From Planctomycetaceae bacterium (GTDB taxonomy: Bacteria; Planctomycetota; Planctomycetia; Pirellulales; UBA1268): 50,018 nucleotides of DNA. The notes below the pieces were generated by a model, which ran no database searches, was not told where the DNA came from, and was given only the letters and a program-made list of their open reading frames with translations. The DNA lies in NCBI GenBank assembly GCA_011523305.1, contig WTHB01000128.1, positions 1-50,018 on the forward strand, given 5' to 3'. Position numbers and translations under genes: made by a program. Shown piece by piece: positions 1-50,018 of the stretch; within the stretch, counting starts at the first letter, position 1, and each line of letters begins with the position of its first letter.

Positions 1-159
1 AAGAAGAAGGTCGCCAAGAAGAAGGTCGCCAAGAAGAAGGTGGCTAAGAAGAAGGCCGCCAAGAAGAAGGTGGCTAAGAAGAAGGTCGCCAAGAAGAAGG
101 TGGCTAAGAAGAAGGCCGCCAAGAAGAAGGTCGCCAAGAAGAAGAGAGTTGCCAAGAAG
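1..159 (+). repeat. 15-bp tandem repeat (aagaagaaggtcgcc and variants)
   Basis: Consecutive near-identical 15-mers aagaagaagg(tcgcc/tggct/ccgcc), coding KKKVA/KKKAA. Confidence 0.9.
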
Positions 160-174
160 AAGGGCCACGCCTGA
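1..174 (+). CDS. C-terminal tail of a lysine-rich, histone H1-like repeat protein (5' end outside window)
   Basis: Frame 1 reads (KKKVA/KKKAA)n ending KKKRVAKKKGHA-stop (TGA 172-174); 11 Lys-rich units, start not in window. Confidence 0.8.
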   Translation, partial: KKKVAKKKVAKKKVAKKKAAKKKVAKKKVAKKKVAKKKAAKKKVAKKKRVAKKKGHA

Positions 175-291
175 TCCGTCTTCGGCGTGGCTTGCGGCGG
201 TTGGCGAACAAACGGCGTTCTTCCTAGGGTTTCTACGACCTCAGTGAAGATGGCCGCAATCGCTGCAACCATGCCGCTGTTCTGACGAGAA

Positions 292-334
292 AGGCCGGCC
301 CGGGCTCTTGGGCGCCCGGGCCGGCCTCATTTTT
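292..334 (+). terminator. Rho-independent terminator
   Basis: Perfect 14-bp inverted repeat AGGCCGGCCCGGGC (292-305) / GCCCGGGCCGGCCT (314-327), 8-nt loop, followed by CATTTTTG. Confidence 0.85.
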
Positions 335-383
335 GCCTGGGCCATGCGGCAGCAGCCTGCCATCTCGTTGACACCACAATCTG

Positions 384-1466
384 ATGCCTCCACCGGCTCC
401 CCTTCGCAGCAGCAATCCGCCGCACCTGACGCAGAGTCGGTTTCTCCTCATCGCCTGCCATGGCGGTGCCGAACCGGCCCTCCAGCGGCGACAGCAACGC
501 TGGTTTCCAGCCTGGCAGCAGACAGCCTGGCGGCGGGGAGTGGTCTCATTCCGCCTCCCGGACACCACGCTCCACGAGCCCGCCTGGCGAGACAGGGCCG
601 TACCCGCCGAAGTGGCTGACCGACTCGTGTTTGGTCAAACCATGGTTCGCTGTCTGGGACAAGTCACCGGCAGCACCATGACTGAACGGGTGACCGCAGC
701 TGTCGAGCGGACCGCCGTCACCTCGTTTGCGGACGTTCATGTCTGGAACCGCGACCCGCGGCTGGACGGTGACCCCGAAGCGATTCGTGATGCCTTGGCT
801 CAAGCCCACGGCGTACCCGCTCAGTCCACTGCCCCAGGTGCCGGCAGTCGCGTGCTCGACTGCATCGTTGACACCGCCGACCGCTGGTGGATCGGCTGGC
901 ATCAACTGCAGGAAGCAGCCGATCACTGGCCTGGCGGACGCTACCCGGGCCACCTGCCTCCGGATGCAGTCTCCCGCGCCTGGCTAAAACTGGATGAGGC
1001 GATCAGTCGGTTTGATCTGACATTCACGCCGGGCCAACAGGCCTGTGAGTTCGGCGCTTCTCCCGGCGGAGCGTGTCAGCGGTTGCTGGCAGCCGGCCTG
1101 CAAGTGATCGGGGTCGATCCAGCCACAATCGATTGCCGTGTGACGGACCATCCGCAGTTCACCCACTGGCAGAAGCGGGCTCGGGATGTGCGGCTGAAGG
1201 ACCTCCGTGGCTGTGACTGGCTCGTCACCGACATGAACATCGACCCCACCAGCACGATGGCAGCCCTTGAACGCGTGCTGGCGACACCTGGACGCCGACC
1301 ACAGGGCGTGATTGCCACCCTCAAACTTCCGGACTGGTCACGGGCCGAAGCCCTCGATGACTGGCTGGCCCGCTTTGCCACCTGGGGCTACCAGACCCGG
1401 GTGCGTCAGCTCGCCACCGGTGGCCGTGAAGTCTGCCTGGTCGCCAGGCTGGCATCAGGACGGTAG
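384..1466 (+). CDS. RlmM-like/FtsJ-type SAM-dependent rRNA methyltransferase
   Basis: ORF 360 aa; SAM motif CEFGASPGGACQRLLAAGLQVIGVDPA; N-terminal FLLIACHGGAEPALQRRQQRWFPAW.. resembles the RlmM N-terminal domain; exact start uncertain. Confidence 0.75.
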   Translation: MPPPAPLRSSNPPHLTQSRFLLIACHGGAEPALQRRQQRWFPAWQQTAWRRGVVSFRLPDTTLHEPAWRDRAVPAEVADRLVFGQTMVRCLGQVTGSTMTERVTAAVERTAVTSFADVHVWNRDPRLDGDPEAIRDALAQAHGVPAQSTAPGAGSRVLDCIVDTADRWWIGWHQLQEAADHWPGGRYPGHLPPDAVSRAWLKLDEAISRFDLTFTPGQQACEFGASPGGACQRLLAAGLQVIGVDPATIDCRVTDHPQFTHWQKRARDVRLKDLRGCDWLVTDMNIDPTSTMAALERVLATPGRRPQGVIATLKLPDWSRAEALDDWLARFATWGYQTRVRQLATGGREVCLVARLASGR

Positions 1467-1487
1467 CGACGCGTTGCGGCATCGTTT

Positions 1488-2351
1488 TCAGTCAGCCGCG
1501 GTCCAGATCATCGCCGGATCAGTTAGGCTGCCGGCGATCACTGCCTGCAATCCCTCTGCCGTCTCTACCAACAGCCGACCGTCCTCATCGATCCCCCGGC
1601 AGAGCCCGTTGAGCCGTGCTGTCTGCCGGCGAGCCACCGCAGGCGAGAGCCCGGCCACCGGTTCAGCCAAGACATCAAACAGCTGCACCGTGTGGCCCGT
1701 GAGGCTGCAGACTGCTCGATAGCGACGCACCACGTCGGCACGACCCACCGGTGTCACCACCTCGGCAATCGTGGCGAGCAGCCGGGGAACGAGCACCGCC
1801 AACAGGTTTCGGTGGGGTAGCGACTGCCCCGTGGCATCAGGCATGGTTGTCATCCGATCTGCCAGCCCAGCTGGTGCAGCTGCCGCGGACCCGGTTGTGT
1901 TCATCCCGATGCCGATAAGCACCCGCTGGGTGGTGGTCGCCTCGACGAGGATTCCCGCGAGTTTGCGTCCATGAAGTTCAATGTCGTTTGGCCACCGCAC
2001 CGCTGGGCTGAGGGTGGGCAACAGGGCATGCAACGTCTCGACCACGGCGAGTCCGCAGGCCGGGGCCCAAAGTGGCACCGGCCCGGTCGCTGCGGACGCA
2101 CCACTTTCCAGCACGAGCGTCATCGCCAGACTGCCCGGCGGCTGCCACCAGGACGCTCCCCGCCGACCACGCCCAGCCTGCTGCCGCGTCGCCAGCACAA
2201 GTGCCGGCAGCGGTACCGAGCCGGCGGCTGCCAGTTCCCGCCCGCGATCCATGGTCGAGCCAAGGGTGCCGTGGCATTCAATAGTCGCCACCTCCGGAAG
2301 CGCTCGGAGATCGGCCAGATCGTGAGCAGAGAGCATGGATTCCTCGAGCAT
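1488..2351 (-). CDS. birA: Biotin--[acetyl-CoA-carboxylase] ligase
   Basis: GSTMDRGRELA, ATRQQAGRGRRGASWWQPPGSLAMTLVL, VRWPNDIELHGRKLAGILVE motifs; start chosen at ATG 2351 (or 2336) rather than the track start 2525. Confidence 0.9.
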   Translation of the reverse strand: MLEESMLSAHDLADLRALPEVATIECHGTLGSTMDRGRELAAAGSVPLPALVLATRQQAGRGRRGASWWQPPGSLAMTLVLESGASAATGPVPLWAPACGLAVVETLHALLPTLSPAVRWPNDIELHGRKLAGILVEATTTQRVLIGIGMNTTGSAAAAPAGLADRMTTMPDATGQSLPHRNLLAVLVPRLLATIAEVVTPVGRADVVRRYRAVCSLTGHTVQLFDVLAEPVAGLSPAVARRQTARLNGLCRGIDEDGRLLVETAEGLQAVIAGSLTDPAMIWTAAD

Positions 2352-2488
2352 GGCTCGAAACAGAAGCAGCGGTGGGCACGCACCCCAGAGCCTACTCGGC
2401 ACGAGCGAGGAGGCAGGGAGGCTGGGGGGACCAGGTCGATTGAACGTGATCTGCCCGGCGTCGGCAAGGTCGCCATGGGCCGGCGACC

Positions 2489-3826
2489 TTGACCGCACAA
2501 GTCGCGGCGCGGTACCCCCCGCCACAACTGGGGCGTTATCCGGGCATCACCGGGTGGCCCCGGTCTGTCCTCAGAGCATGGGTCCGCGACCGCGTGCGAG
2601 TTCTCGCTTCTCTCCTGCTGGCGGTGCCCGTCTTCCTGCTCGGTCTGACAGGAAGGGAACAGCTCGCTGCGCAGACGGTCCAACTGCCTCCCCCGGCAGC
2701 ATCGTCGCTCGATCGAATCGCCCAGTCGCAGGCCTCACCCTACGGCTATCCGCTCTCGCCACCGCCACCAGCCTGGGATCCCTACGGCCCGCAGGCGAGC
2801 CAGATCTATCCAGTTCCGGCAACCAATCCGACGCCCACCTGGGCCACCTCGGCTGTCACCGGCCAGCCGGGGTACCCCGGCTATTCCACGGCACCACCGC
2901 CGATCGTTCCGAGCAATCCAGCGCCGACCATGCCGGCGAGTTATCCCCAGCCACCAACCCAGCAGAGTGAGTGGTTCCAGCAGACCTACCAGCAGACCCT
3001 GCGGATTTATCAGGGAGCCCGGGGCAGTTGGACCTACCTGCTGGGCAACGGGCAGGGAACCCGCGTGGCGGTCAACGAGCTCGACACCTCAGCCACCTTC
3101 GCCCTGCCATTCTTCATGAACTCGCAGGCGAACCTCAATCATGCCCCGCTGCTGATCACACCCGGCTTTGGGCTGCAACTCTGGCAAGGTCCTGGCCCAT
3201 CTGCTCCCGGGGATGCTGAATTGCCGCCCAACACTTACGACGTCTTCCTCGACACAGCCTGGAACCCACAGTTCACGCCGCTGTTCGGCGCTGAACTTGG
3301 GGTGCGGGTCGGCTTCTTCACCAACTGGGATGTTTTCGTCACCGACAGCTGGCGTGTGATGGGCCGGGCGATCGGTACCCTGCGGATGACCCCGACCTTT
3401 CAGGGCAAACTCGGGGTGATTTACCTCGACCGAAATCAGGTGAAATTGCTGCCAGCGGTCGGCTTCACCTGGACACCAAATGACACCTCACGATTCGACA
3501 TCTTCTTTCCAGCACCCCGCGCCGCCTGGAAGTTTGGCCAGACGGGCCGGCATGCCTGGTGGGGCTACATGGCCGGAGAATATGGCGGTGGCGCCTGGAC
3601 CTTTCGACGCAGTAACGGAGGGATGATCACCCCTTTCGATTACAATGACATCCGAATCTCACTTGGTACCGAGTGGACCCCACTGGCCCCGACCGGTCTG
3701 GCTGGCAACTTTGAGATTGGCTACGTCTTCTACCGTCAACTCTTCTACGTGAACGGACCGACGGGATTTCAGCAACTTGTCGACCTCCCCAGCACAATAA
3801 TGTTCCGGCTGGGGCTGGCCTACTGA
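2489..3826 (+). CDS. Secreted/outer-membrane beta-barrel-like conserved hypothetical protein (paralogue A)
   Basis: Signal-like LASLLLAVPVFLLGL, Pro-rich N-terminus, aromatic beta-strand-rich C-terminus ending LGLAY; similar to the next ORF; start uncertain. Confidence 0.6.
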   Translation: MTAQVAARYPPPQLGRYPGITGWPRSVLRAWVRDRVRVLASLLLAVPVFLLGLTGREQLAAQTVQLPPPAASSLDRIAQSQASPYGYPLSPPPPAWDPYGPQASQIYPVPATNPTPTWATSAVTGQPGYPGYSTAPPPIVPSNPAPTMPASYPQPPTQQSEWFQQTYQQTLRIYQGARGSWTYLLGNGQGTRVAVNELDTSATFALPFFMNSQANLNHAPLLITPGFGLQLWQGPGPSAPGDAELPPNTYDVFLDTAWNPQFTPLFGAELGVRVGFFTNWDVFVTDSWRVMGRAIGTLRMTPTFQGKLGVIYLDRNQVKLLPAVGFTWTPNDTSRFDIFFPAPRAAWKFGQTGRHAWWGYMAGEYGGGAWTFRRSNGGMITPFDYNDIRISLGTEWTPLAPTGLAGNFEIGYVFYRQLFYVNGPTGFQQLVDLPSTIMFRLGLAY

Positions 3827-3840
3827 TATCGGAGCTGGCC

Positions 3841-4914
3841 ATGCCGACCCGCAGCTCCCACCACCTATTTTGGCACCACCTGGTGTTGTCCCTGCTGCTG
3901 GCGACCGCCTGCCTGCTGCCAAGGCACCTCTGGGCTGACGCCGACCAGATCATCCCCCTGCCGGCCCTTGAGCCGGTCGACGAGACCTTCTTCGAACGCA
4001 TTCGTCTGGCTGCTTTTGGTGATCCGCAGGATCTCACTGAGCCGCTGCTGCCGGATGACGTGGCCCCGCCCGGTCAGCCGCGACAAGAGAATGAACCACC
4101 CGGCCGGAAACTCCCGCCCGGGGCCAAGCCGGGAGCTCTCCAACAGGTCATCTTCACGGCCACCGAACTCCCGCGGCTCGGCACGAGCGGACTCGGACTG
4201 GCCACCCTCGACATGAGTCTGACGATCGGCATGCCGGCCCCGACAGTCGACTCACCGCTGCTGGTCACCCCGGGCTTTGGCTGGACGTTTGTCGATGAGG
4301 CCAGCGGGCCAATGGACCCTGGCCTGCCGGCAACGCTTTATGAGTCGTGGATTCAGGCCCGCTGGATGCGGAAAGTCGGTGACCGGCTCGGCGTCGATCT
4401 GGCGGTCGCCCCCGGCTGGTACAGCGATTTTGTCAACGACACCGCCCAGGCCTTTCGTATCACGGGCCATGGCTTTGGCGCCTGGGAAGCCACCGCGGAC
4501 CTGCGGGTAGTGGCAGGGGTGATCTACCTCGACCGTTACGACGTCAACCTGCTGCCAGCCGGCGGCTTGCTCTGGACACCGAGTGATGACCGCCGGTTCG
4601 AACTGATCTTCCCCCGTCCGCGGCTTGCCTGGCGAATCAAGGAGACCACGCGGGCTGCGCAATGGATCTACCTTGCCGGTGAGTTTGGGGGGAATCAGTG
4701 GGCGGTCCGCCGCGATTCAGGCGCCGATGACATTGTCGTCTATCACGACTACCGACTGCTCGCTGGTTGGGAACGCCGGCCGGCCGACCTCGGCATCAGC
4801 TGGCGACTGGAAACCGGCTGGGTCACGGGCCGGCTGGTTGAATACTACGTCACCGACACCGCCGACTATCGGCCGAGCGACACATTCCTAGTGCGGGCAG
4901 GGGTGTGGTACTAG
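3841..4914 (+). CDS. Secreted/outer-membrane beta-barrel-like conserved hypothetical protein (paralogue B)
   Basis: Signal peptide LVLSLLLATACLLPRHLWA; shares VIYLDR..V.LLPA.G..WTP.D..RF...FP.PR.AW and YLAGE(F/Y)GG..W..RR with the upstream ORF. Confidence 0.65.
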   Translation: MPTRSSHHLFWHHLVLSLLLATACLLPRHLWADADQIIPLPALEPVDETFFERIRLAAFGDPQDLTEPLLPDDVAPPGQPRQENEPPGRKLPPGAKPGALQQVIFTATELPRLGTSGLGLATLDMSLTIGMPAPTVDSPLLVTPGFGWTFVDEASGPMDPGLPATLYESWIQARWMRKVGDRLGVDLAVAPGWYSDFVNDTAQAFRITGHGFGAWEATADLRVVAGVIYLDRYDVNLLPAGGLLWTPSDDRRFELIFPRPRLAWRIKETTRAAQWIYLAGEFGGNQWAVRRDSGADDIVVYHDYRLLAGWERRPADLGISWRLETGWVTGRLVEYYVTDTADYRPSDTFLVRAGVWY

Positions 4915-4920
4915 TTTTCG

Positions 4921-4950
4921 CGCGGCGGGGCCTTCCATGGCCCCCGCCGC
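4921..4950 (+). terminator. GC-rich hairpin, possible terminator of the paralogue pair
   Basis: gcggcggggcc-ttccat-ggcccccgccgc, one bulged C, 7 nt after a stop; no clear T-run. Confidence 0.4.
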
Positions 4951-5111
4951 TTGCGCCAGCCGCGACATCGCTGCGGGCTGCGATGGAACTCCCCCACACG
5001 GTCCCCGTCCCGCGCACGCTCCCAACACCGAGACGACCACCATTTGGTACGATGCCGATCATCAGAACCAAGTCGGCGTGTTCCCCGCACACCCCCTCGG
5101 AGACAGTCAGC

Positions 5112-5486
5112 ATGAGTGAGGCGACCGTCCGTGGCGTCATCCACCTGATCGAAGAAACAAAAACCTACGGCCAGAAGGGCTTTCGCAAGCGTCTGGTCGT
5201 CCTGGAACAGACCACCGGCGGTGGCTTCACCAACTACATCCCCGTTGAATTCATCAAAGACGGCTGTGATGCAGTGGATGACCTCAACATGGGAGACGAC
5301 GTCGAAGTAACCTACCGTCTCAGTGGCCGCCGCTGGCAGCGGGACCCCAGCAGTGAAGCAAAATACTTCCTCTCGGCCGAAGCCCTGAACTTCCGGGTCC
5401 TCTCCGGCGGTGGGAGCGGTCAGGCTGGTCAGATCGACCCGCATCAGGCATTGGCCGAAGCCGCCGAAGATGACATCCCCTTCTGA
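5112..5486 (+). CDS. DUF3127 domain-containing protein
   Basis: MSEATVRGVIHLIEETKTYGQKGFRKRLVVLEQTTGGGFTNYIPVEFIKDGCDAVDDLNMGDDVEVTYRLSGRRWQ. Confidence 0.85.
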   Translation: MSEATVRGVIHLIEETKTYGQKGFRKRLVVLEQTTGGGFTNYIPVEFIKDGCDAVDDLNMGDDVEVTYRLSGRRWQRDPSSEAKYFLSAEALNFRVLSGGGSGQAGQIDPHQALAEAAEDDIPF

Positions 5487-6144
5487 CGAACGTGGGCCGC
5501 CCCCGGCGGCTCCCACCGGGGGTGAGGTCACAGTCGTCTATCAGGACACCAGGCTGCTTGTCCTCGACAAACCCTCAGGCCTGCTCGCTGTCCCGGGCCG
5601 CGGCCCGCACCTGCAAGACTGCCTCACCAGCCGCGTGCAGGCTGTCTTTCCGGACGCCCGGGTCGTGCACCGACTCGACCGTGACACCTCGGGGCTGATG
5701 CTGATGGCCCGCGACGCTGATGCCCAGCGGCACGTGAGCCGCCAGTTCGAACAGCGGCAGGTGCACAAGGTCTACGAGTGCATCGTCTGGGGCGTTCCGC
5801 CAGCCGCAGCCGGCCGCATTGACCTGCCGATCGGCCGCGACCCCGACCATCCGCCGCGATACCGGATCGACCATGTCCACGGCCGGTCCTCCCAAACCGA
5901 CTGGCACATGAACGAGCCACTGGGTGACCGGGCCCGGCTGGTCGTCGAGCCGATCACGGGACGGTCGCACCAGATCAGGCTGCATCTGGCCGCCAGTGGC
6001 TATGCGATCCTCGGTGATCCGCTCTACGCCAACGCCGCCGCCCTGGCCGCTGCAACACGGCTCTTGTTGCACGCCCGCGCGTTGCAGGTCGCCCACCCCA
6101 GCGACGGCCGTAGCGTCTCGTGGCAATCAGCCTGCCCGTTTTGA
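5470..6144 (+). CDS. RluA-family RNA pseudouridine synthase
   Basis: VVHRLDRDTSGLMLMARD catalytic motif, PITGRSHQIRLHLAASGYAILGDPLY; start overlaps the DUF3127 stop by 17 nt. Confidence 0.92.
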   Translation: MTSPSDERGPPPAAPTGGEVTVVYQDTRLLVLDKPSGLLAVPGRGPHLQDCLTSRVQAVFPDARVVHRLDRDTSGLMLMARDADAQRHVSRQFEQRQVHKVYECIVWGVPPAAAGRIDLPIGRDPDHPPRYRIDHVHGRSSQTDWHMNEPLGDRARLVVEPITGRSHQIRLHLAASGYAILGDPLYANAAALAAATRLLLHARALQVAHPSDGRSVSWQSACPF

Positions 6145-6183
6145 ATGGCTCGCTGGGAACCTCGCTGAGGCCACCGCCAGGGC

Positions 6184-7023
6184 TCACACGACCAGAAAAC
6201 GGCGAACCGCCTCGAGGAACGCCGCTGGCTGTTCGGCATGGACCCAGTGACCGGCACCGATGATCGACTCAATCGTGGCCGCCGGAAAAAGCTGGTGGAT
6301 CACCGGCTCGTGCTCGGGTTTGATGAACAGCGACCGGTTCCCCCGCAGGAACAGGGTTGGCCCGAAAAACGGTGCTGCGTTCGCTGCATCCGGCCAGCCG
6401 AGGATCGTGTCGAACTGCCGTTCGATGGCATCAAGGTTCGCTGTCCACGCCAACCCCTCGGGCCGGCTGACAATGTTCGTCACCAGAAACCCCCGCACCA
6501 CAGGATCAACAATGGCCTCGGCCAACGCTGCCTCAACATCACTGCGCCGGGCGCAGCCAGCCAGCGGCACCCGCTGCATGGCGTGGACATACCCAATCGG
6601 CGTGCCCCGGGAGCGGGCCGGAGGAATGTCGACGACCAGCAGCCGTTCGACCAGGTCAGCCCGGGTGAGGGCCAGAAGCATCGCCACCTTGCCCCCCATG
6701 CTGTGACCGATGAGCGTCGCCGGGCCACCCACCTGCCGTTCGATGAAACTGGCCACATCAGCCGCCATTGCAGGATAATCATGACGATCATCCCAGGGGC
6801 TCTCCCCATGATTCCGCAAGTCGACCGTAAACACCTGAAACGCTTCAGCCAGGTGGCGGGCAATCGCCGACCAATTTCGCTTGGAGCCGAACAGACCATG
6901 CAGAATCACGACCGGCCGACCGGCCCCGTAGGCATTGAACGCAAGATCAACCGTCACCCTGAACCTCCCAACCGCTCCTGTGGCATGCTGTGCTTGCTTC
7001 AAGTTTCGCATACTCTGTCCCAA
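6184..7023 (-). CDS. Alpha/beta fold hydrolase (YbfF-like)
   Basis: VILHGLFGSKRNW, VDLRNHGESP, LIGHSMGGKVAMLLAL, C-terminal GAGHWVHAEQPAAF. Confidence 0.9.
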   Translation of the reverse strand: MGQSMRNLKQAQHATGAVGRFRVTVDLAFNAYGAGRPVVILHGLFGSKRNWSAIARHLAEAFQVFTVDLRNHGESPWDDRHDYPAMAADVASFIERQVGGPATLIGHSMGGKVAMLLALTRADLVERLLVVDIPPARSRGTPIGYVHAMQRVPLAGCARRSDVEAALAEAIVDPVVRGFLVTNIVSRPEGLAWTANLDAIERQFDTILGWPDAANAAPFFGPTLFLRGNRSLFIKPEHEPVIHQLFPAATIESIIGAGHWVHAEQPAAFLEAVRRFLVV

Positions 7024-7121
7024 AACTGCAGAGGGTCGACCACACTGGCTTCCTCGTCCGGTTTTCTTGGGGACACCCCCGGCAGCTCACGCCCCCGGGC
7101 TGACAGACTGAAAGGATGCCC

Positions 7122-7571
7122 ATGCGAGCTGTGATTCAGCGAGTCAGCCAGGCAACCGTCAGCATTGACGGGATGCCATCTGCCAGCATCGGCCCCGGCC
7201 TGCTAGTGCTTCTCGGTGTTGAAGTGGGCGACACAGCGGCCGACGTCGAATGGCTGGCAGGCAAGACGGTGCAGCTGCGGATTTTTCCAGACGCCGACGG
7301 CAAGATGAACCGGGACGTCCGGGCGATTGCCGGCGAACTGCTGGTCGTCAGCCAGTTCACGCTCTTGGGCGATGCCCGCAAGGGGAACCGCCCCAGTTTC
7401 ATGCAGGCCGCTCGACCAGACGAGGCGATCCCACTCTATGAAGCCTTTCTGCAGGCCCTCGACGTCCGCACCGGCAGGCCTCCGCAGCGGGGCGTCTTTG
7501 CTGCCGACATGCAGGTCAGTCTCATCAACGACGGTCCGGTGACCATCCTGCTGGACTCGCGGGAGGCGTGA
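7122..7571 (+). CDS. dtd: D-aminoacyl-tRNA deacylase
   Basis: MRAVIQRVSQATVSIDG, VVSQFTLLGDARKGNRPSF, GVFAADMQVSLINDGPVTILLDS. Confidence 0.95.
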   Translation: MRAVIQRVSQATVSIDGMPSASIGPGLLVLLGVEVGDTAADVEWLAGKTVQLRIFPDADGKMNRDVRAIAGELLVVSQFTLLGDARKGNRPSFMQAARPDEAIPLYEAFLQALDVRTGRPPQRGVFAADMQVSLINDGPVTILLDSREA

Positions 7572-7634
7572 CCGCCTCCGCCAAGCGGTGCTGGCCATCA
7601 GCAGCGGTGCTTCCCGCTGCATGAGGCTACCGAG

Positions 7635-8702
7635 TCACTGGGGCTGGGCCTTGAGAAACTCGAAGGCCCGGGCCGGGCGGAACGCTCCTGAAGCATCGCC
7701 GCTGTAGGTCTCGCCGCCAGTGAGCGGCAGCCGTCTCACGCCCGCCCCAGCCGTCAAGTCGACCCGTTCCAGTGGCACCCAGAAGACCGTCGGACTCGTC
7801 GCCGAGTCGAAATAGAGCACCCGATCCTTCTGGTCGTGGACAGTCCGCCAGATGGTGCTAGCCACGTTCGGCTTGCCCGCTGTCGTGATGCCCAGCGGGG
7901 CCGATGCATTCCGAATCACGCTGAAGACTGAGGCGATGGCCTCGATGCCGGTGCGGTCGTGGGGAATGGCGTCGATGTAATATCTCGTCCGCACGAAGCG
8001 GTCGCTGGCCCGAATCGTGCCGGGCAGCATGACGTCACCGCCAATTTCCTGCCAATAGGCGTCGAGGGCGAGTTGCTCGTCATAAGGAGGCGAGTTGGTC
8101 ATCACGGTGTACTGCCGACCGTGGTGGATCTTCAGTTGACCACCCAAAAACTCAAAGATTGCCGAATCACCTGACAGGTCCGAGATCGCCAGATGCCCGA
8201 CACCGGCTTCACCGTTGGGCAGCACTGGGGCAATGATCGTGAACGGTTCCTGCTCAAGCGCGGTCACTGCCTCGGCTACCGTTGCATACGAGTCGAGGAC
8301 AAACTGAGCCCACCCGCCGATCGAGAGGTTGGGACGGCCAGCCACCGGTGCGCCGTAGTCACTCTCAGCCAGGTAGAGCGTATTGGCGACGAGTCCCTTC
8401 TCGTTCATGCCATCCACGCTCGCCACACCATAAAAGCTGACTGCCACCGAACCATACCTGCTCGTCCATTCGAGGCTCCCGGGCCCGCTGTTGCCGTGCC
8501 GCCGCATGCCCCGCGGAAAGATCCAGAGCTCTGACCCCGGATCCTCCACCCAGTCCATCGACCGGCCCACAACCACCGTGCCGTCAGCAAAGCCTTTGAG
8601 GCAGCGGGTACAGGCATCGGCGGGAAGGGGCCCTAGAGCAGCAAGAGCGGCAACAATGACTGCTTCTGCGAGATGGCCTCGTGTGGTACCGAGTCTGTTC
8701 AT
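7635..8702 (-). CDS. Linear amide C-N hydrolase (choloylglycine hydrolase/penicillin V acylase family)
   Basis: Signal peptide then CTRCLKGFADGTVVVGRSMDWVEDPGSELWIFPRG; VDGMNEKGLVANTLYL. Confidence 0.85.
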   Translation of the reverse strand: MNRLGTTRGHLAEAVIVAALAALGPLPADACTRCLKGFADGTVVVGRSMDWVEDPGSELWIFPRGMRRHGNSGPGSLEWTSRYGSVAVSFYGVASVDGMNEKGLVANTLYLAESDYGAPVAGRPNLSIGGWAQFVLDSYATVAEAVTALEQEPFTIIAPVLPNGEAGVGHLAISDLSGDSAIFEFLGGQLKIHHGRQYTVMTNSPPYDEQLALDAYWQEIGGDVMLPGTIRASDRFVRTRYYIDAIPHDRTGIEAIASVFSVIRNASAPLGITTAGKPNVASTIWRTVHDQKDRVLYFDSATSPTVFWVPLERVDLTAGAGVRRLPLTGGETYSGDASGAFRPARAFEFLKAQPQ

Positions 8703-9073
8703 GCCTTGATTCCTGAGGTGGCGACGAGGTGGTCATGACGGCACCTGAGTCTATGCGTGACGGGGTTGTTAGTAGAATCAGGCAAACCTGGTAATGCCCT
8801 GCAGGGCCCACCCCCCGCGACCCCCGCATGGACACCTCGCCAGGAACGGCCAGTCACCCCTAGCAGACTGTGGAAAGAGTCTACCACCGCTTGGATGCGG
8901 CAATCGGCAAACCCGAAAACCCTCGGCGTTTCTGGGTGTTGCCCACGTGGTCTCTTGTTCGCCCGCACTCGCAGGCAAGGGCCATGGATGGCTAGACTGG
9001 TGTTCGCGTGCGGGCAGCCTCAGAAGGCCCTACGTTTTCGCTCGTTCCCCCCTCCAGACAAAGGATCTTCAGC

Positions 9074-9667
9074 ATGCAGGCTTGTCATTGGCTCATGATC
9101 GCGGCCTTGACCGTCGGGCTCTCTCTTGCTTCGCCTTCCCACGCGCAGGAAGCGGCCACGCGGCCACGCTGCTTCCTCGATATCACGGCCGACGGCCAGC
9201 CCCTGGGCCGAATCGTGGTGGAACTCCGTGCGGATGTCGTGCCCAAAACCGCTGAAAACTTCCGTGCGCTCTGCACCGGCGAGAAGGGCTTCGGCTACAA
9301 GGGCAGTTCCTTCCATCGGGTGATCCCCAACTTCATGTGCCAGGGCGGCGACTTCACCAACCACAATGGGACCGGCGGGAAGAGCATTTACGGAACGACG
9401 TTCGCAGACGAAAACTTTACGCTCAAGCACACTGGCCCGGGCGTGCTGAGCATGGCCAACGCCGGCCCCAACACCAATGGCTCGCAGTTCTTCCTCTGCA
9501 CGATCAAGACCGATTGGCTCGACGGCCGGCATGTCGTCTTTGGCCAAGTGGTCGAGGGCATGGACGTCGTCAAGCAGATGGAAGCCCTTGGGTCACCATC
9601 GGGCCGCACCCGCGTCACACTGAAGATCGCTGACTGCGGCGAACTCAACCAGCAGCCCGCGCCGTGA
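9074..9667 (+). CDS. Secreted cyclophilin-type peptidyl-prolyl cis-trans isomerase
   Basis: [62 protein letters not shown]; signal peptide. Confidence 0.95.
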
Positions 9668-9860
9668 TCCCAGGCCCCCTGGCAGATGCCCGCGTCGGCT
9701 CATCATGCCAGGCACGATCCAATGAGAGGGATCAGGTGGATGGTACGGGCTCCGAGACCAGGACACACCAAGCGACACGCTGTTTCAGCCGCCGTTGCTG
9801 GCATGCCGTCGGCTAGGCTTCGACAGTAAGGGCATCACGCTGTTCTGTCTTGGTCTGGTC

Positions 9861-10346
9861 ATGAAGCCACTCTTCTGTTCGCTCACCGGCCTGCGTCTCC
9901 TCTGCTGCCTGGCGATTGCGCCTGCGGCAACCTGCTGCCATGGCCGAGAACTCGACACCGCACCGCAGGGCCGCAGTCAGCCGCGAACGGTCTCGACCAC
10001 GATCGTCGGTCATGCTGAGGGGGCCTTGGCTCGGCTCAACTGGTCACCTGTCCCAACGCCACCAGCACTGCCGACGGCGAGCCTGCTCGGCCTTCTCTCC
10101 CCGCGGCTGAGCAGCGGTCTCACCAGCCACCAATTCGGAGGCCTGCAGACCCGCGACGGGCGGCTCGCCGGCCTCGGCATGCTTTCTCCCCGCCTTGCAC
10201 CGGCTCTTGTCCTCATTCGCTTCCCACCAGCCAGCCTGCGGGAACGAATACTCTATGGCGTTGCCGTGCTCTCGCCGCGGGCCGCGGTGGCCATTGAGAT
10301 GCTGCGGGAAGGTCGCCGACGGGCGAAACGCCACCGGCATCGCTGA
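9861..10346 (+). CDS. Hypothetical secreted protein with repeated LSPR motif
   Basis: MKPLFCSLTGLRLLCCLAIAPAATCCHG signal-like start; LLSPRLSSGL / MLSPRLAPAL / VLSPRAAVAI. Confidence 0.45.
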   Translation: MKPLFCSLTGLRLLCCLAIAPAATCCHGRELDTAPQGRSQPRTVSTTIVGHAEGALARLNWSPVPTPPALPTASLLGLLSPRLSSGLTSHQFGGLQTRDGRLAGLGMLSPRLAPALVLIRFPPASLRERILYGVAVLSPRAAVAIEMLREGRRRAKRHRHR

Positions 10347-10380
10347 TCGGGACGTCCCCGAACGAGGACACCCGTCCCGA
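10347..10380 (+). terminator. Hairpin after the hypothetical ORF
   Basis: TCGGGACG (10347-10354) / CGTCCCGA (10373-10380) perfect 8-bp arms with inner GTCC/GGAC pairing. Confidence 0.4.
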
Positions 10381-10432
10381 TTCTCAGCGCTCAGCGAGCC
10401 TTCCAGGCCACACTGCAGTCGCCTGAGACTCT

Positions 10433-11068
10433 ATGCTGAGAGCCGCCAGAACGATTGCACGCAGCCACCCGTTGGGCCGCTTCGCAAACCCACTGCTCGG
10501 CTGTGAAACTGGCTGGAAGACTGGGGACCGGTTCGGGCTGAACCCCGTGATCCTCATGCGAAATGGACAGATGCGAACCCGCAGAAAATCGTTTCTTCGA
10601 CTGTTGCCTGCCACGCTAGCGGTGATGTTCTCACTGGTGGTCGCCACCGCAGCACCGCCCAGTTCACCAACCGCCGAGCCAGATAGAGAAGCCTCAACGA
10701 GTGAAGCTGAACTGGCTCGCTACGCCGGCAGTTGGCAGGTGGTTACCATCGAGGCCAACGGGACCGTCTCCGCTGAGACCAGCCGAGTCATCGTGGTAGA
10801 CAACCGACCAGACGGCAGCTGGACGCTTACCGTCGATGGCCAGGAGATTGCCAGCGGAACAAACTCACTTGATCCGCTCGCAGTGCCCAAGGCCATCGAC
10901 ATCACCATTACGGAAGGCCAAGGCAGCGGGAGTGTCCTGCGGGGCATCTACGAACTCTCCGACCAAACCCGGCGGCTCTGCTTTCGGGGTGGTACCGGCT
11001 GGCGGCCCCGCGAGTTTTCTGGTGCCGCCGGCTCCGACAGCGTGCTCGTCACGTTTCAACGTCGGTAA
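10433..11068 (+). CDS. TIGR03067 domain-containing protein
   Basis: LARYAGSWQVVTIEANG...TDITITEG-like region and GIYELSDQTRRLCFRGG..RPREFS; likely starts at a downstream ATG near 10558. Confidence 0.75.
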   Translation: MLRAARTIARSHPLGRFANPLLGCETGWKTGDRFGLNPVILMRNGQMRTRRKSFLRLLPATLAVMFSLVVATAAPPSSPTAEPDREASTSEAELARYAGSWQVVTIEANGTVSAETSRVIVVDNRPDGSWTLTVDGQEIASGTNSLDPLAVPKAIDITITEGQGSGSVLRGIYELSDQTRRLCFRGGTGWRPREFSGAAGSDSVLVTFQRR

Positions 11069-11178
11069 GAAAGCCTGACCCAGCACGTCTCGCCAGGCTC
11101 AACCGACAGGTTCGCCGCCCTCGGCTGGCTCAGGTAACGCGAGCCTGCGGGGAAGGGAGCCATCACAACGACTGGCAG

Positions 11179-12207
11179 TCAGTCCACCAGATGGCAGGCC
11201 ACCTCATGCCCAGCGGCGACCGGCCGCAGGGTAGGGACCTCGCGGGTGCAGCGGTCTTCTCGCAACGGGCAGCGGGTATGGAACGGACACCCGCTCGGTG
11301 GATTGACCGGACTGGGTACGTCACCGGCAAGCACCACCCGCTGCCGCGTCCGCTCCTGGGCCGGATCGGGCAAGGGAACCGCTGAAATCAAAGCCTGTGT
11401 GTAGGGGTGCCGAGGCTGCTCAATGATCGTGTGCGTGGCTGCCAGTTCAACGATCCGGCCGAGGTACATCACGGCAATCCGGTCACTCACATGCCGCACT
11501 GCGGCCAGATCATGAGCAATAAAAATCAGCGTCAACTGCAAGTCGTTTCGCAGGTCGGCCAGCAGGTTGATGATCTGTGCCTGAATCGAGACATCGAGCG
11601 CACTGATCGGCTCATCAGCAACGATCAAATCAGGCCCGAGGGCCAAGGCCCGGGCAATTCCGATCCGCTGCCGCTGGCCACCAGAGAATTCGTGTGGATA
11701 GCGGCGAATCACCTGGGGATCGAGACCGACGGTCTTGAGCAGGTGCTGTACCCGTTCCCGCCGCTGGCTGCCGCTGGCGACGGCAAAGTTCCGCAGTGGC
11801 TCCGCCACAATCGCCTCAACCGTCATCCGGGGGTTCAGCGAGGCAAACGGATCCTGAAAAATCATCTGCATCCGACGACGAAGATCCCGCAGCCTCCGAT
11901 CCCACCGCCAACGACCTCCTCGCTGCTGCCAGAACTCGTGAATTGGCTGGCCATCAAAAATCACCTCGCCCGCCACCGGCCGCAGCAACTGCAGCACGGC
12001 CCGACCGGTGGTCGACTTCCCACAGCCGCTCTCACCAACCAGTCCGAGCGTCTCCCCGCGGGCCACTGAGAAACTCACGCCATCGACCGCTCGGACCTCA
12101 CCGGGCTTCCCGCCGAACCAGCCACCCGAGCCCGACACGGGAAACCGAACAGCCAGATCCCGCACGTCGAGTAGGGGTCGATCGGGTGGTGACACCGAAG
12201 TGCTCAT
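11179..12207 (-). CDS. oppF: Oligopeptide/dipeptide ABC transporter ATP-binding protein (OppF/DppF-like)
   Basis: [50 protein letters not shown]-terminal [12 protein letters not shown] overlaps the oppD stop (TGATG). Confidence 0.92.
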
Positions 12208-13214
12208 CAGGCAGCCCCCGCTTCCCAGCAAGCCGCCCGGTGCGTCGGTGACGCCACCATCACCTCAGGATACTCCTGCCGGCACCGGTCACCGGCTCGA
12301 TCACACCGAGGATGAAAGGGACAGCCACCCGGCAGATGTCCCAGATCGGGCGGCAGCCCGGGAATCGCTGGCAGCGACTCCTGGGCCGGTGTATCGAGCC
12401 GGGGCATGCTGGCAAGCAGCCCCCGGGTGTAGGGATGGAGCGGCCTGGCAAACACCTCAGCGGTCGTGCCTTCCTCCACGATCCGACCGGCATACATCAC
12501 CGCGACCCGATCGGCCGTGCCGGCCACCACCCCGAGATCGTGCGTGATGAGCACCACTGCCGTCCCGAGCGTGTCCTGCAGGTCGCTGATCAGTTCCAGG
12601 ATCTGAGCCTGAATCGTCACATCAAGCGCCGTGGTCGGTTCGTCCGCAAACAGCACCTCCGGCCCGCAGAGCAACGCCATCGCAATCATCACCCGCTGCC
12701 GCATGCCACCCGAGAACTGGTGGGGGTGTTGATCAATTCGGCGATCGGCATCAGGAATCCCGACCCGGGTCAGCATCTCAACTGCCGCCTGTCGGGCCGC
12801 GGCCCGGGTGGCTCCCTGGTGCACCTCCAACACCTCGGTCAACTGTCGGGCCACGGTCAGGTACGGGTTCAGGGCAGTCAGGGGATCCTGAAAGATCATG
12901 GCCAGGCGATTGCCACGCAACTGGGCTACCTGCCGCTCCGACACACTGAGCAGATCTCGCCCACCAAAGAGAATCTCACCTGTTGGATGGACGGCTGGTG
13001 GCATTGGTACCAGCCGGAGCGCCGAAAGACAGGCGACGCTCTTGCCCGAGCCACTTTCCCCAACGATACCGAGCGTCTCACCCCGGCGGACCGCAAAGCT
13101 TACCCCGTCGACTGCCTTTACGACCCCGTCAGCAGTGTGAAAGTGGGTCCGCAGATCGCGCACCTCAAGGACCGTCTCCCGGCTGGCTGGCTCGCTGGCT
13201 GTTTGCACGTGCAT
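12207..13214 (-). CDS. oppD: Oligopeptide/dipeptide ABC transporter ATP-binding protein (OppD/DppD-like)
   Basis: [61 protein letters not shown]; start taken at ATG 13214 (or 13220), not the track start. Confidence 0.92.
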
Positions 13215-13373
13215 CTCCATCACCTGCGCCATGCCGGCCATCGCGCCCGTAAGAAACGAGAACTGGACGACATTTGCCCAAATAGCCTCTTCACGACGAG
13301 TCACGCCGGGCTTGTCACCGAGCGGTTCACCACGCAGCGAATCGGCCCATCTGTCAGCCACCCAACCGTCTAC

Positions 13374-15485
13374 ATGTCTCGAGGCCCCACAATGTACCTC
13401 GTACGTTCTGGTCGCGTCTCCGTCCTTCTGGTGGGTCTGCTGCTTGCAGCAGCAGACGCTGCTCCGCCTGACCCCTATGACCTCGTCATCTACGGTCCGA
13501 CCAGTGCTGGCGTCGCAGCGGCCGTGCAGGCCAAACGGATGGACCTTGAGGTGATCGTCGTTGGCCCCGACACGCATCTAGGGGGTCTCTCGGCCAGCGG
13601 CCTAGGCTGGACAGACAGCGGCAACAAGACAGTCATCGGTGGCGTCGCCCTCGAGTTCTACAAACGGATCTTTGCCTCATACGACAGGCCCGAAGCCTGG
13701 ACCTGGCAGAGCAGAGCCACCTACGGCAACCGCGGCCAGGGCACGCCGGCAATCGACGGTGAAGGGCGGGCGATGTGGGTCTTTGAACCACACATTGCCG
13801 AGCAGGTCTTTGAGGACCTCGTTCGTGAACACGGCATCACGGTACACCGGGACGAATGGCTCGATCGTTCGGGCAGTGGTGTGACCATGGCCGCCGGACG
13901 CATCCAGTCCATCAGGATGCTCTCCGGCCGGGAATACACCGGGCAGATGTTCATCGATGCCACCTACGAAGGCGACCTGATGGCCGCAGCGGGCGTCCGC
14001 TACACCATTGGCCGTGAATCAAATAGCACCTACGGGGAAACGCTCAATGGTGTACAGATCAAGCATGCTCGATCTCATCAATTCACCAACGATGTCTCGG
14101 CCTACCGGGTTCCGGGCGACCCCCGCAGTGGCCTGCTGCCTCGCGTGCAGGCTGGCAGCCCGGGCGAACCGGGGGCGGGTGACCAGCGGGTGCAGGCCTA
14201 CAACTTCCGCATGTGCCTGACCCGGGTGCCGGAAAACCGCATTCCCTTCCCACAACCGCCCGGCTACGACCCCGCCCAGTATGAACTGCTGCTGCGGGAC
14301 CTCCTCGCCGGCTCGCGGCACATTCGCGGCAAGTTTGACATGCTGCCCAACCTCAAGACTGACACCAACAACGCTGGGTCCTTCTCCACCGACAACATCG
14401 GCATGAACGATGACTACCCCGATGCGAGTTACCAGCGGCGACGGGCGATCATTGCCGAGCATCGGACGTACCAGCAGGGCTACTGCTACTTCCTGGCGAA
14501 CGACCCACGGGTGCCAGAGGATGTCCGGAAGTGGTACGGTGCCTGGGGCTTGGCCAAGGACGAGTTCCGCGACAACGGACACTGGCCACACCAGATCTAT
14601 GTCCGTGAAGCTCGCCGGATGGTTGGTGACCTGGTCATCACTGAAAATCACCTGCGGCGGACAATTCCGACGGCCCGACCGATTGGCATGGGCTCTTACA
14701 ACATGGATTCCCACCATGTGCAGCGGTATGTCGATGAGCATGGCTTCGTCCGCAACGAAGGCGACATCCAGGTCAACCCGGGTGGACCCTACCCCATCGA
14801 CTACGGGGCAATCATCCCGCAACGCGACGACTGCCAAAACCTCTTTGTCGTCTGCGCCGTTTCAAGCTCTCACATTGCCTATGGCTCGATTCGGATGGAG
14901 CCGGTCTTCATGATCCTCGGCCAGAGTGCCACCACTGCCGCCGCCCAGGCCCTTCGTGAGGGCGTCGCTGTGCAGGATATTGACTACGCCAGGCTTGCCC
15001 GGCGACTCAAAGCCGACGGCCAGGTGCTCGCCTATGCCGCCCCTCCTCAGCCCACCCCAGGCATTCCTGCCAAGACTATCTCTGGCATTGTTGTGGATGA
15101 TGCCCAGGCAACGACCACTGGCTCGTGGACAGGTTCAACAGCCCTCCGGCCCTTCGTCGGCTCCGGCTATCGCCATGATGGCAACGCCGGAAAGGGGAGC
15201 CGCACGATCACTTTTCAGACTCCCCTGGAGCCTGGCCTGTACACCGTCTGGCTGTCCTACACCCCCGCTGCCAACCGCGCAACCAATGTCCCGGTTGTCA
15301 TTCGTCATGCAGGCGGTGTCACGCGACTCCAGATCAACCAACAGACACCGCCACCACGCGATGGTCTGTTTGTCTTGCTGGGCCGTTATTCCTTTGGTGA
15401 CAGCGGTGCCGTTGAGGTCTCGAACCACAATACAAACGGCCATGTTGTTGCTGATGCGGTACGCTTCCAACGAGACGACACGTGA
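13374..15485 (+). CDS. FAD-dependent oxidoreductase with C-terminal golvesin/xanthan lyase-type domain
   Basis: DLVIYGPTSAGVAAAVQAKRMDLEVIVVGPDTHLGGLSASGLGWTD; C-terminal VDDAQA..GSWTGST..PFVGSGYRHDGN; ATG at 13374 or 13392 after a signal-like stretch. Confidence 0.85.
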   Translation: MSRGPTMYLVRSGRVSVLLVGLLLAAADAAPPDPYDLVIYGPTSAGVAAAVQAKRMDLEVIVVGPDTHLGGLSASGLGWTDSGNKTVIGGVALEFYKRIFASYDRPEAWTWQSRATYGNRGQGTPAIDGEGRAMWVFEPHIAEQVFEDLVREHGITVHRDEWLDRSGSGVTMAAGRIQSIRMLSGREYTGQMFIDATYEGDLMAAAGVRYTIGRESNSTYGETLNGVQIKHARSHQFTNDVSAYRVPGDPRSGLLPRVQAGSPGEPGAGDQRVQAYNFRMCLTRVPENRIPFPQPPGYDPAQYELLLRDLLAGSRHIRGKFDMLPNLKTDTNNAGSFSTDNIGMNDDYPDASYQRRRAIIAEHRTYQQGYCYFLANDPRVPEDVRKWYGAWGLAKDEFRDNGHWPHQIYVREARRMVGDLVITENHLRRTIPTARPIGMGSYNMDSHHVQRYVDEHGFVRNEGDIQVNPGGPYPIDYGAIIPQRDDCQNLFVVCAVSSSHIAYGSIRMEPVFMILGQSATTAAAQALREGVAVQDIDYARLARRLKADGQVLAYAAPPQPTPGIPAKTISGIVVDDAQATTTGSWTGSTALRPFVGSGYRHDGNAGKGSRTITFQTPLEPGLYTVWLSYTPAANRATNVPVVIRHAGGVTRLQINQQTPPPRDGLFVLLGRYSFGDSGAVEVSNHNTNGHVVADAVRFQRDDT

Positions 15486-15524
15486 TTGGCTCGATTGTTT
15501 TAAACCTCCGAAAGCCCTTGTCTC

Positions 15525-16961
15525 ATGAAGCCGCTGTTCCTGGTCTTGCTCCTGTCGCTCGCTGCGATCCTTCACACCTCTGGTGCACACGCAGTGGCAC
15601 CAGTCGAGCGACCCAACATTCTGATCATCCTCGGCGACGACATCGACCGTGACATGCTCGGCCCCTGGGGAGGGCAGGCCCACACACCGCACCTCGACCA
15701 ACTGGCTGCCGCTGGTGTCCGGCTGGAGAACGCCTACGCCAATGTCGCCATGTGCGCACCGTTCCGGCAGGAATTCTTCAGCGGACGCTGTGCCTGGCGA
15801 ACCCGTGCCATTCCCAACCATTCCCATTCAGTGGCTGGCACCACAAGCCTGCCGCACTACCTGCGGCCCCTCGGCTATCGAGTGGGACTGCTTGGCAAAA
15901 AACACATTGGTCCGCCAGCAGCCTATCCGTTCGACAACGTCGGCACCCTGCCCAAAACAGCCGACCCCAACCCTGAGGCACTCCAGCAGGCCAAACAGTA
16001 CATCACCTCGGCTCGTGATGCGGGTGACCCCTTTTGCCTGGTGATTGCTTCACACGATGGGCATGGGCCCTACACCCATGGTGATCGTAGCCGCTACCCA
16101 CCAGCAGCGGTCGCGATTCCCGCCGATGCCATCGACACGCCGAGGTACCGCCAGGAACTCGCCGCCCATCTTGCGGAAGTCAGCAATCTCGATGCCCTCG
16201 TCGGCCATCTCCGCGACCTGCTTCGGCAGGAAGGGCTGACAGACAACACGCTGGTTCTCTTCTGTTCGGAGCAGGGCAACGCCTTCCCCTTTTCAAAATG
16301 GACCTGCTTTGATGATGGCCTGGCGTGCGGCATCATTGCGGCCCTCCCTGGGGTCATCCCTGCGAATACATCCTGTGCGGAACTCACCTGGGTAGCTGAC
16401 ATCGCCCCCACCCTGCTCACGGCAGCCGGCGGCAACCCAGCCTCGTTTCAGTGTGACGGGAAGAGCCAGTGGAACAACTGGCTCGGCAACCACCAGCCGG
16501 TTCATGAATACGCCTACGGAATCTTTGCCAACTGCAACATCATCAACAACAGGGACCGAATCTTCCCCATTCGTTCGATTCGTGACACCCGCTATACGCT
16601 GATCTGGTCCCCCCGAGCCGCCGAAGAGGTCACGTCGAATGTCACGCTCACCCAAGCACTCCGACTCACCCAAGGAGAGACACTCCAGGGAACACCCGAC
16701 GCTGCCGCCTCGTGGGTCCTCGCTGCTGGTAGCAATGCGGAAACACAAGAGCAACGCTTGGTTGAGCGTCTCCATCACCGTCCCGAATGGGCACTCTACG
16801 ACCGCGTGAAAGACCCCGAGGAACTCGAGAATGTGGCCGGGACAGCAGCCTCCGCTGCCGTTCAGCACCGCCTGCAGACAGCGCTGCAAACATGGCTCGA
16901 GCACTGGAATGATCGCGATCCAGTGCAAACGGAAAAGCAGTTTTTGAAAAAGCAACGTTGA
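15525..16961 (+). CDS. Sulfatase
   Basis: RPNILIILGDDIDRDMLGPWGG; C-A-P-F-R sulfatase CxPxR signature; secreted. Confidence 0.9.
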   Translation: MKPLFLVLLLSLAAILHTSGAHAVAPVERPNILIILGDDIDRDMLGPWGGQAHTPHLDQLAAAGVRLENAYANVAMCAPFRQEFFSGRCAWRTRAIPNHSHSVAGTTSLPHYLRPLGYRVGLLGKKHIGPPAAYPFDNVGTLPKTADPNPEALQQAKQYITSARDAGDPFCLVIASHDGHGPYTHGDRSRYPPAAVAIPADAIDTPRYRQELAAHLAEVSNLDALVGHLRDLLRQEGLTDNTLVLFCSEQGNAFPFSKWTCFDDGLACGIIAALPGVIPANTSCAELTWVADIAPTLLTAAGGNPASFQCDGKSQWNNWLGNHQPVHEYAYGIFANCNIINNRDRIFPIRSIRDTRYTLIWSPRAAEEVTSNVTLTQALRLTQGETLQGTPDAAASWVLAAGSNAETQEQRLVERLHHRPEWALYDRVKDPEELENVAGTAASAAVQHRLQTALQTWLEHWNDRDPVQTEKQFLKKQR

Positions 16962-17052
16962 GTGCCGCCATCCCGCTGGCACATGCTCAGAGCTAGCAAA
17001 GGCAGTCCTGAGCTGAGGTTCGACCCTGTTACCCGCGCGGAGCAAAAAGTAC

Positions 17053-18798
17053 ATGCGGCAAAGAATGTTGTGTCGAACCAAACCAACGGTCAACACGTTT
17101 TGCAACCTTGGTGGAATGTTGCTCATGGTGACCGTCTTTGGGCCAGGCCTTCCCCTCTGGGCAGCCGAACGCCCCAACATCGTCATCATCCTCTCTGATG
17201 ACATGGGCTATTCCGATATCGGCTGCTACGGCAGTGAGATTCGGACGCCGACACTCGATCACCTCGCTGCCAACGGCATACGCTTTACGCAGTTCTACAA
17301 CACTGGCCGCTGCTGCCCGACGCGGGCCAGTTTGCTGACGGGTCTCTACCCTCATCAAACCGGAATCGGGCACATGATGAATAATCGGGGACTTCCGGGC
17401 TATCGAGGAGATTTGAATGATCGCTGCCTGACCATCGCTGAAGCCTTGCGGCCTGCGGGCTACAAAAACTACATGGCCGGCAAATGGCATCTCACCAAGC
17501 AGACCGCACCGAAGAACGAAAGTGAAAAATACAACTGGCCCCTGCAACGTGGCTTTGACCGGTTCTACGGGACCATTCATGGCGCTGGTAGTTTTTTTGA
17601 TCCCTTCAGTCTCGTCCGCGGGAACACGCTGATTTCGCCGTATGCCGACGAACAGTATCAGCCGGAGCGGTACTACTACACCGACGCGATTGCTGACCAT
17701 GCTGCCCGGTTTGTTCGGGAACATAACGCTGATTCGCCGTTCTTTCTGTACGTCGCCTTTACCGCCGCCCACTGGCCGATGCATGCCCTGCCGGCAGATA
17801 TGGAACAAACACGAGGGAGATACGCCGCTGGGTACGCAGCTGTTCGGAACGCCCGCTATCAGCGGATGCTCGCGTGTGGTGTCATCGATAAAGCGGCAAC
17901 GACCCTTTGGCCACTGGAAGACGCATGGGGTGAGCAGGGTGCGTCATGGCACTGGGATGAACGCAACATGGAGGTCTACGCTGCCATGGTCGAGTCGATG
18001 GACCGGGGCATTGGCCGGATCGTGACAGCACTTACCGCAACTGACCAACTCAACAACACACTCATCTGCTATCTGCAAGACAATGGTGGTTGCGCTGAAA
18101 CAATGGGGCGGAGACTGACCGGGCCCGCCCGATCGGAAGCTCCCTCATTGCCACCGATGGCAGACAGCGCGCTCCAGACCGACATGATTCCCAAGCAGAC
18201 CCGTGATGGGTATCCAGTCCGCCAGGGCAAGGGGGTGATGGCCGGTCCAGCCGACACGTTCATCGGCTACGGCAAAGCCTGGGCGACGGTCTCCAACACA
18301 CCTTTTCGCCGCTACAAACACTGGGTGCATGAAGGCGGTATCGCCACGCCACTCATCACACACTGGCCCGCTGGCATAATGAAACCCGGACGAACGGAGT
18401 CGACGCCTGGACAGCTGATTGACCTCATGGCAACCGCCGTCGACTTATCAAATGGAACGTACCCAGCCGAAAAGACACCTCTTGAAGGCGTGACACTGCA
18501 GCCGGTCTTCCAGGGGAACTCACTACGGCCCAGAAAGCTCTACTGGGAACACGAGGGAAACCGAGCGATCCGTGATGGTAATTGGAAGCTTGTGGCCGGT
18601 TTCAACGAACCCTGGTCGCTGCATGACATCAGCACCGACCGGTCTGAACAGCATGATCTGAGCAGCCTGCATCCCGAGCGGGTCAAAGCCTTGGCCGCAG
18701 CCTGGGACGCCTATGCAGCCCGGACACAGGTTGTCGACTGGCGGACCTTCAAGCCCAGGCCGAAGGCCCGCCGTCCCAAAGCCGATCCCACGCGATAA
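17053..18798 (+). CDS. Arylsulfatase
   Basis: RPNIVIILSDDMGYSDIGCYG, CCPTRASLLTGLYPHQTGIG signature, MAGKWHL; start may be internal (MLLMVTVFG...). Confidence 0.93.
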   Translation: MRQRMLCRTKPTVNTFCNLGGMLLMVTVFGPGLPLWAAERPNIVIILSDDMGYSDIGCYGSEIRTPTLDHLAANGIRFTQFYNTGRCCPTRASLLTGLYPHQTGIGHMMNNRGLPGYRGDLNDRCLTIAEALRPAGYKNYMAGKWHLTKQTAPKNESEKYNWPLQRGFDRFYGTIHGAGSFFDPFSLVRGNTLISPYADEQYQPERYYYTDAIADHAARFVREHNADSPFFLYVAFTAAHWPMHALPADMEQTRGRYAAGYAAVRNARYQRMLACGVIDKAATTLWPLEDAWGEQGASWHWDERNMEVYAAMVESMDRGIGRIVTALTATDQLNNTLICYLQDNGGCAETMGRRLTGPARSEAPSLPPMADSALQTDMIPKQTRDGYPVRQGKGVMAGPADTFIGYGKAWATVSNTPFRRYKHWVHEGGIATPLITHWPAGIMKPGRTESTPGQLIDLMATAVDLSNGTYPAEKTPLEGVTLQPVFQGNSLRPRKLYWEHEGNRAIRDGNWKLVAGFNEPWSLHDISTDRSEQHDLSSLHPERVKALAAAWDAYAARTQVVDWRTFKPRPKARRPKADPTR

Positions 18799-18843
18799 GG
18801 TCAGCGACTCGAGACACCCAGCAGCCACACTGCCTGGGCTCGT

Positions 18844-19758
18844 TCAGGTCCGCATCCGCGGGTCGAGAGCATCGCGGACACCATCACCGAGAAAGTTGAG
18901 CGCAAACAAGAGCAGGGTCATCACGCCACCTGGAAAGACGAGCGTCCACCAGAAGACGAGCATCTGATTGGCTCCGTCATTGATGAGGCTCCCGAGGCTG
19001 GGGCTTGGTGGCTGCACCCCAAGCCCGAGAAACGACAGGAATGCCTCCTGCAGAATCATCGATGGCACCGTCAAGGTAAAGGTGACGATCACCGGCCCGA
19101 GGGTGTTGGGAATGAGATGCCGAAAGACGATTGCTCGGCCCGGGGTGCCAAGACTGCGGGCAGCGAGCACAAAGTCCTGTTCTTTCAGGCTCATCACCTG
19201 CCCGCGAACCACCCGAGCCGTCAGGAGCCAGCCCACTGCTCCGAGGGCGAGGAACAACAGCAGCAGGCTCTTGCCGAGGATGGTGACGAGAATGATCACC
19301 AGGAACATGTAGGGCAGGGCATAAAGGATGTCGACGGTCCGCATCATCAGGCTATCGACGACGCCCCCGGCATAACTCGCCACGGCGCCGTAGATGGTGC
19401 CAATCGTGGCGGCCACGATCGCTGCCAGCAGTCCGACGGAAAGGCTCACCCGGCCACCCACCAGCACCCGCACCAAGAGATCGCGGCCGTAAAAGTCCGT
19501 GCCGAAGGGATGCTGCCAGGAGGGTGGCTGAGGACCGTAGGCGAGGTCCTGCGTCTGGGCGTCATAACCCCAGACGGCATGGAGAACCAGCGGGCCAACA
19601 AGGCAGGCCAGACCCACCAGCAGAATGATCAGCCCGCTGGCAACCGCCATGGAATTCTTCCGCAGCCGTCGCCAGGCGTCCTGCCAGAGCGAGGTTCCGG
19701 CAATCAGCGCATCGTCCGGGCGTGCCCCGGCAGCCAGGGAGTCATCAGCACCGGTCAT
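18844..19758 (-). CDS. oppC: Oligopeptide ABC transporter permease (OppC/DppC-like)
   Basis: HPFGTDFYGRDLLVRVLVGGRVSLSVGLLA; FVLAARSLGTPGRAIVFRHLIPN inner-membrane EAA loop; 4-nt overlap with oppB. Confidence 0.92.
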   Translation of the reverse strand: MTGADDSLAAGARPDDALIAGTSLWQDAWRRLRKNSMAVASGLIILLVGLACLVGPLVLHAVWGYDAQTQDLAYGPQPPSWQHPFGTDFYGRDLLVRVLVGGRVSLSVGLLAAIVAATIGTIYGAVASYAGGVVDSLMMRTVDILYALPYMFLVIILVTILGKSLLLLFLALGAVGWLLTARVVRGQVMSLKEQDFVLAARSLGTPGRAIVFRHLIPNTLGPVIVTFTLTVPSMILQEAFLSFLGLGVQPPSPSLGSLINDGANQMLVFWWTLVFPGGVMTLLLFALNFLGDGVRDALDPRMRT

Positions 19759-20672
19759 GAGTAGTCGATCCGGGGGTCGAGGAGGCCGTAGAGCGCATCC
19801 ACCACGAGATTCAGCAGCAGCAGAAAGAAGGCATACAAGAGCACGATGCCCATGACGAGAAAATAGTCACGGTTGAAGGCTGCATCGACAAAGTACGGGC
19901 CGATGCCGGGGACGTTGAAAATCTTCTCCACCACCACGCTGCCGGTGAGCATGCTGGCGATCGCCGGCCCGAGGTAACTGATGACCGGCAGCAGCCCCCC
20001 CCGCAGCATGTGCCGCCAGATAATGAGCCGCTCGGAGAGCCCCTTGGCCCGGGCTGTGCGGATGTAATCACTGCGGATCACCTCAAGCATGCCCCCCCGG
20101 GTCAGCCGGGCAATCGACGCGGCGTAGATCGTGCCTAGGGTCAGGCCCGGTAGGATCAGGTGGCGCCAATCGCCCCAGCCGGCCGGCGGCAGGAGATGCA
20201 ACCGCAGCGACACCACCAGCACCAGCAGCGGACCCAGCACAAAACTCGGCACGCTAATGCCGACGAGCGCTGTTGTCATCGCCGCATGGTCCCAGGCGGT
20301 GTTCTGCCGCACCGCTCCGATGATACCAGCCGTGATGCCGACCAGCAGCGACCAGACCAATGCCACCGCGGCCAGCGACAGGGTGACTGGGAAGCCGGCT
20401 GCGATGATCTCGTTGACGGTCCGCTGGGGATATTTTGTGGAAAGACCAAGATCGCCTCGCAACAGGTTGCCGACATAGCGGGCGAACTGCTCCGGCAGCG
20501 GCCGGTCAAAGCCGTACTTCGCCTCCAGCTGCCGACGAATCTCCGGAGGAATCTCCTTTTCACTCGAAAACGGTGAACCGGGGGCCAGCCGCACCAGCGC
20601 AAACGAGGCGAGGATGATCACCAACGCCGTGGGCACCAGTTCGAGCAGTCGGCCGAGCAGATAGCGGGTCAT
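19755..20672 (-). CDS. oppB: Oligopeptide ABC transporter permease (OppB/DppB-like)
   Basis: MTRYLLGRLLELVPTALVIILASFALVRLAPGSPF; YIRTARAKGLSERLIIWRHMLR; 4-nt overlap with oppA. Confidence 0.93.
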   Translation of the reverse strand: MTRYLLGRLLELVPTALVIILASFALVRLAPGSPFSSEKEIPPEIRRQLEAKYGFDRPLPEQFARYVGNLLRGDLGLSTKYPQRTVNEIIAAGFPVTLSLAAVALVWSLLVGITAGIIGAVRQNTAWDHAAMTTALVGISVPSFVLGPLLVLVVSLRLHLLPPAGWGDWRHLILPGLTLGTIYAASIARLTRGGMLEVIRSDYIRTARAKGLSERLIIWRHMLRGGLLPVISYLGPAIASMLTGSVVVEKIFNVPGIGPYFVDAAFNRDYFLVMGIVLLYAFFLLLLNLVVDALYGLLDPRIDYS

Positions 20673-22372
20673 CGACGCACCTCACTCGGTCGGCTGACCG
20701 ACACAGCGTGGTCGCCTGCTGACGACTCACCGACGCCGCCATCAGCAGCAATCGAAATGTATTTCCACGGGTGGCGATCTTGGTGGTTCCCCCAGATGCC
20801 CCGTACATAGGGCTTGATCAACTGGCACCGCGTGTAGACGTAGAGGGGCAAGAGGGGCTGATCGGCGAGCGCCAGGGCCTCAGCCTTCCGCAACAGGGCC
20901 AGCCGCTGGTTGGGGTCGGCCTCTCGATTGGCCTCCTGCAGCAGCCGGTCATACGCCGGGCTCGACCAGCCTGAGTGGTTGTTGCCACAGTCACTGCGGA
21001 GTAATTCCAGAAAGGTATAGGGATCGGCATAGTCACCGATCCAGCCCATCCGACAGAGCTGAAAGTTCATTTGTTCGGCGTTGGCCAGGAACACCTTCCA
21101 CTCCTGATTGGCCAAGGTAACGTCGATGCTAAGTTCCCGCTGCCACATCGCCTGGAGGGCCTCTGCCACCTGCCGGTGGCCCTCTGACGTGTTGAAGGAC
21201 AGCGTGATTGGTGGCAGGCCGACGCCGCCGGCATGGCCGGCCTCGGCAAGCAATTGCCTGGCCGCGTCGGGATCGAAGACCGGCAAGCCGAGCCCCTCGT
21301 AGCCGGCCAGGCCATCCGGCACCAAGGCGGCCGCTGCAATCTGACCACCCCGGGTTACGTGCTTCACCAAGGCATCCCGGTCGATGGCCAACGACAAGGC
21401 CCGCCGCACCCGGGGATCATCCAACGGTGGCACCTTCGTGTTGATCCAATAGAAGTAGACCCCCAGATACGGATGGCGGTGGAAGTCCTGATAGCCAGCA
21501 AGGTGATCGAGAAACTCTGCCGGCAACGACGTATTGCCACCGGGCCAGTCAAACTCCCCGGCGGCGTACATGTTGAGCGCCGTCGTTGCGCTCTCCACCA
21601 TCGCCACCCGGACGCGTGCGAGCGACACGCTGGCGGCGTCCCAATAGCATGGGTTTTTTTCAAAGACCATCCGCTGGCGGAACCGCCATTCAGTGAGCCG
21701 GAAGGGGCCGTTGCAGACAACATGCTCGGGCCGGGTCCAAAAGTCGGCATCGATGCCCCGACGGTCAAGTTCGGTAAACAGATGCCGGGGAATCGGCATG
21801 AATGAGTAGAAGCTCAAAAAATTCAGGAAGTAGGGCAGCGGATCGACCAGGTCGATCTCCAGCGTCAGGTCATCGACCGCCCGCACGCCAAGGCTGTCGA
21901 CGGCCGCCTCGCCACGGGCGATGGCCGCACCGCCGGTGAAGATGAACCCGTTGCTGGCGTACTTGCTCGCTGTCTGCGGGTCGACGAGGCGGCGAAATGC
22001 GAACACAAAGTCGTGGGCCGTCAGGGGCTGCCCGTCCGACCATTGCGAGGGCCGGAGATGAAAGGTGTAGCGGCGGCCGTCTGCCGACACCTCCCAGTGG
22101 GTCGCCAGTGCCGGCAGGGGCGCAAGCGTCTGCGGGTGGGCCTGCACCAGCCCTTCAAAGGTGTTCCAGATGATCTCACCACCCGTGCTGTCCGAGCAGC
22201 GACTGGGGTCAAGCCATTCCGGCTCGCTGGAGTTGTTGATCCAGAGTTCGTCCGGACCATGCCGCGGCCGCACGGTGCCAAAGTACGGAGCCTGGCTTTC
22301 CTGGCAGCCGAGACCGGTTGCCATCAGCACCAGCAGGATCCCCCAGCGATGGCACCGTCTGAAATGCCCCAT
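20669..22372 (-). CDS. oppA: Oligopeptide ABC transporter substrate-binding protein (OppA-like)
   Basis: Lipoprotein-type signal LLVLMATGLGCQES; NNSSEPEWLDPSRCSDSTGGEIIWNTFEGLV; ATG at 22372, 2 nt after the fur stop. Confidence 0.92.
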   Translation of the reverse strand: MGHFRRCHRWGILLVLMATGLGCQESQAPYFGTVRPRHGPDELWINNSSEPEWLDPSRCSDSTGGEIIWNTFEGLVQAHPQTLAPLPALATHWEVSADGRRYTFHLRPSQWSDGQPLTAHDFVFAFRRLVDPQTASKYASNGFIFTGGAAIARGEAAVDSLGVRAVDDLTLEIDLVDPLPYFLNFLSFYSFMPIPRHLFTELDRRGIDADFWTRPEHVVCNGPFRLTEWRFRQRMVFEKNPCYWDAASVSLARVRVAMVESATTALNMYAAGEFDWPGGNTSLPAEFLDHLAGYQDFHRHPYLGVYFYWINTKVPPLDDPRVRRALSLAIDRDALVKHVTRGGQIAAAALVPDGLAGYEGLGLPVFDPDAARQLLAEAGHAGGVGLPPITLSFNTSEGHRQVAEALQAMWQRELSIDVTLANQEWKVFLANAEQMNFQLCRMGWIGDYADPYTFLELLRSDCGNNHSGWSSPAYDRLLQEANREADPNQRLALLRKAEALALADQPLLPLYVYTRCQLIKPYVRGIWGNHQDRHPWKYISIAADGGVGESSAGDHAVSVSRPSEVRR

Positions 22373-22374
22373 GC

Positions 22375-22839
22375 CTACCCGTCGCTGCAGTTTTCGCATT
22401 GTCCCTTCAGCAGCACCTCGGTGACGGCGCGAATTCCCGCCACCGGCTGTCCGTCCTGGCCTGTTCCGGGTTTGGGCGTGATGGCGACGCTGATCTCATC
22501 CAGACACGACACCTCGCCACAGGACGTGCAGACAAAGTGGGGGTGATCGTCCGCTTTGCCGTCAGGCGTGTGGTGTCGCTTCTCTTCGAACCGCCAGACA
22601 TGGTCCCCAAGATCGACCCGGCTGGCGATGCCGGCCTCGGTTAGCTCCGTGAGATTCCGATAGATGGTCGCCCGATCGAAGCCCTCATCGGCCAGACAGT
22701 CGGCCATCTCCGCATGACTGACCGGCCCAGCAGCCTGCAGCAGCTGTCGCAACACCGCCACCCGCGCCCGCGTACACCGGAGGCCGGCGGCGCGGATGCG
22801 GCTCTCAAGTGTCGCGCGTGGTACAGGATGCTTGGTCAT
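22375..22839 (-). CDS. Fur-family metal-responsive transcriptional regulator
   Basis: RCTRARVAVLRQLLQAAGPVSHAEMADCLADEGFDRATIYRNLTELTEAGI; FVCTSCGEVSCL and QCENC Zn-binding cysteines. Confidence 0.93.
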   Translation of the reverse strand: MTKHPVPRATLESRIRAAGLRCTRARVAVLRQLLQAAGPVSHAEMADCLADEGFDRATIYRNLTELTEAGIASRVDLGDHVWRFEEKRHHTPDGKADDHPHFVCTSCGEVSCLDEISVAITPKPGTGQDGQPVAGIRAVTEVLLKGQCENCSDG

Positions 22840-22891
22840 CGTCTGGCTTTCCTGCGGCGGCAGCCGCTGCCCTCGTGGTCAGCTATGCAGC

Positions 22892-23446
22892 CTACACCAC
22901 AGCCACTGGGGTCAGCACCTCAATGATGGCCGCCATGAAGGCGGGCAAATCGGCAGGCTTGCGGCTGGAGACAAAGTGCCGGTCGACAACGACCGGCGTA
23001 TCTTCCCAGATGGCACCGGCATTCATCAGATCATCCTTGATGCCAGGGCTCCCGGTGACTCGCACCCCCCGATAGACCCCGGCTGAAATCGGAATCCAGC
23101 CACCGTGGCAGATGGCCGCTACAAGCTTGCCGTGGGCGGCAAACTCCCGCACCACATCGAGCACCTTTTCATCCCGCCGCAACGCATCGGGCATCCATCC
23201 CCCCGGAATGATCACGCCGTGGAAATCGTCTGCCTCCATGTCGCCGATGGCAGCATCACTGGTGCAGGGGTACCCATGCTTGCCGGCGTAGGTGCGGCCC
23301 TGGCGGGTGCCGGCGATGGTGACATGCCCCCCGGCCTCTTCGATCCGCAACTTGGGATACCAGAGCTCGAGATCCTCGTAGGCGTCTCCGACAAAGGAAA
23401 GCAGCCGAATGCCCGCGAGTGGATGACGGTGGTTCAGGATGGTCAT
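22892..23446 (-). CDS. DJ-1/PfpI family protein (type 1 glutamine amidotransferase-like)
   Basis: LSFVGDAYEDLELWYP, DDFHGVIIPGGWMPDALR, KLVAAICHGGWIPISAGVYRG. Confidence 0.92.
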   Translation of the reverse strand: MTILNHRHPLAGIRLLSFVGDAYEDLELWYPKLRIEEAGGHVTIAGTRQGRTYAGKHGYPCTSDAAIGDMEADDFHGVIIPGGWMPDALRRDEKVLDVVREFAAHGKLVAAICHGGWIPISAGVYRGVRVTGSPGIKDDLMNAGAIWEDTPVVVDRHFVSSRKPADLPAFMAAIIEVLTPVAVV

Positions 23447-23744
23447 GGCAGAATCTCCAGCGCGTGTGTCAAAGCCTCAAACGTCCGAATCCGTTCTCGG
23501 GACAACCTCTCCCTCAACGGCATTATCGCCAATCGAGACGGTCCGTGTTGCGACATCTCTGCGGGCTGGCCCGAGCGGGCCGGGGGCCCAGCGGCATCGC
23601 TCCCGCAGCCACGCCGCGAGCCCGAACCCGCTTACCCCCCCACAAGGACTGGCCTTGCTAGCATGTCGGTTAGGCTCCGGCGGTCGCTCCGGTTTGACTC
23701 ATGGGTCGATTCTCGCAGCTTTTTCCCGGTTTGGAAATTTTTGC

Positions 23745-23772
23745 TTGACGTCAGACGCCACGTCGCTACGAT
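23745..23772 (+). promoter_or_regulatory. Sigma-70-like promoter of nrdJ
   Basis: TTGACG (23745-23750), 16-nt spacer, TACGAT (23767-23772), about 226 bp upstream of the nrdJ ATG. Confidence 0.5.
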
Positions 23773-23779
23773 CACGCCC

Positions 23780-23826
23780 CGGCCATATGAAGTGGTCGAA
23801 GCGGTACAAACCACAATATCTTGCGA
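23780..23826 (+). promoter_or_regulatory. Candidate tandem NrdR boxes
   Basis: Site 2 CCACAATATCTTGCGA (23811-23826) matches 12/16 of acaCwAtATaTwGtgt; weaker site 1 at 23780-23795 (9/16); 31 bp apart start to start. Confidence 0.45.
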
Positions 23827-23984
23827 TAGCATGCAGATGGACCTGCCCTCAGCCGTTCGCACCTGTCTTGGGGATTCGCTGGAGTGAATGACTCACTCCC
23901 AGAGTGCGAACCAGCCGATACCGCCTGTTGATAAACTATACACCAGTACACTTTGTTAGGCCCGTGTGTGGCCGCTTGTCCCGT

Positions 23985-23990
23985 AAGGAG
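23985..23990 (+). promoter_or_regulatory. Shine-Dalgarno of nrdJ
   Basis: AAGGAG 8 nt before ATG at 23999. Confidence 0.75.
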
Positions 23991-23998
23991 TTCCTTTT

Positions 23999-26900
23999 AT
24001 GACCCAATTCGATTCCTCCACCTCGGTTGCCTCCTCCGCCTCCCAGACCACCCCCGCCCCCGGGGCAGGCAGCAGCCAGGCGACACCCCAACGGGTCGGA
24101 ATCGAAATTGAGCCAACGTTCTGCCCCGTCGATGTGGACAGTCCGTTTGATACCACCGAGTGGGAACTTCGCACCGCTGCCATCAAGGGCGAAAATGGCC
24201 AAGTCCTGTTTGAGCAGGCCGCCTGCGAAATCCCGGCTGCCTGGAGCCAACTGGCCACCAATGTGGTGGTCAGCAAGTATTTCTACGGTGAAATCCACAC
24301 CGCCGAGCGGGAACACTCCGTCAAACAACTCGTCCACCGGGTCGCCCGCACCATCACCGACTGGGGCGTGGCCGATGGCTACTTCAAGTCGGCCGAAGAT
24401 GGTGAGAACTTTTACCGCGATCTCGCCTGGCTCTGCGTCCACCAGCACGGTGCATTCAACTCACCAGTCTGGTTCAACGTCGGCCTCTACCACCAGTACG
24501 GCGTCAGTGGCGCCCCCTGCAACTGGCGGTGGGATGAGGCCCGCCGCGATGTTGTCCAGCCCGACAATCCCTATGAGTTTCCCCAGGGAAGTGCCTGCTT
24601 CATTCAAAGCGTCCAGGACAACATGGAAGACATCATGGACCTCGCTCGGAGCGAGGCGATGCTCTTCAAATTCGGCTCCGGCACCGGCACCGACCTGACC
24701 ACCCTCCGCAGTGAAAAAGAAAAACTCTCTGGTGGCGGCAAGCCCTCGGGTCCGCTCTCCTTCATGCGGGTCTACGACCAGATTGCCGCTGTCGTGAAGA
24801 GTGGCGGCAAGACTCGCCGGGCCGCCAAGATGCAGTCCCTGAAGGTCTTCCACCCCGACATCATGGACTTCATTGAATGCAAGTCGAAGGAAGAAAAGAA
24901 GGCTCGTGTCCTAATTGAAAAAGGGGGCTACGACGCGAACTTCAACGGCGAAGCCTACAGTTCGATTCTCTTCCAAAACGCCAATCTCTCGGTCCGGGTC
25001 ACCGACGAATTCATGGAGGCCGTCGATCGCGATGATTCCTGGACAACCCGGTGGGTCACCGACTCCTCCAAGGCTGGCCCCACCTACAAGGCCCGCGAGG
25101 TGATGAACCGCATCTCGGAATGTGCCTGGCAGTGCGGTGACCCCGGCCTGCAGTACGACACCACCATCAACCGCTGGCACACCTGCCCCAACTCGGGCCG
25201 GATCAACGCCAGCAACCCCTGCTCGGAATACATGTTCCTCGATGACACCGCCTGTAATCTGGCGAGCATCAACCTGATGAAGTTCCGCAAGCCCGACGGC
25301 GAATTCGATGTCGAACGCTTCGCTGCCGCCTGCCGGGTCTTTTTCATCGCCCAAGAAATCCTGGTCGATCACGCCAGCTACCCAACCGCTCGCATCGCCC
25401 GCAACAGTCACATGTATCGGCCGCTCGGCTTGGGCTATTCAAACCTTGGCAGTCTGTTGATGTCCGACGGCCTGGCCTACGACTCCAACGCTGGCCGCGG
25501 CGTCTGTGGCGCCCTGACCGCCATTCTCCATGGGGCTGCCAACCGCACCAGCGCGGAGCTGGCTGGAGCTGTCGGGCCCTTTGACGGCTTTGCTGCCAAC
25601 CGTGAGCCGATGCTGCGGGTCATGCAGATGCATCGGGATGCCGTCGAAAAGATCGAAGCCTCCTGCCCGCCTGCCCTGACCGACGCCGCCCGCCAGATCT
25701 GGGACGATGTCCTCGCCGGTGGCCGCCGCAACGGCTATCGCAACGCCCAGGCGACCGTCCTCGCCCCGACCGGCACCATCAGCTTCCTGATGGACTGCGA
25801 CACAACCGGTATCGAGCCAGACATCGCCCTGGTGAAATACAAGCAACTCGCTGGCGGTGGCATGCTCAAAATCGTCAACCAGACGGTGCCGCTCGCCCTG
25901 CGAAAGCTTGGCTATGACGAGCCTTCCGTCGAAAATGTCCTGGCCTACATCGACAAGAACGACACCATCGAAGGCTGCCCCGAAATCAAGGACGAGCACC
26001 TGCATGTCTTTGACTGTGCCTTCAAGCCGCGGCTCGGCAAGCGGTCGATTCAATGGCGGGCTCACGTGACCATGATGGCCGCCGCCCAGCCATTCCTGTC
26101 CGGGGCGATCTCAAAGACGGTCAACATGCCCCGCGAGACAACGCCCGAGGACATCGCCGGTGCCTACACCGAAGGCTGGCGACTGGGGCTGAAAGCCATT
26201 GCGATTTATCGCGACGGCTCCAAGGAAAGCCAGCCGCTGTCGACCAGCACCGAGGAGGACAAGAAGGCCGAGAAGGTAGTGGCCGCCCCTCGCCGCGAAC
26301 GCCTGCCCGACACCCGGCGCAGCGTCACCCACAAGTTCAACGTGGGCGGGCACGAGGGCTACATCACGGTTGGCCTCTATGACGATGGCCGGCCGGGTGA
26401 ACTGTTCATCACCATGGCCAAGGAGGGCAGCACCATCGGCGGGCTGATGGACTCCTTCGGCACGGCGGTCTCAATGAGCCTGCAATACGGCGTGCCGCTT
26501 GAGGTCTACATCAAGAAGTTCTCCCACACGCGGTTTGAACCCTGGGGCTACACCAAGAACCCTGACATCCCGGTTGCCAAGAGTCTGGTCGATTACATCT
26601 TCCGCTGGATGGGAATCGAGTTCCTGCCCGGGTACCGTGAGGCCAATCGGCCCGGCGGTGGCTCGAGCAGCAGCGGAGAGGCCTCCGCCGGAGACGACGG
26701 AGAAAGTGAGTCCAAGCCCGCCGCCACGATGGCGAGCGGGCGGGCCAGCGGGCAGGAAGCCACCAACGGAAAGCACACCACCTCAGGCGAACTGACGACC
26801 AGCCGCGGTCGCCACCCCGGGGGCAGCAACGGCAAGGCGACCGCTCGGGCAGCAACCCTCTCAGCCCCAAAGCGGCACACCGAAGGCACCGCCGCCCTCC

Positions 26901-27079
26901 TGGAGCGGGCCGGTCTGAAAATGGCTGAAGCACCCGCTGTTGGTGCCGAGGATCGGCAGAGCCAGTTCGCCAAGTTCCAGATTGATGCCCCCGCCTGTGA
27001 CAACTGTGGCTCGATCACCGTTCGCAATGGCAACTGCTACCTTTGCCACAACTGCGGAAACAGCATGGGCTGTAGTTGA
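23999..27079 (+). CDS. nrdJ: Vitamin B12-dependent (class II) ribonucleoside-diphosphate reductase
   Basis: GSGTGTDLTTLRSEKEKLSGGGKPSGPLSFM, NPCSEYMFLDDTACNLASINLMKF, ATVLAPTGTISFLMDCDTTGIEPD, C-terminal CDNCGSITVRNGNCYLCHNCGNSMGCS. Confidence 0.97.
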   Translation: MTQFDSSTSVASSASQTTPAPGAGSSQATPQRVGIEIEPTFCPVDVDSPFDTTEWELRTAAIKGENGQVLFEQAACEIPAAWSQLATNVVVSKYFYGEIHTAEREHSVKQLVHRVARTITDWGVADGYFKSAEDGENFYRDLAWLCVHQHGAFNSPVWFNVGLYHQYGVSGAPCNWRWDEARRDVVQPDNPYEFPQGSACFIQSVQDNMEDIMDLARSEAMLFKFGSGTGTDLTTLRSEKEKLSGGGKPSGPLSFMRVYDQIAAVVKSGGKTRRAAKMQSLKVFHPDIMDFIECKSKEEKKARVLIEKGGYDANFNGEAYSSILFQNANLSVRVTDEFMEAVDRDDSWTTRWVTDSSKAGPTYKAREVMNRISECAWQCGDPGLQYDTTINRWHTCPNSGRINASNPCSEYMFLDDTACNLASINLMKFRKPDGEFDVERFAAACRVFFIAQEILVDHASYPTARIARNSHMYRPLGLGYSNLGSLLMSDGLAYDSNAGRGVCGALTAILHGAANRTSAELAGAVGPFDGFAANREPMLRVMQMHRDAVEKIEASCPPALTDAARQIWDDVLAGGRRNGYRNAQATVLAPTGTISFLMDCDTTGIEPDIALVKYKQLAGGGMLKIVNQTVPLALRKLGYDEPSVENVLAYIDKNDTIEGCPEIKDEHLHVFDCAFKPRLGKRSIQWRAHVTMMAAAQPFLSGAISKTVNMPRETTPEDIAGAYTEGWRLGLKAIAIYRDGSKESQPLSTSTEEDKKAEKVVAAPRRERLPDTRRSVTHKFNVGGHEGYITVGLYDDGRPGELFITMAKEGSTIGGLMDSFGTAVSMSLQYGVPLEVYIKKFSHTRFEPWGYTKNPDIPVAKSLVDYIFRWMGIEFLPGYREANRPGGGSSSSGEASAGDDGESESKPAATMASGRASGQEATNGKHTTSGELTTSRGRHPGGSNGKATARAATLSAPKRHTEGTAALLERAGLKMAEAPAVGAEDRQSQFAKFQIDAPACDNCGSITVRNGNCYLCHNCGNSMGCS

Positions 27080-27093
27080 CGACCAGTGCTCAC

Positions 27094-27123
27094 GGAAAGA
27101 CCGGGCGTCGTGCCCGGCTTTCC
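27094..27123 (+). terminator. Stem-loop after nrdJ
   Basis: GGAAAG-A-CCGGGC-GTCGT-GCCCGG-CTTTCC, 12 bp with one bulged A, 15 nt after the stop; no T-run. Confidence 0.55.
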
Positions 27124-27674
27124 TGGGGGGCGGAGGCAGGCAAAGGCAAGGGTTGTCTGTAAGCACTGGAGCGGCTGGGCGACATCTGGGCAGCCATGGT
27201 CTGGGCAACGCCGCCCCCACAGTGACCCCAGTCCGGTCACTTCCGCTCTTGGCTTCCTGCGCACACGCACCGCTGGATGAGCGGATGAGGCGTTTGCGGT
27301 CTCGAGCGGGCCGCGAAGACAGGCAACGCTGGGCGGCTGGCCTCCGGCAACCTCAGGGCGTCCTGTCACTCGTGTCGCCCAGCGACCGCGAGCGGCTGTG
27401 GAAAGTTTGTTGAAGCCGGTCCCGTCATTGAGCCGAAACCTTGCTGTGGCCGCGAGGGTGTTTGCCCTCGGGGCCGCCAAGAACTTTGAATCGGCCGGTG
27501 TCCTTTGGCGGAGGTGCCACAACCAACGCGTTGATCCGGGCTCCCTTGGCTTCGGTGGTCGCACGACGACCGGGCCCGCGTCAGTCTCGCACAACACACT
27601 GTTCGCAGGACGGCGACTGGATTCACAGACGGCTCGGGGCGTACTTCGGAATGTCCCGGGCCGTTTTTCGATGG

Positions 27675-28880
27675 TCACGCCTTCTCGGTGAGGACCGCAA
27701 CGGTCTCGAAGGCCTTGCCCTCGAGCATCTCAAGGGAGGCCCCGCCACCGGTCGACACGTGGCTAACCTTGTCCGCATAGCCCAACTGCTCGACCGCTGC
27801 CGCTGAATCGCCACCACCGATGATGGTGATCGCGCCGTTGGCGGTTGCCGCCGCCACCGCATCAGCGACCGCCTTTGTGCCGGCATCAAATGGCGGCAAC
27901 TCAAAGACACCCATTGGGCCATTCCAGACAACCGTGCCGGCTCCGCGGATGATCTCCGCATAGGCGGTGGCTGTCCTCGGGCCAATGTCGAGGCCCTCAA
28001 AGCCGTCGGGGATTTCACCCGCTGCCACTACCTGTTTCGTGGCGTCACTCGAAAAGGCATCGGCACAGTGGGTGTCCATCGGCAGCACCAGTTTGTCACC
28101 CCCTTGGGTCAGCAGTTCCTTTGCCAACTCAACCTTGTCGGGCTCAACCAGTGACGTACCTGTCTTGCCCCCCTTGGCCAGCGAAAAGGTGTAGGCCATC
28201 GCTCCACCAATCAGCACATGGTCACAAATTTTCAGCAGGTTCGTGATCACCGCGATTTTGTCGCTGACCTTCTTGCCACCGAGAATCGCCACAAAGGGCC
28301 GCTTGGGCTGGCCAATGGCATCAGAGAGATACTGAATCTCCTTCTCGACCAGAAAGCCGACTACTGCCGGTTTGCCGGCCTCAGTCATTGCCTTGGGAAC
28401 GGCATACATGCTCGCCTCGGTGCGGTGGCAGGTGCCGAAGGCATCGTTGACATAGGCATCGGCCAGACCTGCCAGTCCAGCAACATAGGCCGGATCATCT
28501 CCTTTTTTCTCACCCGGGTTGAAGCGAACGTTCTCGAGCACCAGTACCCCCCCGGCCGGCAGCGTTGCCGCCTTTGCCACAGCGTCCGCGCCACCGGTGT
28601 CGGTGGCCAGGGCAACTGGTGCCCCGAGCAGTTCCCCCAGTCGCGTGGCGACCGGCGCCAATGACAAGGCCGGGTCAGCAGCTCCCTTCGGCCGGCCGAG
28701 GTGACTCATCAGCACAGCCTTGCCACCGCGGTCGATGATCGACTTGATCGTCGGCAACGCCATCCGGATCCGGCGGTCGTCAGTGATCGACCCTGCGTCA
28801 TCCTGCGGCACGTTGAAATCAACGCGGACGAGAACGGTCTTACCGGCGGGATTGAGATCGGCGATCGACTGCTTGGCCAT
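27675..28880 (-). CDS. pgk: Phosphoglycerate kinase
   Basis: [67 protein letters not shown] at 28880 with AGGAG upstream. Confidence 0.97.
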
Positions 28881-28961
28881 TGGGGGCGGCTCCTGGTGCA
28901 ACGTGGACACGTGGTGAAACAACAACCCGTATTTCACCGCAGGAGGGCTGCCGCTGCAAGG

Positions 28962-29660
28962 CTAGGGGCTGGCTCCCGCCAGCGTGCCAAAGACCTTCAC
29001 GTTGGTGAAGTCATTCATGTCGTCAAACGAACCGATGCCGACGCGGCCCGAGGTGAAAGTGTGGTCGGTTACGTCCATCAACGGGGTTTGCATGTCGTCG
29101 AAATAGACGGCAATTCGTCCGCTGTCGGAGTCCCGCTCAAGTTTCACGGTATGCCAACGGTCATCCCAGGGCACCGGGGTGGTATTCGTGGTGAGGGCCC
29201 GCCGGGGGGCTCCGTCGACAATCATGATCTGGCCACTGGCTGGATCGGGCTTGGCACCGAGGTGCACGTAGTAGAAGTGCTCGGGATCACGGTAGTTGAA
29301 AAAGATGCAGCAGTCGCGGTGCGGGCCCGTGTCGAACGTACTTTTGACCTCGAGGGTGATCACCGTGTCGGTGAGTTCCAGGTCTTTTACCAAGGCTCTG
29401 TTGTGGGGGCTGCGAACCGGCGGCTGATAGTTGCTCTTCCGGCGGTTGATCCCCCAGACCACCCGATCACCATCACGGGCCAGCGTCCAGGCTGCCGGGT
29501 CGGTCGGCTCCCAACGATCACAGCCCTCGGCAAAGGTCTCCGTAAAGACGAGGGCCTGTCGTGGCTCAAGGGCAGCGCTCTGTGTGGGAAAGGTTGTTCC
29601 CGCAAGAAGGAAGAGTCCAGCCCAGCAGGTGAGGAAGCGGATCATTGATGTGAGCCTCAT
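28962..29660 (-). CDS. Secreted concanavalin A-like/DUF1080-type (3-keto-disaccharide hydrolase-like) protein
   Basis: Signal peptide; ETFAEGCDRWEPTD, DCCIFFNYRDPEHFYYVHLG, WDDRWHTVKLERD, SGRVGIGSFDDMNDFTNVKVFG. Confidence 0.65.
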   Translation of the reverse strand: MRLTSMIRFLTCWAGLFLLAGTTFPTQSAALEPRQALVFTETFAEGCDRWEPTDPAAWTLARDGDRVVWGINRRKSNYQPPVRSPHNRALVKDLELTDTVITLEVKSTFDTGPHRDCCIFFNYRDPEHFYYVHLGAKPDPASGQIMIVDGAPRRALTTNTTPVPWDDRWHTVKLERDSDSGRIAVYFDDMQTPLMDVTDHTFTSGRVGIGSFDDMNDFTNVKVFGTLAGASP

Positions 29661-29739
29661 GACGAGAGGGGAACCATCGACGCACGCGCGGTAGGCTAGA
29701 TCGTGTGGGCCATCCTCGTCAATTTATGACCAACGCGAG

Positions 29740-30243
29740 ATGACGGTCCCCACACGTGATTTTTCCACACGCCTCTCAACCAATCCGCTCATGTCCCGCT
29801 CCGAAGACCCCGTCCAAGTGCTGCTCGATTCCTTTTCCAGGCTCGTTGGCCGTGAGTTGATTCCCCGAACCGGCAACCCAGCCGAGCAGGCGAAACGGCT
29901 CTTTACGGCGGCCTTCGTCGTCGTCGCTCACGGCACCGAGGCTGATCCAGTCCTCAGCTACGGAAACGCCCAGGCACTTGCCCTCTGGGAGATGTCCTGG
30001 GAAGAGTTTACCCGGACCCCCTCGCGGCTGACCGCTGAACCTGTGCACCGTGACGAGCGGGCCAGGTTGTTGGCACGAACCCATGACCATGGCTACGTTG
30101 ATGACTATTCCGGCATCCGAATCTCCCAATCCGGCCGCCGGTTTCGCATCGAACAGGCGATCGTCTGGAACCTCAGCGACTCCGCCGGCACCCACCTCGG
30201 TCAGGCGGCTACCTTCGACCAGTGGGTGCCCCTGAAGTCATAA
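29740..30243 (+). CDS. MEKHLA domain-containing protein
   Basis: VVAHGTEADPVLSYGNAQALALWEMSWEEFTRTPSRLTAEPVHRDERARLL; RFRIEQAIVWNLSD. Confidence 0.85.
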   Translation: MTVPTRDFSTRLSTNPLMSRSEDPVQVLLDSFSRLVGRELIPRTGNPAEQAKRLFTAAFVVVAHGTEADPVLSYGNAQALALWEMSWEEFTRTPSRLTAEPVHRDERARLLARTHDHGYVDDYSGIRISQSGRRFRIEQAIVWNLSDSAGTHLGQAATFDQWVPLKS

Positions 30244-30315
30244 GCATGCCTGGCTTCAGGACATTCCCCCCAAACGTTCCCTCTTTCCACGCTTCTTGTC
30301 CCCGCTTCTCATCCC

Positions 30316-31740
30316 TTGGAACACGCCACTATGTTTCTGGCCTCTCGCTCCCTGCCTGCCTGCTTCCTCATCGCTCTCACGCTTGCTGCCACACTTCCAG
30401 CAGGAGCAGCCGTGTCAGACCATCCCCCAAACGTCATCTATATCCTCGCGGACGACCTCGGCTACGGAGATCTCTCCTGCTACGGACAGAAGAAGTTCGG
30501 CACACCCAACATCGACCGGTTGGCACGGGAAGGGATGCGATTGACCGGGCACTATTCCGGCAACACCGTCTGCAGTCCTTCCCGGGCGGTCCTCATGACC
30601 GGCCGCCACCCTGGCCATTGCCACATCCGGGGCAACGGTGACGAAGCAACCTCTGTCCGGCTCTGGCCCGAGGACATCGTGCTTCCCGAGGTCTTTCAAG
30701 CCGCAGGGTACGCCACCGGGGCCTTTGGCAAGTGGGGTCTCGGCATCACCACCGTGGAAGGCCGGGGCAACCCCCTCGCCAATGGGTTCGACGAATTCTA
30801 CGGCTGGAAGAGTCAGTCGATTGCCCACACCTACTACCCAAGCAGCGTTGTCGAGAACGGCCAAGAAATACCCTTGGAACCCGGCACCTACGTGCATGAA
30901 CTGATCATGGACAAGGCTCGCGCCTTCATCCGCCACAATGCCTCGGCCCAAAAACCATTCTTTTGCTACATCCCCACCGCCGTGCCCCACGCTGCCATGC
31001 ACGCCCCCAAAGCCCTGCACGAAAAGTGGCGGAAAAAAATGCCGCAGTTTGATCACGTCATCGGAAAGTATCCTGCCGGACCAGATGAGTCCTGCCCTGA
31101 TGTCATCAACCCGATTGCCGGCTTCGCCGCTATGATGGAACACCTCGACAACGAGGTTGGGGAAATCCTCCGTCTGCTTGCTGACCTTGGCATCGATGAA
31201 AACACGCTGGTGCTGTTTGCCAGCGACAACGGTGCCCACCGGGAAGGGGGCCACGACCCGGACTTCTGGAACTCTACCGGCGGCCTCCGCGGTCAGAAAC
31301 GCGATATGCACGAGGGGGGCATTCGGTCACCCCTGTTGGCTCGCTGGCCGGGCACGATCAAAGCTGGCGCAACCAGCGATCACCTCAGCGCCTTCTGGGA
31401 TGTGCTGCCAACTATGGCCGAGCTACTCGGTCAGCCGTCGCCCGCAGGTGTTGATGGTATTTCGTTCCTGCCAACACTGATGGGCACCCCTGACCGCCAG
31501 CAGCAGCATGAATCGCTCTACTGGGAATTCCACAAACGCAAACTCTTTTCACGGGCAGCCCGCATCGGCAGTTGGAAGGCCTATCAGGAAAACGGGAAGC
31601 CCTTGGAACTCTTCGATCTGTCAGCCGACCCGGGTGAAACAACCAACGTGGCTGCTGAACACCCGGAGATCGTCAAGCAGATGGAAGCAGTCTTCCGCGA
31701 ATCCCATCAGCCCCTCGCGGCCAACCGGAAAGAGGGCTGA
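30316..31740 (+). CDS. Arylsulfatase
   Basis: PNVIYILADDLGYGDLSCYGQKKFGTPNIDRLA; VCSPSRAVLMTGRHPGHCHIRGN signature. Confidence 0.95.
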   Translation: MEHATMFLASRSLPACFLIALTLAATLPAGAAVSDHPPNVIYILADDLGYGDLSCYGQKKFGTPNIDRLAREGMRLTGHYSGNTVCSPSRAVLMTGRHPGHCHIRGNGDEATSVRLWPEDIVLPEVFQAAGYATGAFGKWGLGITTVEGRGNPLANGFDEFYGWKSQSIAHTYYPSSVVENGQEIPLEPGTYVHELIMDKARAFIRHNASAQKPFFCYIPTAVPHAAMHAPKALHEKWRKKMPQFDHVIGKYPAGPDESCPDVINPIAGFAAMMEHLDNEVGEILRLLADLGIDENTLVLFASDNGAHREGGHDPDFWNSTGGLRGQKRDMHEGGIRSPLLARWPGTIKAGATSDHLSAFWDVLPTMAELLGQPSPAGVDGISFLPTLMGTPDRQQQHESLYWEFHKRKLFSRAARIGSWKAYQENGKPLELFDLSADPGETTNVAAEHPEIVKQMEAVFRESHQPLAANRKEG

Positions 31741-31785
31741 CAGCACGAGAAGGGCGACCGTCGCACGGCCCCCTTCCAACGGTAT

Positions 31786-34281
31786 CTACACGTCGAGGTT
31801 CCGTACGTCGAGCGCGTGCCGCTCGATGAACTCCCGACGCGGCTCGACCTTCTCACCCATCAGCACGCGGAAGAGGTCGTCTGCGGCAGCCGCATCGTCC
31901 ATTGAAACCCGCAACAGGGTGCGGTTGGCCGGATCGAGGGTGGTCTCCCGAAGTTCCTCGGCATTCATCTCACCCAGCCCTTTGAAGCGGGTGATCGAAA
32001 GCCCCTTCTCCCCAGCCCGACGGACCGCCGCCAGCAGGCCCCGCAGATCCTCGATGCCAATTTCATTCTCACCCCGGCGGAGGAGATAGCGGGGTTCTTC
32101 GGTTCCGGTCCGATCCTCTGGCATCAGGCTTTCAATGGCGAAGCCCATCGCCTCAAGTTCCTTCAGCCCGGCATTGATACTTCTTACCTCATGGAGGTCG
32201 ATCACGATCAACTGCTGCTCGACCAACGCGTCGTTCGCCGCTCCACCCCCGCCCGGCTTGTTTTCATCGGCCTTGCCCGCTTGAAGTTCCCCACCGGTTG
32301 CCTCCTCCTTGCTTTCTACAAAGGCCTCCAGTTCATCGCGACTGGTGAACCAGTGCTCCTCGGTGCCAAAAAAGACGTGGTACATCGGCAACTTGCCGCT
32401 CCCCTCTTCCCGCCGCCCGGCATGGTCCCGGAGGCTGATCCCCCGGCGTTCCAATGCCAGCAGGGCATCCTCAAGGCCCGCCAGGGTGCGGCAGAGTTTT
32501 TGCATCCCCTCGCCGGCTATCTCTCGACCATCACCGGGTAGGAAGACGCCCTCGCCCAGGCCCTGGTCAAGCAGCTGGTTCTTCATCTCCTCTTCAGTCT
32601 GCACGTAGTAGGTCTGCTTCTTGCTCCGCACTCGAAAGAGCGGGGGCTGGGCGACGTAGACATGGCCAGCCGCGACCAGTTGATACATCTGCCGATAGAA
32701 AAATGTCAGCAACAACGTCCGAATGTGGGAGCCGTCGACGTCGGCGTCGGTCATGATGACCACCTTGTCATATCGTCGCTTGCCGAGATCGGCCTCCGGT
32801 CCAATGCCTGCCCCGATGGCCGAGATCACACTCCGCACCTCTTCATTGGCCAGCACCTTATCTTCCCGGCTCTTGTAGGCATTGATGATTTTTCCCCGCA
32901 GTGGCAGGATCGCCTGATACTCACGGAGCCTGCCACCTTCGGCCGAGCCACCGGCGGAATCACCCTCCACCAGATAGAGTTCACAGCGTTCGACGTCCTT
33001 GCTGGTGCAGTCGCGGAGTTTGCCCGGCAGGCCACCCCCAGAAAGGGCACCTTTCCGTTCGCGGAGGAGTGCCTTTGCCTTCTGGGCGGCCGTCCGCGCC
33101 TCAGCGGCCAGCACCCCCTTCTGAACGATTGCCTTGGCACTCTTGGGATGCTCTTCGAGGTACTTGCCGAGGAACTCACCAACCGCCGAGTTGATGATGC
33201 TCTCGACCTCGCTGTTTCCAAGTTTTGTTTTGGTCTGCCCTTCAAACTGTGGATGGGGCACCCGCACACTGACCACTGCGGTCAGTCCCTCACGGACATC
33301 ATCTCCGGTCGGAATGAGATCCTTGTAGATGCCGCTTTTCTTCCCATAGGCATTGATGCTCCGGGTCAGCGCTGAGCGAAATCCTGAGACGTGTGTGCCC
33401 CCTTCGTTCGTCGAAATATTATTGACGTAACTGTGCACATTCTCCGTAAACTCGCCGGTGTATTGCAGCGCGATGTCCCAGGAAACCCCTTCGTTTTCTC
33501 CTTGCAGAGCGATCACATCTGGATGAATGGCATCACTTGAGCGGTTGAGCCATTCAATGAATTCCTCCACGCCCCGTTCGTAGAAAAACTCCTCCGTCTG
33601 GCCACTGGCTGCGTCGGTGAAGACAATCTTCACCCCAGAATTGAGGAAGGCGAGTTCCTGGAGCCGCCGCGAGAGAATGTCCCACGAAAACTTTGTCTGT
33701 GGAAAAATCTGCGGGTCCGGCTTGAACGTTGTCTTCGTCCCTGTCCCGCTGGCCGTTCCCATCTTGCGGACCGGACCGGTCGGCTCACCCCGTTGATACT
33801 CCTGCTGCCAGACGTGCCCCTCTCGGGAAACCTCGACCTCGCACCACTCGGAGAGAAAGTTCACCACCGTCACACCGACCCCATGGAGACCGCCTGACGT
33901 CTGGTAGGCCCCCTTCTCGAACTTGCCCCCAAATTTCAGCACCGTCATCACCCCTTCCAGGGTGGAAACCTCCCGGTCCATTTCCTCGGAAAGTTGCTCG
34001 TGAATGTCTGTCGGAATACCTCGACCATCGTCCTCGACTGTCACACTACCATCGACGTTGACCGTCACTGTCACCCGCTTGGCATATTCAGCCATGCATT
34101 CATCGATCGAATTGTCGACCACTTCGTAGACCAGATGATGCAACCCACGGGCGGTGTTGTCACCGATGTACATCCCAAATCGCTCGCGGACATGCTCGCG
34201 ATCGGAAAGATGCTTCAGATCCGTACTGGTGTAGCCAGCCTGGTTTTGGTCGTCAGCAGGAGCAGGTGTAGCGTCGGCCAT
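31786..34281 (-). CDS. gyrB: DNA gyrase subunit B
   Basis: MYIGDNTARGLHHLVYEVVDNSIDECMAE, GRGIPTDIHEQ, LVEGDSAGGSA, MTDADVDGSHIRTLLLTFFYR, ITRFKGLGEMNAEEL. Confidence 0.98.
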   Translation of the reverse strand: MADATPAPADDQNQAGYTSTDLKHLSDREHVRERFGMYIGDNTARGLHHLVYEVVDNSIDECMAEYAKRVTVTVNVDGSVTVEDDGRGIPTDIHEQLSEEMDREVSTLEGVMTVLKFGGKFEKGAYQTSGGLHGVGVTVVNFLSEWCEVEVSREGHVWQQEYQRGEPTGPVRKMGTASGTGTKTTFKPDPQIFPQTKFSWDILSRRLQELAFLNSGVKIVFTDAASGQTEEFFYERGVEEFIEWLNRSSDAIHPDVIALQGENEGVSWDIALQYTGEFTENVHSYVNNISTNEGGTHVSGFRSALTRSINAYGKKSGIYKDLIPTGDDVREGLTAVVSVRVPHPQFEGQTKTKLGNSEVESIINSAVGEFLGKYLEEHPKSAKAIVQKGVLAAEARTAAQKAKALLRERKGALSGGGLPGKLRDCTSKDVERCELYLVEGDSAGGSAEGGRLREYQAILPLRGKIINAYKSREDKVLANEEVRSVISAIGAGIGPEADLGKRRYDKVVIMTDADVDGSHIRTLLLTFFYRQMYQLVAAGHVYVAQPPLFRVRSKKQTYYVQTEEEMKNQLLDQGLGEGVFLPGDGREIAGEGMQKLCRTLAGLEDALLALERRGISLRDHAGRREEGSGKLPMYHVFFGTEEHWFTSRDELEAFVESKEEATGGELQAGKADENKPGGGGAANDALVEQQLIVIDLHEVRSINAGLKELEAMGFAIESLMPEDRTGTEEPRYLLRRGENEIGIEDLRGLLAAVRRAGEKGLSITRFKGLGEMNAEELRETTLDPANRTLLRVSMDDAAAADDLFRVLMGEKVEPRREFIERHALDVRNLDV

Positions 34282-34338
34282 AGTCAGCTTTCAACGAGAG
34301 GAGGAATACGTGTGGATGATGGGAAAGGATGCCCGCGG

Positions 34339-34689
34339 TCAGTCCTGGCCTGAATCAATCAGCAGACGGCAACGAATGTCGGTGATGCCCTCGCCGGGCA
34401 CCCGGGCCTGCAATTTCTTCAGCAAATCGCGTTTGTGAAATCCCATTTCTTGGACGAGGGCGGAATGGCTGACAAACACCTCCAGCACACCCCGTCGCAC
34501 CGTGCCGGGTTGAGACCCACCACGAAAACTGAGGGGGACCACGTCGTTCCAGGCGTTCCTCAACGCATCGCTGCCCTGTTGGCGGTCGTAGCCCGTTCGG
34601 GCCATGAGGCGATTGAGGAGGCTGCCAAGCGAACGAGGATCGTTCATCAGGCCGGTGTCCCAGCGGAGTGGTTGACGAAGGACAAGCAT
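34339..34689 (-). CDS. DUF721 (DciA-like) protein
   Basis: LGSLLNRLMARTGYDRQQGSDALRNAWNDVV...VRRGVLEVFVSHSALVQEMGFHKRDLLKKL; between dnaN and gyrB. Confidence 0.85.
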   Translation of the reverse strand: MLVLRQPLRWDTGLMNDPRSLGSLLNRLMARTGYDRQQGSDALRNAWNDVVPLSFRGGSQPGTVRRGVLEVFVSHSALVQEMGFHKRDLLKKLQARVPGEGITDIRCRLLIDSGQD

Positions 34690-34707
34690 CTGTCGGTACC
34701 GCCACGG

Positions 34708-35820
34708 TTAGTCAGCCGCCAACGGCATGACGCAGTAGCCATACCCGTCCTCGGTACGACAGACACAGGCGCTCTGCCCGTCAGTGAGTTCAACATCAAT
34801 CGTGGTCGCCGGGTCGAACACCCGCAGAAACTCGTTCACAAACCGGGGATCAAGTTTGATCTGCACCGTCTCACCGCTGTAATCAATCGGCATCTCAACG
34901 CGACTCTGACCGCTCTCCGCAGACTGCCCGGACAACACCAATTGGCCCGATTCGAAGGTGAAGTCGACACCCTTGGATTGTTCGCTGGTCACAATCGCTG
35001 CCTGCCGCACCGCCGAGAGCAACGGACCGGCAACCAGTTTCACGGTGACGGCATCAGGCCGATCGGGGAACACATCCCGCCAGCGGGGAAAGCGTCCCTC
35101 GACCAAGCGTGCGGAAATGGTCGTATGACCGGTGTGAATGAGGATGTCGCTGCCTTGGACAGCAAGTTTGACCGGCGTCTCATTGTCACCAAGGCTGCGT
35201 TCAATCAGTTGCATCGCCCGGGCTGGCACAATCGGCTGGGTGGCAGGTGGCTCGCCCCCCTGCACCGCAGCGGGGCCTTCCATCTTGGCCAGCCGACGCC
35301 CGTCGGTTCCGACAGCGATGACACTCGCATCGGTCAATTCAACCAGGACCCCACCGAGGGCATATCGGCTCGACTCGTTATCCGTCGAAAAGACCGTCCG
35401 TCGAACCAGTTCGCGTACCAGCGGTGTCGTCAGTTCAAAGCAGGCATCACTGGGAAAGGTCGCCACGGAGGGAAACTCGAGTGGATCCTCAGCAGGGAGT
35501 CGAAACTGGCTCCGCGCCGCCTTGACGAGCGTCGCGTTGCCGTCTGACTCAATCTCGAAGGTGGTGCCTGGGGGACTCTCCCGCACGATCGCCATCAGCC
35601 TGGCACTGGGCAGCAAGACACTCCCGGCAGCCGACGTCTCAACCCCTTCAACCTCCGTGCGAATCCCGATCTCAAGGTCAGTCGCTGACAGAACTGCTGT
35701 GGCCCCATCAACATCAAGTTTGACGTTGGTCAGGACCGGCTTGGGCGAACGGGAAGGAACAACGGCCGCGGCCGTCTGCAAGGCCGCCAACAACGGCTCA
35801 CGCGTGCAACGCAGATTCAT
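34708..35820 (-). CDS. dnaN: DNA polymerase III subunit beta (sliding clamp)
   Basis: MNLRCTREPLLAALQTAAAVVPSRSPKPVLTNVKLDV; VKLAVQGSDILIHTGHTTISARLVEGRFPRWRDVFP; C-terminal CVCRTEDGYGYCVMPLAAD; start ATG 35820. Confidence 0.96.
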   Translation of the reverse strand: MNLRCTREPLLAALQTAAAVVPSRSPKPVLTNVKLDVDGATAVLSATDLEIGIRTEVEGVETSAAGSVLLPSARLMAIVRESPPGTTFEIESDGNATLVKAARSQFRLPAEDPLEFPSVATFPSDACFELTTPLVRELVRRTVFSTDNESSRYALGGVLVELTDASVIAVGTDGRRLAKMEGPAAVQGGEPPATQPIVPARAMQLIERSLGDNETPVKLAVQGSDILIHTGHTTISARLVEGRFPRWRDVFPDRPDAVTVKLVAGPLLSAVRQAAIVTSEQSKGVDFTFESGQLVLSGQSAESGQSRVEMPIDYSGETVQIKLDPRFVNEFLRVFDPATTIDVELTDGQSACVCRTEDGYGYCVMPLAAD

Positions 35821-36049
35821 GTGATCGCGATTTCCGCAGGAGGATGACTGAGACAACGACGCCTTCTCAGGCTCGCCAGGCTCCGGTCGAACTGAGTTCA
35901 GGAGAAGCCTGGGAATGGCGGTCTGAGGACCACTCAATCTACCCGATTTCAGCCTGTTCCGCAGGTGGTCCGAAAGGGAATTTTGCCCCTGGAAACCAGC
36001 GGCTTGGCAGCCCCGGCCCACTGCCCGAGCGGGCGGACCAAGTCTGCTG

Positions 36050-36310
36050 CTTTTATTTATAAAGAGAAAAGAAAAGAAATAGGAGAAGGCAGTAGGAAAA
36101 GTATTTGGATCATCAGTAAGAGCCCCTTGGATAACGTCCCCAACGCTGCCCGAGCGGTCGATCAATCAGGGGTTGGAGACAGGCCGAATTTCCTCAATTT
36201 CCCCGAAAGAAAACAGCTCAAACGGTCCCCATGCAGGGCTGGTTGTCGACCAAATCAGTGGTGGAAAATCTGCCGAAAGCATGTTGGCTGATTGTTGAAA
36301 ATGGTTGCAG
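36050..36310. other. Candidate oriC element: AT-rich tract plus near-consensus DnaA boxes
   Basis: AT-rich ttttatttataaagagaaaagaaaagaaatagg (about 36051-36083) in a GC-rich background; 7/9 matches to TGTGGATAA at 36104, 36126, 36260, 36293, all one orientation. Confidence 0.4.
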
Positions 36311-36520
36311 AAGGCTGCCTCAAACCGGCTGGATCAGCCGTGGCTGGTCTGTTCGAGAAGAGTCAGGGAAGGGGGCCTGTCACGGTTGCTGGCATGCTGG
36401 CAGGCGAGAGGAGTGAACGTCAGGCTTTGGTGGGGGGACTGACCAGCCTTGGTCGAGACTGTTGCTGGGAACACATCCGACAGGCACTCGACAGCACAGC
36501 CAACATCTTTCCAGCAGCGT

Positions 36521-37537
36521 TCACTTTCCTGCCGCATGGGTGAGCTTATCGAGAATGGTTTGCAGATCGCCAGCATAGCCAGCATCCTGACGGAGGAGTT
36601 TGGTGGTCACCTTCAAACTGTGGAGCACGGTGGAATGGTCACGACCGCCAATCGCCCTGCCGATCGCATGGCTACTCAGGTCCGTAAGCAGGTGGGCACA
36701 GTGGATGGCCAGGCTCCGTGGGCGAACATGGCAGCGACGCTGGGACCCGCCTGTAATGTCATCCGATGTGATCCCGTGGTACCGGGCAACAGTTGAGAGA
36801 ATACGTCGGATCGTAGGCGGCGAGGCTGGCCTGGCGATCTGGCTGCGGGCAGGTGAGGCCGTCTTGGTTCCTGCTGGTCGCGTTGGGGGAACTGGGGCTG
36901 GATCAGCAGCATTGCCCAGCGGGATCAGCAGCCCTGCAGCCAGCCTGGATTCGACAGCGGGATGCAGACTGAGGGTGGCGGGATGGCCCGGCAGGGTGAC
37001 CGCAAGCAGGGTGGGTGTGTCGAGAATAGCGTCGATGAACCGACCCAGAAGCAGGTGATCGTCCTCTCGCTTACCTGCCAGATCGATGCGATCGATCAAG
37101 ATGAGTGTTGGGGGACACGGCGGTCGCGACCGAGACGGTCGTGAGGGTCGCAGATCGACCCGCTCGATGCCGAGTCCGGCCTGAAGCGGGGTGATTGAAC
37201 CGCTCGATCGGGCTCGCCTCAGTTCTTTGGTGAGGTGGCGGCCGTCGCAGCGGATGATCTCCGGTATCTGTCGGCGACGGGACCGGCGAGCCCGTACCTG
37301 CCAGGCTTCGGCTGTGGTCTGCAGCCAACCTGTCCGAGCCTGGGAATGGTTCCCAACACCGACCAGCAGCCGACCACGCGGAGGCCAGGCAGCGGCCTTG
37401 GGAGCAGTGAAGAGGTGATCAATGGCCTCAGCCGTTGCAGCCTGTGGGAGGTCGTCGAGCCAGGTTCCCGGCTTCGATCGCCCTCTGCCTGGGGAGATCG
37501 GGTGCGGTCGGGTGCGTGTGGCAAGGACCCGTGACAT
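36521..37537 (-). CDS. dnaA: Divergent chromosomal replication initiator DnaA-like protein
   Basis: Domain IV: RILSTVARYHGITSDDITGGSQRRCHVRPRSLAIHCAHLLTDLSSHAIGRAIGGRDHSTVLHSLK; degenerate AAA+ region; adjacent to dnaN; start ATG 37537 (track start 37591 is GTG). Confidence 0.85.
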   Translation of the reverse strand: MSRVLATRTRPHPISPGRGRSKPGTWLDDLPQAATAEAIDHLFTAPKAAAWPPRGRLLVGVGNHSQARTGWLQTTAEAWQVRARRSRRRQIPEIIRCDGRHLTKELRRARSSGSITPLQAGLGIERVDLRPSRPSRSRPPCPPTLILIDRIDLAGKREDDHLLLGRFIDAILDTPTLLAVTLPGHPATLSLHPAVESRLAAGLLIPLGNAADPAPVPPTRPAGTKTASPARSQIARPASPPTIRRILSTVARYHGITSDDITGGSQRRCHVRPRSLAIHCAHLLTDLSSHAIGRAIGGRDHSTVLHSLKVTTKLLRQDAGYAGDLQTILDKLTHAAGK

Positions 37538-37659
37538 GGTCGAACCCAGAATGCACGCCGGAAACGCCCTCAGCACGTCCGTGCCACCCACTCTCAGGCT
37601 GATTCCCGCCAGCCCGTCCCAGCGGGAGTGAGCCTACGGCATCTGCTGCTGCCTGGCAA

Positions 37660-38847
37660 TTACGAGCCAGTCAGTCCCGCTCGCTGGCCACACTCCTGGA
37701 GCAGTGGCTGGAGCCGGGAAAGGGCCTCGGAGATCGTATCCGGAGTCGTGGTGGAACCGTAACTGAACCGCACGGCTGCTTGAATGATGGACTCAGGCAG
37801 GTTCATGGCCACCAGGGCCGGGGCTGGTTCGTGGGACCCGCTTGCACAAGCGGTTCCGGTGGCGACGCAGACACCGACGAGATCGGCAGCCATGACGAAG
37901 GCCTGGCGGTCGATGCCGGTGAGGGCGATGGTCGAGAGGTGCGGGCTGCGGGGTCTTCCGCTGCCGACGATCTGGGCGTCGATTCCGGCTGCTGCTGCCA
38001 GGCGAATCAGCCTGTGTTCGAAGTCATTCTGAAGTGTGGCAAGTCGTTCGGCTTCGGCCTGTTGGCGGCTGCTGGCGAGTCTGACGGCGACACCACAACC
38101 GGCGATCAGGGCGACCGGCTCGGTGCCGCCGCGTTGGGCGAGTTGCTGGCTGCCTGGAAACAGCGGTCTGAGCTGAGTGCCTGGCTGTGTGATCAGGCAG
38201 CCAATGCCCCGCGGCCCACCGAATTTATGGGGGCTGAAACTGAGGCTCGAACAGCCGAGTGAGGAGAAGGCAACAGGCAGCCGCCCCACCGCCTGGGTGG
38301 CATCAGTGTGGACGTCACAGGACACTGCGGTTGTGGCGATCACCTGGAGGAGTGCCGGTACGTCTTCAATGGTGCCGGTCTGCCCGCAGACCAGCGTGGT
38401 GGTCAGCAGGCGAGGCTGGTCGTTGCCGGTCTGTTCCAGCCAGACTGCCACACCTTGGCGATCGAGACAGCCATTCGCATCAAGAGGAAGCAATGCGTTT
38501 TGAGCAAATGGATGAGCCGCTGCCGCTGCCCGTAGGCTGTCGTGATCGCGGCTGGTGGTGGCAATCAGGCCAAGGGTGCTGTCGTCTGGCCGGCTCAGGC
38601 TGTGGAGCGCGAGGGCGTTGGCCTCGGTTGCTCCCGAGGTGAACACCAGCCCCGCGGCGGGGCAACCGAGGGCGGCCAGAATCTGCTCCCGCGCGTCATC
38701 GACCACCCGCCGGGCCCGCCGGCCGACAGCATGGGGGCTTGAGGGGTTCCCAAAACAGTCACCCTGAACCTGGGCAATGCGTTCGGCCACTTCCGGGTCG
38801 ACCGGCGTGGTGGCAGCATGGTCGAGGTACAGTTCACGGGCGTTCAT
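37660..38847 (-). CDS. Cysteine desulfurase/NifS-like class V aminotransferase
   Basis: LYLDHAATTPVDPEVAERIA, FTSGATEANALALHS, DATQAVGRLPVAFSSLGCSSLSFSPHKFGGPRGIGCL, ATGTACASGSHEPAPALVAM. Confidence 0.93.
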   Translation of the reverse strand: MNARELYLDHAATTPVDPEVAERIAQVQGDCFGNPSSPHAVGRRARRVVDDAREQILAALGCPAAGLVFTSGATEANALALHSLSRPDDSTLGLIATTSRDHDSLRAAAAAHPFAQNALLPLDANGCLDRQGVAVWLEQTGNDQPRLLTTTLVCGQTGTIEDVPALLQVIATTAVSCDVHTDATQAVGRLPVAFSSLGCSSLSFSPHKFGGPRGIGCLITQPGTQLRPLFPGSQQLAQRGGTEPVALIAGCGVAVRLASSRQQAEAERLATLQNDFEHRLIRLAAAAGIDAQIVGSGRPRSPHLSTIALTGIDRQAFVMAADLVGVCVATGTACASGSHEPAPALVAMNLPESIIQAAVRFSYGSTTTPDTISEALSRLQPLLQECGQRAGLTGS

Positions 38848-38970
38848 CGGCAAATCGGCCCGGGCAGGCTCGTTGAACGACACTGGGCTGACAGGCACCT
38901 GGGTGTACCTGTCAGCCCAGCACGTGGATGGTGGGTGCGACCCACGAAATGGAGCAACCGCACAGGGGCG

Positions 38971-39450
38971 TTACCGCACGTCGAGGAGTTCGACAACAAA
39001 GTGCAGGGTTGCGTTCGGGGGAATGACTGGTGGCGCGCCCCGGGCACCGTACCCGATGGCACTGGGAATCTGCAGTTCAATCATGCCCCCGTTGGCGACC
39101 AGTTGCATGCCTTCTGTCCAACCCGGAATGACGCGATTGAGCGGGAACTCAATCGATTCTCCCCGCTTGTAAGAACTGTCGAAGACGGTGCCGTTGTCGA
39201 GCCAGCCGTGGTAGTGCACGGAGACGGTGCTGGTCGCGGTTGGGGTCGCCCCATCACCGGCCCGCAGGACGCGGTACTCAAGACCCGTTGCCGTGCGGGT
39301 GAATTGTTTTGGGGGGTTGGCATCGACGGGGCCAGACCCCTCGGGCAGCTCGGGAAGGGGGACATCAGTAGGGGTTTCGGCCATGGTGGGAACACTCACA
39401 AAAGCGAGGGAGACGAACAGGGCCGCGAAAACGGTGACGACAGCACGCAT
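38971..39450 (-). CDS. FKBP-type peptidyl-prolyl cis-trans isomerase, secreted
   Basis: VSVHYHGWLDNGTVFDSSYKRGESIEFPLNRVIPGWTEGMQLVANGGMIELQIPSAIGYGARG; signal peptide. Confidence 0.95.
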   Translation of the reverse strand: MRAVVTVFAALFVSLAFVSVPTMAETPTDVPLPELPEGSGPVDANPPKQFTRTATGLEYRVLRAGDGATPTATSTVSVHYHGWLDNGTVFDSSYKRGESIEFPLNRVIPGWTEGMQLVANGGMIELQIPSAIGYGARGAPPVIPPNATLHFVVELLDVR

Positions 39451-39581
39451 GGAAAGCCTCCGAGGAAAAAGTTTTCCTGAGCATACCAAAACGGGACTTG
39501 GTGGTGGCGGAGCCCCGGGGGGGGCCGTAGAACGCAGCCACCGCTTGGCCAAGGGCGTGCCCGGAAAGAGCAAAGGTGGCC

Positions 39582-40871
39582 TCACGTAGCAGCCAGCCAG
39601 GCTTCAATGGCATCTGGCTCAAGGGGCACGTCGGCACAGAGATCGACGGGGCCGTCGGGAGTGACGAGCACGTCGTTTTCCAGCCGAATGCCAATGCCTT
39701 CCTCGGGCAGGTAGAGCCCCGGCTCGACCGTCATCACCCAGCCTGCCTCGAGCGGTCCGTCGGGTGGGGCGAGATCATGCACGCCCAGGCCGAGTGAGTG
39801 GCCGAGACCGTGCATGAAATACTTTCGGCAAGCGGGACGGGCCGGCGTGTCGGCAGCGAGATCCTCGTGGCTGATCAGGCCGAGGCCGACAAGTTCTTCA
39901 GCCATCTGGACCTGTGCCGCCCGTTTCCAGTCCCGCAGGCTTGCCCCTACGACCGCCCGTGCGATCGAACTTTTCAGGACCCGCAGGACCACCTCATAGA
40001 GTTCTCGCTGGCGGGGCGTAAACCGGCCATTGACCGGAAACACCCGGGTCAGATCGGCGGAGTAGTTGGCGTAGCTGGCCCCCACATCGAGGAGCACGAG
40101 ATCGCCATCCTGGCAGGGCTGATCGTTGGCGACATAGTGCAAGGTGCAGGAGTTTTTGCCGGCGGCGACGATCGGCTCATAGCCAAAGATCGCGCGGTTG
40201 CGGGTGAACTCACCGATCAATTTCGCTTCAAGGTCATATTCCATGACCCCAGGCCGCAGCGTCTTCGCAACCTGGTTGAAGCCCTGGTGCGTGATTCCGA
40301 TTGCCTGTCGCAGGAGCTCAATCTCTCCAGGATCCTTGACCGCTCGCAGCTTGCGCAAGAGTGGGGCCAGCCGCCGGAAGGTGTGCAGCGGATAGCGGTC
40401 GATCAACTGCCGGGCCATCCGCAGGTCGCGGGTTTCAACCTCGAGACTCGCCCGCTCATGTTCATTGGCATTGAGGAAGACGTCGTTGCTGGTGGTCATC
40501 AGGCTGTGGAGGACCGTCGGCAGGTCCGCAAGCCAGCGGACGGTCGCAATGCTGGAGATGTCTCGGGCCTCCTCCCGGGAAAGGCTGTGACCCTCCCAGA
40601 TGGCGAGCTGTTCGTTGGGCTGACGGATAAAGAGCATCTCCCGCTGGGCCGGCTCGACGGCTGAGGGAGCCAGCACCAGCACGCTCTCCACCTGTTCGAT
40701 GCCAGTCAGCCAGAAGAGATCGGCCGCAGGGACAAGGCGGAGCACCCCGTCGCCATTGGTCGGCAGGGTATCGGCGGCATGGACCACCGCGAGGCTGTCA
40801 GCAGGCAGTTCGGCCAACAGCCGACGGCGATGGTCGACGAACAGGCTCGGGTCGATCGGAGCGTGTCGCAT
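39582..40871 (-). CDS. pepP: Xaa-Pro aminopeptidase (aminopeptidase P family)
   Basis: LLDVGASYANYSADLTRVFPVNGRFTPRQRELYEVVL, FMHGLGHSLGLGVHD, TVEPGLYLPEEGIGIRLENDVLVT. Confidence 0.94.
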   Translation of the reverse strand: MRHAPIDPSLFVDHRRRLLAELPADSLAVVHAADTLPTNGDGVLRLVPAADLFWLTGIEQVESVLVLAPSAVEPAQREMLFIRQPNEQLAIWEGHSLSREEARDISSIATVRWLADLPTVLHSLMTTSNDVFLNANEHERASLEVETRDLRMARQLIDRYPLHTFRRLAPLLRKLRAVKDPGEIELLRQAIGITHQGFNQVAKTLRPGVMEYDLEAKLIGEFTRNRAIFGYEPIVAAGKNSCTLHYVANDQPCQDGDLVLLDVGASYANYSADLTRVFPVNGRFTPRQRELYEVVLRVLKSSIARAVVGASLRDWKRAAQVQMAEELVGLGLISHEDLAADTPARPACRKYFMHGLGHSLGLGVHDLAPPDGPLEAGWVMTVEPGLYLPEEGIGIRLENDVLVTPDGPVDLCADVPLEPDAIEAWLAAT

Positions 40872-40918
40872 AGTCTCGTGGTGGAGGTGGGGCACTCATC
40901 CAGCAAATCGCCGTCGGC

Positions 40919-41206
40919 TCACCGCCGGCGGGCATCCTGCAGGCTGCGGAGTTCCTGGGCAGCACGAATCGCTTCTTGTTCGGCCTCGTGCTCGACCTGT
41001 TCAGCCCGGTGTTCATTCACCGTAAAGCCAGGGCGATCGCCGTTCCAGGAAAGCGAGACCACACCGGTCGCGATCAGGATTGGCACCGCCACCACGATCA
41101 GCAGCGCCACCCATCGGGCGGTGACCACCTGCCGAATGGGTCCGGGCATGCCGGAGGTTGCGAGGCCCATGATCTGTTGGGGAACGGTCTGTTTGTGATG
41201 TGCCAT
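40919..41206 (-). CDS. Small hypothetical membrane protein
   Basis: 95 aa; one TM segment VVTARWVALLIVVAVPILIATGVVSL, charged C-terminal EHRAEQVEHEAEQEA. Confidence 0.5.
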   Translation of the reverse strand: MAHHKQTVPQQIMGLATSGMPGPIRQVVTARWVALLIVVAVPILIATGVVSLSWNGDRPGFTVNEHRAEQVEHEAEQEAIRAAQELRSLQDARRR

Positions 41207-41288
41207 GCGTGAGTCCTCAGAGGTGGGTCAGAAAGCAGTCAGGCGGAAGCCAGCGAGGGCTCGCCAGAACGGGACTCTAGAAATGACA

Positions 41289-41319
41289 CCGCGGTGGAGC
41301 AAGAGATGCTCCACCGCGG
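41289..41319 (-). terminator. Perfect 13-bp hairpin, probable terminator of the DUF1501/DUF1553 transcript
   Basis: CCGCGGTGGAGCA (41289-41301) / TGCTCCACCGCGG (41307-41319), 5-nt loop; minus strand continues TGTCATTTCT. Confidence 0.65.
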
Positions 41320-41364
41320 AAATCTGGCCCAGATTCGCCTCAGGAAGGCTTGGACATGCAACTG

Positions 41365-42684
41365 TTACGAGACCGTCAGGATGTCATAGATCGGGTCACC
41401 CCCACCACCAATTTTGAAGGGCCGGCCGTTGGGGGCGAAGTGCTGCTTGAACGGGTCAAGGCCGCAGGCGACCGTGATCGTACTGTTGAAGTCAGTCAGG
41501 CCGACCGGATCCTCGTCGACCCCATGGCCCCGGTCGTCCGACTTGCCGTAGACGGCCCCACCCTTGATGCCGGCGCCCGCCAGCAGGTAGGAGAAGGCGG
41601 CCGGATGGTGGTCGCGGCCCGCATTGACATTGATGCCAGGCGAACGACCAAACTCTGAGGTGAGGACGATCAGGGTTTCATCCAGCAGACCACTGCTGGC
41701 GAGGTCACGAATCAGGGACCCAACGGCCTGATCCATTTCGGTTCCTTTGTTTGCCATGCCGTCGGCGACATTGTTGTGCATATCCCAGCCGCCGTAATGC
41801 ACCTCCACAAACCGCACACCGGACTGAATCAACCGGCGGGCGAGCAGGGCGCCCTGCCCGATGCTTGAGGAACCATAGCGGTCGCGAACCTCTGTCTTCT
41901 CCTTCTCCAGGTCGAAGGCTTCAAGGTCCTTGCTGCCCATCAGTCGCACGGCGTCCTTGTACATCTGATTGTACGATTCGATCTGGTACCCGGCGTACCG
42001 CTGCTTGAACTTGGCATCGAGGCGATCGGCCAGATCGAGCCGTCGCTTGAAGGCCTTGTCGCTCAGGTACGAGGGCAGTTCCAGGTTCTCAATGCCCTTT
42101 TCGGCATTGGCGACCGGCACCGGTGTCAGTGAGGGGTCAAGGAAGCCGGCGCCCGGATGGCCGTTGCCGTTGCTGTTGACGAGCACAAAGGGCGGCAGGT
42201 CCGAGTTGGGTTTCTTGCCGAGGCCTGCAGGGCTGACGATCCATGAGCCCATCGAGGGATGCCGAATGCTGTTGAGCACGGGATAAGAGGTCTGCAGCCA
42301 GTACCGGCCTTTGCCGTGGTCAGCCGTTTCCGTCGTCATGGATCGCACCACGGCCAATTTATCCTGGAGATCAGCCAGGTTTTTCATGTGCTCCCCGAAC
42401 TGCACACCGGGCGTTTTCGTGGCAATGGTGCCGACGTCACCCTGCACGTCTGCGTTGTCCGGCTTGGGGTCGAAGGTGTCGATGTGGCTCATCGCCCCGC
42501 CCATGTAGAAGTAAATCACATTTTTGGCCGTCTTCGTGCCAGCAGCCGGGGCAGCTTCGAGAACGCGGGTCCAGGGAGACAGCAGGCTGACCCCGAGGGT
42601 CGATGAGGCAATGCCTGACATGACAGCCCGGCGGGTATGCCGATCATCGAGGCTGGGTAACTGCTGGCGGAAGTTCTGGAACAT
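41365..42684 (-). CDS. DUF1501 domain-containing protein
   Basis: HTRRAVMSGIASSTLGVSLLSP, KNVIYFYMGGAMSHIDTFDPKPD, ETLIVLTSEFGRSPGINVNAGRDHHPAAFSYLLAGAGIKGG; start ATG 42684. Confidence 0.95.
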   Translation of the reverse strand: MFQNFRQQLPSLDDRHTRRAVMSGIASSTLGVSLLSPWTRVLEAAPAAGTKTAKNVIYFYMGGAMSHIDTFDPKPDNADVQGDVGTIATKTPGVQFGEHMKNLADLQDKLAVVRSMTTETADHGKGRYWLQTSYPVLNSIRHPSMGSWIVSPAGLGKKPNSDLPPFVLVNSNGNGHPGAGFLDPSLTPVPVANAEKGIENLELPSYLSDKAFKRRLDLADRLDAKFKQRYAGYQIESYNQMYKDAVRLMGSKDLEAFDLEKEKTEVRDRYGSSSIGQGALLARRLIQSGVRFVEVHYGGWDMHNNVADGMANKGTEMDQAVGSLIRDLASSGLLDETLIVLTSEFGRSPGINVNAGRDHHPAAFSYLLAGAGIKGGAVYGKSDDRGHGVDEDPVGLTDFNSTITVACGLDPFKQHFAPNGRPFKIGGGGDPIYDILTVS

Positions 42685-42816
42685 GGTGGGGCTCCTTGGG
42701 TCGATCCCACGCCAAGGCGGCGGGGGTTGCGGAAGATGAGGTGGTCTGTTCGGTGGTTCGGGAGGTGGTGGGCCACACGTTGGTTTGAACGCCCGTGTGG
42801 GTGCAACGTTGTGCAC

Positions 42817-44850
42817 TTACTCAATAAACATGAATTCACGGGTGTTGAGGAGCGACCAGATCAGGTCACCACAACCGGCTGCTGGGGTGACGCCCTCCTT
42901 GATTTCTTTCTCAGCCAGCCGCCGGATCTCGGCATCCGGCTTGTGGGTCAGCACAGCAAGAAAAATTGTGTCAACGGCGCCCTTGATGTTCTTTTGTTTG
43001 GCAACCTCGTCATAGATCACCGAGCCTGGGGTCAGCATGGCATGGGTCATCCAGCCGTTGAAGAGGGCCAGAACCTGGGGCACGGTGGCCACTTGGCGGG
43101 CCGTCTCAATCGCGTCGCGATCACCCTGACCAAAATGCTGTAGCAGATGGGTTGCTGGGCTGGGCTGCGGCAGTTCGCTGGCCCGGGCCAGCACGAGGCC
43201 CTGAAAATTGGCCTGATTCCGTTTTTTCTGCCAGTCGCCTCGGATCTGCTTGTACATCTTATAGGCCTCAACGAACTGGTCGAAATTGACGGTCGAAACA
43301 TCGACACTGATTCCGGGTGCAAGATCCTTACCCGTTGGCCGTTGATAGACCCACTCGTTCGCGGCAACGAGCGTGAGGAGAGAATCCCAGAGTTGCTCGG
43401 CGGTCATCCGCTTGAGCGCTGGCCCCGTGAAGTAGTAGTTCACCCCAGAGGTCGGGTCGTAGATCACAGCGAGCCGCTGGTAGGTGTCGGTTGAGACGAG
43501 TACCCGGACAAATTCTCGCAAATCGAAGTCGAGCCGGAGCATTTCATCGGTAAGGTGCTCGAGTAGCTCGGGAAGGGCCGGAATGTTGCCTTCCTGAAAA
43601 TCATCAACCGGCTCAACAAGGCCGACGCCCATCACCTTTTTCCACATCCGATTGGCAATCGCCCGGGCAAACTGCCGATTGCTGCGGGAGGTCATCCAGG
43701 TCGCAAACCGCGTTCGGTTGTCAGCCTCAGCAACGGCATCCGGAATCTTTCCCCAAAGCACCCCCGGCTCAACCACATCAAGCGGTTCGGCATCGTCGTA
43801 GCGGTAGTCATGCGGCAGGCGGAACTCATCGTCCATGTTGCTCGTCATCCGCGAGCTCATTTGCAGATAGGTGCGGGCGCCTCCGTCGAGTTTCTTGTCG
43901 TCGATCGCCTGCCGCACATAAAAGCCGATTTCCCCCAGGTTTGGGATCAATTCGTCCGGCTTCTGAAAGGCAGAGCCCGCTCCTGTGTCAGCCATGCCAC
44001 CGAACAGGACCTGCTTCGCGTCGTACCGAATGCCGCTGGTGAGGCCTGCCAACTTGTAGAACTCTTGTTGGGTCCAGCGGTCAAACGGGTGGTCATGACA
44101 CTGGGCGCAGCCAATCTGGGTGCAGAGGAAAACCCGCGTCGTATTGTCGACGTACGCCAGCGGCATGCCGGTGTCACGAAGTTGGAATCCGGCCGCCGGG
44201 TTTTCAGAGATGCGGCCATCGGCCGTGAGCATCTCGTAGACCCACTTGTCGTATGGGGTATTGTCGGCAATCGACTGTTTCACCCAAGCCATGTAGGGCT
44301 CAAACCAGACGTCCCGGCTAGGCCGTTCTTGCAACCGAAGGATGTCGGCCCAGAAGTTGTAGAAGTGGCTGACATAGCCTGGGCTCTCAAGCAGGTCGTC
44401 AATCAAGGCTTCCCGTTTGGTGGAACTGCTGGCGTTGCAGAACGCGTTCGCCTCATCGATGGTTGGAATTCGTCCAGCCAATTCGAGATAGGCCCGTCGG
44501 ACGAACTCATGGTCATCGGTCTTGGCGCTGAGGGTGGCGTCATTTTCCGCCCAGTAGGCCTGCAGCATTGCGTCGATCTTGGCTGCCGCAGCATTCACCT
44601 CACTCCGCCGGCTACGGTCGATGGGGGCGATCTGCATGATTGGACCAGTCGGCTTCTCTTGGACGGCCGCCGGCAGTTTCGGTGGCTTCCATTCGTCTGC
44701 AGGAGCTGGTTTGGCCGCCCAGGCTGCAGAGTTGACTGCGCCCAGCAGCAGGCAGACCGCGACGAGCACGCGGCTGCTGAAGGCATGCGGAAGACGGGAA
44801 TCGTCTGATCGGCCTGGTGCGTAGTGCATGCGTATCGTCATTCGGTGCAA
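42817..44850 (-). CDS. DUF1549/DUF1553 domain-containing protein (copy 1)
   Basis: DHEFVRRAYLELAGRIPTIDEANAF, CAQCHDHPFDRWTQQEFYKLAGLTSG, RFATWMTSRSNRQFARAIANRMWKKVMGVGLVEPVDDF, C-terminal NTREFMFIE. Confidence 0.95.
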   Translation of the reverse strand: MHRMTIRMHYAPGRSDDSRLPHAFSSRVLVAVCLLLGAVNSAAWAAKPAPADEWKPPKLPAAVQEKPTGPIMQIAPIDRSRRSEVNAAAAKIDAMLQAYWAENDATLSAKTDDHEFVRRAYLELAGRIPTIDEANAFCNASSSTKREALIDDLLESPGYVSHFYNFWADILRLQERPSRDVWFEPYMAWVKQSIADNTPYDKWVYEMLTADGRISENPAAGFQLRDTGMPLAYVDNTTRVFLCTQIGCAQCHDHPFDRWTQQEFYKLAGLTSGIRYDAKQVLFGGMADTGAGSAFQKPDELIPNLGEIGFYVRQAIDDKKLDGGARTYLQMSSRMTSNMDDEFRLPHDYRYDDAEPLDVVEPGVLWGKIPDAVAEADNRTRFATWMTSRSNRQFARAIANRMWKKVMGVGLVEPVDDFQEGNIPALPELLEHLTDEMLRLDFDLREFVRVLVSTDTYQRLAVIYDPTSGVNYYFTGPALKRMTAEQLWDSLLTLVAANEWVYQRPTGKDLAPGISVDVSTVNFDQFVEAYKMYKQIRGDWQKKRNQANFQGLVLARASELPQPSPATHLLQHFGQGDRDAIETARQVATVPQVLALFNGWMTHAMLTPGSVIYDEVAKQKNIKGAVDTIFLAVLTHKPDAEIRRLAEKEIKEGVTPAAGCGDLIWSLLNTREFMFIE

Positions 44851-44994
44851 GGTGTCCTATCCAAAAGCCTCTACAAAAGAATTTTCGGGACCGCTCCCTT
44901 ATCTTTCAATAAGGTAATGTCTTAAGCCCCTTTTTCTCACTCTTTTTTCGTCCAGAACAAGGATTTTGGACAGGGAAATCGCCTCCGGAATGTC

Positions 44995-45022
44995 GAAAAA
45001 AGCCCCTTTTGGAAACCGGGGC
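44995..45022 (-). terminator. Rho-independent terminator after DUF1549/DUF1553 copy 2
   Basis: Minus strand GCCCC-GGTTTCCAAAA-GGGGC then TTTTTT (plus strand aaaaaagccccttttggaaaccggggc). Confidence 0.6.
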
Positions 45023-45109
45023 CGGCTGCGGGGGACAGATGGCAGCTTGCGACCAAATGTGGGCGTGATAGGCAGCCTCGCTCAGGCGTAAGCGGGCTGC
45101 CGCCAGCAC

Positions 45110-47146
45110 TTATTGAATGAACATGAACTCGCGGGTGTTGAGCAGCCCCCAGATCAGGTTGCCGCAGCCCGCGGCAGGGGTCTCGGCAGAGGAAAGTTCT
45201 TGTTGGGCGATACGCTCCTCTCCGAGGCTAGGACGACGAGCCAAAATAGATCGGAAAATAGTTTCAATGGCACGGTCAGCGGACTTTTGGTCGACAACAT
45301 TGTCGTAAATAACCGAGCCGCGCTCCAGCATGGTATGCGTTGTCCACCCGTTCAGCATGGTCAGAACCTGCGGCACTGTCGCATCCTGGCGGCTGCTCTG
45401 GATGCTGTCACGGTCGCCCATGCCAAATTGGCTGAGAAAGTGATTGGCTGGCGCTGGGCTAGGAAGCTCACTCGCCCGCACGAGCACCTGATCCTTGTAC
45501 CCGGCAACCTGTCTTATGTGTTTTTGGTAGCCCCGGCCATATTTTTCGTTGAACGACTCCCACTGCTTCACGAAAGAGTCATAGCTGACTGTCGTCATGT
45601 CGACAGCGGCAACGTCTTTGATTTCCTCAGCCGTCGGTCGCTGAAAAGCCCACTCGTTTTTCGCAACCAGAGTCAGCATGGAATCCCAAAGTTGCTCAGC
45701 CGTCATCCGCTTGAGGCTTGGAGCGGTAAAGAGATAAGGCTCCGCTCCCGAAGCATCGTAGACAACCGCCTGAGACTGCCAGGCATCAGTCGCTGCAATA
45801 ATCCGAATGAATTCTCGGGTGTCAAAATCAAGTCGTATGATTTCATCAGTGAGGTGCTCAAGTAATTCAGGCAAAATAGGGATATTGCCTTCTTGAAATT
45901 CATCGACTGGCTCAACCACGCCAACACCCATCATCTTTTTCCAAAGACGATTCGCGATGGCGCGGGCAAACTGGCGATTGTCATGAGACGTGAGCCAGCC
46001 CGCAAACTGGGTCCGGCGATCGGCGGCAGTAAATTCTTCAGGTATTGTGCCCCAGAGAACCGACGGTTGGACAACGTCCTCGGGCTCCCCGTTATCGTAT
46101 TGATAGTCATGCGGCAGCTTGAGGCTGGCCTGCTTAAAGTTGACCGCTGTGTTATTCAGCCGAAGGAACTGGATGGCCGCAACTGGAACTGCTCTTTTCT
46201 TGCGAGCTTCCTGCAGTTCTTGAAAAAGTCCCCGCGCATTTGCAGCGCCTGCTTGCATGCCCATCATCTGCATGCCCATTGCAGGTGTTTTGGGGCCGCC
46301 CCCAAACTGTCGGTCTCGGGTGCCGGAGGTCAACGCGGCAAGCTCGTAGAACTCTTTTTGAGTCCATCGATCAAATGGGTGGTCGTGGCATTGGGCACAA
46401 CCGATTTGAACGCCAAGAAAGACGCGGACGGTGTTGTCGATGTAGGGGAGCGGCATGCCGCGGTCCCGTAACTGATAGCCGACCGCAGGGTTGTCCCAAA
46501 GGGTGCCGTCTGCAGTAAGCATGGCAAACACCCATTCGTCATAAGGAGTGTTGTCAGCAATCGACTGCTTCACCCAGCTCATGTATGGTTCGAACACAAG
46601 CGTTTGTTTGTCGGGCCGTTCCTTGAGCCGCAGGATGTCAGCCCAGAAATTATAAAAGTGACTCACATAGTCAGGGCTTGTTAACAGTTTGTCGACGAGG
46701 TCCTGCCTTTTGGAGGAACGCTGCTGGCTAGCGAAAACCTTTACCTCCTCGAGGCGCGGAATGCGACCACCAAGTTCAAGGTAGGCCCGGCGTATAAACT
46801 GCTCATCATCCAGTCGCGGGCGTGGGGCGACCTCAGCCTGGCTCCACTCGTGCTGCAGCATCTCATCGATTGTGGTGGCTGCCTTCGCGACAGCCTCGCG
46901 TCCAGCAACACTGGTATCGAGTGGAGCGACGTCAAAAGGTGCCCCTGCCGCTTGATCGCGGACTGCCTCAGGCAGCCGTGAAGGCAGGTTCTTTTGTTTC
47001 TCCGCCCGCTTCCTAGCCATCGCCGCACGGATGGCAGGCGATGGGGCGGCGTGGAGAGACGAGAGCAAGCAAGCCGTTGAGACTGCAATCAAGCCAATCA
47101 CACACAGTGCAGTCCGAGGAATGTACCGGTTATGGACGTCGGTCAC
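45110..47146 (-). CDS. DUF1549/DUF1553 domain-containing protein (copy 2)
   Basis: DEQFIRRAYLELGGRIPRLEEVKVF, CAQCHDHPFDRWTQKEFYELAALTSG, C-terminal NTREFMFIQ; clear paralogue of copy 1. Confidence 0.95.
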   Translation of the reverse strand: MTDVHNRYIPRTALCVIGLIAVSTACLLSSLHAAPSPAIRAAMARKRAEKQKNLPSRLPEAVRDQAAGAPFDVAPLDTSVAGREAVAKAATTIDEMLQHEWSQAEVAPRPRLDDEQFIRRAYLELGGRIPRLEEVKVFASQQRSSKRQDLVDKLLTSPDYVSHFYNFWADILRLKERPDKQTLVFEPYMSWVKQSIADNTPYDEWVFAMLTADGTLWDNPAVGYQLRDRGMPLPYIDNTVRVFLGVQIGCAQCHDHPFDRWTQKEFYELAALTSGTRDRQFGGGPKTPAMGMQMMGMQAGAANARGLFQELQEARKKRAVPVAAIQFLRLNNTAVNFKQASLKLPHDYQYDNGEPEDVVQPSVLWGTIPEEFTAADRRTQFAGWLTSHDNRQFARAIANRLWKKMMGVGVVEPVDEFQEGNIPILPELLEHLTDEIIRLDFDTREFIRIIAATDAWQSQAVVYDASGAEPYLFTAPSLKRMTAEQLWDSMLTLVAKNEWAFQRPTAEEIKDVAAVDMTTVSYDSFVKQWESFNEKYGRGYQKHIRQVAGYKDQVLVRASELPSPAPANHFLSQFGMGDRDSIQSSRQDATVPQVLTMLNGWTTHTMLERGSVIYDNVVDQKSADRAIETIFRSILARRPSLGEERIAQQELSSAETPAAGCGNLIWGLLNTREFMFIQ

Positions 47147-47300
47147 GTGTTTAGCTCCGATGGATGGTCTACCTTCGAGAATGGCATCGGTATTACTTCC
47201 TAGCCCCTACGAAGTTTACGCCTGCCTCGAAGGAGAGGAAACAGGCTTTTAAGGAAGCTAGGCTCACTATTCAACGTTTTTTGAACAGCAAAGTTTCGAT

Positions 47301-48524
47301 TCAGGCCAAGGCCTTACGCAGCCTGTTTAAACCCTCTTCGAGCCGTGGCGTCGGACAGCCCAGATTGAGCCGCAGAAACCCGGGGCTGCCAAACTCCCGC
47401 CCGTCCGAGGGGCCGATGCCGGCAGCTTCGCAGGCCCGCTGCGGGTCGGCCCCCTCGGCTGGCTGGGCCGCGTGCCACTCGCGGCAGTCGAGCCAGAGAA
47501 GATACGTTGCCTGCGGGGCAATGCAGCTGACGCCGGGCAGATCGGCCACCGCGTCCAGGGCGAGCTGGCGATGGTGCCGGATCAGGTCGATGAGCGTTCG
47601 TCGCCAGGGGTCGCCCTGCAGCCAGGCCGCTTCTGAAGCAGCATAGCCCAGCGGGTTGATCATGGGCACCAGCCCACCACCGGCCGCTCGCCAGCCGCGA
47701 CGCAAATGCTCATCGGGCACGATGGCCGCGGCACAGCCCAGTCCAGCGATGTTCCAGGTTTTGGACGCGGCCACGAAGCTGATGCTGCGGCGGGCAGCGG
47801 GATGATCGAGGCTGGCGAAGGGAACGTGCGGGCTGTCGTCATCGAGCACGAGATCGCACCAGATCTCATCGCTGACGACCGTTACCTGGTGCCGTTCGGC
47901 GACGTCGGCAAGCCGCAGGAGGTCCATCTGGGAAAAGACCGTGCCGGTGGGGTTGTGTGGCTGACAGAGCCAGAAGAGTTTGACCGTCGGTGGTGCAAGA
48001 GCCTTATCGAGAGCGTCCCAATCAATCTCCCAGCGGTTGGCCTGCTGGTTGGCCTGCAGTGGGACCGACACGGTGCGGCGGTCGGCAAGCTTTGGCAGAA
48101 AGAGGAACGGTGGATAGACCGGCGTGAAGGTGGCGATGCCATCACCCGGTGCTGACAACAGGCGTGCGGTGACAGCCAGCCCGTTGACCACACCGGGAAC
48201 ACCGATCACCGTGCTGGGATCGATGGCCCACCGGTGCTGCCGTTCCAGGTGGGCGGCGAGGGTCGCTGCGAACCCAGGGGTGTCGTGGGTATAGCCGAAG
48301 ACGGCGTGGTCGACCCGCTGATGCAGTGCCGTCAAGACACAGGTGGGCGAGCGGAAGTCCATGTCGGCCACCCAGAAGGGGATGATTGCACGACCGGTGT
48401 CGTCGGCCTGGCCGGCGTAGCGGTCCCACTTCTCGGCGCCGGTGCCGTGGCGGTCGGGACAGGCTGCAAAGGCTGATGAGTACAGGTTGTCTGACGGTGG
48501 CGTCTGGGTGGGGTCGTGGGGCAT
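47301..48524 (-). CDS. MalY/PatB-type PLP-dependent aminotransferase (C-S lyase)
   Basis: FWVADMDFRSPTCVLTALHQRVDHAVFGYT, WLCQPHNPTGTVFSQMDLLRLADVAERHQVTVVSDEIWCDLVL, SFVAASKTWNIAGLGCAAAIVP. Confidence 0.93.
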   Translation of the reverse strand: MPHDPTQTPPSDNLYSSAFAACPDRHGTGAEKWDRYAGQADDTGRAIIPFWVADMDFRSPTCVLTALHQRVDHAVFGYTHDTPGFAATLAAHLERQHRWAIDPSTVIGVPGVVNGLAVTARLLSAPGDGIATFTPVYPPFLFLPKLADRRTVSVPLQANQQANRWEIDWDALDKALAPPTVKLFWLCQPHNPTGTVFSQMDLLRLADVAERHQVTVVSDEIWCDLVLDDDSPHVPFASLDHPAARRSISFVAASKTWNIAGLGCAAAIVPDEHLRRGWRAAGGGLVPMINPLGYAASEAAWLQGDPWRRTLIDLIRHHRQLALDAVADLPGVSCIAPQATYLLWLDCREWHAAQPAEGADPQRACEAAGIGPSDGREFGSPGFLRLNLGCPTPRLEEGLNRLRKALA

Positions 48525-48608
48525 TCCTGCATCGTGACGAACCTCGCCACAGAACGCCAGCGGAGTGATGGTCCCTGATGGCGGATGCCAGCAATGCGGA
48601 CCGGTCGA

Positions 48609-48833
48609 TCAGTAGCGGTAAATTGCCGCCAGGCCGCTCTCGGTCGGCATCCGGCTGTGTTCCAGCGACACCACCTTCCCCCCGTGGAGTAGAACCGTCT
48701 CGGCAATGCTCCCGAGGATGTCTTCTGTCCGAATCGCCGGGGCGTCGCCCGAGCGGGCCAGATCTGGCGGAACCTCACCGTCGTGATGAATGCTGCCAGT
48801 TGTCCGGTCGAGCCAGCCCCATTTGCAAAGGAC
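48609..48833 (-). pseudogene. C-terminal remnant of a bacterial eRF1-like (baeRF-type) protein
   Basis: Uninterrupted 74-codon frame VLCKWGWLDRTTGSIHHDGEVPPDLARSGDAPAIRTEDILGSIAETVLLHGGKVVSLEHSRMPTESGLAAIYRY-stop with no ATG start, immediately after the DUF1501 TAA and in frame with it. Confidence 0.5.
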
Positions 48834-50018
48834 TTAGGCAAAGATCGCCTTGACCGGCGTGCCGTGGCCATCTTCGGTGGCGTAGAAAGGCCGTCCCTCA
48901 ATGTCGTAGACCGTCTTGGGGCTCACTCCCATCGCGGTGAACAGCGTGGCGTGCAGATCGGTGACGCTGACCGGATGCTCGATCGCGACGCAGGGCCGCT
49001 CAGCAGCCGTCTTCCCGTAAACAAAACCCTGCTTGACTCCGCCGCCGAAAAGGACAACCGACGAGCCGCCGGTAAAGTGCCGGTGCTGGCCATAGTGCTC
49101 GGGCTTCTGCAGGAAGTCTTTGGGCGACCTCGCCTGATCGGCTGCCGTCGAGCCGGGCTGGCCCTCGGTGATCATGTCGCGGCTGAACTCACTGGCAATG
49201 ACTACCAGCGTGCGATTGAGCAGGCCCCGGTCTTCCAGGTCTCGAATCAGTGTGGCGATCGGTCGGTCGATCTCGCGGTGCATTCGCACCAGGGTCTCAT
49301 GGCCCCGCTCGTGGGTGTCCCAATGCTTGAAGGGAATGTATTCGGTGGTCACCTCGACATAGCGGGCCCCGCGTTCAACCAGGCGGCGGGCCAGCAGGCA
49401 GCCGCGGCCGAACCGGCCAGTGTCGTAGGCCTCTTGGACCTCTTTGGTCTCAAGCGAAATGTCGAAGGCCTGGCGATCGTCGGAACCGAGCAGCCGATGG
49501 GCCTTCTCCAGGCTGCGGAGCATCGATTCCTGGTGGTAGTCGCTGGCAAGCTCTCGGTGGGGTGAGGCTGCGACCAACTGCTTGAATTGCTTGTACCGGC
49601 TGGCAAACCGACCCGGCTCCATGCCCTTTGGTGGCCGCACCGCAAGCGCCGCCTGTTCCGGGTACGGCAGGTTCAGGGGGCTGAACTCACTGCCGAAGAA
49701 GCCGCCGGTCGTGAAGGCCTTGATCTCTTCGTTCTCACCGATGCCCTCGAGCCGCTGACCGATGTTGATGAACGCCGGCATGACCGGGTTGCGGGGACCG
49801 AGCACCCGGGCCATCCAGGCCCCGATGTGCGGCGCGGCAACGGTCTGCGGCGGCACGTAGCCGGTGTGCCAGTGATACTGATGCCGCGAGTGCAGGATGC
49901 TGCCAAGGTCGGGCTGCACGTGTGAGCGAATCAGGGTCGCCCGGTCGAGCACGCCAGCAATCTCGGGCAACCCAGCGCAGATCTCAATCCCGTCGGCAGC
50001 GGTGGGAATGGCCGGAAA
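48834..50018 (-). CDS. DUF1501 domain-containing protein (N-terminus beyond window)
   Basis: Frame stays open to the window edge (FPAIPTAADGIEICAGLPEIAGVLDRATLIRSHVQPD...); NRTLVVIASEFSRD, HYGQHRHFTGGSSVVLFGGGVKQGFVYG. Confidence 0.92.
   Translation of the reverse strand, partial: FPAIPTAADGIEICAGLPEIAGVLDRATLIRSHVQPDLGSILHSRHQYHWHTGYVPPQTVAAPHIGAWMARVLGPRNPVMPAFINIGQRLEGIGENEEIKAFTTGGFFGSEFSPLNLPYPEQAALAVRPPKGMEPGRFASRYKQFKQLVAASPHRELASDYHQESMLRSLEKAHRLLGSDDRQAFDISLETKEVQEAYDTGRFGRGCLLARRLVERGARYVEVTTEYIPFKHWDTHERGHETLVRMHREIDRPIATLIRDLEDRGLLNRTLVVIASEFSRDMITEGQPGSTAADQARSPKDFLQKPEHYGQHRHFTGGSSVVLFGGGVKQGFVYGKTAAERPCVAIEHPVSVTDLHATLFTAMGVSPKTVYDIEGRPFYATEDGHGTPVKAIFA

Follow-up and report, generated by a model that had tools for sequence, protein, structure and literature searches.

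The bacterial initiator DnaA is commonly viewed as one ATP-operated switch. Hda (HdaA), the DnaA-derived AAA+ protein of RIDA, lacks both domain I and domain IV. It acts on ATP-DnaA together with the clamp, and it binds ADP (PMC5742627). GafY/HdaB of Caulobacter, a homologue of DnaA domain IV, binds promoters and activates the genes of the gene transfer agent (PMC9632790), and in some cyanobacterial lineages dnaA has been lost and replication runs without DnaA (PMC7198777).

The gene described here lies in a stretch of 50,018 nucleotides (hereafter the window) from a planctomycete of the order Pirellulales (contig WTHB01000128.1). It encodes, on the minus strand, a short DnaA paralogue of 356 codons from a GTG start (36521..37591) that is made up of an AAA+ remnant and DnaA domain IV; the alternative ATG start at 37537, which was used in the original prediction, gives 338 amino acids. 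Its neighbours, likewise on the minus strand, are the sliding clamp gene dnaN (34708..35820), a DUF721-type reading frame with conserved synteny between dnaN and gyrB (34339..34689), which from its position and general knowledge we take to be DciA-like, gyrB itself (31786..34281) and, as a conserved upstream neighbour, a nifS-like cysteine desulfurase gene (37660..38898). The gene order nifS - short DnaA - dnaN - DUF721 - gyrB is present in the window and across the order. A second, diverged nifS - short DnaA - dnaN - gyrB copy occurs in the bin of the window's genome on a contig of 6128 bases (L007; G000:C106, hereafter C106), with 90% identity to the window in dnaN and 48% in the short DnaA. 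A true paralogue is disfavoured here, given the same synteny and the divergence of both dnaN and the short DnaA, and the bin probably contains a second species, whose version of the locus this would be.

With DnaA proper (TIGR00362; PF00308 plus PF08299) the window protein shares a homologous AAA+ core and domain IV, the place adjacent to dnaN and a putative arginine finger, but it has no P-loop, no lid and no domain I. Like Hda, it is a DnaA-derived AAA+ protein without domain I, and its gene neighbours dnaN; unlike Hda, it has domain IV and no nucleotide site. GafY/HdaB, which is perhaps related to NCBIfam PRK06030, likewise reuses DnaA domain IV in a protein without an ATPase, but the window protein retains a folded AAA+ core and has no known link to a gene transfer agent. 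A family profile search with the window protein returned no match to Hda or PRK06030. The cyanobacterial case is similar in that a dnaA gene turns dispensable and disappears in some lineages of a group, and different in that full-length DnaA stays in the planctomycete genomes searched.

A Pfam search of the short DnaA matched Bac_DnaA_C alone (PF08299; residues 262-327, 65.4 bits against a cut-off of 31.5), Bac_DnaA (PF00308) and DnaA_N being absent even at E<=1, and against TIGR00362 the protein scored 63.9 bits, below the equivalog cut-off of 343.9. The matched domain IV (36611..36808, minus strand), which includes GGRDHSTVLHS, superposes in the structural model on 1J1V at 0.8 A. These results, with dnaN on the same strand, bear out the original prediction of a DnaA homologue that keeps domain IV beside dnaN and has no domain I. 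A profile comparison with hhalign against 22 P-loop-keeping relatives, which are the order-level short paralogues, aligned 263 columns with a score far above chance (99.9% probability, E 2.4e-33). An AlphaFold model computed with 18 family members has a mean pLDDT of 80.5 and contains a five-stranded AAA+ core (strands 74-79, 111-116, 162-167, 194-200 and 221-224) with its helices, followed by a loose linker and then by the helices of domain IV. Neither the alignment nor the model shows an AAA+ lid (domain IIIb) or its sensor 2; a low-confidence linker at residues 225-260 (36812..36919, minus strand) takes the place of the lid, as had been proposed. The top PDB matches of the model in Foldseek are DnaA structures, and the whole-model TM-scores are low (0.34-0.38) because, in our view, the domain orientation is undefined and the lid is missing. 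From its retained domain IV, the short DnaA looks able to bind DNA.

The profile alignment sets RLLVGVGNHSQARTGWLQ of the short DnaA opposite the P-loop NPVVIIGPSGSGKTRAL of the order-level paralogues, and the place of the lost P-loop (Walker A) is residues 74-92, RLLVGVGNHSQARTGWLQT (37316..37372, minus strand), the position from which the original prediction had reported it missing. The Walker B region reads LILIDRID (about residues 162-169; 37085..37108, minus strand; from the alignment and the AlphaFold model), in which a single acidic residue remains, and sensor 1 reads VTLPGHP, both departures being as first described. None of the seven intact orthologues from the window's genus, a set that includes the C106 copy and the window's own gene, has a P-loop, so there is no hidden normal Walker A, and a sequencing frameshift masking one is ruled out. 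The profile alignment and the genus orthologues thus agree with the claim that the ATP-binding motifs have been lost; judged from its sequence, the AAA+ core is real but ATP-dead, binding of ATP being predicted to be no longer possible.

A complete DnaA is encoded elsewhere in the same genome. A 623-residue reading frame on contig C171 matches Bac_DnaA (E 5e-37) and domain IV, with a domain I match just under the Pfam cut-off (23.3 against 24.6 bits) and a TIGR00362 score that is also under the equivalog cut-off (303.3 against 343.9 bits). Its motifs are intact: Walker A reads GPSGVGKS, Walker B LVVDDLQF, sensor 1 ASDR, the arginine finger GRI and sensor 2 NRL. A full-length DnaA match was obtained in 59 of the 59 genomes searched, this one included (a fragment only in G030). 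The short gene is therefore not the sole initiator, and the earlier suggestion that initiation might proceed here without an ATP-controlled DnaA does not survive. The combination that the original prediction had set against itself, a canonical dnaA elsewhere with the dnaN-linked copy decaying in relatives, was found in part: there is a complete copy on C171, and sister genera have an eroded short copy or none, but the intact copies of the genus are under purifying selection. Eleven aligned full-length DnaAs of the window's family carry the domain IV signature GRRSHSTV, and the short paralogues of the order carry GGRDHTTV or close variants of it.

The dnaN-DUF721-gyrB locus carries a short DnaA that lacks domain I across Pirellulales, of which Rubripirellula (L313) is a named example, and also in Planctomycetales. 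In the latter order its gene, coding for about 340 residues, comes first in many chromosome records and lies upstream of dnaN - DUF721 - gyrB in most of the cases fetched. In the phylum sample the majority of genomes hold at least two Bac_DnaA_C genes; a contig scan by the universal domain IV motif returned mostly ordinary DnaAs. In an 88-protein tree, which was quickly made, has long branches and leaves out the window protein, the short DnaAs of both orders fall on one side of a branch (99% SH-aLRT), apart from the full-length proteins, and the full-length DnaAs of the two orders group together (97%). The window protein resembles these short dnaN-linked DnaAs, for which no name was found, in synteny, in the lack of domain I and in domain IV, and in the same tree its P-loop-keeping relatives group with them. 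Outside the window's family, the order-level short DnaAs all keep Walker A and mostly keep the lid, and most of them are without the arginine of sensor 2 and the aspartate of sensor 1; in the window's genus both Walker A and the lid are gone. In this genome the window gene represents an old second lineage of DnaA in the class, on which no paper was found in the literature searched, most subscription journals being outside its coverage. Many order-level short DnaAs (L058, L062, L066, L069, L071, L073, L075 and L076) contain, N-terminal to the AAA+ domain, a hydrophobic peptide resembling GV(F/L/V)x(I/L)P(L/F), a vague pattern that is loosely like the clamp-binding QLSLPL but without its Gln.

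Within the window's family the short DnaA erodes in steps: it has both P-loop and lid in one genome (G010), the P-loop without the lid in genera g4 and g8, and neither in the window's genus, g6, two g3 genomes and g10, while 13 genomes from g3, g5, g7, g9, g11 and g12 yielded no homologue at this position. Walker A is kept in 6 of 18 family members. On a GyrB+DnaN tree these states of P-loop, lid and gene require at least seven changes, and the P-loop-bearing g8 is nested among lineages without a P-loop, so there have been at least two losses of the P-loop if P-loops were not regained. The lesions themselves differ: P-loop residues have been substituted in the window's genus, g6 has a deletion of one residue and L048 of two, and L053 and L055 carry other changes. 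In two fragmented drafts (G001 and G004) the reading frame is broken, and the G001 gene, with more than one lesion, looks like a pseudogene. Since the gene is missing in 13 sister genomes and broken in these two, it is not essential in the family. The window gene is one stage of a repeated loss of the ATP site within the old second DnaA lineage.

The short DnaA changes rapidly: GyrB and DnaN of the window and of the sister genome G004 are together 94% identical, but their short DnaAs are about 45% identical before domain IV and 64% within it. In the pairs with unsaturated synonymous change, all of them without a P-loop (G009-G002, G008-G006, G008-G005 and G006-G005), dN/dS falls between 0.21 and 0.43 for the AAA remnant and between 0.10 and 0.25 for domain IV, which indicates that the intact P-loop-less orthologues of the genus are under purifying selection. 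We read the short DnaA as a constrained but dispensable gene. The arginine-finger equivalent, Arg216 in SRLAAG (codon 36944..36946, minus strand), is the same in every one of the 18 family members, and the SRLxxG around it falls, in the alignment, on the part of DnaA that carries the arginine finger (Arg285 in E. coli). The E. coli residue, which lies opposite the protein's own ATP site, recognises ATP on the neighbouring protomer (PMC5742627). Such a finger arginine may also act in cis by stabilising the fold (PMC8287927), so the invariance of Arg216 is no proof of a role in trans. The domain IV signature residues Asp318, His319 and Thr321 are kept, and an ungapped alignment to 1J1V places Gln284 at the position of E. 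coli Arg399, the residue by which that protein recognises the 5' part of the box; this substitution may weaken box binding.

One TTWTCCACM site is present in the window, the DnaA-box-like TTTTCCACC between the short DnaA and dnaN (36260..36268, minus strand), and there are no classical TTATNCACA boxes in the window. When seven genus loci are aligned, the TTCCAC core of this site is unchanged amid an otherwise weakly conserved region. DNA between the paralogue and dnaN or upstream of dnaN contains 22 TTWTCCACM sites in 31.9 kb, where base composition predicts 0.81; the remaining 575 kb of the same loci contain 17. This enrichment and the invariant core make the paralogue-dnaN locus a plausible predicted DnaA-binding region. 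The box is also present upstream of the full-length dnaA in most genus members, with 10 sites in 10.5 kb over the whole family (0.21 expected), and the enrichment could therefore reflect full-length DnaA alone. Box and paralogue co-occur in the family (8/12 against 1/13; Fisher p 0.004), but p is 0.24 when each genus is counted once, and since the association fades at this level it is only suggestive. In seven genus members (L078, L079, L081-L084 and L088) TTTTCCACC itself lies 70-237 bases upstream of the full-length dnaA reading frame, which suggests autoregulation through the box. A second conserved stretch, ATCrGGTArATT, perhaps a promoter element, lies upstream of the dnaN start in 7 of 7 genus loci (35821-36520 in the window; L007, L038, L039, L041, L042 and L043).

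The reading that we prefer, and to which we give an even chance of being correct, is that the short DnaA is an ATP-blind DNA-binding accessory of the full-length DnaA, possibly acting via its arginine finger. Domain IV of the short DnaA would dock on the DnaA-box-like sites between the short gene and dnaN, in what is the probable dnaN promoter and possibly part of oriC, and full-length DnaA would perform ATP-dependent opening and helicase recruitment. Less certainly, the arginine finger might touch ATP on an adjacent full-length DnaA and cap, nucleate or inactivate its filament, by analogy with Hda or with delta-prime, the ATP-less subunit of the clamp loader. An accessory role is favoured because AAA+ homology runs through the remnant (by hhalign, AlphaFold and Foldseek), because a motif-intact full-length DnaA is present in the same genome, because selection is purifying in pairs that all lack the P-loop, because Arg216 is universal in the family while Walker A is kept in only a third of it, because the boxes are enriched with an invariant core, and because synteny is kept across the order. 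Against it, the boxes may belong to full-length DnaA alone, Gln284 may impair binding, the finger may act in cis, and the gene is absent or broken in relatives.

Such absences and breaks are what would be left by a dispensable second DnaA in decay, which, with constraint relaxed once full-length DnaA carried initiation, lost its lid, its P-loop and in places the whole gene, the window showing a late stage with residual function at most. This account, which we consider somewhat unlikely, agrees with the lack of a detected homologue at the locus in the 13 genomes from six family genera, the broken frames of G001 and G004 and the low identity to the sister genome before domain IV compared with GyrB and DnaN, but it fits poorly with dN/dS well under 1 in both parts of the intact members, with seven intact reading frames in the genus, and with the survival of the finger arginine and the domain IV core through different P-loop lesions. 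Selection on the AAA+ core and the finger arginine also exceeds the needs of a bare DNA-binding protein, which argues against a plain transcription regulator acting on the dnaN-gyrB region or on other genes, in which domain IV would do all the work and the AAA+ remnant would be a fold or dimer scaffold making no contact with full-length DnaA. We judge such a regulator unlikely, although domain IV is the most conserved part, the boxes lie upstream of dnaN, and GafY/HdaB, a domain IV homologue acting at promoters in Caulobacter, is a precedent (PMC9632790). The strong form of the original prediction, a sole initiator working without ATP, has in its favour the usual dnaA place beside dnaN; it is improbable in the extreme, given the motif-intact full-length DnaA in this genome and its relatives and the lack of the short gene in many of those relatives, and the second DnaA rejects it in practice.

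An extension that we regard as decidedly unlikely is a two-subunit bacterial initiator in which origin recognition and ATP chemistry would be split between two proteins, somewhat like ORC or the clamp loader. Its parts, on an equally doubtful footing, would be a full-length DnaA with the ATPase, domain I and the altered GRRSHSTV, and a P-loop-less partner with the classical GGRDHST and a trans-acting finger. Two DnaAs per genome, one of which repeatedly sheds its ATP site, provide a natural dissection of which parts of DnaA still serve a purpose in the absence of ATP, and they occur in a phylum for which little description of replication control was found. They also carry a warning for annotation: the gene beside dnaN in such genomes is not the full-length DnaA, and anyone who places the chromosome start by it, or draws conclusions from it about the control of initiation, can be misled.

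Coarse sampling of GC skew covered four single-contig genomes, each at 20 places with 20 kb per sample; in G051, and less cleanly in G041, the apparent origin is weakly placed nearer the short gene and the apparent terminus near the full-length dnaA, and the skew of G058 and G040 is too noisy to place an origin. In genus g8 (L050 and L051; G016 and G025) nifS and the short DnaA gene are together turned round with respect to dnaN - DUF721 - gyrB. A contig labelled Candidatus Kuenenia (CAMBSN010000071.1, L258) looks mis-binned, its locus grouping inside the window's family on the GyrB+DnaN tree, and its short DnaA is also without a P-loop.
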